DNA of 64,000 nucleotides from Streptomyces sp. DG2A-72 (GTDB taxonomy: Bacteria > Actinomycetota > Actinomycetes > Streptomycetales > Streptomycetaceae): NCBI RefSeq assembly GCF_030499575.1, contig NZ_JASTLC010000001.1:6286001-6350000 (forward strand). The letters run 5' to 3'. The notes under the pieces were generated by a model. It saw only the letters and a program-made list of their open reading frames with translations, made no database searches and had not been told where the DNA came from. This document shows positions 1 to 64,000 of the stretch, piece by piece; the first letter of the stretch is position 1; each line of letters begins with the position of its first letter. The position numbers were made by a program, and so were the translations under genes.

Positions 1-255
1 AACGCCGCCAAGTACGGTGGCGAGGGCGGCGCCGTCCAGGTCTTTGCCGAAGTGGAGGGGAAGACGGTCTTCGTGTCCGTCCGGGACCGCGGACCGGGCT
101 TCGATCTCGACTCGATACCCGCCGACCGTATGGGTGTCAGAGAATCGATCATCGGCCGCATGGAGCGCAACGGCGGTTCGGCCCGGCTGCGTCCGGTGCC
201 GGACGGCGGCACGGAGGTCGAGCTGGAGATGGAGAGGGCGGAGAAGACGACATGA
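1..255 (+). CDS. Sensor histidine kinase, C-terminal end (partial)
   Basis: Only the last 84 codons are in the window; the gene starts to the left. The fragment is the ATP-binding HATPase_c domain: an N-box (NAAKYGG) at the very edge and a G1-type box DRGPGFD follow in order, and a short GG(S)..E-type beta-strand end closes it. The stop overlaps the start of the downstream LuxR-type regulator (ATGA), so the two are translationally coupled and almost certainly a cognate two-component pair. The sensor part is not visible, so the stimulus is unknown. Confidence 0.88.
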   Translation, partial: NAAKYGGEGGAVQVFAEVEGKTVFVSVRDRGPGFDLDSIPADRMGVRESIIGRMERNGGSARLRPVPDGGTEVELEMERAEKTT

Positions 256-989
256 GCGACCCGACCGAGGCAAACGGTACGGCGGGAGCGGCGGAGTCGG
301 CCGAGTCCGCCCAGGCGGGCGGCGGCGAGCGCCGCGTCCGTGTAGTCCTCGTCGACGACCACCGCATGTTCCGTACCGGCGTACAGGCCGAGATCGGACA
401 GACCGAGCAGACCGGCGTCGAAGTCGTCGGCGAGGCCGCGGACGTCGACCAGGCGGTCACGGTCATCACCGCGACCCGGCCCGAGGTCGTTCTCCTCGAT
501 GTGCACCTCCCGGGTGGCGGCGGGGTCGAAGTGCTGCGCCGCTGCGCCCCGTTGATGGCGGACACCGAGCAGCCCGTCCGCTTCCTCGCCCTGTCCGTCT
601 CGGACGCGGCGGAGGACGTGATCGGCGTGATCCGGGGCGGCGCGCGAGGATACGTGACGAAGACGATCACGGGAACGGACCTGGTCGCCTCCATCTTCCG
701 TGTGCAGGAAGGCGACGCGGTCTTCTCGCCGAGGCTCGCCGGGTTCGTCCTGGACGCCTTCGCCTCGACGGACGCCCCTCCCGTGGACGAGGACCTCGAC
801 CGCCTCACCCAGCGCGAGCGCGAAGTGCTGCGCCTGATCGCCCGTGGCTATGCCTACAAGGAGATCGCCAAGCAGCTGTTCATCTCCGTGAAGACGGTCG
901 AGTCCCATGTCTCGGCGGTGCTGAGGAAGCTTCAGCTGTCCAACCGACATGAGCTGACCCGGTGGGCGACGGCACGGCGGCTGGTCTGA
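252..989 (+). CDS. LuxR/NarL-family response regulator
   Basis: 245 aa. A receiver domain spans about residues 29-150: acidic pair DD at 35-36, phospho-acceptor Asp83 in LLDVHLPG, and Lys137 in GYVTK. A C-terminal LuxR-type helix-turn-helix follows from about residue 180 (LTQREREVLRLIARG and KTVESHVSAVLRKL). The ATG overlaps the stop of the kinase fragment, so it is its output partner. The N-terminal 25 residues are Ala/Glu/Gly-rich and look like a flexible leader. Target genes cannot be told from the window; the neighbours on the right are on the other strand. Confidence 0.93.
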   Translation: MSDPTEANGTAGAAESAESAQAGGGERRVRVVLVDDHRMFRTGVQAEIGQTEQTGVEVVGEAADVDQAVTVITATRPEVVLLDVHLPGGGGVEVLRRCAPLMADTEQPVRFLALSVSDAAEDVIGVIRGGARGYVTKTITGTDLVASIFRVQEGDAVFSPRLAGFVLDAFASTDAPPVDEDLDRLTQREREVLRLIARGYAYKEIAKQLFISVKTVESHVSAVLRKLQLSNRHELTRWATARRLV

Positions 990-1022
990 CCACGGACGGG
1001 GGCGGTACGAGAGCGCCGCGGT

Positions 1023-1655
1023 TCAGTGGTGGCCCGGCCGCGGCGCCGGGCCCAGTGCCCGCACGGCCCAGCGGTAGTGCCGTACGGCCTTGATCACGCC
1101 TATCAGACCCGTCAGCCACAGGATCGTGCCGATGCCCATGTCGAGGGCGACATCGCTGTAGCGCGTGCGGTCCGGCTCCGCACCGACCGCTGAGGCGAAC
1201 GACGCCCACAGGCCGATCACGCAGAGCGCGACGGAGGAGAGCAGCCAGAAGAGGCTGAGGCCGGGGGAGCGGAGACCGGCGTCCGTCGCCGGGTCGCTGT
1301 CCAACTGCAGCCAGGCGTCGAGGAGTTGCCGTATTCGATGGTCGCGGCGGATGGCGTGGGCCAGGGTGATGACCGACGGGGACAGGGCCGCGAGGCCGAG
1401 CAGCGCGAAGACGGGGCCGAGGAGGAAGCCGAGCGGATCCCGCTCCTCCAGCTGCTGCAGCGGGATCACCAGCAGCGCCCACCCGATGATCGCGGAGAGC
1501 GCCAGCAGCCACAGCAGCAGTACCCGGTGGACCCCGATGCTGCACCGGCGCAACTCCTCCAGCGCCCGCCACCGGTCCGCCAGCAAGGCCGCCCGGTCCG
1601 GCCACATCCTGCTGTGCGGCGGTGGGGGAGGCGGCGGCAGTGGGGAGCGCGGCAT
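1023..1655 (-). CDS. Hypothetical integral membrane protein
   Basis: About 210 aa. I chose ATG 1655 because GAGAAGG lies 5 nt upstream; GTG 1661 (two codons more) is also open. A short Pro-rich N-terminus (eight prolines in a run) is followed by four hydrophobic segments, around VLLLWLLALSAIIGWALL, FLLGPVFALLGLAAL, LFWLLSSVALCVIGLW and IGTILWLTGLIGVI. The C-terminal tail is short and basic. It is convergent with the response regulator, 33 bp away. I do not recognise a family; nothing suggests a catalytic function. Confidence 0.7.
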   Translation of the reverse strand: MPRSPLPPPPPPPHSRMWPDRAALLADRWRALEELRRCSIGVHRVLLLWLLALSAIIGWALLVIPLQQLEERDPLGFLLGPVFALLGLAALSPSVITLAHAIRRDHRIRQLLDAWLQLDSDPATDAGLRSPGLSLFWLLSSVALCVIGLWASFASAVGAEPDRTRYSDVALDMGIGTILWLTGLIGVIKAVRHYRWAVRALGPAPRPGHH

Positions 1656-1755
1656 CGACACCTTCTCGGGGCACGGGACGTCGTACGAAGCGTTTCGCAG
1701 ACGCTACCGTGCCGACGTGGGCATGCCACGCCCTGTGGTGTGCCGGCGGACACCT

Positions 1756-2808
1756 TCACGCCACCCGCGTCGCCCCCGCGAACGGCATCTCGTCGATGGG
1801 CGCCAGCCGTACCGGCGCCGAGGGGTTGGGGGCGTGGATCATCCGGCCGTTGCCGACGTAGAGGCCGACATGGCTGATGCCGGAGTAGAAGAACACCAGG
1901 TCGCCCGGGAGGAGTTCGGCGCGGGAGACCCGGCGGCCGGCGTCGATCTGGGCGTAGGTCGTACGGGGCAGGGAGATGCCCGCGGAGCGGTACGCGGCCT
2001 GCATGAGGCCCGAGCAGTCGAAGGCGTCGGGACCGGTCGCGCCCCACACATAGGGGCTGCCGAGCTTCTGGTAGGCGTACGAAACGGCGGAGGCCGCACG
2101 GGCGTTGGGCGCCGTCACCGGTCCTGTCAGGCCGTCCCGTGCGCCCGTACGTGAGGCGCGGCCGGTGTCCGCGAGCGGGGCCCGCTCCTCGGCCGTCAGC
2201 TCGGACAGCAGCCGCCGGGCCGCGTCCAGCTTGCCGGTGACCGTCTTCTTGTGCCGTTTCAGCTCGGCCTGCCGGGACGACAGCGAGGTCAGCTCGATGT
2301 GCGCGGCGCCGCGCAGCTGCTCGATCTCGCGCAGCTGCTTGCGTACGCGGGCGACGGACGCGGCCTGACGGCTGCCCGCACGTTCGGCGAACTCGGCGCC
2401 CTGGAGGTATCCGTCCGGGTCGGCGGAGAGCGCGAGCTGGAGCGCGGGGTCGAGGCCGCCGTCGCGGTACTGTGCCGCCGCCATCGAACCCAGCGCGGCC
2501 CGCTCGGAGTTGAGGCCGTCCGTCTTGCGCGCCGCCTCGTCCCGCAGGTCCCGCAGGCGCTGCTCGGTCGCCTCCGCCTTCTCCTTCGCGCCGTTGTACT
2601 TCTCGGTGGCGACCTCCGCCTCCTGGTACAGCTTGTCCACCTTCGCCTTGACCTGAGCGGGCGTCAGCTCCGGCTCCGCGTGCCCGGTCCCGTCCAGGCC
2701 GGTCGCGGTCGCGGCGCCCGCGAGGGCGATCGTGGCGGCCGTACGGACCGAGGTGCCGCCGGTCGAACGCTGTCGGGGCTTGCGGTGCGCTGCCACGTGG
2801 ACCTGCAC
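1756..2808 (-). CDS. Secreted NlpC/P60 (C40) peptidoglycan endopeptidase
   Basis: 350 aa from GTG 2808; GTG 2796 (four codons in, giving the common Streptomyces start VAAHRKPRQ) is the likelier start by comparison with family members. An N-terminal hydrophobic segment marks export. Residues about 50-210 form a long coiled coil. The C-terminal NlpC/P60 domain has the catalytic Cys in DAFDCSGL, the His in GISHVGLY and a following acceptor His in MIHAPNPS. Such enzymes cut D-Glu-DAP stem-peptide bonds in the wall. It has the same layout as the gene at 4633-5796, but no c-di-AMP riboswitch is seen upstream of this copy. Confidence 0.9.
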   Translation of the reverse strand: MQVHVAAHRKPRQRSTGGTSVRTAATIALAGAATATGLDGTGHAEPELTPAQVKAKVDKLYQEAEVATEKYNGAKEKAEATEQRLRDLRDEAARKTDGLNSERAALGSMAAAQYRDGGLDPALQLALSADPDGYLQGAEFAERAGSRQAASVARVRKQLREIEQLRGAAHIELTSLSSRQAELKRHKKTVTGKLDAARRLLSELTAEERAPLADTGRASRTGARDGLTGPVTAPNARAASAVSYAYQKLGSPYVWGATGPDAFDCSGLMQAAYRSAGISLPRTTYAQIDAGRRVSRAELLPGDLVFFYSGISHVGLYVGNGRMIHAPNPSAPVRLAPIDEMPFAGATRVA

Positions 2809-3210
2809 GTCCTTTCGTACGACCGCCGGTGCGTGGGCGCGGCGGCTCTGCGTCCGGCGGCGGCCCGCACAGGGGGAGCTGACCGCCGCCGGACCTTCTC
2901 GGCGGGTGATCGACTGCCGCCCCTGGCCCGGGCGGCGGTGGGGAGCCGGTCACCTGGGGGAGGACGCTAAACCCGGGTGTGTCGGACGGGTAACGCATTG
3001 CGCGGAACTGACGCGAGCGGACCGCGCGGTGACCGTAAGTGATCGTGATCCCGTTCCGGGGCCGTCGACTTCACGCAGTGTGGTGACCGAAGTGCGGATT
3101 CCGGGACCCCCGGGGATGGCGGGCTGCTATGGACCGCATATATGCACCCTCCGTGCGAAGGGCGGGCCGGTGTCATGTGCCGCGTACGTCTCTGATTAGG
3201 CTCCGGCCTC
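2809..3210. other. 402-bp intergenic region between divergent genes
   Basis: No supported gene. It should hold the promoter of the NlpC/P60 gene (leftward) and that of the small membrane protein (rightward). For the latter, TAGGCT at 3197-3202 fits a TANNNT -10 box placing the RNA start at or next to the ATG at 3211, i.e. a leaderless mRNA, in line with the lack of a good ribosome-binding site there. The conserved c-di-AMP riboswitch core seen upstream of the second NlpC/P60 gene is absent. Confidence 0.5.
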
Positions 3211-3564
3211 ATGGACGTACTCATCCATCTCTTCGTCGGCCTGCACATCATCGGCATCGCCGCCCTGCTCGGCGGCTTCTTCACCCAGATGAAGGCGATG
3301 GGCCAGGGCACCGCCCGCTTCGTCCCCGCGATGCTGCACGGCGCGCTGACGATGCTGGTCACCGGCGCGATCCTGGTCGGCCTCAACCAGGCCGACGACC
3401 AGTCCGTCAACAACGTCAAGATCGGTGTGAAGCTGGCGCTGCTGGTCGTGATCCTCGGGCTCGTCTATGTGAAGCGCGACGACGAGAAGGTGGAGAAGCC
3501 GCTGTTCGGCCTGGTCGGACTGCTGACCACGGCGAACGTCTTCATCGCGGTGCTGTGGACCTGA
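3211..3564 (+). CDS. Small four-helix membrane protein
   Basis: 117 aa. Four hydrophobic segments are visible: residues about 4-24 (LFVGLHIIGIAALLGGFF), 43-63, 71-90 (KLALLVVILGLVYV) and 97-117. There is no signal peptide or soluble domain. The ATG lacks a clear ribosome-binding site and may be translated from a leaderless mRNA. The 3' end overlaps by 23 bp the 3' end of the broken transporter on the other strand. It is widespread in Streptomyces as a protein of unknown function; I cannot name a role. Confidence 0.78.
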   Translation: MDVLIHLFVGLHIIGIAALLGGFFTQMKAMGQGTARFVPAMLHGALTMLVTGAILVGLNQADDQSVNNVKIGVKLALLVVILGLVYVKRDDEKVEKPLFGLVGLLTTANVFIAVLWT

Positions 3565-4544
3565 CGTCCTGCGGTGCGGCGGCGGAGGTGACGGCGGCCC
3601 GCGCGGCAGTGATCGCCCCGGCTGCGACCGCGAGCCAGGCGGCCACCGCGATCCGCAGCAGCACCTCACCCAGCCCCTCCAGCCACGGCACATCGAGGGC
3701 GGAGGACACCGAGAGCGTCGCCGCCGCCGTCATCCCCAACGGGAAGACGGTCGCCCAGCGCCGCACGTCGTAGCCCAGCCGAGGGCGGGCGAACTCGGCG
3801 ACGAGCAGGACGGCGTACCAGGCCAGGTCGAGCACGAGCACCACGGCGGTCATGAAGCGCAGGACGCCGTCGTTGTCGTCGTTCCAGAGGTACAGGGCCG
3901 CGCTGTCGGCGGCGACGATTTTCGACCCGGCGAGCGCGGAGATGGCGAGTGCGCCGCCCGCGACCCAGTGATCACCGGCCCCTTCGGCCACCTGCCGCAG
4001 ATCGAAGCAGGCCAGCGCGACGCAGTACAGCACAAGACCCAGCCAGAACAGCACCATCGCCGCCCGCGCGAGCCAGGCCGCCCCTCGGCGGCAGCCAGTG
4101 TGGCGCCGAGCACCGCGAGTCCCTGCGTGGCCACGCAGCCCAGGAACACCGCGCCCGGCATACGCCGCCGCCAGTGCCGTACGACGGCGAAGAGCAGCAC
4201 CGGCCACAGCACGGCGGCGGCCAGCGCGAGCAGCGCCTCGGCTAGCGGCTGCCGGCCCAGGCCGAGAAACGCGTACCCAGGACCGTCGTCGCCGCCACGG
4301 CGGTGAGCGCGCCCGGCGTCGCCGCCTCCGCGACCCACCTCTCCCGCTGCCGCAGCAGCCGTACGGCGAAGTCCGCGGCCAGCCCCAGCCACGCCGCGCA
4401 GGCCACCGCGAGGGCGATACGGGACAGGACCTCGTACCCCGTCAGATGCAGACCGACCGACATGACGCCGGTCGCCATCACGGCGGCACCGGCCGCCGGC
4501 GAGCGCTGTGCCCACCAGGCGCGGAGGGGAGAGGGGCGGGGCAT
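3542..4544 (-). pseudogene. Frameshifted TDT-family (TehA / dicarboxylate-type) transporter
   Basis: Conceptually about 334 aa, but the reading frame changes twice. The N-terminal part (from ATG 4544, MPRPSPLRAWW) runs to a stop at 4242. The middle part (LAEALLALAAAVLWPVLLF) is in a second frame. The C-terminal part (MVLFWLGLVLYCVALACF to the stop at 3542) is in a third. Each switch equals a single missing base, near 4250-4275 and near 4060-4095. About ten hydrophobic segments spread over the three frames match the tellurite-resistance/dicarboxylate transporter fold. Either it is a decayed gene or there are two assembly errors. Function of family members: export of small organic or oxy-anions. 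Confidence 0.75.
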
Positions 4545-4632
4545 GGGCCCGATGGTAGGGAGCGGCACGCGCCCTGAGAGCGGGGCACGCGCGCGTGCGT
4601 ACGGAAACCCCCTGTGCCGCGTCCCTGTCCCC

Positions 4633-5796
4633 TCAGGCCGGCCGTACCACGCTGTGGATCGACGACTCACCGTCGTAGTAGATCGACTCCTCGCGCACAT
4701 AGGCCCCCGGCTTCGGTGCGTGGATCATCATGCCGTTGCCGATGTAGATGCCGACGTGGCTGATGTCGTCGTAGAAGAAGACCAGGTCGCCGGGTTGGGC
4801 GGCGGAGAGGGAGACGGTCGTGCCGGCGTTCACCTGGTCCCAGGTGGTGCGCGGGAGGGAGATGCCGGCGGCGTTCCAGGCGGCCTGGGTGAGGCCGGAG
4901 CAGTCGTAGGAGCCGGGGCCGGTGGCGCCCCAGACGTACGGCTTGCCGATCGTGGAGCGGGCGAAGGCGAGGACCTTCTCGGCCTTGGCGGCGTACGAGG
5001 AGTCGGCCACGGAGGTGTCGGAGGACTCCGACGTGCCGGTGCCGCTCTCCTGCTGCTGTTGCGCCGCCTCCTGGGCCGCCGCCTCCGCCGCGGCCTGCTG
5101 CCTGGCGAGTTCCGCGGCCTTGCGCTCGGCCTCTTGCTGCTTCTGCCGCTCGATCTGCGCGAGCCGCGCCTTCTCCTCGGCGGTCAGCTTCGACAGCAGC
5201 TCGCGCGCGTCGGCCAGCTTCTGCTGGACGGTCGTCTTGGCGGTCTTCAGGTCGCCCTGCGACTCGGTGAGCGTCTCGAGGCTCGCGGTGGCTTCCCGGC
5301 GCTTCTCCATCGTCGCGGACTGCTGCGTGACGAAGTCGTCGACCGCCTCCTTCTGACGGCCGGTCATCCGGCTCATCAGCTGGGTCTGGTCGAAGTAGTC
5401 CTGCGGGGTGTCCGCGAGCAGGAAGGTCGCCGTGTCGGGGGCGGAGGCGCCGGTGCGGTACTGGGCGGAGGCGAAGGAACCCAGTTCCTCGCGCGCCTCG
5501 TTGAGTTTCTGTGTGCGCTGCGCGACGTCGTCGAGGAGGGTGTCGACGCGCTTGCGCTGCTTGGTGGTCTTCTCTTTCGCCGAGTTGTACTTCTCGGTCG
5601 CCGACTCGGCCTGGCGGTAGAGGTCGCCGACCTTCTTCTCGACCTCTTCGAGACTCGGCTTGTCGTCGGCCGCGGGAGCGGCGTTGGCCGACTGGGACAG
5701 CAGGGCCACGGAGGTGAGGGCCGCCGTGGCGAGGGCGGGGGTCCGTATGCCTGCGACGCGCGAACCCGAAGGACGCGACTTGCGGTGCGACGCCAA
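4633..5796 (-). CDS. Secreted NlpC/P60 endopeptidase under a c-di-AMP riboswitch
   Basis: 387 aa from TTG 5796 (LASHRKSRPS), chosen because AAGGAG lies about 10 nt upstream and because this start fits the family and the riboswitch; the open frame runs on to 5907 but that stretch is the riboswitch. A signal segment ends near SQSANAAPAA. A long coiled coil follows (about 45-260, Ala/Gln/Glu-rich, with repeated AAAEAAAQEAAQQQQ-like sequence). The C-terminal NlpC/P60 domain has Cys in GSYDCSGL and His in DISHVGIY, then MIHAPKPG. It should cleave stem peptides during growth or spore resuscitation. Control by c-di-AMP ties wall cutting to osmotic state. Confidence 0.93.
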   Translation of the reverse strand: MASHRKSRPSGSRVAGIRTPALATAALTSVALLSQSANAAPAADDKPSLEEVEKKVGDLYRQAESATEKYNSAKEKTTKQRKRVDTLLDDVAQRTQKLNEAREELGSFASAQYRTGASAPDTATFLLADTPQDYFDQTQLMSRMTGRQKEAVDDFVTQQSATMEKRREATASLETLTESQGDLKTAKTTVQQKLADARELLSKLTAEEKARLAQIERQKQQEAERKAAELARQQAAAEAAAQEAAQQQQESGTGTSESSDTSVADSSYAAKAEKVLAFARSTIGKPYVWGATGPGSYDCSGLTQAAWNAAGISLPRTTWDQVNAGTTVSLSAAQPGDLVFFYDDISHVGIYIGNGMMIHAPKPGAYVREESIYYDGESSIHSVVRPA

Positions 5797-5817
5797 GGGA
5801 GGCGACTCCTTCCATCT

Positions 5818-5966
5818 TCCGCCTACCGAGTTAGCTGTCGGGTTCGGGCGGGTGGTTCGGAAGGGTTGCCCTACGACCGCTTCCCGAGGGAAGTCCGGTC
5901 GATTCACCCCAAGTTCGGTGGGTCCCCGGCTCCGGTCCGCCCCGTGGGCGCGCCGGACTCGGCGGA
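5818..5966 (-). promoter_or_regulatory. c-di-AMP (ydaO/yuaA) riboswitch
   Basis: On the minus strand the conserved ydaO blocks appear in the right order: GCCGGGGACCCA (5930-5919), GGGGTGAATC (5910-5901), TAGGGCAACCCTTCCGAACC (about 5873-5854) and GACAGCTAACTCGGTAGGC (5839-5821). The ends pair perfectly as stem P1 (TCCGCC at 5966-5961 with GGCGGA at 5823-5818). It ends about 20 nt before the TTG start of the NlpC/P60 gene. In Streptomyces this class represses wall hydrolases when c-di-AMP is high; that mode is known for the class, not shown here. Confidence 0.93.
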
Positions 5967-6237
5967 GGCCGTACGGCCCGGCGACGTTCGCCGGTAGGGG
6001 TCGTGCGGCCTGGAGGAACGCTAGCCAACTCGTGTGGCCCCTGTGAAGGTTGATGGGCGATATGCCCGATACATTTTCGTGACCTTAGCCCAGGGCATCG
6101 CTCCCCGTGGTCAATATGGAGGGATCTGCGGCGAGTTGTTCGTATTTTGTCCGGAGTGGCCTCGTCCGCCCGCTTCGGGGCGGTAGCTTCCAGCCAGCCA
6201 CGGTCGGGAGCCGTGGCGGCTGAGAGGGGGTACGGCC

Positions 6238-7326
6238 ATGAGGAAACGCACCGCACTCGTCATCGCCACAGGAGTCGCACTCACCGCCACCGCGGGCATC
6301 GCACCCGCGAGCGCAGGCGCCGGACAGGACGGCCGCACGGGCGGCAAACCCGTCGTCCGCGTGATCGCGAAGGGCCTCGACAATCCACGCCAGCTGTCGT
6401 ACGACCACGGGCGCCTGTACGTCGCCGAGGCGGGCCGCGGCGGCAAGAAATGCATCGGGGAGGGGCCGGAGGGCGAGACCTGCATCGGTCTCTCGTCGGC
6501 CGTCACCAAGATCTACTGGAACGGGGGTGCATGGAAGCACTACAGGGTGGTGCAGGGACTGCCCTCGGCCGCCGCCCCGGACGGAGGCTTCGCGACCGGC
6601 GTCGACGGGGTCTCCGCGCGGCACGGCAAGGTCTGGGGCGTGGAGACCTTCGCCCCGCCGGAGGCCGGAGTGCCCACGACCCCGCCCTGGAACAAGCTCG
6701 GCAAGCTGCTGAAGATCACCCACGGCAAGGCGAAGATCGCCGCGGACATCGCTGCCGTGGAGCTGAAGCACAATCCGCACAAGGCATCCGTGGAGTCCAA
6801 CCCGTACGCCGTCCTCGCGCTCCCCGACGGCCGCAAGATCGTCGCGGACGCCGCAGGCAACGACCTGATCGAGGTCTCGCCGTCAGGCCGGGCCCGCCCC
6901 TTCACCGTCTTCCCGGACCACGACAAGAACCAGTCCGTCCCCACCTCCCTGGCGCTCGGCCCCGACGGAAAGCTCTACGTCGGCGAGCTCAACGGTGAGA
7001 CCGAGAAGCCCACCGCGCGCGTGTGGCAGGTCGACCCCTGGACCGGCAAGATCCTCGGCTGGAAGTCCGGCTTCGGCTCGATCACCGGCCTCGCCGTCAA
7101 CGACAAGGGCGACCTGTACGTCAGCCAGCTCTTCGCGGGCGTCGTCACCAAGGTCTCCCACGGCAAGCGGACGAACGTGAAGGTGCCGTTCCCGGCGGGC
7201 GTGGCCGTCGACCCGTACGACGGCAAGGTCTATGTCTCGGCCTGGTCCGTCGCCGACCGGGACGGAACAGATCTGGGGCAGGGGAAGACGCCGGGCGGCC
7301 AGGTCTGGAAGATCCTCGGCTTCTGA
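6238..7326 (+). CDS. Secreted ScyD/ScyE-family beta-propeller-like protein
   Basis: 362 aa. The signal peptide is residues 1-28 (RKRTALVIATGVALTATAG, cleavage after ASA). The mature part shows the repeated blades typical of ScyD/ScyE and SMP-30/NHL-like propellers: PRQLSYDHGRLYVAEAG, SSAVTKIYW, PYAVLALPDGRKIVADAAGN, TSLALGPDGKLYVGELNG and GDLYVSQLF. ScyD/ScyE were named from the cyanobacterial scytonemin cluster, but Streptomyces members lie outside such clusters and have no proven role. It stands alone between the riboswitch-controlled gene and pcrA. Substrate or partner unknown. Confidence 0.85.
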   Translation: MRKRTALVIATGVALTATAGIAPASAGAGQDGRTGGKPVVRVIAKGLDNPRQLSYDHGRLYVAEAGRGGKKCIGEGPEGETCIGLSSAVTKIYWNGGAWKHYRVVQGLPSAAAPDGGFATGVDGVSARHGKVWGVETFAPPEAGVPTTPPWNKLGKLLKITHGKAKIAADIAAVELKHNPHKASVESNPYAVLALPDGRKIVADAAGNDLIEVSPSGRARPFTVFPDHDKNQSVPTSLALGPDGKLYVGELNGETEKPTARVWQVDPWTGKILGWKSGFGSITGLAVNDKGDLYVSQLFAGVVTKVSHGKRTNVKVPFPAGVAVDPYDGKVYVSAWSVADRDGTDLGQGKTPGGQVWKILGF

Positions 7327-7416
7327 GCCGGCCGGAACTTCGCGGACCCGGAACTTCGCGAACTCTGAGACCCTTGGGGCTTTGGAAATCGGCGATGTTC
7401 TCAGGGCGGCGGCGGG

Positions 7417-7439
7417 CTGTCAGTGGGGCGCCCTAAACT
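7417..7439 (+). promoter_or_regulatory. PafBC-type DNA-damage promoter of pcrA
   Basis: CTGTCAGTG (7417-7425), exactly 8 bases, then TAAACT (7434-7439). This matches the RecA-independent damage promoter TTGTCRGTG-N8-TANNNT except for the first base. The predicted RNA start (about 7446-7449) falls at the ATG 7449, so the message would be leaderless or nearly so. The motif definition is established in mycobacteria; its use here is inferred. Confidence 0.7.
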
Positions 7440-7448
7440 CGGAGAGCG

Positions 7449-9932
7449 ATGAGCAGCCTCTTTGACGACAGCTTCCTGGCGAACCTCCAGGCCCCTCGGG
7501 CCCATGCGGAGGAACCCCCGCCGCCGCCCGAGGACGATCATGTGCCGGAGCCGATTCCGGATGATCTGTTCGGCGGGAAGTTCGACGCGCCGCCGGACCG
7601 GGACGCGTACTACCGGGACGGCGCGCACCGCCCGGCGGTGGACCCGGCCGCGCTCCTGGACGGGCTGAACGAGAACCAGCGAGCGGCCGTCGTCCACTCC
7701 GGCTCCCCGCTGCTCATCGTGGCCGGCGCCGGCTCCGGCAAGACGCGTGTGCTGACGCACCGCATCGCGTACCTGCTCGGCGAGCGCAAGGTGCACCCCG
7801 GCCAGATCCTCGCGATCACCTTCACCAACAAGGCCGCCGGCGAGATGAAGGAGCGCGTCGAGCAACTCGTCGGCCCGCGCGCGAACGCGATGTGGGTGAT
7901 GACCTTCCACAGCGCATGCGTACGCATCCTGCGCCGCGAGTCGAAGAAGCTCGGCTTCACGTCATCCTTCTCGATCTACGACGCCGCCGATTCCAAGCGC
8001 CTGATGGCCCTGGTCTGCCGCGACCTGGACCTCGACCCCAAGCGCTACCCGCCCAAGTCCTTCAGCGCCAAGATCAGCAACCTGAAGAACGAGCTGATCG
8101 ACGAGGAGGACTTCGCCGCCCAGGCCACCGACGGCTTCGAGAAAACCCTCGCCCAGGCGTACGCGATGTACCAGTCGCGCCTGCGCGAGGCCAACGCCCT
8201 CGACTTCGACGACCTGATCATGACGACGGTCAACCTGCTGCGCGCCTTCCCGGACGTTGCCGAGCACTACCGCCGCCGCTTCCGGCACGTCATGGTCGAC
8301 GAGTACCAGGACACCAACCACGCGCAGTACGCCCTGGTACGCGAACTCGTCGGCACCGGTGAGCACGATGAAGACGTACCGCCCAACGAGCACGACCTGC
8401 TCCCCGCCGAGCTGTGCGTCGTCGGTGACGCCGACCAGTCGATCTACGCCTTCCGCGGCGCGACCATCCGCAACATCCTCCAGTTCGAGGAGGACTACCC
8501 GGACGCGACGACGATCCTGCTGGAGCAGAACTACCGCTCCACCCAGACGATCCTCACCGCCGCCAACGCCGTCATCGAGCGCAACGAGTCCCGCCGCCCC
8601 AAGAACCTGTGGACCAACGCGGGCGCGGGCGCGCGCATCACCGGCTATGTCGCCGACACCGAGCACGACGAGGCGCAGTTCGTCGCCGAGGAGATAGACC
8701 GCCTCACGGACGCGGGCGACGCGAAGGCCGGCGACGTCGCGGTCTTCTACCGTACGAACGCCCAGTCCCGTGTCTTCGAAGAGGTCTTCATCCGCGTCGG
8801 CCTGCCCTACAAGGTCGTCGGCGGCGTCCGCTTCTACGAGCGCAAGGAGGTCCGGGACGTCCTGGCCTACCTGCGCGTGCTCGCCAACCCCGAGGACTCG
8901 GTCCCGCTGCGCCGCATCCTCAACGTGCCCAAGCGGGGCATCGGCGACCGCGCCGAGGCGATGATCGACGCCCTCTCCCAGCGCGAGAAGATCAGCTTCC
9001 CGCAGGCACTGCGCCGCGTCGACGAGGCGTACGGCATGGCCGCCCGGTCGACGAACGCGGTCAAGCGGTTCAACGTGCTCATGGAGGAGCTCCGTACGAT
9101 CGTCGAGTCGGGCGCGGGCCCCGCGACCGTCCTCGAGGCCGTCCTCGAACGCACCGGGTACCTCGCCGAGTTGCAGGCCTCCACCGACCCGCAGGACGAG
9201 ACCCGGATCGAGAACCTCCAGGAACTCGCGGCCGTGGCCCTGGAGTTCGAGCAGGAGGCCGGGGAGGGCGAGGCCGCGGGCGGACTCTCCGACTTCCTGG
9301 AGCGCGTCGCCCTGGTCGCCGACTCCGACCAGATCCCCGACGAGGACGAGGAAGGCGCGGGCGTCATCACCCTGATGACCCTGCACACCGCCAAGGGCCT
9401 CGAATTCCCCGTCGTGTTCCTGACCGGCATGGAGGACGGCGTCTTCCCGCACATGCGCGCCCTCGGCCAGACCAAGGAGCTGGAGGAGGAGCGGCGCCTG
9501 GCGTACGTCGGCATCACGCGCGCGCGGGAACGCCTCTATCTGACGCGGTCCGCCATGCGGAGCGCGTGGGGGCAGCCGTCGTACAACCCGCCCTCGCGTT
9601 TCCTGGCGGAGATCCCGGACCAGCACGTGGACTGGAAGCGGACCGGTCCCTCCGCGGCCCCGGCGGGCCCGGTGTCGGGCGTCGCCGCCTCGCTGTCCTC
9701 GTCCCGCTCCCGCTCGTCGGCATCGGGCGCCTCCGGCTTCGCCACGCGACGGACCTCGGAGAAACCGGTGGTCGCGCTGGCGGTCGGCGACCGGGTCACC
9801 CACGACCAGTTCGGTCTCGGCACGGTGATGGCGGTCAAGGGCACCGGCGGCAACGCGGAGGCCACGATCGACTTCGGCGACACCAAGCCGAAGCGGCTGC
9901 TGCTGCGCTACGCGCCGGTGGAGAAGCTCTGA
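7449..9932 (+). CDS. pcrA: ATP-dependent DNA helicase PcrA (UvrD/Rep family)
   Basis: 827 aa, a full-length SF1A 3'-5' helicase for nucleotide-excision repair, removal of RecA filaments and replication-transcription conflict. After an 80-residue acidic/Pro N-tail the motifs come in order: Walker A VAGAGSGKTRVL, TFTNKAAGEM, motif II VDEYQDTNHAQY, motif III GDADQSIYAFRGA, motif IV QNYRST, motif V TLHTAKGLEFPVV, and motif VI YVGITRARERLYL. The C-terminal 60 residues are the PcrA Tudor-like RNA-polymerase-binding domain (VGDRVTHDQFGLGTVMAVKG). A damage-type promoter sits directly upstream. Confidence 0.97.
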   Translation: MSSLFDDSFLANLQAPRAHAEEPPPPPEDDHVPEPIPDDLFGGKFDAPPDRDAYYRDGAHRPAVDPAALLDGLNENQRAAVVHSGSPLLIVAGAGSGKTRVLTHRIAYLLGERKVHPGQILAITFTNKAAGEMKERVEQLVGPRANAMWVMTFHSACVRILRRESKKLGFTSSFSIYDAADSKRLMALVCRDLDLDPKRYPPKSFSAKISNLKNELIDEEDFAAQATDGFEKTLAQAYAMYQSRLREANALDFDDLIMTTVNLLRAFPDVAEHYRRRFRHVMVDEYQDTNHAQYALVRELVGTGEHDEDVPPNEHDLLPAELCVVGDADQSIYAFRGATIRNILQFEEDYPDATTILLEQNYRSTQTILTAANAVIERNESRRPKNLWTNAGAGARITGYVADTEHDEAQFVAEEIDRLTDAGDAKAGDVAVFYRTNAQSRVFEEVFIRVGLPYKVVGGVRFYERKEVRDVLAYLRVLANPEDSVPLRRILNVPKRGIGDRAEAMIDALSQREKISFPQALRRVDEAYGMAARSTNAVKRFNVLMEELRTIVESGAGPATVLEAVLERTGYLAELQASTDPQDETRIENLQELAAVALEFEQEAGEGEAAGGLSDFLERVALVADSDQIPDEDEEGAGVITLMTLHTAKGLEFPVVFLTGMEDGVFPHMRALGQTKELEEERRLAYVGITRARERLYLTRSAMRSAWGQPSYNPPSRFLAEIPDQHVDWKRTGPSAAPAGPVSGVAASLSSSRSRSSASGASGFATRRTSEKPVVALAVGDRVTHDQFGLGTVMAVKGTGGNAEATIDFGDTKPKRLLLRYAPVEKL

Positions 9933-9973
9933 CGGAGTCGGGCCCTCGCTGAACCGCGGGGGCCCGCAGGCAC

Positions 9974-11473
9974 TTACGTCGGGTCCAGCCCGTGGCTGCG
10001 CAGCCAGGCCAGCGGGTCTATGGCGGAGCCACCGGACGGCTTCACCTCGAAGTGCAGGTGCGGACCGGTCGAGTTGCCGGAGTTGCCGGAGTACGCGATC
10101 GCGTCGCCGGCCTTCACGGTCGTACCGGACGAGACGGCGTAGGTGGAGAGGTGGCAGTACCACGTCTCCGTACCGTCCTTGTCGGTCACGATCATCATGT
10201 TGCCGTAGGAGCTGTTCCACTCCGTGCGGACGGTGCCGTCGGTCGCGGCCATCACCGGCGTGCCGTACGAGACCGGGAAGTCGATGCCGGTGTGGATGGA
10301 CATCCAGTTGATGCCGGACTGGCCGAAGTAGGCGCTGAGCCCGTGCTGGGCGACCGGCAGGGCGTACTTCGGGCGCAGCCGCTCCTTGCGGGCCGCCTCC
10401 GCCGCCGCCTTCTTCTTCTCGGCCTCCTGCTGGGCCCTGAGGTCGATGCGCTCCTGCGTCCGGCTGGCCCGGTCGGCGAAGTCGTCGGCACCGGCCGTGA
10501 GGCTCTCGAGCTGGGTGTCCAGCTTGTTGTTCGCGGTGGACGGCTTGACGGACTTCGTGTCCGACGCGGTCGTCGACGTGTCACCGCCGTCGTCGGTCAG
10601 TGTGCCGACGGATGCGGCGGCGATCCCCGCGACACCCATCACACATGCCGACGGCACGGCGACCGTCAGCAGCGCGGAGCGCTTGGCGGGCGTACGGCGG
10701 CGGGAGCGGCCCGCCCTGCGAGCGGCCGCGCGTGAGCCGGGCGCAGGGGACGGCGTGACGGCCTCTTCCTGGCCGTCGAGCAGGGGTGTTACGGCGGGCA
10801 GCTCACCGGTTGAGCCAGTGGCACCGGCGGAGGCGGTGAGGCCCGTGTGGTCCGACCCGTCTTCGTCCTGGGCGGGTTCGTCGTACGAGACATGCTCGTA
10901 CTCGTCGGCCGGGTGCTGGGCGCCGTCCGAGTTCCACTGCGTGGCGTCGTACGCGCCGGTGTCGAAGGTCTGCGTGCCCCAGTCCCAGTGCTGGGTCTGG
11001 TCCGCCGCGCCGGAGTGCTCAGGCTGCTCGGGCTGCAGCCAAGTACCCGAATCCCACTGGCCGGTGGCCTCGGGGCCGGTGGCCTGGGGCGGGATGACGG
11101 AGAGCGGCTGGTGGCCGTTGGCCCAGGCGGTGGTGTCGTACGCGCCGGTGTCGTAGGCGGCGTGGTGCTGGGCCGCGTACACGTCGTAGTTCAGCGTCTG
11201 GTGACTGCCCGTCGACCACTGCGTGCCGTCGTACGAGCCCGTGTTCTCGCCGGGCATGCTGCCGAAGAGCGGGTTGGCGTCGAAGGTCGGGGTGGCGTAG
11301 GCGCCGGTGTCCATGCCTGCCGTGCCCGAGGGAAAACCGTTCGCCGGGTAGGCGTCGTACGTGGTGAAGTCACCGTAGTGGGCTTCCTGTCCGCCGTACG
11401 ACGCGTAGTGCGCCGAGGCATCGGAAGCCGGGGCCGGGGAGGTCATGGTCCCCGACGGGTGACGTTCGTTCAC
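9974..11473 (-). CDS. M23 (LytM) metallo-endopeptidase, membrane-anchored
   Basis: 499 aa from GTG 11473 (VNERHPSGTM); ATG 11446 is an alternative. The first 220 residues are low-complexity, rich in Tyr, Asp, Trp and Gln, with repeats such as AYDTGAYDTTAW and TFDTGAYDATQW, and would be cytoplasmic. One membrane segment follows a basic stretch (RSALLTVAVPSACVMGVAG), then a coiled coil, then the C-terminal M23 domain with metal ligands in HTGIDFPVSYGTPV and HLHFEVKP. It should cut peptide cross-links in the wall. Convergent with pcrA. The long cytoplasmic repeat tail is unusual for this class. Confidence 0.92.
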   Translation of the reverse strand: MNERHPSGTMTSPAPASDASAHYASYGGQEAHYGDFTTYDAYPANGFPSGTAGMDTGAYATPTFDANPLFGSMPGENTGSYDGTQWSTGSHQTLNYDVYAAQHHAAYDTGAYDTTAWANGHQPLSVIPPQATGPEATGQWDSGTWLQPEQPEHSGAADQTQHWDWGTQTFDTGAYDATQWNSDGAQHPADEYEHVSYDEPAQDEDGSDHTGLTASAGATGSTGELPAVTPLLDGQEEAVTPSPAPGSRAAARRAGRSRRRTPAKRSALLTVAVPSACVMGVAGIAAASVGTLTDDGGDTSTTASDTKSVKPSTANNKLDTQLESLTAGADDFADRASRTQERIDLRAQQEAEKKKAAAEAARKERLRPKYALPVAQHGLSAYFGQSGINWMSIHTGIDFPVSYGTPVMAATDGTVRTEWNSSYGNMMIVTDKDGTETWYCHLSTYAVSSGTTVKAGDAIAYSGNSGNSTGPHLHFEVKPSGGSAIDPLAWLRSHGLDPT

Positions 11474-11670
11474 CAACTTCTCTCTCGCCTCGACAACAGG
11501 GGCTGCCAGAGCAGTGCGGCGACTGTACCCGGCAGTACGCGGGCGCGACAATCTTCGGCAGGTTTCGCGCCTGAAGGAAACGGGCATTCGGCCGTGTTTC
11601 GGGGGACGGCGGGCGCGGGTTTGGCCCTGCGTTCGAAGAGTGTTCGAAGTTGTGTGGGGTGGAGTGAACG

Positions 11671-12534
11671 TCACGCCACGGTCAAGCCGCCGGTCCGGGC
11701 GGCTGTTTCGGCTCCTGTCGGTGCGGTGTCGAGGGCCTGCCGTATGCCGGTCGCGACGGCGGGGTGCACGGGCAGGGCGAGGTGTCCGATGCCGCTCACC
11801 CGCACGTTGTGCGCCAGCAGGTCGGGGTGGTCGATACAGGCGGCCTCAAGCGGGTCCATCAGGTGGTCCAGGTCGCTCCAGAAGCTCACGAAGTGCGTAC
11901 GGCAGCCGGGGGCCGGCCGGGTGAGCTCCTCGAGGACGGCCGAGCCCGGGCGCATCTGGCGGACGATCGGGTGGGCGTTCATCAGCGGAGCCACCCGGGT
12001 GCCCGAGTGCGGCGTGCCCAGCGTCACCAGCGTCTTGACGCGAATGTCACCGCCCAGTCGCTGTACGTAATAACGGGCGATCAGCCCGCCGAGGCTGTGG
12101 CCGACGATGTCGACCTGCTTGCTGCCCGTGCGCTCGCAGATCTCCTCTATGTGCCGGGCGAGCAGCTCGGCCGCGGCGCGTATGTCGCAGGTCAGCGGAG
12201 AGTAGTTGAGCGACTCGACCTGCTGCCTGCCGTGCTGGGCGAGATTGCGGCGCAGCAGGACGAAGACCGAGCGGTTGTCGATGAAGCCGTGCAGTAGGAC
12301 GACCGGGGGTTTGGCCTCCGTCGGCAGCTGTGCGGTGTCGGGCGGGGGAAGCGCGGGGCCCGGGCCGCGGCGCTCCTGGGTGATGCCGGAGGGGTAGAGG
12401 AGGAGGTGTCCCGCGAGGATGGCGAGGTCCAGGGCGGTCGCCTTCAGGAGGTTCATGGACAGCCCCGCCAGTCTGCTGGGGAGCAGGCGCTGGCAGAGGG
12501 GAAGAAAGGGCACTACCGCCCTGGTGACCTTCAT
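11671..12534 (-). CDS. Alpha/beta-hydrolase, lipase-like
   Basis: 287 aa from ATG 12534, which has AGGAGGT 8 nt upstream. Alpha/beta-hydrolase fold: oxyanion strand VVLLHGFIDN, nucleophile elbow GHSLGG (Ser), an acid in the FWSDLDHLMDP region and a C-terminal His in GIGHLALPVHP. The 35-residue hydrophobic N-terminus (LAILAGHLLLYPSG) could anchor it in the membrane. The elbow and the ARYYVQRLGG sequence after it resemble triacylglycerol lipases of the LipA/EstA type; the real substrate is unknown. No operon partner. Confidence 0.85.
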   Translation of the reverse strand: MKVTRAVVPFLPLCQRLLPSRLAGLSMNLLKATALDLAILAGHLLLYPSGITQERRGPGPALPPPDTAQLPTEAKPPVVLLHGFIDNRSVFVLLRRNLAQHGRQQVESLNYSPLTCDIRAAAELLARHIEEICERTGSKQVDIVGHSLGGLIARYYVQRLGGDIRVKTLVTLGTPHSGTRVAPLMNAHPIVRQMRPGSAVLEELTRPAPGCRTHFVSFWSDLDHLMDPLEAACIDHPDLLAHNVRVSGIGHLALPVHPAVATGIRQALDTAPTGAETAARTGGLTVA

Positions 12535-13184
12535 GGCCGACCTCCTGTCGGCACGCGGAAGGACGGCTCTGTCCCCCGTGTGCCCTCGTGGGAAGCCGTG
12601 CCGAAGGCGGCCGACGGTGCGCCAGCGGGGCGCGTGGGACGGGTGCGGTCGGGGGCCTGAGGTGCGCCTGTGGTGCAAGACGCGCCTGTGGTGCCGATGA
12701 AGCGACGAGGTCCCCTGTCGGTGTGGCGACGAGGCTCCCCGCTGTCGTGCCGTACCTGTCCTACGTGCCCTGCGTGCCACCGTCGGTGCGCCGCACCACC
12801 ACGGCGCGCGGCCTGCGGCGCGGTGGTGCGACGACCTCGTTGCGGCTCCCTGTGCGCTTGTTCCCTCCACGGTCCGTGTGCCGCAGGGGCCTGCGGCACT
12901 CGGGAAGCAGAGACGCGGAACGGTGCGCGGCTAACGTGTCCCACCGTGTGATTTCCCCCTCGGTCGGCACCGCGAAACTGCCGGTTACGGGATGCAGGAG
13001 ATAACGTTCGTTCACTTCCCCGGCCGGTGCGGTGTGAGGTGTCCTGGCTGTGGCGGTGTGCTCGGGTGCGTACTCGGTGCGGCGGACGGCTCAGCGCGCG
13101 GCATGCGAGGCTCGTACGGCACGGGGGGCGGTGTGTGGGGTACGTATCGGTACGGATGCATGTAGTCGCTTCATGGAGGCAGTG
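12535..13184. other. 650-bp intergenic region without a recognised gene
   Basis: Short open frames exist on both strands (for example around 12588-13004) but they are Arg/Cys-rich, lack ribosome-binding sites and show no Streptomyces third-position G+C pattern. The stretch should contain the promoters of the lipase-like gene (left) and icmB (right). Nothing else was identified. Confidence 0.5.
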
Positions 13185-13601
13185 ATGGGTGTGGCAGCCG
13201 GTCCGATCCGCGTGGTGGTGGCCAAACCGGGGCTCGACGGTCACGATCGGGGGGCCAAGGTGATCGCGCGGGCGCTGCGCGACGCCGGTATGGAGGTCAT
13301 CTACACCGGGCTCCACCAGACCCCGGAACAGATCGTCGACACGGCGATCCAAGAGGACGCCGACGCGATCGGCCTCTCCATCCTCTCCGGCGCCCACAAC
13401 ACCCTGTTCGCCGCCGTGATCGACCTCCTGAAGGAGCGTGACGCCGAGGACATCCTGGTCTTCGGCGGCGGCATCATTCCCGAGGCGGACATCGCTCCGC
13501 TGAAGGAGAAGGGGGTTGCCGAGATCTTCACGCCGGGGGCGACGACGGCTTCGATCGTGGACTGGGTCAGGGAGAACGTGGTGCAGCCGGCGGGAGCGTA
13601 G
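13185..13601 (+). CDS. icmB: Cobalamin-binding small subunit of isobutyryl-CoA mutase
   Basis: 138 aa from ATG 13185 ([12 protein letters not shown]), with GGAGG 5-9 nt upstream. A stand-alone B12-binding domain: DGHDRG (DxHxxG, lower-axial His), SILSG (SxL) and FGGGIIP (GG) motifs in order. Its size and sequence match IcmB, the small subunit that joins IcmA to interconvert isobutyryl-CoA and n-butyryl-CoA, supplying butyrate units to polyketides and linking Val catabolism. The large subunit is not in this window, as in other Streptomyces where icmA and icmB are unlinked. A small subunit for a different acyl-CoA mutase is the alternative. Confidence 0.88.
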
Positions 13602-13639
13602 GCGCTCCGCTGGGAGGGGCGCGATATGCCGTTGGTTTG

Positions 13640-13691
13640 CTGCGGCGCCGTTGGGGCTGGTCGCGCAGTTCCCCGCGCCCCTTTGGGGCGC
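13640..13691. repeat. Dispersed Streptomyces intergenic repeat
   Basis: The string GGCTGGTCGCGCAGTTCCCC followed by GCGCCCC-TTT-GGGGCGC is a repeat I know from many Streptomyces intergenic regions. Here it lies between the convergent icmB and DUF5691 genes. Confidence 0.7.
13675..13691. terminator. Hairpin between convergent genes
   Basis: GCGCCCC / GGGGCGC arms (13675-13681, 13685-13691) with a TTT loop, placed between icmB and the DUF5691 gene. Likely a bidirectional terminator and part of the dispersed repeat. Confidence 0.6.
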
Positions 13692-13702
13692 TGCCGGACC
13701 GC

Positions 13703-15358
13703 CTATGCCGCTTCCAACTCCTCCGCCATGGCCGCCCGTAGCCGCAGTGTCGTGACCAGGCGCTGGAACGCCTCCGCCCAGTACCCACCGGCCCCCGGTG
13801 ACGCATCCTCCGGTTCGTCCGGTACGGCCACCAGGCCGTCCAGTCGGACCGCCTCCCCGGGGTCCAGGCAGCGTTCGGCCAACCCCATCACCCCACTGAA
13901 ACTCCATGGATAACTCCCCGCGTCTCGCGCGATGTTGAGTGCGTCCACCACAGCCCGCCCCAGTGGCGTGGCCCACGGCACCGCGCACACTCCGAGCAGC
14001 TGGAACGCCTCGGACAGCCCGTGCGCCGCGATGAACCCGGCCACCCACTCGGCGCGTTCGGCGCAGCCCAGCGTGCCGAGGAGCTTCGCCCGTTCTGCCA
14101 GTGACACTGCTCCTGGACCGCCGGCTTCCGGTGCCGACGGAGTGCCGAGGAGCGCCCGTGCCCACTCCGCGTCCCGCTGTCGCACGGCGGCTCGGCACCA
14201 CGCCGCGTGCAGCTCGCTCTGCCAGTCGTCCGCGACCGGCAGCGCCACGATCTGCTGTGGCGTACGTCCGCCGAGCCGGCCGGGCCAGGTCCCGAGCGGT
14301 GCCGCCTCCACCAACTGGCCGAACCACCATGACCGTTCACCCCGTCCCGCCGGAGGCTTGGTCACGACACCGTCCCGCTCCATGCTGGGGTCGCACTCGT
14401 GCGGCGCTTCAACGGCGATCGTCGGTATCTCCCGCATACGGTCGACGGTCACGCACGCCCCGGCCCGGACCGCCATCCGTCCGGCCAGTGCCGACCCCGG
14501 CAGCGCCGACAGCAACTCCGCCGCCGTCGCCCGTACGTTGCGGCTCCGGTCGGCCAGCGCCTGTTCCAGGAACGGCTCGTCGTCCGGTCCCAGTCCTGTC
14601 CGCAGCGAGTCGAGGAACATCAGGCGGTCCTCCGCCCGTTCCGTCGACCAGGTGGTCGCGAGCAGTTCGCGTGCGGCGGCCGGCACGCGGGCGCGGATGG
14701 TCGCGAGCAGGGCGACCCGCTCGGCGAACAGTCCCTCCTGCCACAGCTCCCGCACCTTCTCCGTGTCTTCGGGGTCCGGCACCGCCGCGCCCCCGCCCGG
14801 CGCCGCACGCAGGGCGAACCGCCAGTCAGGGTTGAGCCGGGCGAGCCACATCGCCCGCGGTCCCGCGAACGTCAGCGCCGCCGGCCGTAGATCCGTACGG
14901 CCGCGGGCCGCGTCCAGCAGCGCGGGCAGCACCTCCGGTGGCGCCGAGAAGCCGCGCATGTTGGCCCTCGCGAGCCACTGCGGCAGCAACTCCATGAGAT
15001 CCGGTGCCGTGCCTCTGCTGCGGCCGGCGCCCGCGCCGGGACGGTCGGCCAGCAGCAGCGCGAGCCTGCGGGCCGCGGCGGCGGGCAGGTACGGGCGTGG
15101 GTCCTCGGGCGCCGGTTCCGGGCGCTCGGCCGCTCGCGCGGGTCGTAGCCCGGCCCGCCGTCGTACGGTCTCCACGGCCGCCGCGTCCAACAGCGCCATC
15201 GGGGCCTCCCGGCCGGGAACGGAACCCGGCGGAGTGCGCCGCTCGGTCCCGAGCAGGGCGGTGGTGACCAGTTCCTCCCAGGCGCTCGACGCGGGCGTGT
15301 TCGCAGAAGCAGAGACGCTCGGCGCGGGTGCATCCGCGGGAGCGGAGGTCCTGTTCAT
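13703..15358 (-). CDS. DUF5691 protein of the SWIM/MoxR/vWA cluster
   Basis: 551 aa from ATG 15358, with GGAAGGGAAG upstream. The protein is Ala/Arg/Leu-rich and soluble, apparently alpha-helical, with HEAT-like segments around residues 230-300 (DEPFLEQALADRSRNVRATA). It fits the family called DUF5691; no catalytic motif is visible. It lies 82 bp downstream of the SWIM gene on the same strand and should be co-transcribed. E. coli YehQ is a longer single SWIM protein, so this may be the separated partner of the SWIM protein; that is inference. Confidence 0.8.
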   Translation of the reverse strand: MNRTSAPADAPAPSVSASANTPASSAWEELVTTALLGTERRTPPGSVPGREAPMALLDAAAVETVRRRAGLRPARAAERPEPAPEDPRPYLPAAAARRLALLLADRPGAGAGRSRGTAPDLMELLPQWLARANMRGFSAPPEVLPALLDAARGRTDLRPAALTFAGPRAMWLARLNPDWRFALRAAPGGGAAVPDPEDTEKVRELWQEGLFAERVALLATIRARVPAAARELLATTWSTERAEDRLMFLDSLRTGLGPDDEPFLEQALADRSRNVRATAAELLSALPGSALAGRMAVRAGACVTVDRMREIPTIAVEAPHECDPSMERDGVVTKPPAGRGERSWWFGQLVEAAPLGTWPGRLGGRTPQQIVALPVADDWQSELHAAWCRAAVRQRDAEWARALLGTPSAPEAGGPGAVSLAERAKLLGTLGCAERAEWVAGFIAAHGLSEAFQLLGVCAVPWATPLGRAVVDALNIARDAGSYPWSFSGVMGLAERCLDPGEAVRLDGLVAVPDEPEDASPGAGGYWAEAFQRLVTTLRLRAAMAEELEAA

Positions 15359-15440
15359 GCGCTTCCCTTCCGTTGGGTGCCGTGGGGCGGTTGAAGGCTC
15401 ATCGAGGTCGGGTGTCCGGTGGGACGGGACACATGCAGGC

Positions 15441-16796
15441 TCAGCACAGCGTCACCGCCTCGCTCGTCCCCTCCGGCCAGGCGGTCAGCGGGTTGAAGCC
15501 GCGGTGGCCGCACTCGCCGAAGACCTTCACGGGGGCGCCGCCGGACAGGGCGACGAGTCGCCACAGGCCGGCGCGGGAGCGGGCCGATGGTGTCAGCGGC
15601 AGGGCTGTTGCCCCGTCGGCGTCCGCCAGCTGCCAGGAGTCGCCGTCCGGGGTCGGTATGACGCGGTCCAGCGTGACCGGGACCGACTCCAGCCAGGGGT
15701 CGTCCCGCAGCGCATCGCCGTAACGGGCGGCCGCCTGGACCGTCGTCACTCCCGGCGGACGTATCGCCGCCGGAGCGGGGGGCGCGAACTGCTCACCCAG
15801 GGAAGCCCGCAGCTGCCCCGCTCCGGGGTACGCGGACACCTCGGCGTCCAGGGACAGCCCGACCGGCAGCGCCAGTTCGGGAGCGCGGCCCGCGGCGCCG
15901 TAGGAGAGGAGCAGTGCGGTGCGAGCCGTGTCGGCGCCGTGCAGCCAGATTCTGCGGGTCGTCAGCTTCGGATCGGCCGTGTCGTACTGGGCGAGGATCA
16001 GCCAGCGGTCCCGGACCGGCGGGCCGTCCGCCGATGCGGGCAGGCCGATGCGGGAGCGGACCGTCGCCGCCAGTTCCTCGGGCAGCCGCTCGCGGCGCAG
16101 CCAGCCCTGGTCGAGGAGGTGGAGCAGTGCGCACTCCTCCAGCAGCCGCACCGGCCAGCCGGGACCGGACGCCGGAACAGCCCCCAACTCGCGGACGCGC
16201 GAGGCCAGTCCTGGGGCCTGGGCGTCGACCATGCGGGCCGCGGTCTCCTCCCACAGCCCGTACCCCGCCTGCTCCGCGCCCGCGAGGCCGCCGCGCAACA
16301 GGTCCGCCAGGCGCTGCTCCAGCTCCGACGCCCCCGCGGTGACCCGCTCGGCACGACGCTCCGCCCGGCGCCTGGCGGCCTCCGGATCACCGGGCCCGGA
16401 CGTGGCACCCGTCGGCCCCGCCGCCCGTTTCTCCTCCGTGCGCCGGCGTCTGCCCGCGAGCCACTCCTCCGCCCAGTCCGGTGCCCGGCCCGGCGGCACC
16501 GCGCCGTCCCCGCCCGCCCAGAGCAGCAGCAGCCCGAGCGCGTGCTTGCACGGGAACTTGCGGCTCGGACAACTGCACTTGTACGCGGGGCCGGAGGCGT
16601 CCGCGATGTCGACGACCGTCTGATACGGCTTGCTGCCACTGCCCTTGCACAGCCCCCACACCGTCCCCTCGTCGGAACTGCCCGCCTCGGACCACGGCCC
16701 GGCCGCTCCGAGTTTGCTTCCCGCCTTGCGTGACGCGGCGTCAGGCGCCAGTGCAAGCACCTGGTCCGCGGTCCAGCGCACCCCCTGCTGAGTCAT
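15441..16796 (-). CDS. SWIM zinc-finger protein
   Basis: 451 aa from ATG 16796. The SWIM motif CxCxnCxH is complete near residue 75: CSCPSRKFPCKH. The rest is a Trp/Leu-rich domain of unknown fold. SWIM fingers bind DNA or protein in recombination and conflict-type systems. The start has no ribosome-binding site. A perfect PafBC-type promoter upstream (16826-16804) puts the RNA start at about the ATG, so the mRNA is probably leaderless. It is divergent from the MoxR gene and similar to the SWIM protein YehQ of the E. coli yehLMPQ cluster. Confidence 0.87.
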   Translation of the reverse strand: MTQQGVRWTADQVLALAPDAASRKAGSKLGAAGPWSEAGSSDEGTVWGLCKGSGSKPYQTVVDIADASGPAYKCSCPSRKFPCKHALGLLLLWAGGDGAVPPGRAPDWAEEWLAGRRRRTEEKRAAGPTGATSGPGDPEAARRRAERRAERVTAGASELEQRLADLLRGGLAGAEQAGYGLWEETAARMVDAQAPGLASRVRELGAVPASGPGWPVRLLEECALLHLLDQGWLRRERLPEELAATVRSRIGLPASADGPPVRDRWLILAQYDTADPKLTTRRIWLHGADTARTALLLSYGAAGRAPELALPVGLSLDAEVSAYPGAGQLRASLGEQFAPPAPAAIRPPGVTTVQAAARYGDALRDDPWLESVPVTLDRVIPTPDGDSWQLADADGATALPLTPSARSRAGLWRLVALSGGAPVKVFGECGHRGFNPLTAWPEGTSEAVTLC

Positions 16797-16803
16797 GTCA
16801 TCG

Positions 16804-16826
16804 AAGGTAGATCCCACCACTGACAA
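16804..16826 (-). promoter_or_regulatory. PafBC-type DNA-damage promoter of the SWIM gene
   Basis: On the minus strand TTGTCAGTG (16826-16818), 8 bases, TACCTT (16809-16804): a full match to TTGTCRGTG-N8-TANNNT. Seven bases separate the -10 box from the ATG. Confidence 0.8.
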
Positions 16827-16873
16827 TCGGTCCGGCGAGCGCGTTTGCGCAGGTCAGAACGGATTGTCAGTGG
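16817..16873. repeat. Perfect 12-bp inverted repeat in the divergent promoter region
   Basis: CCACTGACAATC (16817-16828) and GATTGTCAGTGG (16862-16873), centres 45 bp apart. Each arm carries one TTGTCAGTG core, facing outwards, so both operons of the cluster can be served by the same activator. Confidence 0.9.
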
Positions 16874-16886
16874 CGTGGTGCACGGT
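16864..16886 (+). promoter_or_regulatory. PafBC-type promoter of the MoxR operon (weaker -10)
   Basis: TTGTCAGTG (16864-16872), 8 bases, CACGGT (16881-16886). The upstream half is perfect; the -10 half differs from TANNNT at its first base. RNA would start about 16893, giving a 37-nt leader with a ribosome-binding site. Confidence 0.6.
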
Positions 16887-16929
16887 GGACACCAGATCCG
16901 AACCGGCCGAGCTGGAGGGGGCCTCAGCC

Positions 16930-18081
16930 ATGTCTGTGACCGTGGAACCGTCGTCCGTCGAAGTGCCTGAGAACACGTCCGCGCAAGATTCCGCGCAGGA
17001 AGCGGAGCCGCTGCGCCCGCACGCCGAGGACGCCTTCGCCACCGAACTCGCCGCACTGGCCGCGCAGGACGACCGTCCGCGCCCGGCCCGCTGGAAGATG
17101 TCGCCGTGGGCCGTCGCCACGTATCTCCTCGGCGGCACCCTGCCGGACGGCACGGTGATCACACCGAAGTACGTCGGCCCGCGCCGCATCGTCGAGGTCG
17201 CCGTCACCACACTCGCCACCGACCGCGCCCTGCTGCTGCTCGGCGTGCCCGGCACCGCCAAGACCTGGGTCTCCGAGCATCTGGCCGCGGCGGTCAGCGG
17301 CGACTCGACCCTGCTCGTGCAGGGCACGGCGGGCACGCCGGAGGAGGCGATCCGATACGGCTGGAACTACGCGCAGTTGCTCGCGCACGGCCCGAGCCGC
17401 GACGCCCTCGTGCCCAGCCCCGTCATGCGGGCCATGGCGGAGGGGATGACCGCCCGCGTCGAGGAGCTGACCCGTATCCCGGCCGACGTCCAGGACACGC
17501 TCATCACGATCCTGTCCGAGAAGACGCTGCCGATACCGGAGCTGGGGCAGGAGGTGCAGGCGGTCCGTGGCTTCAACCTGATCGCCACGGCCAACGACCG
17601 CGACCGCGGGGTCAACGACCTGTCCAGCGCCCTGCGCCGTCGCTTCAACACCGTCGTGCTGCCGCTGCCGGAGAGTGTCGAGGCCGAGGTCGACATCGTC
17701 TCGCGTCGCGTGGACCAGATCGGACGCTCCCTCGACCTGCCGTCCGTGCCGGACGGCGTCGACGAGATCCGTCGCGTCGTCACGGTCTTTCGCGAACTGC
17801 GCGCCGGGGTCACCTCCGACGGCCGTACGAAGGTGAAGTCGCCCAGCGGCACGTTGTCCACCGCCGAGGCCATCTCCGTCGTCACGAGCGGGCTGGCGCT
17901 GGCCGCCCACTTCGGCGACGGCGTGCTGCGGGCCGGTGACGTCGCCGCGGGCATCCTCGGCGCCGTCGTCCGTGACCCGGCGGCCGACCGGGTCATCTGG
18001 CAGGAGTACCTGGAGGCGGTCGTCCGCGAGCGCGACGGCTGGAAGGACTTCTACCGGGCATGCCGGGAGGTGAGCGCGTGA
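16930..18081 (+). CDS. MoxR-family AAA+ ATPase (YehL-like)
   Basis: 383 aa from ATG 16930 (MSVTVEPSS), chosen for GGAGGGG 9 nt upstream. AAA+ motifs are in order: Walker A GVPGTAKT, a Walker B-like strand ending near VQDTLITILSEKTL, sensor 1 LIATANDRDRG and Arg-finger region SALRRRFN. The N-terminal 45 residues are acidic and Ser/Glu-rich. MoxR ATPases work with vWA proteins as chaperone-like remodellers. Here the partner vWA gene is two genes on, as in E. coli yehL-yehM-yehP. The stop overlaps the next start (GTGA), so translation is coupled. Confidence 0.93.
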   Translation: MSVTVEPSSVEVPENTSAQDSAQEAEPLRPHAEDAFATELAALAAQDDRPRPARWKMSPWAVATYLLGGTLPDGTVITPKYVGPRRIVEVAVTTLATDRALLLLGVPGTAKTWVSEHLAAAVSGDSTLLVQGTAGTPEEAIRYGWNYAQLLAHGPSRDALVPSPVMRAMAEGMTARVEELTRIPADVQDTLITILSEKTLPIPELGQEVQAVRGFNLIATANDRDRGVNDLSSALRRRFNTVVLPLPESVEAEVDIVSRRVDQIGRSLDLPSVPDGVDEIRRVVTVFRELRAGVTSDGRTKVKSPSGTLSTAEAISVVTSGLALAAHFGDGVLRAGDVAAGILGAVVRDPAADRVIWQEYLEAVVRERDGWKDFYRACREVSA

Positions 18082-20585
18082 ACGACAAGGGCGGGGGTGC
18101 TGCCGCAGGGCCACTGCTTCTCGGCGTACGGCATCACGGGCCCGGCTCGGCTCGCGCCGTGCGGGCGGCGCTGGACGCGGCCCAGCCGCGGGTCGTACTG
18201 ATCGAGGGCCCGCCCGAGGCCGACACCCTGATCTCGCTGGCCGCCGACGAGGAGATGCGGCCACCGGTCGCCCTCCTGGCCCACGCCGTGGACGAGCCCG
18301 GCCGTTCGGCGTTCTGGCCGCTGGCCGAGTTCTCCCCGGAGTGGGTCGCGATCCGCTGGGCCCTGGAACACGAAGTACCGGCCCGCTTCATCGACTTGCC
18401 GGCCACGCACACGCTGGTGTGGGAGCGGGATGCGGAGGCCGGGGCCGGGGGCGGGAGTGAGGGCGCCGGGCCTGCTGAGCAGGGAGAGAGGTCCGAAGAA
18501 GCTGCGGAGGGCTCGGGGGCTGAGGGTCGCGCCTCTGGCGCAGGAGACGAGGAGGAGCCGCGCGGTGATGTAGGAGCCGAGGGTGAGCGGGGCCCAGGTT
18601 CTGAGGAGGCGCAGGCGCCCACCGTCGCAGACGTCCGTGTCGACCCGCTGGCCGTGCTTGCCGAAGCCGCCGGTTATGACGACCCCGAGCGGTGGTGGGA
18701 GGACGTCGTCGAGCACCGCGGGGTCGGGGAGAGGGACGCGTTCGCGCCGTTCGTCGTGCTGGAAGAGGCGATGGGGGCGCTGCGGGAGGTGTACGGGACC
18801 GGGGGGCATGACCGGGATCTCGTGCGGGAGGCGTATATGCGGCTCCAAGTGCGGTCGGCGCAGCGTGAGTTCGGGGACGGGGTGGCCGTGGTGTGCGGGG
18901 CCTGGCACGTGCCCGCGCTGCGGCAGAAGGCTGCCGTCTCCGCCGACCGGGCGCTGCTGAAGGGGCTGCCCAAGGTCAAGGTGGACATGACCTGGGTGCC
19001 GTGGACGCACCGCAGGCTGGCGCGGGTCAGCGGATACGGCGCGGGCATCGACTCGCCGGGCTGGTACGGGCATCTGTTCGGCGCGCCGGACCGGCCGGTC
19101 GAGCGGTGGCTGACGAAGGTCGCGGGGCTGCTGCGCGCCGAGGACCGGCTCGTCTCCTCGGCTCATGTCATCGAGGCGGTACGGCTGGCGGAGACGCTCG
19201 CCGCGATGCGCGGACGTCCACTGCCCGGGCTGAGCGAGACGACCGACGCCGTACGGGCGGTGATGTGCGAGGGCTCGGACGTGCCGCTGGCGCTGGTGCA
19301 CGACCGGCTGGTTGTGGGCGATGTGCTGGGGGAGGTGCCGCAGTCGGCGCCCGCGGTGCCGTTGCAGCGGGACCTCGACCGGATCCAGCGTCGGCTGCGG
19401 CTCAAACCGGAGGCGCTGGAGCGGGAGTTGGAGCTCGACCTGCGCAAGGAGACCGACGCCGGACGCAGCAGGCTGCTGCACCGGCTGCGGCTGCTGGGCG
19501 TCGAGTGGGGTGATCCGGCGGCGTCGCGGGGCAGTACGGGTACGTTCCGGGAGACGTGGCGGCTGCGGTGGGAGCCGGAGCTGGCCGTCCGGGTCGCCGA
19601 GGCGGGGGTGTGGGGGACGACCGTGCTCGCCGCCGCGACCGCCAAGGCGGAAGCCGACGCCGTGGCAGCGCAGGGCCTCGCCGAGGTCACCGCGCTCGCC
19701 GAGCGGTGCCTGCTGGCCGAACTGCCGGACGCGCTGCCCACGGTGATGCGGATCCTCGCCGACCGGGCCGCCCTGGACTCCGACGTCGGCCATCTCGCCC
19801 AGGCCCTGCCCGCCCTGGTCCGCTCCCTGCGGTACGGCGACGTGCGCGGCACGGACACCAGCGCGCTGGCCGAGGTCGCGGCGGGCCTCGCCGAACGGAT
19901 CTTCGTCGGCCTGCCTCCGGCGTGCGCCGCGCTCGACGCCGACGCGGCGGAGGAGATGCGGCGCCATGTGGACGCCGTGCACGGGGCGGTGGGGCTGCTG
20001 GGCGACGCTTCCGCGCCGGGCCACGGTGACCTGCGGGTTCGCTGGCGGTCGGTGCTGCGGGTGCTGTCGGGACGGGACACCGTGCCCGGCGTCGTCCGGG
20101 GGCGTGCGGTGCGGTTGCTGCTGGACGAAGGGGAGTTGGGGCAGGACGAGGCGGCACGGCTCATGGGGCTCGTGCTGTCGCCGGGGACAGCACCGGCGGA
20201 CGGGGCCGCGTGGATCGAGGGGTTCGTCGGCGGCGGTTCGGGCGGGGGGATGCTCCTCGTCCACGACGAGCGGTTGCTCGGGCTGGTCGACGCCTGGCTG
20301 ACGGGGGTGCCGGCGGAGGCGTTCACGGACGTACTGCCGCTGCTGCGGCGGACGTTCTCGGCGTACGAGCCGGGGGTGCGGCGGACCCTCGGCGAACTGG
20401 TCCGGCGCGGACCGGGGGCGCGGGGGAGCGTGGCGGCCGTCGGCTCCGGGATACCCGGGTTCGCAGCCGACCTGGACATGGCGCGCGCGGACGCGGTGCT
20501 GCCGGTGGTGCGGCTGCTGCTGGGGCTGGATGACGGCGATCACCCGAGCGCCGACGACAACGACCTTGTGGGGGTGGGGAGATGA
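18078..20585 (+). CDS. DUF5682 protein (YehM-like)
   Basis: 835 aa from GTG 18078, which overlaps the MoxR stop and has GGGAGGTG 7 nt upstream. The N-terminus carries the family signature GVRHHGPGSAR then VVLIEGPPEAD, and later a GAWHVPAL block. This Gly/Glu/His pattern recalls the TraB/ChaN/EreA hydrolase-like fold (inference from motifs only). Residues about 125-180 are a Gly/Glu low-complexity insert (EGAGPAEQGERSEEAAEGSG). The C-terminal two thirds are helical and Leu/Val/Arg-rich. It always goes with MoxR and vWA genes in this cluster type. Biochemical role unknown. Confidence 0.88.
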   Translation: MNDKGGGAAAGPLLLGVRHHGPGSARAVRAALDAAQPRVVLIEGPPEADTLISLAADEEMRPPVALLAHAVDEPGRSAFWPLAEFSPEWVAIRWALEHEVPARFIDLPATHTLVWERDAEAGAGGGSEGAGPAEQGERSEEAAEGSGAEGRASGAGDEEEPRGDVGAEGERGPGSEEAQAPTVADVRVDPLAVLAEAAGYDDPERWWEDVVEHRGVGERDAFAPFVVLEEAMGALREVYGTGGHDRDLVREAYMRLQVRSAQREFGDGVAVVCGAWHVPALRQKAAVSADRALLKGLPKVKVDMTWVPWTHRRLARVSGYGAGIDSPGWYGHLFGAPDRPVERWLTKVAGLLRAEDRLVSSAHVIEAVRLAETLAAMRGRPLPGLSETTDAVRAVMCEGSDVPLALVHDRLVVGDVLGEVPQSAPAVPLQRDLDRIQRRLRLKPEALERELELDLRKETDAGRSRLLHRLRLLGVEWGDPAASRGSTGTFRETWRLRWEPELAVRVAEAGVWGTTVLAAATAKAEADAVAAQGLAEVTALAERCLLAELPDALPTVMRILADRAALDSDVGHLAQALPALVRSLRYGDVRGTDTSALAEVAAGLAERIFVGLPPACAALDADAAEEMRRHVDAVHGAVGLLGDASAPGHGDLRVRWRSVLRVLSGRDTVPGVVRGRAVRLLLDEGELGQDEAARLMGLVLSPGTAPADGAAWIEGFVGGGSGGGMLLVHDERLLGLVDAWLTGVPAEAFTDVLPLLRRTFSAYEPGVRRTLGELVRRGPGARGSVAAVGSGIPGFAADLDMARADAVLPVVRLLLGLDDGDHPSADDNDLVGVGR

Positions 20586-20872
20586 CGACCGACCGGTTGA
20601 GCGAGCTGAGGGAGCCGAGGGAGCCGAGGGGGCGGGCCGAAGCGGTGAACGCGGTCATGGGTACGGGTGGTGGGCAAGCGCTCCTGGTGGCGGACGGTCC
20701 GAGGACGACCGTGCGGGTGATGCCGCTCTGGGCGCGGCCCGGGACGGGACGGCCTGCGGCGGGACAGCGGCCTGTGACGGGACTGCCTGCGACGGGACTG
20801 CCTGCGGTGGGACAGCGGCCTGTGACGGGGCGGCCTGTGGCGGGGCGGGCTCTCACGGGGGTGGGCGTATGA
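20582..20872 (+). CDS. 96-residue ORF coupled between DUF5682 and vWA genes
   Basis: ATG 20582 overlaps the DUF5682 stop and its own stop overlaps the vWA start (ATGA at both ends), filling exactly the 280-bp gap in the operon. The N-terminal half (GTGGGQALLVADGPRTTVRV) looks folded. The C-terminal half is a repeat of PVTGLPATGLPAVGQR type, encoded by imperfect tandem repeats of CCTGTGACGGGACTG. No family recognised. It may be a real small subunit, a translational bridge, or a shrunken remnant. Confidence 0.5.
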   Translation: MTTDRLSELREPREPRGRAEAVNAVMGTGGGQALLVADGPRTTVRVMPLWARPGTGRPAAGQRPVTGLPATGLPAVGQRPVTGRPVAGRALTGVGV

Positions 20873-22032
20873 CGACCGAGGCGATGGACCCGGCGCAGGA
20901 GCGGTTGCGGCGGTGGCGGCTGGTGCTCGGGGGCGACGCGGCCGACGGCACCGGATGCACGCTGGCCGGGCAGGACGCCGCGATGGACGGGGCGCTCTCC
21001 GCGCTCTATGGGCAGGGGGACAAACCGCGGACGGGGCGGGACCGTTCGGCGGGCCTGGGTGCGTCGGCACCGTCCGTGGCGCGCTGGCTCGGGGACATCC
21101 GGACGTACTTCCCCTCCTCCGTCGTGCAGGTGATGCAGCGTGACGCCATCGACCGGCTCGGCCTCGCCACGTTGCTGCTCGAGCCGGAGATGCTGGAGGC
21201 GGTGGACGCGGACGTGCATCTCGTCGGCACGCTGCTCTCGCTGAACAAGGCGATGCCGGAGACCACGAAGGAGACGGCACGGGCGGTCGTGCGCAAGGTC
21301 GTCGAGGATCTCGAGAAGCGGCTCGCCAGCCGCACCCGGGCCACGCTCACCGGCGCCCTCGACCGCAGCGCACGCGTCAACCGACCCCGCCACCATGACA
21401 TCGACTGGAACCGCACGATCGCGGCCAACCTCAAGCACTACCTGCCCGAGTACCGGACGATCGTGCCCGAGCGGCTCATCGGATACGGGCGTGCCTCCCA
21501 GTCAGTGAAGAAGGAGGTCATCCTCTGCATCGACCAGTCGGGGTCGATGGCGGCCTCGGTCGTCTACGCGTCGGTGTTCGGGGCGGTGCTGGCGTCGATG
21601 CGGTCGATCAGTACGCGGCTCGTCGTCTTCGACACGGCCGTCGTCGACCTCACGGACCAGCTCGACGATCCGGTCGATGTGCTCTTCGGCACGCAACTCG
21701 GCGGCGGTACCGACATCAACCGGGCGCTCGCGTACTGCCAGTCGCAGATCACCCGGCCCGCGGAGACGGTGGTCGTGCTGATCAGCGACCTGTACGAGGG
21801 AGGCATACGGAACGAGATGCTCAAGCGGGTCGCGGCGATGAAGGGGTCGGGGGTGCAGTTCGTGACGCTTCTCGCGCTGTCGGACGAGGGGGCGCCCGCG
21901 TATGACCGGGAGCACGCGGCCGCACTCGCGGCGCTGGGCGCGCCCGCCTTCGCGTGCACGCCGGATCTGTTCCCCGAGGTGATGGCTGCAGCGATCGAGA
22001 AGCGGCCGTTGCCGGTTCCGGACAGCGCATGA
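20869..22032 (+). CDS. vWA-domain protein (YehP/CoxE-like), MoxR partner
   Basis: 387 aa from ATG 20869; the open frame extends upstream but that part is the repeat region of another ORF. The N-terminal 180 residues are helical, and the vWA domain begins near residue 210 with a complete MIDAS: CIDQSGSM (DxSxS), then the Thr in GGGTDINRAL and the Asp in LISDLYEGG. It fits YehP/CoxE-type vWA proteins that act as metal-dependent adaptors for a MoxR ATPase. Last gene of the rightward operon. Confidence 0.93.
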   Translation: MTTEAMDPAQERLRRWRLVLGGDAADGTGCTLAGQDAAMDGALSALYGQGDKPRTGRDRSAGLGASAPSVARWLGDIRTYFPSSVVQVMQRDAIDRLGLATLLLEPEMLEAVDADVHLVGTLLSLNKAMPETTKETARAVVRKVVEDLEKRLASRTRATLTGALDRSARVNRPRHHDIDWNRTIAANLKHYLPEYRTIVPERLIGYGRASQSVKKEVILCIDQSGSMAASVVYASVFGAVLASMRSISTRLVVFDTAVVDLTDQLDDPVDVLFGTQLGGGTDINRALAYCQSQITRPAETVVVLISDLYEGGIRNEMLKRVAAMKGSGVQFVTLLALSDEGAPAYDREHAAALAALGAPAFACTPDLFPEVMAAAIEKRPLPVPDSA

Positions 22033-22168
22033 CGACGGGAGGGAAGGGGGGCGAAGTCGGTTCGCTGACGATTTGTCGACCGACTTCGGCCAGCAAATGG
22101 GACATGTGTACCCATCGGTGTCGAGGGGGCTTGCGTAACCTCGGGAGGCGCGTGCAAGGATCGAGGCC

Positions 22169-23464
22169 TTGTCAGCGGTGCGCCGCGCCCCGCTTGCCCG
22201 CATGCGTCGCGCCGACTTGTCGCTCGTTCCGCCGCACGGGAGGACCCACCCCCTCTTGACCTTCTCAGCAGCCCTGTCCGGTGCCGCTCTGCGTGTCATG
22301 CGCACAGCGGCCGGGCGGCGTGCGCTGCAACTGGCGCTGCTGGTGTGTGGGTTGTTCGCGCTCGGACTGCTCTACGGGGAGCAGGCGCACGCGACGGACG
22401 GGGTGACTTCGACGACCTCGGCCGAAGCCGTGCGGCAAACGGAGCCGGGGGGCGGAGTCCTGGCGGCGACGCGGGCTACGGCCGGGCGGTTGGGGAGTCC
22501 GTCGGCCGAGCGTGCGGACGAGCCGGCTGGTGATGCCATAGAGGCCGTAGGCTCCGACGCGGACTCCTTCGAAGCGGACTCCTCCAAGTCGGCCTCCCCC
22601 GAGCCCAACCCCTCCGAGGCCAACTCCCCTGAGGTTAACTCCTCCGAGGCCAACTCCCCTGAGGTCAACTCCTCCGAGGCCGACTCCCCCGAAGTCACCG
22701 TTCCCCAGCGCCCCCAGGCCGACAAGGCACTCCCTCAGCCGCGCACCCCCAGGCCCGCCGATCGCATACTCCGGCCGGTGACCGAGGATGTCGTCGCGCC
22801 GGTCACCGAACGGGTCGTCAGGCCCGTGACCGAGGAGGTCGTCGGATCCGTGGACGAGCGGGTCGTGCGGCCGGTCGGCGATCTGGTGGGGGGTGTGACC
22901 GAGGGGCTGGCCGAGGCGCGGTGGAACATACCGCCGCTGTCGTTGCCGCCGTCCCTGCCGGTGACGCCCGAGTCGCCGGTGCTGCCGGAATTCCCGGGTG
23001 CCCTGCTGCCTGGGCTGCCCGAACTGCCCCTTCTGCCGGTGCTTCCGGGGCAGTCGCTCCCCGCACCGGTCACGTCGACACCGCAGCCGGCGCCGGACGC
23101 GGGCGTGGACGGCAAGGCGATGGGTGACGGCGCCTCCGAGCAACGTACGGACGGGGCAGCGGCCGTGATGTACGGCCCGATGTTCGTCGCCGACGTGACG
23201 CCGGCCGGCGATGCGACGCATGCCGTCGGGCATCGTGTCCAGCCCACCGAGTACGCGCCTGACCAGCAGGCTCCCGGGGGTGATCCGGGTGGTGCGCTGG
23301 GCAACCGTTCGGCGGCCGACAACGGCGCCTCGCGGCACGGCGATGCGCATGCCGTCGCGCTGCACCACCGGGCGCCGCTGAGGCTGATGGCCGGTGCCGC
23401 CGCTCGTCATGACGCGGGCGAGACCCGGGACAGGCACCCGGACATTCCCGTCTCCCCGGCATAA
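22169..23464 (+). CDS. Secreted/anchored Ser-Pro-Glu repeat protein
   Basis: 431 aa from TTG 22169 (AAGGA 8 nt upstream); ATG 22298, just before the hydrophobic segment LQLALLVCGLFALGLLYG, is possible. After the membrane or signal segment comes a spacer with four imperfect SPEVNSSEAN repeats, a block of repeated PVTEDVV / PVTERVV / PVTEEVV sequence, and a Pro/Leu-rich segment (PELPLLPVLPGQ). The C-terminal 130 residues are Ala/His/Gly-rich without motif. It resembles a wall-spanning or surface stalk. No known family; the next gene is another repeat-rich exported protein. Confidence 0.72.
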   Translation: MSAVRRAPLARMRRADLSLVPPHGRTHPLLTFSAALSGAALRVMRTAAGRRALQLALLVCGLFALGLLYGEQAHATDGVTSTTSAEAVRQTEPGGGVLAATRATAGRLGSPSAERADEPAGDAIEAVGSDADSFEADSSKSASPEPNPSEANSPEVNSSEANSPEVNSSEADSPEVTVPQRPQADKALPQPRTPRPADRILRPVTEDVVAPVTERVVRPVTEEVVGSVDERVVRPVGDLVGGVTEGLAEARWNIPPLSLPPSLPVTPESPVLPEFPGALLPGLPELPLLPVLPGQSLPAPVTSTPQPAPDAGVDGKAMGDGASEQRTDGAAAVMYGPMFVADVTPAGDATHAVGHRVQPTEYAPDQQAPGGDPGGALGNRSAADNGASRHGDAHAVALHHRAPLRLMAGAAARHDAGETRDRHPDIPVSPA

Positions 23465-23782
23465 GGCAGGCCTCCCCCCGCCGTAGACCTGCCGCGCGGG
23501 GGCGGACCAGGTCTGCCCTCCCGTCCGGACACCCCTCCGATCTCCGGGCGGAAGCCGCCGGAGCCGTATCGGCACCTGTCATCGCATCCGGATCCACATC
23601 CGCGTCCACCGGTTCACTCTCCCCGGACCGTGCCGGACGGACGGAATGGCGGACCGACGGACGCGAGCGGGTGCGGCGGCGACGGTCATGTCCCCAGCCT
23701 CCCGAAGTGCCTTGAGTTCCAAGGGCTTCGGGGCTCCCCAGGGTCGTTCGAGCCCTCAAGGATCTAAGGATCTGACGCACGT
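23465..23782. other. 318-bp intergenic region
   Basis: No gene seen. It holds the promoter and leader of the repeat protein that starts at 23783; an AAGGATCTAAGGATCTG direct repeat lies just upstream, its second copy serving as a distant ribosome-binding site. No further motif recognised. Confidence 0.4.
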
Positions 23783-26245
23783 ATGAACAAGAACATCCGC
23801 CGCTCCATCGTCATAGCCGCCGGTGTCACCGGCGCCTGGGCGCTAGGTTCCTCCGTGGCCAGCGCGGACGAGTTGCCCGCAGCGTCCGTCACCACGCCTG
23901 ACGCGACGACCGACGACGTCACGTCCGACGTGACCACCGCCCTCACTGACACGCTCGGGAACGTCACCGACACGGTCGACGGCGTCGTCACCGGCGTGAC
24001 GGACACCGTCTCCGGCGCCGCCGGGGACACCACCACCCAGGCGACGTCGACCACCCAGGCCACCGGCGCCACCGCCGACAAGGCCGCCCGTACGACCACC
24101 GCCGGCGCCACCGAGCAGGCTCGCCGGTATGTCGACGCACAGGTGACCGCTCCGAAGGCGTCCAAGGTGAGGGGCGCCCAGGCGATCCAGGGCGCCAAGG
24201 CCGCGCGCGCCGCGCAGGCCGAGGCCAAGGTCACGGCAGCGGACGCCGCGGGCACGGTCCGCGCCACCGCCGAGGACACCTCGGCCACGGTCCACGCCTC
24301 CGTCTCCGACGCTCGCACCGCACCGAGGGGCGGCATCGACTACCTCTTCGGCCCCCTCTCCGCCTTCGCCCCCGAGCTGGAGAAGGCCCTGGCCGCCGCC
24401 CAGACGAAGCTCCAGGGCACCCAGTCGGCCGCCCGCGCCCAGGCCCAGGGCATCGACGGCGTCGTACGCACCAAGGCCCAGCACGTGGTCGCGGGCGCGG
24501 GCCGCACGGCAGCGGGTGTGACCGGCACCGCGCAGTCCACGGTCGCCGGGGTCCAGGGCCGTGCTGCCGGTACGGCAGCCACGGTTACCGGAACGGCTCA
24601 CTCCACGTTCACCGGCGTCGAGGGCCAGGCGGCCCACGTGGCGTCCGCCGCTACCGGCACCGCGCAGTCCACGGTCGCCGGGGTCCAGGGCCGTGCTGCC
24701 GGTACGGCAGCCACGGTCGCCGGAACGGCTCACTCCACGTTCACCGGCGTCGAGGGCCAGGCGGCCCACGTGGCGTCCGCCGCTACCGGCACCGCGCAGA
24801 CCACGGTCGCCGGGGTCCAGGGCCGTGTCGCCGGTACGGCAGCCACGGTCGCCGGAACGGCTCACTCCACGTTCACCGGCGTCGAGGGCCACGCGGGCCA
24901 CGTGGCGTCCGCCGCCACCGGCGTCGACGGCCACGCGGCCCACCTGGCGTCCGCTGTCACCGGCGTCGAGGGCCACGCGGCCCACCTGGCGTCCGCCGCC
25001 ACCGGCACAGCGCAGGCCACCGTCACCGGAGCCGGTGCCCGCACCGCGCCCGTCCTCGCCACGGCCACCTCGCGGGCCACCGCTGTCAGCAGCGCCGCCG
25101 AGGCTTCCGTCTCCGCCGTCCCCGGTCACCTCACCGGCACGGTCGGTGGGGTGAAGCAGCACGTCGTCGGGACTGTCAGCGGTGTGCCGGGGGTGGTCAC
25201 GCCGGTCGTCGAGGAGACCGTCGTCGCGGCCGTGCCGCCCGTCGCCGGCCACGCCGTGCACGGTGTGGTCCCGGTCGCGGAGCAGACCGTGGGCGGTGTC
25301 GTGCCGGTCGCCGAGGGTGCCGTCGGCGGGGTCGCGCCCGCCGCCACCCACGCCGTGGACGGGGTGACGCCGGTCGCCGGGCAGACGGTCGCCGGGGTCG
25401 GGTCCACCGCCGGGCACGCCGTCGACGCCGCGAGCGCGCTGGCGTACGGAGTCGTCGCGGATGTCCGGCCCGTCGCGGGTGGCGTCGTGCAGGGTGTCCC
25501 GCCGGTTGCCACCGGGGCGGTCGCCGATGGGCAGGGCATCGCCGGCGGCGCCGTGGCCGGGATGCAGCCGGTCGTCGGCGGGGTGGTCGCGGACGTACCG
25601 CCGTACGCCACCGGCCTGGTCGGCCAGGTCGCCCACGACACCACGCACGCCGTCCTGCCGCCCGTCGGCAACACCACTGTGAACGGCGTGGTCCCGGTCG
25701 CGCAGCAGGCCGTCGGGGACGCCGGTGCGCTGGCGTACGGCGTCACCGGTGAGGTGCGGCCCTTCGCGGGCGGTGTCGTCGGTGAGGTCGACCCCTTCGT
25801 CCACGGTGTCGCCGGGCAGGCCATGCCCTTCGCCGAGGGCGTGGCCGGGCAGGTGCCGCCGTTCGCGTACGGGGTCGCCGGGGCGGTGCAGCCGGTGGTC
25901 GAGACGGTTGTGGAAACGGTTCGCCCGGTCGTGCAGGGCGTCGGCGGGAGCGCCACGGAGCTGGCGTACGGCGTCACCGGTGAGGTGCGGCCCTTCGCGG
26001 GTGGCGTCGTCGGTGAGGTCGACCCCTTCGTCCACGGTGTTGCCGGGCAGGCCGCGCCCTTCGCGCAGGAGCTGACCGGGACCGGCCAGGCCACCGGGGG
26101 CCCGCTCGCCGAGCACGCCGTGACCGGCGTCGAAGGCGTCGCCGAATCGGCCACTCCGGCCTACGTGCGGAACGTCCAGGGCTACACGCAGGACGTCACC
26201 GGCTACGCCTCCGGCGCGCAGTACGGCACCCCGTACAGCGTCTGA
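23783..26245 (+). CDS. Secreted long repeat protein (Thr/Ala/Gly/Val-rich)
   Basis: 820 aa. Signal peptide 1-28 (RRSIVIAAGVTGAWALGS, cut after ASA). The mature protein is built of repeats. A Thr/Asp-rich N-part is followed by three near-identical 44-residue units encoded by 24521-24916 (TVAGVQGRAAGT then TFTGVEGQAAHVA), then three 14-residue units (TGVEGHAAHLASAA). A long C-part repeats PVAGGVV / GEVRPFAGGVVGEVDPFV; one roughly 90-bp piece recurs at 25730 and 25971. There is no LPXTG motif or membrane tail. Probably an extracellular, fibre-like or hydrophobic coat component, but this is a guess from composition. Confidence 0.82.
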   Translation: MNKNIRRSIVIAAGVTGAWALGSSVASADELPAASVTTPDATTDDVTSDVTTALTDTLGNVTDTVDGVVTGVTDTVSGAAGDTTTQATSTTQATGATADKAARTTTAGATEQARRYVDAQVTAPKASKVRGAQAIQGAKAARAAQAEAKVTAADAAGTVRATAEDTSATVHASVSDARTAPRGGIDYLFGPLSAFAPELEKALAAAQTKLQGTQSAARAQAQGIDGVVRTKAQHVVAGAGRTAAGVTGTAQSTVAGVQGRAAGTAATVTGTAHSTFTGVEGQAAHVASAATGTAQSTVAGVQGRAAGTAATVAGTAHSTFTGVEGQAAHVASAATGTAQTTVAGVQGRVAGTAATVAGTAHSTFTGVEGHAGHVASAATGVDGHAAHLASAVTGVEGHAAHLASAATGTAQATVTGAGARTAPVLATATSRATAVSSAAEASVSAVPGHLTGTVGGVKQHVVGTVSGVPGVVTPVVEETVVAAVPPVAGHAVHGVVPVAEQTVGGVVPVAEGAVGGVAPAATHAVDGVTPVAGQTVAGVGSTAGHAVDAASALAYGVVADVRPVAGGVVQGVPPVATGAVADGQGIAGGAVAGMQPVVGGVVADVPPYATGLVGQVAHDTTHAVLPPVGNTTVNGVVPVAQQAVGDAGALAYGVTGEVRPFAGGVVGEVDPFVHGVAGQAMPFAEGVAGQVPPFAYGVAGAVQPVVETVVETVRPVVQGVGGSATELAYGVTGEVRPFAGGVVGEVDPFVHGVAGQAAPFAQELTGTGQATGGPLAEHAVTGVEGVAESATPAYVRNVQGYTQDVTGYASGAQYGTPYSV
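24521..24916 (+). repeat. Three tandem 132-bp repeats
   Basis: Units start at 24521, 24653 and 24785, each 132 bp (44 codons), the first two almost identical in DNA. The third drifts near its end. Shorter 42-bp units follow. Such DNA-level identity implies recent unequal crossing-over or slippage. Confidence 0.92.
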
Positions 26246-26411
26246 CCGCAGGCCCGCCACCGACGCCGTACGACGGGCCCCGGCGGAACCGTCAACCGGC
26301 GCATCTCACCACCACGGCGCAGGCGCGGTGGTGGACGACCGGCTCCGCGGCGGCGATGGACCCGGACGGCCGAAAGCCGTCGGACCGTCCGGTCGGCACC
26401 CCGCGGACGGG

Positions 26412-26443
26412 CGGTTGATCCCCATTGGGGTGGGGATCAACCG
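26412..26443. terminator. Strong hairpin downstream of the repeat protein
   Basis: CGGTTGATCCCCA (26412-26424) pairs with TGGGGATCAACCG (26431-26443), 13 bp perfect, 6-base loop. No U-run follows, as is common in Streptomyces terminators. Confidence 0.6.
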
Positions 26444-26493
26444 GCCCAGCACCCTGAAGAGGCGCTGTTGCGCCCCTGATGGGGCTGTTCAAG

Positions 26494-26529
26494 AGGCCTC
26501 ACCGGGTCAACCCCAGCCCGGTGAGGCCT
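26494..26529 (+). terminator. Second strong hairpin before sucC
   Basis: AGGCCTCACCGGG (26494-26506) and CCCGGTGAGGCCT (26517-26529), 13 bp perfect with a 10-base loop, followed by TTCACC. Either a second terminator or an attenuating structure 240 bp before sucC. Confidence 0.65.
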
Positions 26530-26772
26530 TTCACCTGCGGCACGCCGTGCCAGTGATCGCGGCATCATGTGACAGGTATCACCGCTCAGGTGTGACCCCT
26601 GATTTAGAGACCCCCGTCCGGCGGCGATAACCTGCGAGACGGACATGCCGCGCGCTCGGACACCGTGTGCGCACCCCTTGTGACACATGCGGAACATGCG
26701 GTCGTCACGTTGCCCTCGCGGCACGCCCACGCATCCAACGAACCGCGAGATCACTGATAGGGACGGAAGCGC

Positions 26773-27951
26773 GTGGACCTGTTCGAGTACCAGGCGAGGG
26801 ACCTCTTCGCCAAGCACGATGTACCGGTGCTGGCCGGTGAAGTCATCGACACGCCTGAGGCGGCCCGCGCAGCCACTGAGCGCCTGGGTGGCAAGTCCGT
26901 CGTCAAGGCTCAGGTGAAGGTCGGTGGCCGTGGCAAGGCCGGCGGCGTGAAGCTCGCCGCGACCCCGGACGAGGCCGTCGCCCGCGCGACGGACATCCTC
27001 GGCATGGACATCAAGGGCCACACGGTCCACAAGGTGATGATCGCCGAGACGGCTCCGGAGATCGTGGAGGAGTACTACGTCTCCTTCCTCCTGGACCGTG
27101 CCAACCGCACCTTCCTCTCCATCGCCTCCGTCGAGGGCGGCGTGGAGATCGAGGAGGTGGCGGCCAACCGTCCGGAGGCCGTCGCCAAGACGCCGATCGA
27201 CGCCAACGAGGGTGTGACCCCTCAGAAGGCCCGCGAGATCGTCGAGGCCGCGAAGTTCCCGGCCGACGTCGCCGGCAAGGTCGCCGACATCCTCGTCACC
27301 CTGTGGGACACCTTCATCAAGGAGGACGCCCTCCTGGTCGAGGTCAACCCGCTGGCGAAGGTCGCCTCCGGCGACGTCATCGCCCTGGACGGCAAGGTCT
27401 CCCTGGACGAGAACGCCGAGTTCCGTCAGCCGGAGCACGAGGCCCTCCAGGACAAGGACTCGGCGAACCCGCTGGAGGCCGCGGCCAAGGAGAAGAACCT
27501 CAACTACGTCAAGCTCGACGGCGAGGTCGGCATCATCGGCAACGGCGCGGGGCTCGTCATGAGCACCCTCGACGTGGTCGCGTACGCCGGTGAAGCGCAC
27601 GGTGGCGTCAAGCCCGCCAACTTCCTCGACATCGGCGGCGGCGCCTCCGCGCAGGTCATGGCGAACGGCCTGGAGATCATCCTGGGCGACCCGGACGTCA
27701 AGTCCGTCTTCGTCAACGTCTTCGGCGGCATCACTGCCTGTGACGAGGTCGCCAACGGCATCGTCCAGGCCCTGGAGCTCCTGAAGTCCAAGGGCGAGGA
27801 CGTCACCAAGCCGCTCGTCGTCCGCCTCGACGGCAACAACGCCGAGCTGGGTCGTCAGATCCTGTCGGACGCCAACCACCCGCTGGTCCAGCGCGTGGAC
27901 ACCATGGACGGCGCGGCCGACAAGGCCGCCGAGCTCGCGGCTGCGAAGTAA
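26773..27951 (+). CDS. sucC: Succinyl-CoA ligase (ADP-forming), beta subunit
   Basis: 392 aa from GTG 26773, the usual length. TCA-cycle enzyme: succinyl-CoA + ADP + Pi to succinate + ATP, as a complex with SucD. The N-terminal ATP-grasp domain starts [12 protein letters not shown], with nucleotide-contact sequence [16 protein letters not shown]. The C-terminal ligase domain has [22 protein letters not shown] and the final [13 protein letters not shown] loop. SucD follows 23 bp later on the same strand: a two-gene operon. Confidence 0.97.
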
Positions 27952-27974
27952 GGGATCGAGGGACTCAGACCACC

Positions 27975-28859
27975 ATGGCTATCTTCCTCAACAAGGACAG
28001 CAAGGTCATCGTCCAGGGCATGACCGGTGCCACGGGCATGAAGCACACCAAGCTCATGCTGGCCGACGGCACGAACATCGTCGGTGGCGTGAACCCGCGT
28101 AAGGCGGGCACCAGCGTCGACATCGACGGCAACGAGATCCCGGTCTTCGGCACGGTCGCCGAGGCGATCGAGAAGACGGGCGCGAACGTATCCGTCCTCT
28201 TCGTGCCGCCGGCCTTCGCCAAGGCCGCGGTCGTCGAGGCGATCGACGCCGAGATCCCGCTCGCGGTCGTCATCACCGAGGGCATCGCCGTCCACGACTC
28301 GGCCGCGTTCTACGCGTACGCCGTGTCGCAGGGCAACAAGACCCGGATCATCGGCCCGAACTGCCCCGGTCTCATCACCCCGGGCCAGTCCAACGCCGGC
28401 ATCATCCCGGGCGACATCACCAAGCCGGGCCGTATCGGTCTGGTCTCGAAGTCCGGCACGCTGACGTACCAGATGATGTACGAGCTGCGGGACATCGGCT
28501 TCTCCTCCGCCGTCGGCATCGGTGGCGACCCGGTCATCGGTACGACCCACATCGACGCGCTCGCCGCGTTCGAAGCCGACCCCGACACCGATCTGATCGT
28601 GATGATCGGTGAGATCGGTGGCGACGCCGAGGAGCGGGCCGCGGCCTTCATCAAGGAGAACGTGACCAAGCCGGTCGTCGGCTATGTCGCGGGCTTCACC
28701 GCGCCCGAGGGCAAGACCATGGGTCACGCGGGTGCGATCGTGTCCGGTTCGTCCGGTACGGCCGCTGCGAAGAAGGAGGCGCTGGAGGCTGCGGGCGTCA
28801 AGGTGGGCAAGACGCCTACCGAGACGGCGAAGCTGGCGCGGGAGCTTCTTGCCGGCTGA
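27975..28859 (+). CDS. sucD: Succinyl-CoA ligase, alpha subunit
   Basis: 294 aa. An N-terminal CoA-binding Rossmann domain ([13 protein letters not shown], then GVNPRKAGT) and a ligase domain follow. The phosphorylated active-site His lies in [10 protein letters not shown] near residue 250, after the GEIGGDAEE sequence (Glu that steadies the His). [11 protein letters not shown] is the family loop. ATG 27975 has GAGGGA about 9 nt upstream. Co-transcribed with sucC; a hairpin terminator follows. Confidence 0.97.
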
Positions 28860-28880
28860 ACGGTTTCTTGGCTGAGCGTT

Positions 28881-28914
28881 GGTGGCCCGTTCCCCTGCGT
28901 GGGGGCGGGCCACC
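28881..28914 (+). terminator. sucCD terminator
   Basis: GGTGGCCCG (28881-28889) pairs with CGGGCCACC (28906-28914); CCCC/GGGG inside the loop extends the stem. It lies 22 bp after the sucD stop. Confidence 0.75.
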
Positions 28915-29008
28915 GGCGTTTCGCTCGCCCGCGCTTGCGGGGTGCCGCGCCTTTCTTTGGGACGGGAGCCGCCCTAGGCGGCACGAATGCCCGCAGCTAC
29001 GGCGGCAG

Positions 29009-30193
29009 TCAGGGCAGCGTCGGTAGCAGTCTCTGCGGGCCCCTCGCCGTTTCCTCCCGGAGTTTCTCGCGTAGTTCCGACTCCGCCTCCGACAAGGGGC
29101 CCGGGGCGACTCGCTTCGGGACGCCGCGTACGTCGCTGCCGGGTGCCACCGGTGGCTCGTACTGGGTCGGGGCCGAGCGGAGGGTGAGGGCTGTTGTGCC
29201 GATCAGGGCGACGGTGAAGGCGATGGCGGCGCGGGTCCAGAAGCGGGCGCGGCGTTCGCTGCCGTGGCGGACCGTGAGGGGTTTGGCGGCGCGGAGGCGT
29301 TCGGTGGAGGCGAGGGTGGCGAGCCGGCGGTGGAGTTCGGCCGGGTCGGACAGCTCCGGCAGCCGTTCGGCGATCGCCGCGCGCGCGTGCAGCAGACGGT
29401 TCGCCGTCGCCGGAGTGCTCGCTTCCGTCTCCGCCGCCGTGTCCGGCAGATCGAGGCCTACACCGTCGTACAGCAGGAGCGTGCGGCGGTGCGGTGGCGG
29501 GAGTTTCAGGAGTACGTCCATCAGCGCGCGGTCGGTGGCGTCGGCGGGGGGCGGTTCGGGGTGCCGGTAGCGCGGGCGGAGGCGGTGCCAGGGGGAGAGG
29601 GCGCACTCGTACGCCGTCGCCCGAACCCAGCCCGCCGGATCGCGGTCGAGCGCCACCTCCGGCCAGCTCTGCCAGGCGAGTTGGAAGGCCCGCTCGACCG
29701 ACTCGCGGGCGAGTTCGCGGCGCCCCGTGAGCAGATAGGTCTGCCGGACGAGGGCGGGTGCGCAGAACGCGTACAGCGCGTCGAAGGCCTGAGCGGGCGT
29801 CAGGGCGTCGGACCGCAGGTCGATCGCCGGTTGCGGTGTGAGCCGTGGGGGTGCGGCGGTTCGTACGGGAGTGTCGGTGGGGTCGGTGGGGTCGGTGGCC
29901 ACGGGAGCGGGGTCTTGACCCGCCGTCACCTTCTTCTCGTCCTTCTCGTCCTTCTCGTCTTTCTCGTTTTTCCCGTCCTGCTCGTTCTTCTCGGTCGGGA
30001 GTTCGGCCAGCAGCTTCGCGTAGGCCTCTCGTTTCCGGCCGCGCGGAGTCGTCCGGCCGGTCTCCCACGAACGGACCGTTTCCCGGCTGACGCCCATCCG
30101 CGCCGCGACCTGAGCCTGCGTCAACGACTGGGCCTCGCGCAGGCGTCGGCGTTCGGCGGGCCGGGGGAGCGGGGTCGAAGGGCTCTGCTTCAC
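29009..30193 (-). CDS. XRE helix-turn-helix / sigma-like / membrane fusion protein
   Basis: 394 aa from GTG 30193 (AAAGGG 7 nt upstream). Three parts are visible. Residues about 12-60 are an XRE-type HTH (REAQSLTQAQVAARMGVS, then WETGRTTP). A Lys/Glu/Asp-only linker with tandem KNEKDEKDEKDEK follows. About 135-290 look like ECF-sigma region 2 and 4 remnants (QTYLLTGRRELARESVERAF and LPPPHRRTLLLYDGVGL). One membrane segment (TRAAIAFTVALIGTTALTL) precedes a charged extracytoplasmic tail. It is transcribed away from the DUF6350 gene. Likely a membrane-tethered regulator; target unknown. Confidence 0.8.
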   Translation of the reverse strand: MKQSPSTPLPRPAERRRLREAQSLTQAQVAARMGVSRETVRSWETGRTTPRGRKREAYAKLLAELPTEKNEQDGKNEKDEKDEKDEKKVTAGQDPAPVATDPTDPTDTPVRTAAPPRLTPQPAIDLRSDALTPAQAFDALYAFCAPALVRQTYLLTGRRELARESVERAFQLAWQSWPEVALDRDPAGWVRATAYECALSPWHRLRPRYRHPEPPPADATDRALMDVLLKLPPPHRRTLLLYDGVGLDLPDTAAETEASTPATANRLLHARAAIAERLPELSDPAELHRRLATLASTERLRAAKPLTVRHGSERRARFWTRAAIAFTVALIGTTALTLRSAPTQYEPPVAPGSDVRGVPKRVAPGPLSEAESELREKLREETARGPQRLLPTLP

Positions 30194-30289
30194 GGCTCGC
30201 CCTTTCGTACGAAAAAGTACATAAACATATATTGAGCGACACATCGGTGGTTTGCCTGTTACGACGGGAAAGCGCGTGTCGTTGGGACC
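30194..30289. promoter_or_regulatory. AT-rich divergent promoter region
   Basis: The stretch 30205-30235 is very A/T-rich for this genome (GAAAAAGTACATAAACATAT) and includes the short palindrome GTAC-GAAAAA-GTAC. It sits between the XRE/sigma-like gene and the DUF6350 gene and is a candidate for autoregulation by the XRE domain. Confidence 0.45.
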
Positions 30290-31972
30290 ATGGCGGGCGT
30301 GACCCAGATGACCGTTCGCCGCCGTTCGTCGTTGTCGTTGCTGCTCACCCGGTTGCGCGACCGTTCGCCCGGGCTGACCGCGAGCCTGCTGGCCGGTGCG
30401 CTCGCGGCGGCGGTGGGGCTCGGGTCGTTCGCCGTGCTGGTGTTGGTGCTGTGGATCAGTTCGCCGTATCCCGACAGCGGGCCGGGCGGGGCGCTGCATG
30501 TCGCCGCGGCGCTGTGGCTGCTGGCGCACGGTGCCGACCTGGTCCGCACCGACTCGCTCTCCGGCGGCCCCGCGCCGGTCGGTGTCACCCCGCTGATGCT
30601 GCTCGTGCTGCCGGTGCTGCTGCTGCACCGGGCGGCGCGGGACGCCGCGGCGGACGAGCGTGAGGTGGACGGGCGCGGCAGCGGTGAAGGCCCGGGGCCG
30701 GGGCCGGTGGTGGCGTTGGTGGGCGTGGTCCTCGGCTATCTCGGAGTCGGTGCGGCGGCGGCTCTGTATGCCTCGGGGGGTGCGTTGCGGCCGTCGTGGG
30801 TGTGGGTGTGCGTGTGTGTGCCGGTGGTCGCGACGGTGGCGGCGGGGGCGGGGGTCTGGACGGCGTACGGGCGCACGGGCGAGCCGGTCTACAGCGTGCT
30901 GAACCATCTGCCGCCGTGGGTACGGCGGCGGGTACGGCGTCTTCTCCTCGTGCCGGATTTCCCGGCCCGTCTCTTCGCCGCCGCGCGCGCCGCGGGCGCC
31001 GGGGCGGCCGTGCTGGTCGGAGGTGGGGCGCTGCTGCTGACGGTGTCGCTGGTCTGGCACGGCGAGGCGGCCAGGAGGTCCTTTCTGCAGCTGACGGAAG
31101 GGGGGTCCGGGCAGTTCGCGGTGCTGTTGCTCTGCATGGCGCTCGTCCCGAACGCGGCCGTGTGGGGAGCGTCGTACGCCCTCGGCCCCGGCTTCACCCT
31201 GGGCGTCGGCCACGTCGTGTCCCCCCTGTCCTCGGCTCCCGCCCCGCTCCTGCCGCCGTTCCCGCTGCTGGCGGCGGTACCGGACGCGGGGGCCGGAACG
31301 CCGCTGAACTGGGCGGCGGGGGTGGTGCCGGTGGTGGCCGCGGTGACGGTGGGCTGGTTTGTGGGTGGGGCGGCTGCTGGGGGACGGGGCGGGGTGGGGG
31401 CCGAGGGTGCGTCGGGGGTGGGAGCCGGAGGTACGGCAGGGGTGGGGTCGGTACGGGCGACGGGAGCGGGGTCCCGGGGTGCCGCGGGGGTGGGGGCCGG
31501 TGACGGCGGGAGCGGTGCCTGGTCGTGGCGACGGACCGCCGGGACGGCCGGGTGGGCGGCTGTGCTGTGCGCGGGGCTGGTCGCTGTCCTTGCCGCGTTG
31601 TCGGGTGGGCCGCTCGGCGGGGCGGCGCTGGCACGGTTCGGGCCGGTGTGGTGGCAGGCCGGTGGTGCGGCGCTGGGGTGGATCGTGGGGGTGGCGGTTG
31701 TGGTGGCGGTGGGGGTGCGGGGGTGGCGGTGCCGGGAGGGGTGGGGGCGGCGGGGGAGCCGGGGGAGTCGGGAGGTGGAGAGCGCGGCGGATGTCACGCC
31801 GGGTGTTCTGTGTGAGCCCCTTGAATCGGACGATGACTCGGAGGCGTACGACCTGCTGCCCGCCGACGTCGATCCGCAGCCGGCGTCGGACGATGACGAG
31901 GGCCATGTGGAGCATGTGGAGCATGTGGAGCTGGGGAAGGTGGCCCCGCCCGCACAGTCACCGGAAGCCTGA
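30290..31972 (+). CDS. DUF6350 membrane protein (PerM-like)
   Basis: 560 aa from ATG 30290; ATG 30308 is an alternative. At least eleven hydrophobic segments, starting with [20 protein letters not shown] and ISSPYPDSG between helices 1 and 2. A Gly-rich region (about 365-410) has repeats of [13 protein letters not shown] cytoplasmic acidic tail ends in a short VEHVEHVE repeat. It has the position of mycobacterial perM (Rv0955), directly upstream of purN-purH and near sucCD, where PerM is linked to cell division and acid persistence. In Streptomyces the role is unproven. Confidence 0.82.
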
Positions 31973-32004
31973 ACTCGCCCCCGCCGCCCCTACCCGTCCC
32001 ATCC

Positions 32005-32077
32005 CTGAGGGCTGCGCCCCCAGACCCCCGCTTCGGCCCTGAACGGGCCTTGTCCTCAAACGCCGGACGGGCTGGAG
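32005..32077. repeat. Dispersed Streptomyces intergenic repeat
   Basis: GGGCTGCGCCCCCAGACCCC followed by CTTGTCCTCAAACGCCGGAC is a repeat type seen in very many Streptomyces intergenic spaces. It lies between convergent genes and may end both transcripts. Confidence 0.7.
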
Positions 32078-32167
32078 GGTGCGGTCCGGCGCCGGGAAGC
32101 GAGCGCCCTCAGCCGTCCCTTTGATCCGGCGACCGGCCAGTTGTCACCGGTGCGGACCTCAGTCTTC

Positions 32168-32977
32168 TCAGTCTTCCGTGCCCAGGACGCCCCGCAGCTC
32201 CTCCGGCAGGAGTTGGCTGCAGGACTGCTTCGCTTCGTTGGTGAGGGAGTCGCTGACGCAGGTGTAGTAGTCGCGGTAGACGAGCTGGGCGGTGAAGGTC
32301 GCGGCGACGAGGGCGATGGCGAGGGAGGCGGTGACGAGGCCGGATACCGCGGCTGTGGTCTGGGGGCGGGCGTTGCTCGTGGGGGCCGGGGTGTCCGGGT
32401 CGGCGGTGCGGGGCTTGGCCCGCAGAGCGGTGATGCCCCAGTACAGGGAGAGGGCGCCCAGCAGCAGCGCGACGTACGGCCAGCTGAAGAGGGCGAAGAA
32501 GAAGGCCCACATGCCGGAGAGCAGGGAGTACCGCGCGCGGCGCTGGGCCGGGTCCGCCGGGTCCCAGCGGAGGTTCGTGCCGGGGCCGCTGCCGCCGGGG
32601 CCGCCTTCCGGGCCGCTGCCCTGATCGCCCCGGCCGCCCGGACGGTCGCCGAAGCCGCCCGAGGAGCGGCCGGGCTGGCGGTCGCTCCACTGGCTGCCCC
32701 ACGGAGAGCGCGAGTCGCCCTCACGGTCACTGTCTCCCGAGGAGTCCTCGCCCGACGGGCGCCGCGGCTGCCACGGGCGGTCCGGCGTGCCCTCCGGCGG
32801 CGGTGCGAACGGGTTGTCCTCACCCGGCGTGCCGCCCTGCCCTTCGCCGTTCGGCTGGTCCGAGGGCGCGTCGGGCGGCGAGGCGGGGCGCTCCCGCAGA
32901 ACCAGCACGGCGCTGCGCTCCCCTCCCTGCACCGACTGCTGGGGGAGCGTGAGGAGTCGCAGGCTGCGGTCCGGCAT
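32168..32977 (-). CDS. Membrane protein with long Pro/Gly/Asp-rich N-terminus
   Basis: 269 aa from ATG 32977; the TTG codon before it fits the AAGGGGAAGA sequence slightly better. Residues 30-140 are disordered and highly Pro/Gly/Ser/Asp-rich ([20 protein letters not shown]). Three hydrophobic segments follow: [32 protein letters not shown] and [19 protein letters not shown] short external tail has two cysteines (YYTCVSDSL and KQSCSQLL). The pattern of cytoplasmic Pro-rich tail, membrane helices and Cys pair is common in actinobacteria. Function unknown. Confidence 0.75.
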
Positions 32978-33302
32978 CAAGTGAGCGTCTTCCCCTTGGT
33001 GATAACGACGTGCTGACAACGACGTGCTGACAACTGCTGAACGGGTCCGGCGTGAGCGGTCCCTCCGTAAAACGCACCACCAACCGCCCGCGTTCCCCGG
33101 TCCGCTCCTCGCAGACGCTACCTTCCGGCCATGCCCCCGTCCCATGGGGGCCGCCCGGTGTGCCGGTATCGTTGCTGACGGTCGGCCGCTTCGTAGACTT
33201 CCCCGTATCCGAGGGCGCGAAGCATTCGTATGAACGTACATAACCACTGACGTGCATACCACCGGCCGTACGGAAAACGCTCCCCCGAGAAAGGGCCCCA
33301 CC

Positions 33303-33932
33303 GTGGCCGCCAAGCCCGTGGCCAAGCGCCTTGTCGTGCTGGTCTCCGGATCCGGTACGAATCTGCAGGCGCTGCTCGACGCCATCGCCGGGACCGGCAC
33401 CGAGGCGTACGGCGCCGAGATCGTCGCCGTGGGGGCCGACCGCGAGGGCATCGAGGGGCTGGCGCGGGCCGAGCGTGCCGGGCTGGCGACCTTTGTGCGC
33501 AAGGTCAAGGACTACGGGACCCGTGAGGAGTGGGACGCGGCGCTCACCGAGGCCGTGGCCGCGTACGAGCCCGACCTCGTCGTGTCGGCGGGGTTCATGA
33601 AGATCCTGGGGAAGGAATTCCTCGCGCGCTTCGGCGGGCGGATCGTCAACACGCACCCCGCCCTGCTCCCCAGTTTCCCCGGCGCCCACGGCGTCCGCGA
33701 CACCCTCGCGTACGGCGCCAAGGTCACCGGCTGCACCGTCCACTTCGTCGACGACGGCGTCGACACCGGGCCGATCATCGCTCAGGGCGTGGTCGAGGTC
33801 CGGGACGAGGACGACGAGAGCGCTCTGCACGAGCGCATCAAGGAAGTCGAGCGAAGACTGCTCGTCGAGGTCGTGGGGCGGCTCGCCCGCAACGGCTATC
33901 GCATTGAGGGACGAAAGGTAGTTATCCAGTGA
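33303..33932 (+). CDS. purN: Phosphoribosylglycinamide formyltransferase (GART)
   Basis: 209 aa from GTG 33303 ([16 protein letters not shown]), with GAAAGGG upstream; the open frame extends 17 codons further without support. Third step of purine synthesis: 10-formyl-THF + GAR to FGAR. Visible motifs: phosphate loop [15 protein letters not shown], folate loop, and the catalytic His with the Asn before it in [15 protein letters not shown], plus the Asp in [10 protein letters not shown]. Its stop overlaps the purH start (GTGA), so the two are translationally coupled. FolD, which supplies formyl-THF, is encoded 22 kb away. Confidence 0.96.
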
Positions 33933-35494
33933 CCGCCACCGCCGAGAGCAACAAGCGGGCCATTCGACGGGCGCTCGTCAGCGTCTACGACAAGACGGGT
34001 CTGGAAGACCTCGCGCGCGGTCTGCACGAGGCAGGCGTCGAGCTCGTCTCCACCGGCTCCACCGCCTCCCGCATCGCCGCCGCCGGCGTCCCCGTCACCA
34101 AGGTCGAGGAGCTCACCGGCTTCCCCGAGTGCCTGGACGGCCGCGTCAAGACCCTGCACCCCAAGGTCCACGCGGGCATCCTCGCCGACCTGCGCCTGGA
34201 CAGCCACCGGCAGCAGCTCGACGAGCTGGGTGTGGCGCCGTTCGACCTCGTCGTCGTCAACCTCTACCCCTTCAGCGAAACCGTAGCCTCCGGGGCCTCC
34301 CCCGACGAGTGCGTCGAGCAGATCGACATCGGCGGGCCCTCCATGGTGCGCGCCGCCGCCAAGAACCACCCGTCCGTGGCGGTCGTCACCAGCCCCGTGC
34401 GGTACGCCGATGTCCTCACCGCGGTCCGCGACGGCGGCTTCGACCTCGCAGCCCGCAAGCGGCTGGCCGCTGAGGCGTTCCGGCACACGGCCGAGTACGA
34501 CGTGGCGGTCGCCGGCTGGTTCCTCGGGGAGTACGCCGGTGACGGCGAGGAGTTCCCGAGCTTCCTCGGGGTGACGTACGAGCGCAAGCAGGTGCTGCGG
34601 TACGGCGAGAACCCGCACCAGCCGGCCGCCCTCTACACCGGCGGCTGCGGCGGCCTGGCCGAGGCCGAGCAGCTGCACGGCAAGGAGATGTCGTACAACA
34701 ACTACACGGACACGGACGCCGCCCGCCGTGCCGCGTACGACCACGACGAGCCCTGTGTCGCGATCATCAAGCACGCCAATCCCTGCGGCATCGCGATCGG
34801 CGCGGACGTCGCCGAGGCGCACCGCAAGGCCCATGCCTGTGACCCGGGGTCCGCGTACGGCGGTGTGATCGCCGTCAACCGCCCGGTGTCGAAGGAGATG
34901 GCCGAGCAGGTCGCCGAGATCTTCACCGAGGTCATCGTCGCGCCGGACTACGAAGAGGGCGCCCTCGAAGCCCTCGCCAAGAAGAAGAACATCCGCGTGC
35001 TGCGCTGCTCCGAGATGCCGCAGCCGCCCGCCGAGTTCCGCCCGATCGACGGTGGCGGCCTCGCCCAGGTGACGGACGTCTTCCAGGCCGAGGGCGACAA
35101 CCCCGCCAACTGGACCCTGGCGACCGGCGCAGCGCTCTCCGAGTCGGAGCTGGCCGAACTGGCCTTCGCCTGGAAGGCCTGCCGCGCCGTCAAGTCCAAC
35201 GCCATCCTCCTCGCCAAGGACGGCGCCTCGGTCGGCGTCGGCATGGGCCAGGTCAACCGCGTCGACTCCGCAAAGCTGGCCGTGGAGCGGGCGGGCGCCG
35301 AGCGCGCCCAGGGGTCGTACGCCGCCTCCGACGCGTACTTCCCGTTCCCCGACGGGCTGGAGATCCTCACCGAGGCCGGCGTCAAGGCCGTGGTGCAGCC
35401 GGGCGGTTCGATCCGTGACGAGCTGGTCGTCGAGGCGGCGAAGAAGGCCGGCGTGACGATGTACTTCACGGGGACGCGGCACTTCTTCCACTGA
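33929..35494 (+). CDS. purH: Bifunctional AICAR formyltransferase / IMP cyclohydrolase
   Basis: 521 aa from GTG 33929. Last two steps of IMP synthesis. The N-terminal MGS-like cyclohydrolase (about 1-195) shows [21 protein letters not shown] and [14 protein letters not shown]. The C-terminal transformylase has [34 protein letters not shown] and ends GTRHFFH, the expected terminus. Second gene of the purNH operon; a hairpin terminator lies 22 bp after the stop. Confidence 0.98.
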
Positions 35495-35515
35495 GGCGTA
35501 CTGCGGTGACGTGAG

Positions 35516-35546
35516 CGGGCCCGCCTGTCGACGACCGGCGGGCCCG
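35516..35546 (+). terminator. purNH terminator
   Basis: CGGGCCCGCC (35516-35525) pairs with GGCGGGCCCG (35537-35546), 10 bp perfect, 11-base loop. Confidence 0.75.
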
Positions 35547-35563
35547 TCGGGCAGGATCACACC

Positions 35564-35809
35564 ATGCCGGCGTGCGGATGCATCAACCCGATCGACATCA
35601 TGGTCACCTGGGCCGGCTATGGCCTCCTGGGCATCGCCGGGCTCTTCGTCGGCCTCGTCTGCCTGGCCGGACTGCTGCTCGGTGGAATGACCGGCGCCGG
35701 ACACGTCATGCGCCGGTGGCGGGGCGACGACGATGTTCCCGGAGAGGGCGATACGGACGGGGAGCGGCTAGGCCTGGCGTCCTTCCGCTGGGAATCCGAG
35801 CCGGACTGA
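35564..35809 (+). CDS. Small single-helix membrane protein
   Basis: 81 aa. A short N-terminus with two cysteines (PACGCINPIDI) leads into one long hydrophobic segment, residues about 16-44 (LLGIAGLFVGLVCLAGLLLG), then a charged tail rich in Asp/Glu/Arg. It starts 17 bp after the purNH hairpin with no obvious ribosome-binding site. Family unknown to me. Codon use fits a real gene. Confidence 0.6.
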   Translation: MPACGCINPIDIMVTWAGYGLLGIAGLFVGLVCLAGLLLGGMTGAGHVMRRWRGDDDVPGEGDTDGERLGLASFRWESEPD

Positions 35810-35833
35810 GTCCCTTCTCATGTCGGTCCCTTC

Positions 35834-36523
35834 TCATGTCGAACTGCGCAGCACCGCCCAGGTGTTGGGGCCCACGTCGCCGTCGACGTCCAGTCCCTTG
35901 TCGCTCTGGAACAGCTTGACCGCGGAGAGCGTGTCATCGCCGAACTGCCCGTCCACGCCCGCTCTGCCGATGCTGTAACCGCGCTTGACCAGCATGCGCT
36001 GCACCTGTGTGACGCGCTGGTTCTTGTCGCCGTACTGCGTCAGCTCAGTGCCGGAGTAGTACGTGCACTGGGTGATCCACGGTGGTTGGGCAGGCGCGGT
36101 GGCGGTCTTGGTCGGAGTGGCGCCGGTGCCGCCGCCGCTCGTCCCTCCGGCTGTGCCCTTCTCGCCGTCGCCCCGGTCCTCGTTCTTGTCCTCGTCCTCG
36201 TCCTCGCCCTCGGCCTTGTCCTTCTCCTTGCCGGAGGGCGAGGCGGAGGGGCTGGGCAGAGCGGACGTCATTGCGTCGTCAGGAGTGGCGCTGCTGGAGG
36301 TCGTCGGGGACGCGGAGGCCGTTTCGGCGGGTCCCGGGCGGGTGAGCAGGAAGGCACCGACTGCCACGGCGCAGACGGTGATGCCCGCGACGATGGCGAG
36401 GTACGGCTTCTTCCGCTTCCGTCCCTTGCCGTTCTCGCCCTTGCCGTTCCCGGTGTTGACCTCGCCGTAGCCGCCCGGAGGCGTCGCCGGGCCGAACGCC
36501 GGGCCGGGGGCGGGCGAGGCCAC
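35834..36523 (-). CDS. Membrane-anchored peptidoglycan-binding protein
   Basis: 229 aa from GTG 36523. A short Pro/Gly-rich N-part is followed by a Lys/Arg cluster and one membrane segment (AIVAGITVCAVAVGAFLL), then an external Ser/Thr/Glu/Asp-rich linker with an EDEDEDKNED run. The C-terminal peptidoglycan_binding_1 domain (about 160-229) contains VTQVQRMLVKRGYSIG, GQFGDDTLSAVKLFQ and DGDVGPNTWAVL. The same domain type ends the kinase at 42341-43696. The true start is unclear: the frame stays open upstream to 36619 without a start codon, while ATG 36620, coupled to the previous gene's stop, is one frame off. Confidence 0.72.
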   Translation of the reverse strand: MASPAPGPAFGPATPPGGYGEVNTGNGKGENGKGRKRKKPYLAIVAGITVCAVAVGAFLLTRPGPAETASASPTTSSSATPDDAMTSALPSPSASPSGKEKDKAEGEDEDEDKNEDRGDGEKGTAGGTSGGGTGATPTKTATAPAQPPWITQCTYYSGTELTQYGDKNQRVTQVQRMLVKRGYSIGRAGVDGQFGDDTLSAVKLFQSDKGLDVDGDVGPNTWAVLRSST

Positions 36524-36591
36524 GCGCTCCGTGGGGGCGCGCGCCGGGATGCGGCGGGAACGGGCGGGGCTGCCTGGGGCGTCGTACGTGA

Positions 36592-36605
36592 CCTGTAACT
36601 TTCCA
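36592..36605. promoter_or_regulatory. Copy of the shared TGGAAAGTTTCAGG-type element
   Basis: CCTGTAACTTTCCA on the plus strand, i.e. TGGAAAGTTACAGG on the minus strand upstream of the peptidoglycan-binding gene; 13 of 14 bases equal the copy at 41885-41898. It also overlaps the point where the reading frame of that gene may have been shifted. Confidence 0.45.
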
Positions 36606-36616
36606 CGGTTGGGCGC

Positions 36617-37546
36617 TCATGCCGATGGTGAAGCGGAGACCCGCGCCTCCGCGCGCTTCAGCGCGGTCTGCCGCGCCGTCCGGAACTCCTTCAGCAGGGA
36701 CTTACGAGCTTCGGGAAGCTCCCCCTCCACCTGCTTCTGGGCACGGTCGATCTGCTCGGCGAGACCCACCTCGGCCTGGCACGCGGCGTTTTGTACGGCG
36801 ATCCTCAGCTCCTCCTTCCCGACAGTGCGCAGGACGGCCGCGTCGGATTCGACGGAGTCGAGTTGCTTCTTCACCGCCTTGAGCGGGTCCTGGCGGTTCT
36901 GATAGCTGAACCCTTCATCCCTCATGCACGCGGCCCATTTCCGCTCCGCTGCCTTCACGAGGGCGTGATCGAGCGTGTCCCTGACGATCAGGATGCTGAG
37001 GTTCTGCAGGGTGTAGTAGCTCCGATCCCAGGCAGTGCCGTACAGCGCCCGGCGTGCGACGGACACACAGGCATCGGTGGGAACCGATATGGTCGGCCCG
37101 TCCTGTAGCTGGATCTCTTCGCGCGGCCCGTCCGGCGCCCCCTTGAGGGCCTCCTCCCATGCGTGGCCGTCGCTCTCGGACAGCGCGGACACTCGCTGGG
37201 CGTTCGGGTCGGTGGGCGGCTTTCTTAGCCGCTGCACGGTCAGGCCGAAGCCGTCCTGTGCCGCCTGGCTCCGTGTCAGCAGGCCGTACGGGCTTGCGGC
37301 CGCCTCCCGCTGAACGTCGCCGACAGGCACAACGGTGTAGTCGAAGCCCCGACCGGCCATGCACTTCTGTACTTCTTGTTCCTCCGCGCGGTGCAGCGCG
37401 GAGGACTCGGCTGCCGTGAAGTGCAGTGGGCCGCCCAGAGGCCTGGGATCGGGCTGGTTGTCCGCCGTGGCCCCGTGGCCGGATGCCGTGGAGCATCCGG
37501 CCACGAGGAGCGCTGCGGCGGCCGGCCACAGCAGTTTGCGCCTCAT
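36617..37546 (-). CDS. Putative lipoprotein, function unknown
   Basis: 309 aa. Lipoprotein signal peptide: RRKLLWPAAAALLVAGC with a lipobox LVAGC and Cys18. The mature part is soluble and helical, with charged repeats in the last 100 residues (KQLDSVESDAAVLRTVGKEE, KSLLKEFRTARQTALKRAEA), and Cys residues in QKCMAGRGFDY, TDACVSV, AACMRDEGF and NAACQAEV. Such CMxxxGF repeats recur in Streptomyces lipoproteins of unknown role. The stop overlaps ATG 36620 (ATGA). Anchored outside the membrane, it sits next to a peptidoglycan-binding protein. Confidence 0.8.
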   Translation of the reverse strand: MRRKLLWPAAAALLVAGCSTASGHGATADNQPDPRPLGGPLHFTAAESSALHRAEEQEVQKCMAGRGFDYTVVPVGDVQREAAASPYGLLTRSQAAQDGFGLTVQRLRKPPTDPNAQRVSALSESDGHAWEEALKGAPDGPREEIQLQDGPTISVPTDACVSVARRALYGTAWDRSYYTLQNLSILIVRDTLDHALVKAAERKWAACMRDEGFSYQNRQDPLKAVKKQLDSVESDAAVLRTVGKEELRIAVQNAACQAEVGLAEQIDRAQKQVEGELPEARKSLLKEFRTARQTALKRAEARVSASPSA

Positions 37547-37547
37547 G

Positions 37548-37931
37548 TCAGCTGCAGTTGATCCAGCGGTTGGACGCGACGTCGTCCGCGAAGTTGCCGT
37601 TCATCCATGTGTCGAGGTTGGAGACGACGCGCGCGCGGTGCAGGATGAAGGAGTTCCCGGAGTAGCCCGTCTGGTCGTAGATGCGGACGTCGCAGGAGTT
37701 GCCGTTGTTGTAGACCGACTCCGCGTTGTCGAACTTGTTGAACTGCAGCAGGTTGGTGTTGTCCCCGAACACCTCACCGGGGTCCCCACCGCCGTTGTCG
37801 CTGAGGTACGCGCACAGCGCGCCGGAGGAGCAGTCGCTCCACGCCGCGTTCGCCGGCGTGGCGGTGGCCGCGATACCCAGCCCCGCGAGCGCTGCCGCGC
37901 CGACGACTGCTGCGATCTTGTTTCTGATCAT
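37548..37931 (-). CDS. Small secreted I36-inhibitor / crystallin-like protein
   Basis: 127 aa from ATG 37931, with GGAAG about 8 nt upstream. Signal peptide about 1-29 (IAAVVGAAALAGLGIAATA, cut after ANA). The 98-residue mature domain has the pattern CSSGALCAY, SVYNNGNSCDVRIYD, GYSGNSFIL, WINCS. This is the Streptomyces peptidase-inhibitor family I36 (SMI-like) and beta/gamma-crystallin-type fold, with two disulphides likely. Its divergent neighbour at 38089 is a homologue. Inhibitor activity (metalloproteases) is known only for a few members. Confidence 0.83.
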   Translation of the reverse strand: MIRNKIAAVVGAAALAGLGIAATATPANAAWSDCSSGALCAYLSDNGGGDPGEVFGDNTNLLQFNKFDNAESVYNNGNSCDVRIYDQTGYSGNSFILHRARVVSNLDTWMNGNFADDVASNRWINCS

Positions 37932-38013
37932 GTGATCCACTTCCCTTGTGGGTGACCGCCTTCCCCCGGCGGCTCATGTGTGACTCTGGCGGCGGAGACG
38001 GGGGAGCGAAACC

Positions 38014-38027
38014 TAGAGAGTTTCAGG
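38014..38027. promoter_or_regulatory. Copy of the shared TGGAAAGTTTCAGG-type element
   Basis: TAGAGAGTTTCAGG, followed by TTCCCC as in the copy at 41885-41898. It lies between two divergent I36-like genes. Confidence 0.55.
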
Positions 38028-38088
38028 TTCCCCACAGCCGTTCGGTGTGGCCAAGTTGGGTGAATCAGCCTTACGGGAGGAGTCACGC

Positions 38089-38451
38089 ATGCTCAAGACT
38101 GTTCGGGCCAGGGCAGCCACGCTGCTCGCCGGCGCGCTGCTGGCCTGTGCCGGAGCCGTTGCGAGTGGCACGCACGCCCATGCCGCCGCCGGTGACTGCT
38201 CGTCCGGTGCGTTCTGCGTCTACAGCGAGCCCTTCCTCGGCGGGCAGCCCAGAGAGTTCTTCGGGCCCTTGCCCGCTGGCTACGTGATCGACAACGTCGA
38301 GTCGATCTACAACAACAGCACCTGTGACGTCACCGTCTCCAGCGATTACGCGGGCAGCCTTCTTGTGATCCAAAGTGGTACCGCCGTCCACCGCGTCCCG
38401 AGCTACTTCGGGGACACGATCGCTGACATCCAGTGGACCAACTGCTCTTGA
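38089..38451 (+). CDS. Small secreted I36-inhibitor / crystallin-like protein
   Basis: 120 aa from ATG 38089, with GGGAGGAG 7 nt upstream. Signal peptide about 1-33 (TLLAGALLACAGAVASGTHA, cut after AHA). The mature domain has CSSGAFCVYSEPFLGGQ, ESIYNNSTCDVTVSSDYAG and ends QWTNCS, like the proteins at 37548 and 41935. Part of a family of at least three in this region. Convergent with the ATP-binding gene. Confidence 0.83.
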   Translation: MLKTVRARAATLLAGALLACAGAVASGTHAHAAAGDCSSGAFCVYSEPFLGGQPREFFGPLPAGYVIDNVESIYNNSTCDVTVSSDYAGSLLVIQSGTAVHRVPSYFGDTIADIQWTNCS

Positions 38452-38460
38452 CGCCGCCCT

Positions 38461-38829
38461 TCAGGAGAGTTCGCACCACGCCGTCTTGCCGGTCGGCAAC
38501 AGCCACACGCCCCAGCGCCGGGTGACCGCGTCGAGCAGGAGGAGGCCGCGGCCGTTCTCGTCGTCGTCGCCGGGGTGGCGGGCGATGAGCCAAGCGTGTG
38601 GGTCGAGGTCGGTGACCTCCAGACGGGTACGGCCGTCCGGGGCGCGGAACAGGCGGACGGTCACCGGCGTGCCCTCGCCGACGTGGTTGATCACGTCGGT
38701 GAGCAACTCGCTGACGCAGAGCTGGACTTCGGGGCAGGGTGCGCCCAGGTGTTCGCGTACGGCATGACGGACCTCCGGCACGGCCTTCGGGAAGGCGAGC
38801 AGTTCGAGGACGAGCGGTGGTTCGGTCAC
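38461..38829 (-). CDS. RsbW-like ATP-binding protein
   Basis: 122 aa, a single HATPase_c_2 domain as in anti-sigma kinases: N-box region VSELLTDVINHVG, G1 box-like VTDLDPHAW and G2 box ENGRGLLLLDAV. Such proteins bind sigma or anti-anti-sigma factors. In Streptomyces many copies lie in whiJ/abaA-type clusters with XRE-DUF5753 and DUF397 genes, as here. Its ATG overlaps the stop of the small gene upstream (ATGA). The usual Asn of the N-box is Asp in ELLTDV, so ATP binding may be weakened. Confidence 0.85.
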   Translation of the reverse strand: MTEPPLVLELLAFPKAVPEVRHAVREHLGAPCPEVQLCVSELLTDVINHVGEGTPVTVRLFRAPDGRTRLEVTDLDPHAWLIARHPGDDDENGRGLLLLDAVTRRWGVWLLPTGKTAWCELS

Positions 38830-39032
38830 TCTCCGGCCGCCTTGCGCAGGGCGGCGATCAGGGAGCGGGCGGTGGTGGTGTTGCAGTTGCCGAGGGAGAC
38901 CAGGGGCGGGGTCGTGTACGTGTCCGCGAAGGTCGGCAGGTCGATGCCGAGGGAGGGGAGCGTGATGCCGTGCGCCTCCAGGGCGGTGCGGAGCTGGTCG
39001 ACGCAGGTCTCGGTTTCGTCGTGGGGGTGCAT
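38826..39032 (-). CDS. 68-residue protein coupled to the RsbW-like gene
   Basis: ATG 39032 has AGGAAGG 8 nt upstream. The product is acidic at the start (HPHDETETCVDQLRTALEAH) and ends in a basic helix (SLIAALRKAAGE). No membrane segment or known motif. It overlaps the RsbW-like gene by four bases and is divergent from the XRE-DUF5753 gene, so it belongs to this regulatory set. Confidence 0.68.
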   Translation of the reverse strand: MHPHDETETCVDQLRTALEAHGITLPSLGIDLPTFADTYTTPPLVSLGNCNTTTARSLIAALRKAAGE

Positions 39033-39155
39033 GGCGTACGCCTTCCTGATGCCTGTGCGTTCTGTGACGAATCGCTCACAGCGTGGCGTCACGCCACGTA
39101 CCGTGGAAGGTGTTTCGGCTGCGCATGGGCAAGCGGGAAACGGCGGTGGTGAGTT

Positions 39156-40010
39156 GTGCCCGCGAAGAAGGACCCTGATGCTTCGGTGAGCGTTCCCTGC
39201 TTCTACGGGGCTGAGTTGCGCTATCAGCGGGAGCAAGCCGGGCTGACGCTGGAGCAGTTGGCGGAGGGGAGTTTCCGGGGGATCTCGTTCCTGAGCCAGA
39301 TCGAGCGGGGGGAGCGGCGGATGCCGGTCGATCTCGCTCAGCATGTGGATCAGAAGCTGGGGACGGACGGGTTTTTCCAGCGGCGGTGTGAAGACGCGGC
39401 CAGGGCGCGGCAGGTGGGCCACGCGTGGTACTCCGCGGACATCCCGGACCTGGAGAAGCAGGCGCAGACGCTGGAGGAGTGGGCGCCCAATGCCGTACCG
39501 GGGCTTCTGCAGACCGAGGCATATCAGCGGGGCCGAATTCCGTACGGGGATCCGGAGGCGTCACCGGAAGCGGTCGAGGAGCGTGTCCGTGCACGGTTGA
39601 AGCGCTCGGAGTTGTGGAAACGCGAGGACCGGCCCACCTACTGGGGGATCCTCAGTGAGTCGGTCATCCGGAGAACGCCGCTTCCCGCGGTGGTGATGGC
39701 CGAACAGGTGGAGCACCTCCTCGACGTGATCCGGTCCACGCGGAGCGTTCTTCAGATCGTTCCGGAAACGACCCCCTGGCACCCGCTCGGTCATGGCATG
39801 GCCAAGATCATGACCTTCGCCGACGCCCCGCCGCTGGTGTACACCGAGGGCGACTTCACCGGACAGATCGTCGACTATCCGGCCTACGTGAAGCAGTACC
39901 GTCGTAGATACGATCTGCTCAGGGCCGTCGCACTGTCACCCGGGGCGTCCCTGGCCTTGATGGATGAAGTGGCAAGGACCTACAGAAATGAAGCAGAGCA
40001 AGGGGATTGA
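39156..40010 (+). CDS. XRE-DUF5753 regulator (Scr1/WhiJ-type)
   Basis: 284 aa from GTG 39156. The N-terminal XRE HTH is residues about 14-70 (LRYQREQAGLTLEQLAEG, SFLSQIERGERRMP). The rest is DUF5753 (VPGLLQTEAYQRGRI, ARLKRSELW, LQIVPETTPWHPLGHGMAKI). WhiJ and similar proteins pair with a small DUF397 partner in a developmental switch or toxin-antitoxin-like set (Scr1 system). Here the DUF397 gene overlaps its 3' end by 23 bp. Confidence 0.93.
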   Translation: MPAKKDPDASVSVPCFYGAELRYQREQAGLTLEQLAEGSFRGISFLSQIERGERRMPVDLAQHVDQKLGTDGFFQRRCEDAARARQVGHAWYSADIPDLEKQAQTLEEWAPNAVPGLLQTEAYQRGRIPYGDPEASPEAVEERVRARLKRSELWKREDRPTYWGILSESVIRRTPLPAVVMAEQVEHLLDVIRSTRSVLQIVPETTPWHPLGHGMAKIMTFADAPPLVYTEGDFTGQIVDYPAYVKQYRRRYDLLRAVALSPGASLALMDEVARTYRNEAEQGD

Positions 40011-40185
40011 CCCGGACTCCGTCGCTTGGCACAAGAGCAGCTACAGCAACGACACCGCTGGCGAGTGCGTTGAAGTCGCCGACAACCTCCCCGGCATCAC
40101 CCCCGTCCGCGACTCCAAGAACCCCGATGGCCCCGCCCTCGTGTTCCCGACGGACGTCTGGGCCCACTTCGTCCGTACCCTCTGA
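39988..40185 (+). CDS. DUF397 protein
   Basis: 65 aa from ATG 39988, with AAGGA 9 nt upstream. Classical DUF397: VAWHKSSYSNDTAGECVEVA, then VRDSKNPDGPALVF. In Streptomyces it is the usual partner of XRE-DUF5753 proteins. It overlaps the regulator gene in another frame, so it is translated from the same message. Confidence 0.93.
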   Translation: MKQSKGIDPDSVAWHKSSYSNDTAGECVEVADNLPGITPVRDSKNPDGPALVFPTDVWAHFVRTL

Positions 40186-40249
40186 CACCATGCTCGTCCG
40201 TCCCGGACGGGTGTCACGACCGACTACTCACGGGGGAGACAGAGAGGGC

Positions 40250-41236
40250 ATGCTGCATATCGAGTTCGGGAGACATGATCTCAACCGGCTGCGCGTGGCG
40301 GGGGACACCGACTTCATGTGGGAGGTCGTCCTCAGTCTGCAGCTGTTACAGAACCGGCACTCCGCCCTGGTTTTCGATCCCTGGCGGAAACGTGTGCGGG
40401 AGGGGCTGACGAAGGAGGGGCTGGAGGGTACGGCGAGGGCGCTGACGGAGCTGTGTCCCATGGCCAACTACTTCCCGGACTTCCTCACCCCGGGGTGCGG
40501 CACCCCGGATCCGGATTCCGCGCTGGATGCGGTGCTCGCCACGCCCAGACGGCGCCTGCGGCAGGAGTTCGCCCAGCTCTACCAGGAGCGGCGGATGCCG
40601 TCGGGCGCCCGGCAACTCGCCGAAGGCGAGGCCGGCATGCTGCGTCGGCTGGGGGCGGCGGTGCGCCGCTATCACGCGGTGGCCGTGGCACCGTACAAGG
40701 CGGTCATCTCCCGTAGTGTCGAGGCCGACCGAGCGGCGCGCGCCGAGGCGGCACTGGCCGCGGGGGCGGAGGGGCTGCTGACCGGCTACCAGCCGGAGCT
40801 GGTGTGGCGGGACGGCCGGATCGAATGCGGCTACCCCATCGACAGGGGCATGGAGTTGGGCGGTCGGCCGCTGACCCTGGTGCCGTCGTTCTTCTGCACC
40901 CGGTGGCCCATCACCGTGGCCGACTCCGAGCTGCCTCCGGTGCTGGTCTACCCGCTGCCGCTCGCGCCGGGCTGGCTGACCGAGGGCCAGGACGAGTCCG
41001 GTTCCGGACAGCGGTTGCACAGGCTGCTCGGGCTCACCCGGACCCTGGTGCTCGAACTGCTCGGCCGGCCGACCTCCACCAGCGGCATCGCCGCCGCGCT
41101 GCAGCTCTCCCCGGCCAACGTGAGCCGGCATACGACGGTGCTGCGCGAGGCAGGGCTGATCAGCTCCTTCCGGGACGGGCACCGCATGCTGCACCAGCGG
41201 ACGGCGCTGGGTGAGGCGCTGCTGAACGGGGCGTGA
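40250..41236 (+). CDS. Winged-helix (ArsR-like, DUF5937-type) regulator with TTA codon
   Basis: 328 aa from ATG 40250. The N-terminal 230 residues are a conserved Streptomyces domain (LHIEFGRHDLNRLRVAG, YFPDFLTPG), probably DUF5937. The C-terminal winged helix is ArsR-like: LLGRPTSTSGIAAALQLSPA, NVSRHTTVLREAGLI. Codon 33 is TTA (40346-40348), the rare Leu codon read by the bldA tRNA, so full expression should need development. It is a paralogue of the regulator at 44649-45653. Target unknown. Confidence 0.87.
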   Translation: MLHIEFGRHDLNRLRVAGDTDFMWEVVLSLQLLQNRHSALVFDPWRKRVREGLTKEGLEGTARALTELCPMANYFPDFLTPGCGTPDPDSALDAVLATPRRRLRQEFAQLYQERRMPSGARQLAEGEAGMLRRLGAAVRRYHAVAVAPYKAVISRSVEADRAARAEAALAAGAEGLLTGYQPELVWRDGRIECGYPIDRGMELGGRPLTLVPSFFCTRWPITVADSELPPVLVYPLPLAPGWLTEGQDESGSGQRLHRLLGLTRTLVLELLGRPTSTSGIAAALQLSPANVSRHTTVLREAGLISSFRDGHRMLHQRTALGEALLNGA

Positions 41237-41245
41237 CACGGCGAT

Positions 41246-41283
41246 GCGCCCGTCTCGAATGCGCGCGCATTCGAGACGGGCGC
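41246..41283. terminator. Perfect 38-bp palindrome between convergent genes
   Basis: GCGCCCGTCTCGAATGCGC (41246-41264) directly followed by its complement (41265-41283) and then TTTCCCC. It begins 9 bp after the stop of the plus-strand regulator and lies 15 bp past the 3' end of the secreted-protein gene on the minus strand. A bidirectional terminator is likeliest. Confidence 0.8.
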
Positions 41284-41298
41284 TTTCCCCTGCTTGGA

Positions 41299-41763
41299 TC
41301 AGCAGTTCTTGATCTTCCAGACGGGGGTCCAGCTGTACGAGGAGTCCGTGTCGAGCGCGGTCGAGGAGTGGATGACGGAGCCGCTGGAGTTGTAGAAGCG
41401 CGCCGTCGTGCCGGTGGTCTGGTTGTTGACATAGCCGCCGGTGCCGTTCCACTGCGACAGTGAGTAGGTGCGGCAGGCGTACAGGTCGAACACCTTCCAC
41501 TTGCTGACGTTCGGGTCCCATACGCGGGCGCACAGCCGCCCGTACGAGCAGGTGTAGCCGGTGGGCGACGTGACGTAGCGGACCTGTTCGGCAGCCGGCG
41601 AGATCGAAGGCGAAGACACCAGTACACCGGCGTCCGCCTGTGCGCTCACGCCTGCTGTCTGCTCGGCAGGACTGGCGGCCTGGGCCGGCGCGGTGGCCAG
41701 CAGCGTGCCCGCGACCAGACCCGTCCCCGCGACGAGTCTCGCCAGTTTTCGACGCATCTGCAT
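41299..41763 (-). CDS. Small secreted protein, I36-like Cys pattern
   Basis: 154 aa from ATG 41763, with GGAGGAT 5 nt upstream. Signal peptide about 1-28 (LARLVAGTGLVAGTLLATAP, cut after AQA). The mature part has YTCSYGRLCARVWDP, LYACRTYSLSQW, GGYVNNQTTG and ends KIKNC: four or five Cys in the spacing of small secreted Streptomyces inhibitors, though clearly more distant than the neighbours. Divergent from the I36-like gene at 41935, sharing one promoter region. Confidence 0.78.
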   Translation of the reverse strand: MQMRRKLARLVAGTGLVAGTLLATAPAQAASPAEQTAGVSAQADAGVLVSSPSISPAAEQVRYVTSPTGYTCSYGRLCARVWDPNVSKWKVFDLYACRTYSLSQWNGTGGYVNNQTTGTTARFYNSSGSVIHSSTALDTDSSYSWTPVWKIKNC

Positions 41764-41884
41764 GGGTGATCCTCCGTTGAAGTTCGAGCGGTGAACCGTA
41801 CGAGCCCCAGCGTGGGGCGCTCGGCACCGGCGCCCGGAACATTCGACGAGCGCGCAAACGGAGGCACGATCCACCCGGGGACCC

Positions 41885-41898
41885 TGGAAAGTTTCAGG
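41885..41898. promoter_or_regulatory. Copy of the shared TGGAAAGTTTCAGG element
   Basis: TGGAAAGTTTCAGG, followed by TTCCCC, 36 bp before the ATG at 41935 and in the region shared with the divergent gene. It is an imperfect palindrome around GAAA-G-TTTC. Confidence 0.6.
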
Positions 41899-41934
41899 TT
41901 CCCCGCAACGCCCGCTTGCGCCAGAGTGATCGGC

Positions 41935-42321
41935 ATGTTCACGAGTATCCGCACCCGAGCCGCCGCACTGTCGGGCGTCGTGCTGGCCGTCGGCCTGGGC
42001 GTCGCCGTGTCAGCCGCACCCGCGTACGCCGCCAAGTCCGACTGTCCGGCGGGCGCGTTGTGCGCCTACAGCCAGTACGACTTCGCCGGAACGCCGGGCA
42101 AGGTCTACCAGGACAACACGGACCTGACGCCGTACTCTTCGTTCCGGAACGTCAAGTCCGTGTACAACCACGGCAACAGCTGCGACGTGACCATCTACAC
42201 GGGGACGAACTACACCGGCAACCGGATGACGATCGAGCGCGGTGACGCCTACAGCTTCGGCTCGGGCAGCACCTTCGTGCAGAACGGCATCAAGTCCAAC
42301 AAGTGGGGCAACTGCGTCTGA
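41935..42321 (+). CDS. Small secreted I36-inhibitor / crystallin-like protein
   Basis: 128 aa from ATG 41935. Signal peptide about 1-32 (LSGVVLAVGLGVAVSAAPA, cut after AYA). The mature domain has CPAGALCAYSQYDFAGTPG, SVYNHGNSCDVTIYTGTNY and KWGNCV, the third close homologue of this family in the window. The last Cys and the SCDVTIY block align with those at 37548 and 38089. Convergent with the kinase gene. Confidence 0.85.
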   Translation: MFTSIRTRAAALSGVVLAVGLGVAVSAAPAYAAKSDCPAGALCAYSQYDFAGTPGKVYQDNTDLTPYSSFRNVKSVYNHGNSCDVTIYTGTNYTGNRMTIERGDAYSFGSGSTFVQNGIKSNKWGNCV

Positions 42322-42340
42322 CCCGGGGGTCGGAGCCGCG

Positions 42341-43696
42341 TCAGGTCTCCACGGCCTTGCGCAGCGCGCTCCACGTGTTCGGCCCCACGATCCCGTCCGC
42401 GTCCAGCCCGGCCCGCTTCTGGAAGGTGACGACCGCGCCATGGGTCAGAGGGCCGAAGTCGCCGTCCACCTCGCCGACTTCGGTGATGCCGTGCAGATGC
42501 CGGAGCAGGCACTGGAGTTCTCTGACCTGGCTGCCGCCATCGCCCTGCGCGATGGTGAAGTCCCATGTGCTGTTCCAGCCCGCGGTGTAGCCGCTGCCGT
42601 ACTTGGTGTCCTCGTACACCGTGGGCTTCTCGCAGGTGGGTGGCGTCGCGGCGGCCGGGGCATCGTCGCGCAAGGTGTACGTCGCCGTCGTCGACATCCC
42701 GAGTGCCGCCGCCACGAGTGCCGCGACCAGCACCGGACGCCGCCACCGGCGTGGCCGCAGTCGGGGCAGCCGGGCCGAGCGGGCGGTGCCGGCCGCCTCC
42801 TCAACCCGGCGCAGCAGCGTGGCGGTGTCGGGGACGCGACTGATGCGCTCCGCGTGCGTGGAAGCCAGACAGTCCTGAACGATCTCCCGCCAGCCGTCGG
42901 GGAGTTCGTGTGAGAGGCGCAGTTCCCCGGTGCCGCGCGCGTAGCGCATCGCCGCGTCGGTGCGTGCTTCCGTGCTGCCGCCCGGCAGTGCGAAGGAGCT
43001 TGCGAGGACGACGTGGGCGAGGACCCCGAAGGCCCAGACGTCCGCGGAGGGACGGATGCGCGTGCCTCGCTCGTCGATCTCGGGCCACAGCAGTTCCGGC
43101 GGGGTGTAATCGGGGGTGGCGAACGCCGACGCGTAGGCGTGGGTGCCTTCCAGTTCGGCGGCCGTGTTGAAGTCGGCCAGCCGTACCGAACCGTCCTTCA
43201 TCAGCAGCACGTTGGCGGGCTTCAGGTCGCCGTGCACCCAGCCGGCGTGGTGCAGCTGGTGCAGACCCTCGCAGATCTGCGCGAGCAGGGCGGGTCCCGC
43301 CTCCGGCTTCGGTGCGTGCTCCAGTACCGCGTCCAGCGATCTCTCGGCCCGTTCCAGGACGAGCACGGTGGCGCCGTCCAGCTCCGGGTGCTCCGGGGCG
43401 TCGACCGTCATCGTGTCGTACATGCGGATCAAGCGAGGTGCGCGCAACTTCCCGAGCAACTCCACCTCGCGCTCGGCCAGTTCGCGCAGGTGGTGCAGCT
43501 GGCGCGGGGTGCGGGTGCCGGTGGGCAGGAACTTGAGCGCCGCCTCCCGGGGCAGCTCCGGATCCTGCTCCCCGGCGAGCCGGGCCGCATAGACGGTGGC
43601 GAACGCACCGGAAGCAAGCGGTTCGCGCACCTCCCAGGGGCCGACCCGGTACCCCTTCGGGACGGTGACGATGGATGGAGACGACTGCCTGGTCAT
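42341..43696 (-). CDS. Ser/Thr protein kinase with external peptidoglycan-binding domain
   Basis: 451 aa from ATG 43696, which overlaps the FHA gene's stop (ATGA). Kinase domain about 19-300: glycine loop LASGAFATVY, ATP-binding Lys55 in AALKF, catalytic loop HGDLKPAN (Asp157; HGD in place of HRD), and DFN (175-177) in place of DFG. One membrane helix is about 321-337. The external part is a peptidoglycan_binding_1 domain (about 385-451): VRELQCLLRHLHG, GDFGPLTHGAVVTFQK, GIVGPNTW. It probably senses or is placed by cell wall. Paralogous to 52434-54002, but with a different external domain. Confidence 0.9.
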   Translation of the reverse strand: MTRQSSPSIVTVPKGYRVGPWEVREPLASGAFATVYAARLAGEQDPELPREAALKFLPTGTRTPRQLHHLRELAEREVELLGKLRAPRLIRMYDTMTVDAPEHPELDGATVLVLERAERSLDAVLEHAPKPEAGPALLAQICEGLHQLHHAGWVHGDLKPANVLLMKDGSVRLADFNTAAELEGTHAYASAFATPDYTPPELLWPEIDERGTRIRPSADVWAFGVLAHVVLASSFALPGGSTEARTDAAMRYARGTGELRLSHELPDGWREIVQDCLASTHAERISRVPDTATLLRRVEEAAGTARSARLPRLRPRRWRRPVLVAALVAAALGMSTTATYTLRDDAPAAATPPTCEKPTVYEDTKYGSGYTAGWNSTWDFTIAQGDGGSQVRELQCLLRHLHGITEVGEVDGDFGPLTHGAVVTFQKRAGLDADGIVGPNTWSALRKAVET

Positions 43697-44439
43697 CGGA
43701 CCATCTCGCTCGGGGCCGCGGTGAGCATGGCGAGGTCGTCCTCGAGGACGAGGTCGAAGCGGAGCGCGAGCGAGACCAGCGACTCCTTCTTGCCGTTGAC
43801 GCGCTGTCCGGGCTCGGCGGTGTCGGGGCCGGGGCGCAGGCGCAGTTTCAGGGCGAGGTAGTCGATGTTCCAGTAGACGGACGAGCGGCTGACCGTCGGC
43901 CAGGTGGGGCGCAGGCGTTCCACCAGCTGCTCCACCGCCGGCAGCGGGACGTGCAGTTCGCCGCGCAGACGGGGTTCGCACAGGGCGGCCAGCACCGCGA
44001 AGTAGCGCTTGGTGCGGTCGAGGGCGAACGCCGGGGCGGTCAGGGCTCCGGAGAGACCCTGACGGGCCACGCTGCGGAAGGCGTGGCGCGGTGCCCAGAC
44101 GTCGAAGGCGAGCAGATCTCCTGCGGCGGGCAGGACCACGCGCGAGAACTCGAACGGCACCGGCGCGTCCAGCCGGCCCGGCGTGACCTTGATGTGCTCG
44201 CCCGCGCCCTCCGGGTTCTCCACCACGTACGTCTGGTCCTCGCTGAGGTTGCTCAGCAGCCAGAAGGTCCGGTGGGCCTCGATCTCCCCCGCGACCCGGG
44301 GCACCCCTGCGTGCGCGATGGTGAGGCCGCCGTCGGTCTCGGCCCTGCCGAAGGCGATGCGGTCACCCGTGGCAATCCTGACCTGGTCGTTCACTTGGCC
44401 GCACTCCGGCGGCACGACGATGACGCTGTACATGGACAT
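43693..44439 (-). CDS. FHA-domain protein, partner of the kinase
   Basis: 248 aa from ATG 44439 (GAGGGGA 8 nt upstream); ATG 44433 is the alternative by comparison with its paralogue. The N-terminal half is an FHA fold: VRIATGDRIAFGRAET, FWLLSNLSEDQTYVVENPEG. FHA domains bind phospho-Thr. The C-terminal half (TKRYFAVLAALCEPRLRGE, WNIDYLALKLRLRP) resembles a winged helix (inference). Directly upstream of and coupled to the kinase, it is likely a kinase substrate or reader. Its paralogue at 53999-54745 has the same layout. Confidence 0.88.
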   Translation of the reverse strand: MSMYSVIVVPPECGQVNDQVRIATGDRIAFGRAETDGGLTIAHAGVPRVAGEIEAHRTFWLLSNLSEDQTYVVENPEGAGEHIKVTPGRLDAPVPFEFSRVVLPAAGDLLAFDVWAPRHAFRSVARQGLSGALTAPAFALDRTKRYFAVLAALCEPRLRGELHVPLPAVEQLVERLRPTWPTVSRSSVYWNIDYLALKLRLRPGPDTAEPGQRVNGKKESLVSLALRFDLVLEDDLAMLTAAPSEMVR

Positions 44440-44443
44440 GGAC

Positions 44444-44481
44444 TCGTCCCCTCGCCCGATTCCATGAGGGCCACCCTCCCC
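44444..44481. repeat. Direct repeat, copy 1 (FHA gene leader)
   Basis: A 38-bp stretch beginning TCGTCCCCTCGCCCGATTCC recurs at 45657-45694 with one mismatch, and similarity fades over the next 25 bp. This copy is the leader and ribosome-binding region of the FHA gene. Confidence 0.85.
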
Positions 44482-44648
44482 AGCCCTACGAAGGGGAGGC
44501 AAGGGACGCACATAAACATGCGCTTCATGCCCGTTGAGCCCCCGTTTATTACGCCTTGATCTCCGCTGCCTACGATGTCCCAGCCGACCGTGCCGAACCA
44601 ATGCTGTTGCGCTGTAGAGCAAAAGCCGAGCTCAACGGGGGAAACGAC

Positions 44649-45653
44649 ATGCTCCGCATTCATTTCAACGACGCCGATCTGGCGAGAACGAGGATTGCCG
44701 CCGCGCCTGATCCGGTCTGGGAAATCGCCGCGAGTCTGCACCGATTGCAGTCGCGGAGGGGGAGGTGGGCCTACGCCGGGTGGTACCGCACGGCACGGCA
44801 GCAGCTGCGGGAGCAGGGGCTGGAGCGTGTCCTGCGGAGCGTTCTCCTGCCCTTGTATCCAAGGGCCGCGTACTTTCCGGACTTCCTGACTCCCGCCGAT
44901 GTGGTGGGCGACCTGGATGCCGGACTGGAATCGGTTTTGGCCACGCCTCCGCAACGGGTCCTGCGTGAGATGGCCATCCTCGATCGGACCGTCGGAGCCC
45001 CCGCGTGGGCCGGGCAACTGGCCGGGCCGGAAGCGCGCAAGGAGTTCGTGGGGATGCTGCGCGCGTACTACAACGCGGTCGTCGCCCCGTACGAGGAACA
45101 GGCGCAGGCCCGGATCGAGGCCGAGCGGGCGGCGCGCGCCCGTGGGCTCCTGGACGGCGGAGTCGATGGCATGCTCTCGGGACTCGGGCCCATGCTGCGC
45201 TGGCGCCGTCCCGTCCTGGAGGTCGTCTACCCCAAGCAGGTCCAGGACCGGGACCTGTATCTGAACGGACGTGGGTTGACCCTCGTCCCTTCGTACTTCA
45301 ACTGGGGTGAGCCGGTCGCCTTCGCCGACCCGGAAATGCCACCCGTACTCTGGTACTCGCTCCTCCACGAGCCAAGCCCTCCGGATGCCCCGCACGGAGC
45401 CGACGCCCCCGAGAAGTCCTTGATCACCCTGCTCGGGCGCGCCCGCGCGGTCGCGTTGCGCGCCGCGTCCACCGGCGCCACGACCGGCGAGATCGCCCGC
45501 GCCGCCGGAGTCTCGGCATCCTCCGCCAGCAGACACGCCACCGTGCTGCGCGACGCGGGCCTCATCACCACCATCCGGCTCGGCCCGACCGTGCTGCACA
45601 CCCTCACGCCCGCGGGGGCGTCCCTGCTGCGCGCTGTGAGACCGACGGGGTGA
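44649..45653 (+). CDS. Winged-helix (ArsR-like, DUF5937-type) regulator
   Basis: 334 aa from ATG 44649, with GGGGG about 7 nt upstream. Same organisation as the protein at 40250: N-terminal domain LRIHFNDADLARTRIAA, AAYFPDFLTPAD; C-terminal winged helix TGATTGEIARAAGVSASSAS, RHATVLRDAGLI. Divergent from the FHA-kinase pair, it may control it. It is flanked by the two copies of a direct repeat, which suggests it came in by duplication or insertion. No TTA codon noticed. Confidence 0.86.
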   Translation: MLRIHFNDADLARTRIAAAPDPVWEIAASLHRLQSRRGRWAYAGWYRTARQQLREQGLERVLRSVLLPLYPRAAYFPDFLTPADVVGDLDAGLESVLATPPQRVLREMAILDRTVGAPAWAGQLAGPEARKEFVGMLRAYYNAVVAPYEEQAQARIEAERAARARGLLDGGVDGMLSGLGPMLRWRRPVLEVVYPKQVQDRDLYLNGRGLTLVPSYFNWGEPVAFADPEMPPVLWYSLLHEPSPPDAPHGADAPEKSLITLLGRARAVALRAASTGATTGEIARAAGVSASSASRHATVLRDAGLITTIRLGPTVLHTLTPAGASLLRAVRPTG

Positions 45654-45656
45654 CAT

Positions 45657-45694
45657 TCGTCCCCTCACCCGATTCCATGAGGGCCACCCTCCCC
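45657..45694. repeat. Direct repeat, copy 2 (orphan leader)
   Basis: 37 of 38 bases equal to 44444-44481, in the same orientation, but with no FHA gene following it on the minus strand. It looks like the remnant of a duplicated FHA gene leader. Confidence 0.8.
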
Positions 45695-45773
45695 CAATCC
45701 AGCGAGGGGAGGGTTAGCGACGAGGGTGACGATGCCGGAAGGGTGTCCAGCATTCGGCGCGTCGGAGGGTGCT

Positions 45774-48700
45774 CTACCAGTCGAAGATGTCGCTGAACGA
45801 ATCGGCCGCGTCGCCCACGGCGCCCGCAACCCCGGCTCCGAACTCCTCGGCCGCTTTCCCGGACATGAACCCGGCCGACATGAACCCGCCTAGTGACGTG
45901 TGGAATTCGCTGCTGTCCCATCCATAGGCGACGCCGTTGAGGATGACGCTCGCGACCCCTGCGGCCGTGCCGAGGATCTCGAGTGCGGCGCCGACGGGCT
46001 GGGCACCGGGGATGATCATGACTACCATTCCGGCTGTTCCCAGGATGGTGGACCAGTTCTCGGTGACCTTCGCCCACTCCGCGGGGTCGTCGACGTCCTC
46101 CGGCCAGATGCCCATGTCCGCGTACCAGGGCTTGTCCTGGTCGGCATTCTGCGACGGGTCGATCCCGGCCCCTTCACACCGCGCCGCCTCCTCCGCCGCC
46201 GCCTGCGCCGCCGCCGCGAGTTCCGCATCGCGTCGTGCCGTTGCCGTCTCCTGGGCCTGGCTCGCGGCGTCGGCCGCGGCCTGGGCGTCATGTCCGGCTT
46301 GGGCGGCGGATGCCCGGGCCTGGGAGGCCGAGCTCTGGGCGTTCGTCGCGAACGTCACCGCCTGTGCTGCCGAAGCCGTCGCCTGCCGCATCGAGTAGTT
46401 GGCGCTGCGGGCCGCGACCTGCGCCACCGACGCGGCCTGCTTCGCGGTCTCCGCCGACCGGGCGGCGTCCGCGGCGGACTTGTCGGCGGCGTCCGCGTTG
46501 GCCTTCGCCTGCTGTGCGGAGTTCGCGGCGTCGGCGGCGTAGTTCTTGGCCTTCGTGGCCCACTGGGTGGCCTCGGCCGCGGCCTGGCGGGCCTCGGCCG
46601 CCGCCTTCGACGCCAGGGCGGCGTCCTCCTGTGCCTTGGCGGCGACCTTCGCCGCGTGGGCGATGGCCGCGCGGATGGCGGCGACGTGGGTGGCGTGGTC
46701 GTGGTCGAGACGCGCGGCGACGAACTGGTCGCGGACGACGAACCTCCGTCGCATCCGCGAGGGGCCCTCCAGGGCGATCCGGGCCGCCGCCGTCAGATAG
46801 GGGCCGCCGGTGTCGATCAGGCGCAGGATCTCGACGCGGTCGTCCTCCTTGACGGCCTCCGGCAGTTCGAGGCGGAGGAAGCGGTGCAGGGCGGTGGCGC
46901 TTCCGTCGTCGAGCGCGGCCTGGGCCTTCGTCCTGACGGCGGTACCCGGGTTGTCGTTCAGCAGCTTGAGCACGGCGATGCGGTAGTCGGTCGCCGCCGC
47001 CTCGATCGCCCCGGTGCTGAGGAACGCGGTGGCGGCATCGGTGTCGTCGCTGGTCAGGGCGGTGTGTGCGGCGTAGGCGACCTTCGAGGTGGACATCTTG
47101 GCGAGGGCCAGCACGGTCTCCCGGTCGTCCTGCCGCTGGGCGAGCGTCCGGTCCGCGTCGATCCAGTTCAGGACGGACTCGTCGGCGCCGGAGAGGGCGA
47201 ACTCGGCGGCCTCCCGGGTCCATGTCCCCGTCGAGTCGAGGAGCTTCACCGCTGCCTTCCGGCCGGTCGTCGCCGCCGTGGCGGCATCCCCGCCGCGCAG
47301 GGCGGACTCGGCCGCCGCGATCAGATCCCGGGTCTCGGCCATGACCCGGTCCGCCTGCGTCCGCTGGCGGTTGGCCTGCTCCGCCTCCCGGATCTCCTCC
47401 TGGGCGAGCAGCCGGGCCAGTTTGGTGCCGATGTCCATGTCCTCGGCCAGCCGCGCGGTCTCCGCCGACCGCGCCGCCGCCTCGACCTCTTGGGCTTCCT
47501 TCACCGCGTTCGAGGCCGTCGTCGCCGCCACCACCGCGGCAGCCGCGTACGCGGTGGAGCGCTTGGCGTACTCGATGGCCTTGCCCGCGTTCGCCGCCGC
47601 CTCGTCCGCCGCGTCTGCCGCGGCATCCGCATGGTCGGCCGCACTGTTCGCGGCGTCGCGGGCCACGCGGGCCGCTGCTGCGGCGCGGCCGGCCAGGGTC
47701 TGGGCCGTGTTCGCCGCGCGGGTGGCCCGTGCCGCCGCCGCGTCCGCCTCGGCCGCCGCCTGCCGGGCCTTCGCGGCCTGGGACTGGGCGGCACCCGCCG
47801 AGGCGGCGGCGTCGGCGGCGGCGTTCGCGGCAGCCGCGGCGTTGTTGGCCGCGCTCGCGGCGGCCGAGCCGGCGGCGGAGGCCTGCGCGGAGGCGACGGC
47901 GGCCTGGTCGGCGGCAGCCGCCGCGGTGCGTGCTTGGCCTGCGGCGGCCCGCGCGCCCTCGGCGGCCGCACGTGCGGCGCCGGCCTTGGAGGCGTCCGCG
48001 GAGGCGGCGATGGCGGCGTTGTAGGCGCGGGAAGCGGCGTTCCCGGCAGCGGCGGCTGCGGCGGCAGCCGCCTGTGCGGCCCGCGCCGCGCGCCCCGAAG
48101 CGGCCTGGGCCGTACGGGAGGCAGCGATCGCGGTGTTGGCGGCGCTCGCGGCGCCGCGCGCCGCGCTCGCCGCGTCGTTCGCCGCCTTGGCCGACTTCGC
48201 CACGTCCTCCTTGGCGGCCAGCGCCTCCGCCGCCGCCTTCTGGGCCGCGGCCTTGGCCTTCTCCGCGGCGTCCTTCGCACGCGCGGACGCGGCGAGGGCC
48301 TGTTCCGTCTGGAGCTTGGCCCGCCTGCCCTCGCGCTGCACGATGGCGACCAACTGGCCGATCGTCGCGGCCTCTTCGTCACGGGCGCGCGCGATGTACT
48401 GGCCGGAGGACAGGAAGCCGGCGATGGCCTCGGGCGATCCGTCGTTCAGGGCGCGCTCGGCGTACTTCTTCACCTCGGGGGAGGCGGTGCCCAGCAGGGT
48501 GAGCACCGCGACCCGGTCGTCCTCCCGCTGCGCGGTGTACTGCGTGTCGGTCAGGAAGGTCCGCAGCGCCGCCCACGTGCCGGTCTCCAGCGCCTTGGCG
48601 GCCGCCTTCCTGACGGCGGAGGCGCCGTGGTTCGACACGGTGAGGACCGCGACCCGCAAGTCCTCCAGTACGGGGGCCCGGTGGCCGTCGCTGAGGAACG

Positions 48701-49103
48701 TGGCGACCGCGTCATCCCCGGTGTCCATGGCCGTGTTGACGGCCTGGCTCGTCGCCTTCCCCGCATACGCCAGGCTGGCGATGACCGCGACGCGGTTGTC
48801 CTCCGCCCGGGCAGCGGGCAGTCGGTTCGTGAGGAAGTCGGTGACGGCGGTCGGTGTACCGGCGGCGAGCGCGGTCACCGCCGCCTCCCGCACGGCACGT
48901 CCGCCGATCTTGTACGCCCATACCGCCCGCCCCCGTTCGGTGTCGGGCAGGCCGTTGTACGTGCCGTCCGGGCCGGTCTCGGCGGCGTACGCGGGGGCGG
49001 CGGTGAGGATGAGGGCGGACGGCAGGGCGGAAGCGGCGGTGGCTCCCGCGAGGGACGCCAGTAGGTGGCGTCTGCTCCACAGTGAAGGCAACAAAGCGGA
49101 CAT
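45774..49103 (-). CDS. Tat-exported ALF-repeat / Ala-rich coiled-coil protein
   Basis: 1109 aa. A twin-arginine signal (WSRRHLLASLAGATAAS) is cut near PAYAAE. Residues 40-260 and again about 630-800 carry short ALF-type repeats (AVREAAVTALAAGTPTAVTD, then EDNRVAVIA; AVRKAAAKALETG). Between and after them lie long Ala-rich coiled coils (AAAEAR-type, over 300 residues). The last 100 residues are non-repetitive: an acidic Trp region (WYADMGIWPEDVDD), two hydrophobic helices (TAGMVVMIIPGAQPVGAALE) and a short acidic tail. ALF-repeat proteins are often polymorphic-toxin carriers, but no toxin domain is seen here. Confidence 0.88.
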   Translation of the reverse strand: MSALLPSLWSRRHLLASLAGATAASALPSALILTAAPAYAAETGPDGTYNGLPDTERGRAVWAYKIGGRAVREAAVTALAAGTPTAVTDFLTNRLPAARAEDNRVAVIASLAYAGKATSQAVNTAMDTGDDAVATFLSDGHRAPVLEDLRVAVLTVSNHGASAVRKAAAKALETGTWAALRTFLTDTQYTAQREDDRVAVLTLLGTASPEVKKYAERALNDGSPEAIAGFLSSGQYIARARDEEAATIGQLVAIVQREGRRAKLQTEQALAASARAKDAAEKAKAAAQKAAAEALAAKEDVAKSAKAANDAASAARGAASAANTAIAASRTAQAASGRAARAAQAAAAAAAAAGNAASRAYNAAIAASADASKAGAARAAAEGARAAAGQARTAAAAADQAAVASAQASAAGSAAASAANNAAAAANAAADAAASAGAAQSQAAKARQAAAEADAAAARATRAANTAQTLAGRAAAAARVARDAANSAADHADAAADAADEAAANAGKAIEYAKRSTAYAAAAVVAATTASNAVKEAQEVEAAARSAETARLAEDMDIGTKLARLLAQEEIREAEQANRQRTQADRVMAETRDLIAAAESALRGGDAATAATTGRKAAVKLLDSTGTWTREAAEFALSGADESVLNWIDADRTLAQRQDDRETVLALAKMSTSKVAYAAHTALTSDDTDAATAFLSTGAIEAAATDYRIAVLKLLNDNPGTAVRTKAQAALDDGSATALHRFLRLELPEAVKEDDRVEILRLIDTGGPYLTAAARIALEGPSRMRRRFVVRDQFVAARLDHDHATHVAAIRAAIAHAAKVAAKAQEDAALASKAAAEARQAAAEATQWATKAKNYAADAANSAQQAKANADAADKSAADAARSAETAKQAASVAQVAARSANYSMRQATASAAQAVTFATNAQSSASQARASAAQAGHDAQAAADAASQAQETATARRDAELAAAAQAAAEEAARCEGAGIDPSQNADQDKPWYADMGIWPEDVDDPAEWAKVTENWSTILGTAGMVVMIIPGAQPVGAALEILGTAAGVASVILNGVAYGWDSSEFHTSLGGFMSAGFMSGKAAEEFGAGVAGAVGDAADSFSDIFDW

Positions 49104-49173
49104 CCTTCTCGTGCGAATACGGGCATGCGGCTTGGGTGTCGCACGCTAACCACCGGTACGGAAGGACACACCC

Positions 49174-49187
49174 TGGAACTTTTCAGG
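49174..49187. promoter_or_regulatory. Copy of the shared TGGAAAGTTTCAGG-type element
   Basis: TGGAACTTTTCAGG, about 70 bp from the starts of both divergent genes (49103 and 49260). 12 of 14 bases agree with the copy at 41885-41898. Confidence 0.5.
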
Positions 49188-49259
49188 GCCAGCAGGAGTA
49201 AGTCCGTTGATACGTGTATGGGGCTCGCACAACGTCAACTTCCTTACCGAGGAGCCCCA

Positions 49260-49736
49260 GTGAGACGCTGGCTTCCCTTGAGCCTCGCCGCCACGGCCAC
49301 GGCCGCCGTCGCCGCCGTATCCCTGCTGTTCACGCCCGCCTCGCCGGCCGCGGCCGATGACATACCCCCGGTCGCCGTCGAGGACTTCGCCTATCCCAAC
49401 GCCGACCAGATCTACGCCGACACCGGCATCCGCCTGACCGGCGGCGACGGCAACATCCTGCTCGCCGACTGCGGCGCCACCGGGCTGATCGAGGTCTTGG
49501 CGCGCGACCTGGACAAGTTCTGCTTCTCCGTGAAGGGCGATTCCGGCCGGCTCGCCATGGAGGTGCCGAGCGTCCACGGGATCAAGGGCAACGGCTACGA
49601 GATCGTCGCCGACATGACCGTGGACGGCACTGAGACCTCGTACGACATCACGCCGAACAGCTGGACCCCCGTCGGTGAGAGCACCGACGAGGGCGAGCGC
49701 GAGTACGCCCTCGTGGAGCTCCGCGCCACCAAGTAG
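49260..49736 (+). CDS. Secreted protein of unknown function
   Basis: 158 aa from GTG 49260, with GAGGAG 6 nt upstream. Signal peptide about 1-37 (LPLSLAATATAAVAAVSLLF, cut near AAA). The mature part is a small acidic domain (NADQIYADTGIRLTGGDGNI, LADCGATGLIEVLARDL, FCFSVKGDSG) with two Cys that may pair. It lies 37 bp before the trypsin-like gene on the same strand and is likely co-transcribed. No family recognised. Confidence 0.75.
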   Translation: MRRWLPLSLAATATAAVAAVSLLFTPASPAAADDIPPVAVEDFAYPNADQIYADTGIRLTGGDGNILLADCGATGLIEVLARDLDKFCFSVKGDSGRLAMEVPSVHGIKGNGYEIVADMTVDGTETSYDITPNSWTPVGESTDEGEREYALVELRATK

Positions 49737-49773
49737 GCCGTCCCGCACGATCGTTCAGCTGAGAGGGATCCCC

Positions 49774-51882
49774 ATGTTCTCGCCACGCCGCCTCAGACCC
49801 GCACTCGCCCTGCTCGCCGCCGGCGCCTTCCTGACCGCGCCCCTGCCCGCAGCACACGCCGTCGTCGGCACCCCGACCCCGGCCGGCACCCACGCCTTCA
49901 CCGCCCACCTCGACATCGGCGGCAACGGCACCCGCTCCTGCTCGGCCGCCCTGGTCGACCCGGAGTGGCTGGTCACCGCCGCCTCCTGCTTCGCCGACGA
50001 TCCGCAGTCCGGCACCGCTCCGGCGGCCGGGAAGCCCAAGCTGAAGACCGTCGCCACCATCGGCCGCACCACCCTGACCGGCACCGGCGGCCATGTCGCC
50101 GAGGTCACCCAGATCGTGCCCCGGGCCGGCCGCGACCTGGTCTTCGCCCGCCTCGCCGCCCCGGCGACCGGCATCACCCCGGTGAAGCTCGCCGCCACCG
50201 CGCCCGCCGCCGGAGACGCCCTGACCGTCCTCGGCTACGGCCGCACCAAGACCGAATGGGTGCCCGGCAAGCTCCACCAGGCGAACTACACCCTGGACGC
50301 GGTGGCCGACGGCACCCTCGCCATGACCGGCAAGACCGCCGACGACTCCGTCTGCAAGGGCGACACCGGCGGCCCGGTCCTGCGCGCGACGAGCGGTGGT
50401 TCGTACGAACTGCTCGCCGTCAACTCCCGTGCCTGGCAGGGGGGTTGCTACGGCGGCACCGAGACCCGCACCGGCGCGATCGCCGCCCGCGCGGACGGCA
50501 AGCCGGGCGGTGCGAGCATGACCGCCGGACAGACCCTGGCCTCCGGCGACTCGCTGCTGTCGAAGTCTGCCAAGGTCACCATGGGCACCGACGGCAACCT
50601 GACCGTCGCCTCCAACGCCGGCAGGACCCTGTGGTCCTCGGGCACGGGCGGCAACGCGGGCGCCACCGCCACCCTGAGCGCGGCCGGCAACCTGTCCGTG
50701 AAGTCGGCCGCGGGCGCCACCCTGTGGCAGTCGAGGACCTCCGCGGCGAACGGCAGACTGCTCCTCCAGGACCGCGGCAATCTGGTCGTGCGGACCGCCT
50801 CCGGCGATACGGTCTGGTCCAGCAACACCGTCGTACGAGGCGACCTCAGTGGCGACGGCCGTTCCGACTACGCCGTCTGGTACGACAACGCGGACGGCCG
50901 GGACGCCATCCACCGCTTCACCACGGCCCCGGACGGCACCTTCCAGACACCCGGCAACGGCTACCTCTCCACCGCCGACACCTGGAACGCCGCCAACGCG
51001 AAGACGGTGACCGGCGACTACAACGGCGACGGCCTCGCCGACGTCGCCGGCGTCTACGGCTACTCCGACGGCACCCTGGCCATCTGGACCTGGCTCGCCA
51101 AGGGCGACGGCACCTACGCCACGCCGTTCCGCACCGCCGACGTCAGCGGCTGGACCTTCACCCGCACCACCTTCTTCAGCGGCGACTTCGACGGCGACGG
51201 CCGCGACGACATCGGAGCCTGGTACGACTACGCCGCCGGCCACGACCGGCTCTTCACCTTCCGGTCCGCCGCGAACGGCGGCTTCACCGCACCCACCTCC
51301 TCCCTCACCATCACGGCGGGCAACTGGACGGCGGGCGACGCCGAGCTGGTCACCGGTGACTACAACGGCGACGGCCGCGACGACCTCGCCGCCTTCTACG
51401 CCTTCGACAGCGGCATGGCCCGCATCTGGTCCTTCTTCGCCACCGCCGACGGCGGATTCGGCTCCGGCGTCAAGAGCTGGGAGGCCCCGAGCTGGGGTGC
51501 CCGCGACCGCACCACCGCCTACTCGGGCGACTTCGACGGAGACGGCCGCGACGACCTCGCCGCCTGGTACGACTACAGCGACGGCAGCGACGGCGTCCAC
51601 ACCTGGCTGGCCGGCACCGACGGCCTCCTCAGCACCCACAAGGCCTCGGCCCGCATCGCCGCCGGCAACCTCACCCGCGCCACGATGAAGCTCGCCGCGG
51701 GTGACTACAACGGCGACGGCCGGGACGATCTGGGCTTCCTGTACGGGTACGGCGACGGCTCGGTCAGGATGTGGACGATGCCCTCCCTGACGGGCGGCAC
51801 CTTCGGCGCGTACACCGGCGGCTGGAGGGGGACGACCTGGAACTTCTCCCGCGCCGACGTCATCGAGCGCTACCCCTCCTGA
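49774..51882 (+). CDS. Pseudo-trypsin / bulb-lectin / FG-GAP repeat secreted protein
   Basis: 702 aa from ATG 49774 (GAGAGGG upstream). Signal peptide 1-28 (cut after AHA). Residues about 29-245 are a trypsin-like S1 fold starting VVGTPTPAG, but the catalytic His is lost (LVTAASCF where VLTAAHC is usual) and Ser is Thr (CKGDTGGP for GDSGGP); the Asp region RDLVFARL remains. About 250-365 are a bulb-type mannose-lectin domain with three repeats (DGNLTVASNAGRTLWSSG). About 370-700 are FG-GAP/VCBS Ca-binding repeats (GDFDGDGRDD, GDYNGDGRDD). Probably a non-enzymatic adhesin or inhibitor. Confidence 0.9.
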   Translation: MFSPRRLRPALALLAAGAFLTAPLPAAHAVVGTPTPAGTHAFTAHLDIGGNGTRSCSAALVDPEWLVTAASCFADDPQSGTAPAAGKPKLKTVATIGRTTLTGTGGHVAEVTQIVPRAGRDLVFARLAAPATGITPVKLAATAPAAGDALTVLGYGRTKTEWVPGKLHQANYTLDAVADGTLAMTGKTADDSVCKGDTGGPVLRATSGGSYELLAVNSRAWQGGCYGGTETRTGAIAARADGKPGGASMTAGQTLASGDSLLSKSAKVTMGTDGNLTVASNAGRTLWSSGTGGNAGATATLSAAGNLSVKSAAGATLWQSRTSAANGRLLLQDRGNLVVRTASGDTVWSSNTVVRGDLSGDGRSDYAVWYDNADGRDAIHRFTTAPDGTFQTPGNGYLSTADTWNAANAKTVTGDYNGDGLADVAGVYGYSDGTLAIWTWLAKGDGTYATPFRTADVSGWTFTRTTFFSGDFDGDGRDDIGAWYDYAAGHDRLFTFRSAANGGFTAPTSSLTITAGNWTAGDAELVTGDYNGDGRDDLAAFYAFDSGMARIWSFFATADGGFGSGVKSWEAPSWGARDRTTAYSGDFDGDGRDDLAAWYDYSDGSDGVHTWLAGTDGLLSTHKASARIAAGNLTRATMKLAAGDYNGDGRDDLGFLYGYGDGSVRMWTMPSLTGGTFGAYTGGWRGTTWNFSRADVIERYPS

Positions 51883-51893
51883 CGAGGCGGAAC

Positions 51894-51927
51894 GGCCTCC
51901 GGCCCTCCCCCGAGGGGGCCGGAGGCC
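51894..51927. terminator. Hairpin between convergent genes
   Basis: GGCCTCCGGCCC (51894-51905) and GGGCCGGAGGCC (51916-51927), 12 bp perfect, 10-base loop, between the trypsin-like gene and the small secreted gene. Confidence 0.8.
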
Positions 51928-51955
51928 GCGGCCGTGTGAGCGGCCTGCCGGCGTA

Positions 51956-52336
51956 CTAGGTGGTGACGCGGTAGGCGCTGACCCACGGGCCGATGTCGCC
52001 GTAGCCGCTGTCGTCGATGGTGATCGACCACCCGGTGCAGTCGGCGTGCTCCCACAGCTCCACCCTGGCGCTGCTCTCGGTGCGGGCGGATCGGATGTTG
52101 TCGTTCCAGTTGTCGCCGACGTATGTGCAAGCCCCCGTGGATCCGGAGAACCACCCGTCCAGACCCTCGAAGCTCGACTCGGCGAAGGCGTGCCAGCTGG
52201 CGTCCGCCAGACGGGCATTGCCGGTGGAGGAGTCGGACGACGCGTCGGCGGCTGCGGTACCGGCCGACAGCAGCCCGACCGCGGCGAGCGCGGCGGCAGC
52301 GGCGGTCACCCGCTTGAACCGGATTGACTTCTTCAT
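51956..52336 (-). CDS. Small secreted beta/gamma-crystallin-like protein
   Basis: 126 aa from ATG 52336, with AAGGAAGGA about 8 nt upstream. Signal peptide about 1-40 (VTAAAAALAAVGLLSAGTAA). The mature part SFEGLDGWFSGSTGACTYVG, NDNIRSARTESSARVELWEH, DCTGWSITIDDSG has the Greek-key type pattern of crystallin-like inhibitors with two Cys. It belongs with the I36-like group of the region but is diverged. Confidence 0.8.
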   Translation of the reverse strand: MKKSIRFKRVTAAAAALAAVGLLSAGTAAADASSDSSTGNARLADASWHAFAESSFEGLDGWFSGSTGACTYVGDNWNDNIRSARTESSARVELWEHADCTGWSITIDDSGYGDIGPWVSAYRVTT

Positions 52337-52418
52337 GGTGTGTCCTTCCTTGAGACGTTCACCCACCCCCGTAGGCGGACGTCCTCACCCTCGCGTGGAA
52401 GGGACAGGGAGAGGTACC

Positions 52419-52432
52419 TCGGAACTCTCAGG
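52419..52432. promoter_or_regulatory. Copy of the shared TGGAAAGTTTCAGG-type element
   Basis: TCGGAACTCTCAGG, about 80 bp upstream of the start at 52336; one base shorter between GGAAC and CAGG than the copy at 49174-49187. Confidence 0.4.
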
Positions 52433-52433
52433 G

Positions 52434-54002
52434 TCACTTCTTGCCAGGCGGCGTGTACTCCTTGAGGTAGTGGGCGACGCGGGCGGCGTAGTCGCGGTAC
52501 TTCGGGGGAACACCGCCCGCGTTGTTCACCACGTCGGTCGACGTCCGGTAGGCGGCGGCCAGCAGGACCTGGCGGTCGCCGGACAGACCGGACGACTTCA
52601 GGCGCGGTTCCATGAAGCAGAGGTAGCGGCCCACGGCCGGGATGGATTCGGCGGGGGTGAGGGGAGGCTTGGGGGTTTCCTCCGCCGCGACGCCGTCCGC
52701 GCGGATCCACCAGCGCAGGATGCTGGGTGTCCAGCGGGCGATGCCGTACTCGCCCTCCTTGCCCGCGCCCGGATCGGAGAGGTTCGGGTCGAAGTTGCTC
52801 TCCGCCTTCAGCAGGGCGGCGATCAGCGCCGGGGTGACCTCCGGCTGGACGCAGTCGTGGGCGGAGTCGACGATCAGGCGGCGGTAGGCGACCGGGACGC
52901 CTTTGTCCGTACGGAGTTCCGCGGCGCCGTATGCGGCGGCCGTGACCTTCTGGGGCTCGCCGTCCGGGGTCCCGCCCCCGTCCGCCCAGCCGCTGATGCC
53001 GTAACCGAGCGCCGCCACGCCGACGGTGGCGATCGCGGCGGCCAGGGCGGTCGTACGGCGGGAGCGGCGGCCGGGGAGGAGGGCGCGGGGCAGGCGGGGG
53101 GAGCGGGCGGTGCCTGCGGCGGTCTCGACGCGGCGCAGCAACGTGTCCGTGCCGATCCGGTCGGCGTGCGTCCGGGTCAGGCAGTCCCGCACGATCTCCC
53201 GCCAGGCCTCCGGGAGTTCGGGCGACAGACGCAGCTCGTCGGTGCCGCGGGCGTAGGCGGCGGCCGCGTCGCGGCGGGCCGTCGGGGTGCCGCCGGGCAA
53301 CGGGAAGGAGCCGGTCAGGACCAGATGTGCCAGCACACCGAAGGCCCAGACGTCGGCCGACGGGCGGATACGGCGGCCCCGTTCGCCGATCTCCGACCAG
53401 AGCAGCTCCGGCGGCGTGTAGTCGGGCGTCGAGAAGGCGGGCGTGTACGCGTGCGTGCCCTCCAGCTCCGCCGCCATGTTGAAGTCGGCGAGCCGGGCCG
53501 AACCGTCCCGCATCAGCAGGACGTTGGCCGGCTTCAGATCTCCGTGCACCCAGCCGGCGTGGTGCAGTTGCGCCAGGCCCTCGCAGATCTGCGCGAGCAG
53601 GGCGGGCCCGGCGGCCGGGCGGGGGTCCGCGGCGAGCAGGGCCGACAGCGACCCCTCCGCCTTCTCCAGTACGAGGACGGTGGCGCCGTCGAGCGCGGGC
53701 ACGGCCGGATCGTCGACGGTGAAGGTGTCGTACATCCGGATCAGCCGCGGCTGCTTCAGCCTGCGGTGCAACTCGACCTCGCGCTCGATCAGTTCGCGCA
53801 GATGGGCGAGTTGGCGCGGGGTGCCGGTGCCGGTGGGCAGGAACTTCAGGGCTGCCGCACGGGGCAGGTCGGCTCCGGTGTCGGGGCCGGTCCGCCGCGC
53901 CTCGTAGACACTCCCGAACGCCCCCGTCGCGATCGGCGCCCGCACCTCCCACGGTCCCACCCGGTACCCCTTCGGCACCGGCACGGCGTACGGCTCGGTC
54001 AC
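52434..54002 (-). CDS. Ser/Thr protein kinase fused to lytic-transglycosylase-like domain
   Basis: 522 aa from GTG 54002, which overlaps the FHA gene's stop (GTGA). Kinase domain about 12-290: glycine loop IATGAFGSVY, Lys53 in AALKF, HGDLKPAN catalytic loop, DFN in place of DFG, YTPPELLW. One membrane helix (about 313-333). The external domain (about 370-522) resembles SLT-type lysozyme or transglycosylase: LIAALLKAESNFDPNLSD with a Glu at the catalytic place, then GIARWTPSILRWW and VLLAAAYRTS. A kinase joined to a wall-cutting domain is rare. It is the paralogue of 42341-43696. Confidence 0.87.
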   Translation of the reverse strand: MTEPYAVPVPKGYRVGPWEVRAPIATGAFGSVYEARRTGPDTGADLPRAAALKFLPTGTGTPRQLAHLRELIEREVELHRRLKQPRLIRMYDTFTVDDPAVPALDGATVLVLEKAEGSLSALLAADPRPAAGPALLAQICEGLAQLHHAGWVHGDLKPANVLLMRDGSARLADFNMAAELEGTHAYTPAFSTPDYTPPELLWSEIGERGRRIRPSADVWAFGVLAHLVLTGSFPLPGGTPTARRDAAAAYARGTDELRLSPELPEAWREIVRDCLTRTHADRIGTDTLLRRVETAAGTARSPRLPRALLPGRRSRRTTALAAAIATVGVAALGYGISGWADGGGTPDGEPQKVTAAAYGAAELRTDKGVPVAYRRLIVDSAHDCVQPEVTPALIAALLKAESNFDPNLSDPGAGKEGEYGIARWTPSILRWWIRADGVAAEETPKPPLTPAESIPAVGRYLCFMEPRLKSSGLSGDRQVLLAAAYRTSTDVVNNAGGVPPKYRDYAARVAHYLKEYTPPGKK

Positions 54003-54745
54003 GGAGCCACCCGGCCGGGGGAGGGGTCGGCCAGGACCACGAGGTCGTCCTCGCGGACGAGGTCGAAGCGGAGGGCGAGGGAGACCAGGGACTCCTTCTT
54101 GCCGTTGAGGCGCGGGCCCGTGTCCGCCGTGTCCGGGGCGGGCTTGAGGCGCAGCTTCACGGCCAGGTAGTCGATGTTCCACTGCACCGAAGTGCGGGAC
54201 GCGGCGGGCCAGTTGGGACGCAGGCGTTCGACGACCTGGTCCATCGTGGGCAGCGGGGCGTGCGGTTCGCCGCGCAGGCGGGGTTCGCACAGGGCCGCGA
54301 GGACCGCGAAGTAGCGCTTGGTGCGGTCGACGGAGAACGCCGGGGCGGTGGTCGCGCCGTCCAGGCCTCCCGCGGTGCTGAGGTAGTCGTGGCGCGGCGC
54401 CCACACGTCGACCGACAGCAGATCGCCGGCCGCGGGCAGCACGATCCGCGAGAACTCGAAGGGGACGGGCGCGTCCAGTCGCCCGGGTCCCACCTTGATG
54501 TGCTCGCCTGCGCCCTCCGGGTTCTCCACGACGTACGTCTGACTCGAACTGAGGTTGCTCAGCACCCAGAAGGCGCCCTGCGCGGCGATGGCGCCCGCTC
54601 TGCGCGAGACGCCGTCGTGGGCGATCTCCAGGTCGTTGTCGGCGCCGCGCCCGAAGGTGAGCCGTTCACCCGGGGCGAGTCGGATCTGAGGGTGGTCGAG
54701 CTGGTCCTCCGCGCTCGGCGGCGGTACCACGATGATGCTGTACAA
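53999..54745 (-). CDS. FHA-domain protein, partner of the kinase
   Basis: 248 aa from ATG 54745 (MYSIIVVPPPSAED). FHA domain in the N-terminal half: IRLAPGERLTFGRGADNDLE, VLSNLSSSQTYVVENPEGAG. The C-terminal half is TKRYFAVLAALCEPRLRGEP and WNIDYLAVKLRLKP. Clearly the paralogue of 43693-44439, same length and order next to a kinase, coupled by a GTGA overlap. Its promoter region differs from that of the first copy. Confidence 0.88.
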   Translation of the reverse strand: MYSIIVVPPPSAEDQLDHPQIRLAPGERLTFGRGADNDLEIAHDGVSRRAGAIAAQGAFWVLSNLSSSQTYVVENPEGAGEHIKVGPGRLDAPVPFEFSRIVLPAAGDLLSVDVWAPRHDYLSTAGGLDGATTAPAFSVDRTKRYFAVLAALCEPRLRGEPHAPLPTMDQVVERLRPNWPAASRTSVQWNIDYLAVKLRLKPAPDTADTGPRLNGKKESLVSLALRFDLVREDDLVVLADPSPGRVAP

Positions 54746-54794
54746 GGTGCGTCTCCCCGTGCCTGGCGGCTACCGGTTCAGAGTAGGGCGACGC

Positions 54795-54849
54795 GGCAGG
54801 GCCGTGCCTTCCCCTGCACGGGTGAGACACGGCCCTGCCACATGATTGG
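54795..54849 (-). terminator. Hairpin after the RDD gene
   Basis: GGCAGGGCCGTG (54795-54806) pairs with CACGGCCCTGCC (54838-54849), 12 bp perfect, long loop. It lies 10 bp past the stop of the RDD gene. Confidence 0.6.
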
Positions 54850-54859
54850 CGCGAAAGCG

Positions 54860-55585
54860 TCAGTTCTGGACGACCATCGTGCTGGCCGCCTTGTCGTGCC
54901 AGCCCTGCTGTCGGCCCGACTTGTCCCAGAACGGGGACAGGTAGACCACGAGCTGGCCGATACCGCAGGCGAAGCTGCCGACGAGCGGGATGATCCAGCG
55001 GATGAAGGAGGAGCCCAGGCCCGGCTTCTGGCCGGTGTCCGCCTTCAGCACGCGGATGCCGACGGCGAGCTTGCCCAGGGTGGCGCCCATCAGGCCGACC
55101 ATCAGCCACTCGTAGAGCAGGCTCGCGATGGCCAGCACGCCGAACACCGCGCCGAACGACGCCGCGATGTCCGAGGAGGCGTCGTTGATGCAGCTGTTGT
55201 AGTTGGCTGCGTTCGGGTCGCAGTCCTGGGCCGCACCGATGGAACCGGCGATGCCCGCGAACGCGAGGACGCCGTAGATCACGCCGATGATCAGGGCATC
55301 GAGCAGCCGCGCACCGAGTCGGCGGCCCATCGACGCGACCTGCGGATACCCCGGACCGCCGGGAACACCCGGAACACCGGGACCGCCCGGGTACTGCGGG
55401 TAGCCGTAGCCGCCCTGCGGAGGGACGCCGCCTTGCGGTGCCTGCGGGTAGCCCTGCGGCGCCTGCGGATAGCCGTAGCCGGGCTGGCCCTGCTGGGGAT
55501 AGCCGTACCCGGGCTGCTGTGGCTGTTGCGGCTGCTGCGGGTTCTGTGGCTGACCGTAGGGGTTGTTGGGCGAGCCGAAACTCAT
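54860..55585 (-). CDS. RDD-family membrane protein with Pro/Gln/Tyr-rich N-terminus
   Basis: 241 aa from ATG 55585, with GGAGGAA 6 nt upstream. The first 90 residues are low-complexity ([30 protein letters not shown]). The RDD domain follows: [20 protein letters not shown] with the Arg-Asp pair, a second helix ([17 protein letters not shown]), [14 protein letters not shown] and a third helix. The external loop has two Cys ([17 protein letters not shown]). RDD proteins are transport- or stress-linked but poorly known. Divergent from folD. Confidence 0.88.
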
Positions 55586-55827
55586 ACTGGGTTTCCTCCG
55601 TTGTGCAGGTGGGGACGGGGCGGAAGCGCGGAGGAACATCAGATCTGAGCGGCTTGCCCCCCAACACGGACCGCGATATGGCGCCGCTCATCGTTCTTTA
55701 TGGATGACTTATTTGTCCAGCCGTGTTCGCTGTGCGTTGTGCAAGTGCAACATCCACGAGCGGCCAGGGCCGACGGCGGCGGGACCCGGATTGGAACCAG
55801 GGCCCGGTCATCCGGGAGGATGGAGCC

Positions 55828-56682
55828 ATGACCGCCCAGATTCTCGATGGCAAGGCCACCGCAGCCGCGATCAAGTCCGATCTGACCGCCCGCGTGGCGG
55901 CGCTGAGGGAGAAGGGCATCACGCCCGGCCTCGGCACGATCCTGGTCGGGGAGGACCCCGGCAGCCAGAAGTACGTCGCCGGCAAGCACCGCGACTGTGC
56001 CCAGGTCGGCATCGCCTCCATCCAGCGCGAACTGCCCGCGACGGCGACGCAGGAAGAGATCGAGGCGGTGGTGCGGGAACTGAACGAGGATCCCGCCTGC
56101 ACCGGTTACATCGTCCAGCTGCCCCTCCCCAGGGGCATCGACGAGAACCGCATCCTGGAACTCATGGACCCGGACAAGGACGCGGACGGACTGCACCCGA
56201 TGAACCTCGGCCGGCTGGTGCTCAACGAGCCCGCGCCGCTGCCCTGCACCCCGAACGGCGTGCTCACCCTGCTGCGCCGCTACGGCGTGGAGATCAAGGG
56301 CGCCGAGGTCGTGGTCGTCGGCCGCGGTGTCACCATCGGCCGCCCGATGCCGCTGCTGCTGACCCGGCGCAGCGAGAACGCGACCGTGACCCAGTGCCAC
56401 ACGGGCACGCGGGACCTGTCGGCGCATCTGCGGAACGCCGACATCATCATCGCCGCCGCAGGCTCCGCCCATCTGATCCGCCCCGAGGACGTCAAGCCCG
56501 GCGCCGCCGTCCTCGACGTCGGTGTCTCGCGCAGCGCCGAGGGCAAGATCGTGGGCGATGTCCACCCGGATGTCGCGAAGGTCGCCGGCTGGATCTCCCC
56601 CAACCCCGGCGGCGTCGGCCCGATGACCCGGGCGCAGCTGCTCGTCAACGTGGTCGAGGCGGCGGAGCGCAGTGTCGACTGA
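55828..56682 (+). CDS. folD: Methylene-THF dehydrogenase / methenyl-THF cyclohydrolase
   Basis: 284 aa from ATG 55828, with GGGAGGATGGAGCC upstream. It converts 5,10-methylene-THF to 10-formyl-THF with NADP, the donor used by PurN and PurH. Catalytic Lys in [21 protein letters not shown], dinucleotide loop [17 protein letters not shown] and the terminal [17 protein letters not shown] are all present. Full length. It overlaps the DUF3017 gene by 11 bp, so they form an operon. Confidence 0.97.
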
Positions 56683-57181
56683 CGGCAGCGAGGTGGAGAA
56701 GGCGACGACGCCTGCCGTCGCCGGCGAGACGTCCGAGGATCTCCAGGTGCGGGACGCGGTCAGCGCGCCCGATACCGAGGGCAGGGCACGGCGGGTCACT
56801 CGCCGCTTTCCGCTGTTCACGAGGGACACGGCACGTCCGGAGGGTGGCGGGCGCGCCGCACGCGGTGACGCTCCGGCGCCTGCCCGGCAGTGGCCGATGC
56901 TGGCGGTGCTGTCGCTGGTGGGGGTGGGGCTGCTGGTGACGGCGCTCGATGCGTTCCGTGTCGGCACGATGCTGATCGGCGTTGCTCTGCTGGGTGGAGC
57001 GGTGCTGCGGTTTGTGCTGCCGGGTGTGGGGATGCTGGCGGTTCGGTCGCGGTTCACGGATATCGCCACGTATGGGGTGTTGGGGCTTGCGATTGTCCTG
57101 CTGGCGTTGATGGTGCAGCCGAATCCTTGGCTGGAGATTCCGTTCTTGAAGGACACGCTGCACTTCACTGTCGACACGTAG
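56672..57181 (+). CDS. DUF3017 membrane protein
   Basis: 169 aa from GTG 56672, with GGCGGAG 5-10 nt upstream. The N-terminal 70 residues are charged and cytoplasmic. Three hydrophobic segments form the DUF3017 domain: [38 protein letters not shown] and [15 protein letters not shown]. In actinobacteria DUF3017 genes commonly follow folD, as here; function unknown. Confidence 0.88.
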
Positions 57182-57199
57182 GTTGTCCGTTTTCTGCGG

Positions 57200-57272
57200 T
57201 GCCGTCGTGGCTTGTCGCGCCCACGCGGCGGAGCCGCATATCGATACAGCCCCGCGCCCCTAACGGGCGCGG
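57200..57272. repeat. Dispersed Streptomyces intergenic repeat with hairpin
   Basis: GTGCCGTCGTGGCTTGTCGC, then GCGGCGGAGCCGCATATC and CCCCGCGCCCCTAACGGG: the repeat class also found in shortened form at 13640-13691. Confidence 0.7.
57252..57272 (+). terminator. folD operon terminator
   Basis: CCGCGCCC (57252-57259) and GGGCGCGG (57265-57272), 5-base loop, 70 bp after the DUF3017 gene. Confidence 0.6.
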
Positions 57273-57332
57273 CAGGAGCCGTCTCTGGAACCGGTCTGTC
57301 TCTGACGTCGTCATTTGCAGCGGAGGTGTGTG

Positions 57333-57782
57333 ATGGGCGGGTGGCAGCCGCTGCCTGATGATCTGCCGTCGGAGGTACGGCACTTCGTGGAGCAGCTGCG
57401 GCAGGTGAAGGACCAGACCGGCCTCAGCCTGGTCGCGCTCGGCGCGCGTACCGCGTACAGCAAATCCTCCTGGCACCGCTACCTCAACGCCACCCAGCCG
57501 CCGCCCCGACAGGCCGTGGTCGCCCTGTGCCGGGTCGCGGGCGTGGACGCGGAACGCCTGAGCGTGCGCTGGGAGATGGCGGTGGAGGCGTGGCCGCGAC
57601 CGGCGGGGTCGCAGAAGGACGACGGGGGCGAGGAGTACGAGGACGACCCCACGCGCCCGTGGTGGGACACGCCGGACGAGGTGCCGACCGCGGATCCGTC
57701 GCGTCGGCTGCTGGTGGTGGCCGTCGTGCTCGTACTGGTTCTGCTGGCGTTGACGGTGATCGGCGTCGTCGTCTTCGGATAG
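57333..57782 (+). CDS. Membrane-anchored XRE-type protein (short)
   Basis: 149 aa from ATG 57333, with GGAGGTG 6 nt upstream. The N-terminal HTH-like domain (about 6-70) reads FVEQLRQVKDQTGLSLVALG, ARTAYSKSSWHRYLNATQPP. An acidic linker and one C-terminal membrane helix (LLVVAVVLVLVLLALTVIGV) follow. The HTH is close to that of the next gene (YSKTSWERYLNG). It has no external domain. Probably a membrane-tied regulator. Confidence 0.82.
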   Translation: MGGWQPLPDDLPSEVRHFVEQLRQVKDQTGLSLVALGARTAYSKSSWHRYLNATQPPPRQAVVALCRVAGVDAERLSVRWEMAVEAWPRPAGSQKDDGGEEYEDDPTRPWWDTPDEVPTADPSRRLLVVAVVLVLVLLALTVIGVVVFG

Positions 57783-58112
57783 GGTCATGTGCGCTTTCGG
57801 TGACCGCGTATGTGCGTTCTGTGTGTCGATGTGTTGACAAGTTCGGGGATTTACGACGAAGTCGCTCAACAGTCGGGCTAGCGTGGTCAATCGGGACGGT
57901 CCGGGACGTCTTGAGTGTCTGCCAGGAGCACTGCGGTCCGGTGGGCGTGTGAACGTGCATGCCCGCGGCCCCGATGCACCCGTGCGCCCCCACCCCGGGA
58001 ACTGAGTTCCTGACTGGGCGCATCCCTGTGGGTAGCCAGAACGGGGACTCGGCAGAGGGCACCATGCGCGGGGGCAAGAAACAGCACGAACCGGGGGGAA
58101 GAGGGGGAAGCA
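57783..58112. other. 330-bp intergenic region
   Basis: No gene seen. TTGACA at 57834-57839 and a TAGCGT at about 57879 are promoter-like but badly spaced as a pair. The A/G-rich GGGGGGAAGAGGGGGAAG-type run before 58113 is the ribosome-binding region of the next gene. Confidence 0.4.
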
Positions 58113-59351
58113 ATGCCTCGTTGGAGGGCCTTGCCGGATGAACTCGATCCGCAGGTCAGGGAGTTCGCGAGCCAGTTGCGGAGACTGGTGGACCGCAGCG
58201 GCCTGAGCGTCGCCGCGGTGGCCGACCGCACGGGCTACAGCAAGACGTCCTGGGAGCGTTATCTCAACGGCCGGCTGCTCGCGCCCAAGGGTGCGATCGT
58301 CGCGCTGGCCGAGGTGACCGAGACCAATCCCATTCATCTGACGACCATGTGGGAGCTGGCCGAGCGTGCCTGGAGCCGTTCGGAGATGCGTCACGACATG
58401 ACCATGGAGGCGATCCGGATCTCCCAGGCGCGTGCCGCGCTCGGGGAGTTCGGGGCGCCGCCCGCCAACGCGAAGAGCGGCAAGACGGCCCGCAAGAGCG
58501 GCAGCGCGACGGCGACGCCGGGGATCGCGGGACCGGCGGGGGTGGCGCCGACGGTGCCGCCGCAGCCGACGGGGCCGGATGTGCGGGACGCGGAGCCCGG
58601 TGCGCCCGGTCGCTCCGGTGGGGGCAACTCGTGGGGGATGGCCGGGTATGCGGGGCCTTCGCAGGGCGGGGGGTCGCGAGCGGCGGGTACGGGTGCGGGT
58701 GCGGGTGTGCCTGCGGGTTTGGGTGGTGCCGTGCCGGGAGCCGCTGTGCCAGGTGCCGCGGCGCCGGGTGCTGCTGTTCCGGGGGCTGCCGTGCCGGGGG
58801 CGTTCGGTGAGCCGCCGCAGGGGCCTCGTCCGGGGGACGGTTCGCCGTCCGGCGGGGCGTCGGGGAAGCGCAAGGTGACGATGTTCCTGGCGGGGGTCGT
58901 CGGAGTTCTCGTCGTGGTCGCCGCCGTGTTCTTCTTCATGGAGCGCGGCGACGACAAGCCCGAGGACACCGCCAAGTCGCCCTCGCCGTCCGCCAGCTCC
59001 GATCCCGCGCTGCCCGCCGGAGTCAAGTGCAGTGGCGCCGACTGCACGGGCAAGGACGCGGAGGCCATGGGGTGCAGCGGGGACCTTGTGACCACCGCGA
59101 AGACGGCGACTGTCGGTACGACGGTCGTCGAGGTGCGGTACAGCGAGACCTGTGGCGCGGCGTGGGGACGTATCACCGCCGCCGCGCAGGGCGATGAGGT
59201 GCAGGTGACGGTGGGGAAGGCCGAGCAGACGGGGTCCATCACCGCCGCCGGGGACACGATCGCGTACACGCCGATGGTGGCCGTGAAGGATGCGGGCGAG
59301 GCGGAGGCGTGCGTGACGTTGGCCTCCGGGGAGCAGGGCTGCACGGAGTAG
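58113..59351 (+). CDS. Membrane-anchored XRE protein with external DUF2690-like domain
   Basis: 412 aa from ATG 58113. The XRE domain is about 8-75 (FASQLRRLVDRSGLSVAAVA, DRTGYSKTSWERYLNGRLL). A long Gly/Ala/Pro-rich linker follows with repeats of GAAVPGA. One membrane helix is near 255-275 (MFLAGVVGVLVVVAAVFFFM). The external C-terminal domain (about 300-412) has Cys in VKCSGADCTGKD, MGCSGD and YSETCGAAWGRI: DUF2690. Such proteins are numerous in Streptomyces; the likely role is a wall- or stress-linked signal across the membrane. It shares its HTH type with the gene before. Confidence 0.88.
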   Translation: MPRWRALPDELDPQVREFASQLRRLVDRSGLSVAAVADRTGYSKTSWERYLNGRLLAPKGAIVALAEVTETNPIHLTTMWELAERAWSRSEMRHDMTMEAIRISQARAALGEFGAPPANAKSGKTARKSGSATATPGIAGPAGVAPTVPPQPTGPDVRDAEPGAPGRSGGGNSWGMAGYAGPSQGGGSRAAGTGAGAGVPAGLGGAVPGAAVPGAAAPGAAVPGAAVPGAFGEPPQGPRPGDGSPSGGASGKRKVTMFLAGVVGVLVVVAAVFFFMERGDDKPEDTAKSPSPSASSDPALPAGVKCSGADCTGKDAEAMGCSGDLVTTAKTATVGTTVVEVRYSETCGAAWGRITAAAQGDEVQVTVGKAEQTGSITAAGDTIAYTPMVAVKDAGEAEACVTLASGEQGCTE

Positions 59352-60711
<1,360 letters not shown>

Positions 60712-60727
60712 GCCGACGCTCTCTCTC

Positions 60728-60762
60728 GATCCCCGGGCCGCGGTGCGCGTGGCCCGGGGATC
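60728..60762. terminator. Bidirectional terminator mdh / fusion protein
   Basis: GATCCCCGGGCC (60728-60739) and GGCCCGGGGATC (60751-60762), 12 bp perfect. The right arm touches the stop codon of the minus-strand gene. Confidence 0.8.
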
Positions 60763-63700
60763 AGTGCGTTGAGGTGGGGACGACGCGTTCCGCGAGTTCC
60801 AGGTACGCGTGCGTGGTCGCGGGGCGCAGCTTGTCCAGGCTTTGAAAGCGGTTGTTCCGCAGGTATGTGTCGTACGGGATGCGGACTACTTGCGAGGGAC
60901 TGATCCGTTGGCGCTCCGCCAGGTCGGAGGACAGGTCGGGACGCCTGCCGTCCCTGTTGCTGATGACAATCAGCGCGTCGTCGACGAGGCCTGCGTGCCG
61001 GGTGGCGCGCAACTCGTCGAGGATGTTCTCCGCGATCTGCACGTCCCATGGCGAGGGGCCGCAGCACAGCAGCAGTCGGTCCGTCAGATCCAGCACCACC
61101 TCTGCGGAACGGGTCGGCCAGCGCCCTCCCCAGTCGGTGAGCACGAACGCGTAGTACGGATCGGTCTGCTGCAGCACACGTGAATACTCCTGCGCGTGCG
61201 CGGGATTGGGTCCGGCCCGGCCCTTGCGATGCGCGGCCAGCTCCAGACCGGAGCCGAGGCGTGTGGTGCGGCTGCGGATCTGCTCGTACGAGGCGTCGCC
61301 CGGCAGCAGCGCGAGATCGCGCGGCGTGCCCGGCTCGCGGTTCTCCAGGAAGCGGTGGAGTGACCCCATGGTGGGCGCCCCGTCCAGGGCGAGCACGGGC
61401 TCGCCGCGGACCGCGGCTAGGAGCGAGCCGAGGACGACCGTCGTGGTACGGCGCCCGCAGCCGGAGTGGACGCCGAGCAGGGCCAGCCGTACGCCGTAGC
61501 GCAGCGGTACGCGCAGCCGATCCAGTCGCTCCTCGGTCTCCTGTCGGGCCGCACGGGAGCGGGGCAGCCGCAGGGGGGCTTCAGTCGGCTTCCAGCTGTT
61601 GAGCAACAGTCTCAGGGGCTGCCGGGGCGGAGGGCCGGACGGATCCGGGTCGGGGCCGGGCGCGTCCCTTGTCGCCCGTTTCAGGTCGATGTACCGGGCC
61701 AGCACATCCGCCACCTCACCCGCCGCCGGACGCTCGTCGGGATCGTCGTCGAGGCAGCGCAGGACCAGGCGCCGCAGCTGCCCCCAGGTGTCTCCCTGCC
61801 ACAGGTGCATGCCCTCCGGCAGGCCGGGCAGATGCACGCCGGCCTTGCTGCTGATCAGTTGCAGCAGCTCGCCCAGCGCGCGCACGCTGTCCGCCTTCGT
61901 CGGCACCGGACCGGTGCCCGCGTACCGCCCGTCGATGGCGCAGTCCGACAGATCGGCGAGCACCACCGAGCGGCGCAGCACGATCACACTGTCGGCTCCG
62001 AGGTCCGCGGGGACGATGTCGTTGGTGTGGCAGACGCTGAGCGCGCTCGCCAGATGCCAGGCGACGAGCAGCCCGGCGAGCACGTCGAAGGGTGCGGTGC
62101 CGTCCGCGACGGACCGCTCCACCAGGTCCGCGAGGCGCGGCGGCTGCCGGGCGGGCGCGTCGGCGTCGGCGACCGGAGCCATCGCCAGCCAGGGCGGGCT
62201 GTCGTCGAGTCCGGTGCCGAGCAGGCTGGGTGCGTACCGTCCGTGCAGCCGCGCCAGTACCTTGGCCTCGACCTCCAGCAACCGGGCGTTCGCGGCGGGC
62301 AGATCGGGCCGTGGGGTGCGCAGGACCGCCCATCGGCCGTGTTCGTCGACGGCCCGGTATGCCACGGTCCGCCGGCCGCGGCGCCGACCGCGCAGCTCGT
62401 ACGGGCCGAGGCGGCGCGGGTCGGTGTCGGTGAGCGGGCTCCAGTCGTCGTCGGCGGGCGGCTGCGGATCGGGCGGTGTCGGTCCGCCGGTCCGCCGTCC
62501 GACCGGCACCCCGAACCGCTCCAGCAGCCGCCGCTCCACGCTGGTGAACGGCCGGTGCGAGACGGGGAGTTCGGCGGAGCCGTCCGGGTGGGCGAGCCAG
62601 GCGGGGAAGTCGGGGGAGTTGCCCGCCAGTTGCTCCAGGCGGCGGCCGATGCTGCGGCTGGTGCTGAGGAGTTCGGCCTGCGGTACGGCGTCAAGGAGCA
62701 CCGACTTGGCGTCCTCGCTGAAGTCGAAGACCCGGTGCTTGGCGGGCAGCGGGCCCGGCACCGGCGCCGGATGCGGCCGGACCAGGCCGCCCAGGAACAC
62801 CTCCGCGAGATGCGAGGTCCGGGCCGGCCACGGCACCGCCGTCTGCACCAGCCGCATCACCGGCACCGACAGCGGTGACACGGCGGCGAGATGGGCGGCG
62901 AGCCGGTACGCCTCCGGGGTGGCCGCGTCCCGGAAGTGCTGCGCGCTGTGCAGATCGCCGGCCGCGGTGACGGCGGCGTACGGGCTGGGCCGGGACAGCA
63001 GCGGCAGCTCCATGGTCGTGCCCGGCGAGGCGAGCAGCCGCGCCCAGTCGCCGAGCGCGCGGGCGGTGGGCTCCAGGACCGGCACCGGGACGCCCTCGAA
63101 GCGGGCCAGGCCGGGCAGGACCGGGTCGGCGATCTGCCAGGAGGTGTTGGCGCCGCCGATGTGCCGGGTCGTGGCCTGCCAGCGCTCGGCGCGGATGCCG
63201 GACGCCTCCCACATGTCGGGCGGCAGGGTGTGCAGCAGGGCGACGGGGCCGCGGTCGGCCCACGTCCGCAGCAGCTCGTACAGCGCGGGGTGGCGCCAGG
63301 CCGTGCCCATGCCGTCGCTGACGACGAGGACGAGGGTGCGGCCCGTCGGGTCGTTGACCGTGGTCGTCGGCAGGGACGTGCTGTGCTGCTCGAACGGCCG
63401 GGCGTGCAGCCGGGGTCCGCGGGCGGAGCGGGTGTCCAGGCCGAGGACGCGGGTGGTCGCGAAGGCGCCGAGGCGTTCCAGCAGGACGCGCAGTTCGGCG
63501 CCGAGCCGGTGCCACAGCAGCATCGACAGGCCGTCGTCGACGAGGAGTACGAGGTGCAGCCAGCGTTCCTGCACGGGCCGCTGCACCACGTCCGGCAGCC
63601 CCGTCTCGGCGAGCTCGGCCGCGGTGCGCTCCTCGTCGATCTCCCGCCGGTGCCGGCTGGCGTGCCGGCGGCGCAACGGCCGTAGCGCACGGCCGAGTTC

Positions 63701-64000
63701 CAGCTCGTTGCCCAGCGCCTTGCTCTCCGGGACGCGCACCGGCATCGCCGACCGCGGCCGGGGCTCGGGCCGCCGCTCGGGGGGCGGGATCCGCGCCGGC
63801 GCGGAGCGGGCCGACGCGTACAGCGAGGGCGCGGTGAGGTCGGGCAGGTCGTCACCCTCCGGACGCGGCGTGGGCGCCGGCGGCGTCTCGGTGTCCGATG
63901 CGGTGGCGGAGGCCTCGGGCGGGGCGGGGCGGGGGGCGTGCAGGTCCCGGGTGAGCGGGGCGACCTTTCCCGCGGGCAGCCGGCGGGCCAGCCAGAGCAC
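60761..64000 (-). CDS. vWA-like / pseudokinase / ParA-like ATPase fusion (SAV_2336 type), 5' truncated by window
   Basis: 1079 codons are visible; the frame is open at the right edge and family members begin further upstream. After a Pro/Arg linker, residues about 140-330 are a vWA-like domain with MIDAS-type [11 protein letters not shown] and [10 protein letters not shown]. About 545-775 are a kinase-like fold ([20 protein letters not shown]) lacking a normal HRD ([11 protein letters not shown]) and with a LADLSD in place of DFG, so a pseudokinase. About 835-1079 are a MinD/ParA-like ATPase with P-loop [12 protein letters not shown]. Such SAV_2336-N proteins occur in actinobacterial conflict or signalling loci. 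Partner genes would lie beyond the window. Confidence 0.8.

Follow-up and report, generated by a model that had tools for sequence, protein, structure and literature searches.

Two divergent PafBC-type promoters and a shared third element between the halves of a Yeh-type gene cluster in Streptomyces

Gene content of the locus

The window, i.e., the whole 64,000-nucleotide stretch of Streptomyces sp. DG2A-72 DNA that was analysed, carries a cluster of five genes arranged in two divergent halves. The leftward half consists of a gene for a SWIM zinc-finger protein of 451 aa (15441..16796, minus strand; Pfam SWIM) and, downstream of it, a gene for a DUF5691 protein of 551 aa (13703..15358, minus strand; Pfam DUF5691, 591 bits). 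The rightward half encodes a MoxR-type AAA+ ATPase of 383 aa related to YehL (16930..18081, plus strand; Pfam AAA_5, the scan having used the longer open frame from 16795), a DUF5682 protein of 841 aa related to YehM (18060..20585, plus strand; Pfam DUF5682, 1000 bits) and a CoxE-like VWA protein of 500 aa related to YehP (20530..22032, plus strand; Pfam VWA_CoxE). In E. coli K-12, yehL-yehM-yehP-yehQ encode a MoxR ATPase, an uncharacterised protein, a VWA protein and a SWIM protein, respectively. The MoxR protein is 39% identical to E. coli YehL and the VWA protein 38% identical to YehP, while E. coli YehM matches DUF5682 with 331 bits; the SWIM protein and YehQ both contain Pfam SWIM, and their full-length comparison gives an E-value of 0.32. 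Judged by these homologies, the cluster is of the Yeh type, with the order MoxR, DUF5682, VWA.

By analogy with the MoxR-VWA pairs treated in the accessible portion of PMC7159879, the cluster likely acts as a substrate-remodelling chaperone. PADLOC models gave no match to the five cluster proteins. No clue to the fold of DUF5682 came from weak Pfam matches, and its AlphaFold2 model, built with 20 close homologues, had a mean pLDDT of 47.8, too low for a fold search. DUF5682 was not mentioned by name in the literature search, which also returned nothing combining "SWIM zinc finger", Streptomyces and DNA damage.

Two PafBC-type promoters in the SWIM/MoxR spacer

The spacer between the two halves contains the -26 element TTGTCRGTG as an exact match on both strands. 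The left promoter (16804..16826, minus strand) is composed of TTGTCAGTG at 16818-16826, read as CACTGACAA on the plus strand, followed after 8 nt by TACCTT (16804-16809), a full match to TANNNT. The right promoter (16864..16886, plus strand) has TTGTCAGTG at 16864-16872 and, at the same 8-nt spacing, the hexamer CACGGT (16881-16886), which is one base off. The two -26 elements lie in the arms of a perfect 12-bp inverted repeat (16817..16828 and 16862..16873), which are 45 bp apart from start to start, have 33 bp between them and reach 15 nt at 93% when extended by the repeat finder. The preliminary description had reported TTGTCAGTG in both arms of a perfect inverted repeat at a distance of 45 bp, with TACCTT as a full and CACGGT as a near match each 8 nt downstream, and both observations were recovered, with 0 and 1 mismatches, respectively. 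On the left, the ATG of the SWIM gene (16796) lies 7 nt past the end of the hexamer (16804), so that a leaderless mRNA is likely. On the right, the MoxR ATG lies 43 nt past the promoter, with a GGAGGG ribosome site in between.

Six matches to the motif with at most two mismatches occur in the window, compared with 1.43 expected, a number reached by none of 100 shuffles. Apart from the pair, a single match has no more than one mismatch; it lies about 9.4 kb away and is a third PafBC-type promoter, CTGTCAGTG-N8-TAAACT (7417..7439, plus strand; 1 mismatch), located 9 nt before the ATG of a gene for a UvrD/PcrA helicase (7449-9932, plus strand; Pfam). In another genome (G001), the hexamer TAAACT likewise belongs to an exact site, about 9.8 kb away from the site next to the MoxR gene of that genome. 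A one-mismatch core, TTGTCAGCG (22169-22177, plus strand), is associated with a TTG-start ORF just 3′ of the VWA gene, and a hexamer match at 8 nt is absent there.

Other promoter types were considered for this spacer. The housekeeping sigma promoter (TTGACA, 16-18 nt, TATAAT) was rejected, with 0 occurrences in 16700-17000 and 0.0 expected. Control of the cluster by LexA, as part of the ordinary SOS response, has in its favour the large size of the LexA regulon in S. venezuelae, 175 binding sites according to the available part of PMC9380542, which also provided the SOS box consensus tCGAAC-N4-GNNCGa. No such box was found in the spacer: GAAC-N4-GTTC within one mismatch is absent from it, the nearest copy (16945-16956) lying inside the MoxR gene; the best match to CGAAC-N4-GNNCG in 16781-16950 has two mismatches; and the 21 GAAC-N4-GTTC sites in the window (up to one mismatch) are to be compared with 18.7 expected. 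A LexA-driven SOS promoter was consequently discarded, and LexA control of the cluster is regarded as highly improbable.

The same motif precedes repair genes throughout the genome

The genome scan that the preliminary description had recommended, performed with TTGTCRGTG-N8-TANNNT on the 10.58-Mb genome, gave 150 matches with at most one mismatch, as against 10 for the reversed pattern. Exact matches numbered 38, before recA, uvrA, uvrB, ruvC and radA among others, as against 0 for the reversed exact control, and the exact motif with a spacer of N7 or N9 occurred 0 times each in the whole genome. The motif pair is more than the product of chance. Seventy genome sites were examined, namely all 38 exact sites and 32 hand-picked from the 112 with one mismatch, the downstream gene being assigned by a mechanical rule; after the 38 exact sites, an ORF starts within 110 nt in 32 cases, only at 340-393 nt in four and not at all in two. 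In 14 of the 38 exact sites, and in 22 of all 70 examined, a start codon (ATG or GTG) follows the hexamer at a distance of exactly 7 nt, which is a sign of leaderless promoters.

Twenty of the downstream proteins were named by NCBIfam and further ones by Pfam. RuvC, UvrB, Ogt, RadA/Sms, RecA, ThyX and a UDG-superfamily protein score above the curated cut-offs behind exact sites, as do DNA polymerase IV (DinB), DnaE, HolA, RecD2, DnaX and Nth behind one-mismatch sites. Below cut-off, exact sites precede matches to UvrA (partial sequence), a RarA-like AAA protein and a YoaA/DinG-like helicase. Exact sites (L010 and L017) also stand before genes that do not serve repair, namely moaA and that of an EmrB-type efflux protein, whose products score above cut-off. 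Another head-to-head pair, made up of one-mismatch sites, lies at 2622922-2622944 (minus strand; L174) and 2622966-2622988 (plus strand; L175), with an ORF downstream on each side. The site CCGTGGTG-CACACT (997902-997924, plus strand), whose spacer and hexamer are very close to those of the right promoter, is located 8 nt before a HEAT-repeat gene.

The genome also encodes the putative regulator. A tandem WYL pair at 1807732-1808929 matches the solved chains of PafB and PafC in 7p5x with best E-values of 1.7e-55 and 8.6e-52, and also matches 6sj9. An exact motif lies about 2 kb downstream of pafB-pafC, 10 nt before a helicase gene (1805108-1805130, minus strand). The assignment of the spacer to PafBC-type (RecA-NDp) promoters, put forward in the preliminary description, gains from the repair-gene set under the same motif, from the presence of pafB and pafC and from conservation; this comparative evidence strongly supports it.

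The preliminary description had further stated that this promoter is known from mycobacteria. That is incomplete, since the RecA-NDp promoter has been reported in Streptomyces too, according to the accessible text of PMC5087735. There, a RecA-NDp promoter is described before SCO6735 in several Streptomyces, with an approximately 5-fold induction by UV, and also before recA in Streptomyces coelicolor; Ahel et al. 2002 are cited for the recA promoter of S. rimosus.

Conservation of the two promoters across Streptomyces

Conservation was assessed on the best 80 of 566 MoxR relatives, all of them from Streptomyces and hence close relatives. The right motif is kept in 80/80 loci, its core without mismatch in 78, and the left motif is kept with TANNNT in 76/80, its core without mismatch in 72; the left motif is absent from L069, L093, L095 and L098. 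The preliminary description had named loss of the two copies in related genomes as a refuting outcome, and it is their retention that was observed. The right hexamer starts with C-A in all 80 loci, and because its first base is C throughout, the near match on the right is not a decayed site. The 8-nt spacer on the right is largely conserved as well (positions 11-18 at 94-100%), so conservation on this side is no specific mark of PafBC. As the MoxR frame is open upstream as far as 16795, conservation of the right leader as coding sequence was considered; it was rejected because, in the sequences compared, the distance from motif to MoxR ATG shifts by non-multiples of three.

The distance between the 5′ ends of the two motifs is far less constant than the motifs. 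It amounts to 37-40 nt in 42 loci, 49-50 nt in 20, 61-62 nt in eight and 27-28 nt in two, with single loci at 87, 121, 188 and 202 nt. On a FastTree tree of MoxR DNA, at least 19 changes of distance class are required when "none" and "other" are counted as classes. Because their mutual distance varies, the arms evolve as two promoters and not as one operator, and the inverted repeat is not in itself the unit of function, its arm spacing differing between species. A pair of exact arms separated by a gap of 12-42 nt was found in 71 of 150 Streptomyces genomes, one of which has two pairs, a match here being any such arm pair at the SWIM/MoxR spacer or elsewhere.

These data bear directly on the idea that the inverted repeat is a single operator for a dimeric repressor or activator, whose likeness to a PafBC site would be incidental. 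The perfect 12-bp arms, extending to 15 nt at 93%, are what such an operator would offer. Its rigid form is ruled out by the varying arm distance (27 to 202 nt), and the -10 hexamers at 8 nt on both sides also count against an operator, as does the occurrence of the one-sided motif alone before many other genes, repair genes included, and before SWIM in other families. We give this possibility very little credence and retain two separate promoters.

Distribution in the phylum and other gene orders

Among 198 genomes drawn from the phylum, 53 contain the exact motif. The 8/8 Streptomyces genomes of this sample have 10 to 40 exact sites each (0 or 1 in the control), and strings identical to the recA and uvrA sites of the studied genome recur in other Streptomyces genomes. 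Four genomes of one genus (g7, family f5) carry 9 to 11 exact sites, mostly TTGTCGGTG, and one genome of family f6 carries seven.

The motif is thus most frequent in Streptomyces, family f5 coming next, and this ranking is one of the points against the proposal that RecA-NDp-type promoters are driven in Streptomyces by another regulator, e.g., ClgR, instead of PafBC. ClgR does recognise the mycobacterial P1 motif, according to the available part of PMC5656591, and the literature listings show no expression data for pafBC of Streptomyces. Set against this, pafB and pafC are both encoded in the genome, and RecA-NDp is tied to PafBC in mycobacteria by the literature, as far as the accessible portions go. 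A different regulator is regarded as improbable, and PafBC remains the preferred one.

Outside Streptomyces, 20 of the 22 strongest matches, from the same class, were inspected as loci of other families. SWIM, DUF5691 and MoxR form one co-directional series in 20/20 of these genomes. A -26 element of the TTGTC or GTGTC type, together with a YANNNT hexamer, stands 6-8 nt before an in-frame SWIM start in 12/20 loci, several of these elements being weak, such as TTGTCACCC and GTGTCGGAG; over both strands of all 20 loci, this loose pattern has 13 matches, 12 of which are those before the SWIM start. The remaining 8/20 genomes showed no such motif ahead of SWIM. The loose pattern was adopted after a stricter score (at most one mismatch, fixed window), which is passed by 4/20 loci as against 10/954 control segments. 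A third arrangement is provided by family f3, which belongs to the same taxonomic order and of which 10 of the 13 genomes with a DUF5682 match were examined: here, TTGTCAGTG-GCGTGGTG-CACAAT lies between SWIM and DUF5691 in 7/10 loci, and a two-mismatch variant in one more. We infer, as the simplest history, that Streptomyces divided an ancestral operon with one promoter into two, and that each part retained or acquired a promoter of this type for itself.

A third conserved element between the arms

Between the arms, at 16849..16857, lies one more conserved element, GCAGGTCAG, which reads TGACCTGC on the opposite strand and is common to both promoters, with AGGTCA 7 nt before the right motif and TGACCTGC 22 nt before the left motif. 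In the 80 Streptomyces loci, with some degeneracy allowed, 67 have the element in this orientation 6 or 7 nt ahead of the right motif and one has it at 17 nt; in the opposite orientation, it stands at 12 nt (four loci), 23 nt (three) and 172 nt (one), and none was found in five loci. Relative to the left motif, 66 of 75 elements lie at 12, 22-23, 34 or 45-46 nt, two others being at 105 and 186 nt, while seven occurrences in the opposite orientation lie at 7 nt (two), 18 nt (three), 19 nt (one) and 167 nt (one).

The spacing was also studied away from this locus. In the studied genome, TGACCTGC-N5..35-TTGTCAGTG has four matches, all with gaps of 22-24 nt and one of them inside a coding gene. 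Across 41 Streptomyces genomes, TGACCTGC precedes TTGTCAGTG in 61 matches. A promoter class with TGACCTGC at 24 nt was discarded, as 23 of these 61 matches are one sequence, which lies here inside a coding gene on the other strand; the product of that gene is, in our own reading, NuoJ. The 38 matches left after removal of these 23 have gaps of 11-12 nt (11 matches), 22-23 nt (21), 31 nt (two) and 34-35 nt (four), and 18 of their 19 similarity groups fall on the gap ladder; the gap bins were set after the data had been seen, and the similarity groups are partly dependent on one another. For the reverse orientation, peaks at 6-7 and 17-19 nt were predicted before the result was seen. AGGTCA precedes TTGTCAGTG in 139 matches across 61 Streptomyces genomes, as against 3 for the reversed control, with a gap of 6 or 7 nt in 105 of the 139 and of 17-19 nt in 12, when 31 gaps were allowed; the MoxR site is among the 139 (at least 18 of them coincide in coordinates with arm pairs), as are many orthologues. 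Outside Streptomyces, among the matches listed, the gap is 6 or 7 nt in 10 of 150 when R is allowed in the core, where 9.7 would be expected from a flat distribution, and in 0 of 16 with TTGTCAGTG.

Within the studied genome, the element accompanies few of the examined PafBC-type sites. TGACCTGC occurs within 60 nt upstream of 4/38 exact sites, at 22, 22, 23 and 45 nt, and AGGTCA within 60 nt upstream of 2/32 examined one-mismatch sites, at 7 and 14 nt. Twenty composite loci were picked by hand, 18 with a gap of 6-7 nt from other genomes and two from this one (one with a gap of 14 nt). All 20 hexamers have A at the second and T at the sixth position, and 14/20 have C at the first. Downstream proteins with a Pfam match include members of the HEPN_SAV_6107, Lhr helicase, pentapeptide-repeat, response-regulator, SnoaL, SUKH and DUF1877 families, and one more resembles the SWIM protein of the cluster by its first residues. 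Among the sites examined, the composite ones lie before Yeh-type, HEPN, Lhr-helicase and pentapeptide-repeat genes, and not before recA or the uvr genes.

Several individual sites may be recorded. The other sites of this genome with AGGTCAG at a gap of 6-7 nt from the motif precede an SAV_6107-like HEPN gene (L200; 2597350-2597372, minus strand) and an Lhr-type helicase gene (L267; 7815767-7815787, minus strand). TGACCTGC is found 23 nt before an exact motif in L199 (6458695-6458748, minus strand), with a protein combining sigma-70 region 4 and an NTF2-like domain starting, by the mechanical rule, about 390 nt downstream; 22 nt before an exact motif in L198 (2097173-2097225, minus strand), upstream of a 755-aa AAA_5 protein; and 45 nt before an exact motif in L004 (1463975-1463997, minus strand).

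The steps of 11-12 nt suggest that a separate protein would bind the third element on one face of the DNA. The element could also be an extended part of the PafBC site, contacted, e.g., by PafC or by sigma region 4, with no second protein involved. GCAGGTCAG does contain GTCAG as a direct repeat of the core, lies close upstream, mostly at a gap of 6 or 7 nt, and accompanies a weaker hexamer, with C first in 14/20 hand-picked sites. A rigid contact would, however, not extend to the reversed element at 11-12, 22-23 and 34-35 nt, nor to the distances of 12, 22-23, 34 or 45-46 nt that mostly separate the element from the left motif; moreover, the element is upstream of only 4/38 exact and 2/32 one-mismatch examined sites, and the gap peak is absent outside Streptomyces among the matches listed. 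An extended PafBC site is therefore considered unlikely, although it carries more weight than the other alternatives considered here. On balance, we lean towards a Streptomyces-specific composite subset of PafBC-type promoters, in which a second protein would bind AGGTCAG 6-7 nt upstream of TTGTCAGTG (or, in the reversed orientation, at about 12, 23, 34 or 46 nt, in steps of approximately a helical turn), often in combination with a weaker CANNNT hexamer, and would add a second damage-response signal, one element serving both divergent promoters. A literature search for TGACCTGC and CAGGTCAG together with Streptomyces gave nothing apparently relevant to a binding factor, as judged from the listings. 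Owing to the shared, phased third element, the pair is a variant of the promoter kind for which no description was found in the searched literature, as far as its accessible portions extend.

Model and significance

According to the accessible portion of PMC11804915, single-stranded DNA activates PafBC, which adapts sigma A in such a way that RNA polymerase uses PafBC promoters via the -26 element. Applied to the present locus, DNA damage would give rise to single-stranded DNA and hence to active PafBC, which would enable the housekeeping RNA polymerase to recognise TTGTCAGTG as the -26 element together with the -10 hexamer 8 nt downstream. Both promoters would then turn on the SWIM-DUF5691 half and the MoxR-DUF5682-VWA half together. 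The phased spacing of the single GCAGGTCAG between the arms suggests that a second factor, serving both promoters, probably binds there. We consider it very likely that the spacer holds two separate, back-to-back PafBC-type promoters that co-activate both halves of the Yeh-type cluster after damage, with a probable second factor at GCAGGTCAG. The sequence itself shows the motif, its spacing, the repair-gene set, pafB/pafC, conservation and retention of the motif through changes of gene order; damage induction, PafBC binding and the start sites are predicted from these.

These comparisons speak for a large repair regulon of the PafBC type in Streptomyces, seen in 8/8 genomes of the phylum sample. 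Such a regulon stands against a statement in the available text of PMC9380542, where a first search is said to have suggested a lack of conservation of the M. smegmatis motif in S. venezuelae, a species that is not singled out in our sample. The Yeh-type MoxR/DUF5682/VWA/SWIM cluster can be provisionally assigned to the DNA-damage response by conserved promoters that have outlasted gene rearrangement. Should the third element prove real, a defined subset of the damage genes in Streptomyces would receive a second input in addition to PafBC.

Comparison with known systems

The cluster can be compared with the MoxR-vWA ternary conflict systems of Kaur et al. 2020 (PMC7159879, available in part), with which it shares a MoxR AAA+ ATPase, a vWA partner and further proteins. 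It differs from them in that VMAP, iSTAND, FtsH and beta-propeller domains are absent from the five Pfam annotations; the Pfam bpMoxR model scores 22.7 on the MoxR protein of the window, below the cut-off of 27. As in E. coli yehLMPQ, MoxR, DUF5682 and VWA occur in the same order with homologous proteins, and a SWIM protein belongs to the set. In contrast to E. coli, the SWIM gene of Streptomyces is divergent, its product aligning with YehQ no further than chance, and the Streptomyces cluster adds DUF5691 and the PafBC-type promoters.

As to these promoters, the pair is a new member of the known RecA-NDp promoter kind. It shares with the mycobacterial RecA-NDp (P1) promoter the TTGTCRGTG element, the 8-nt spacing and, on the left, TANNNT, the presence of the motif before recA and other repair genes, and pafB/pafC in the genome. 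Unlike that promoter, it comprises two divergent copies serving one split cluster, has CANNNT as the right hexamer in 80/80 relatives and includes the added GCAGGTCAG, its dependence on PafBC being predicted here.
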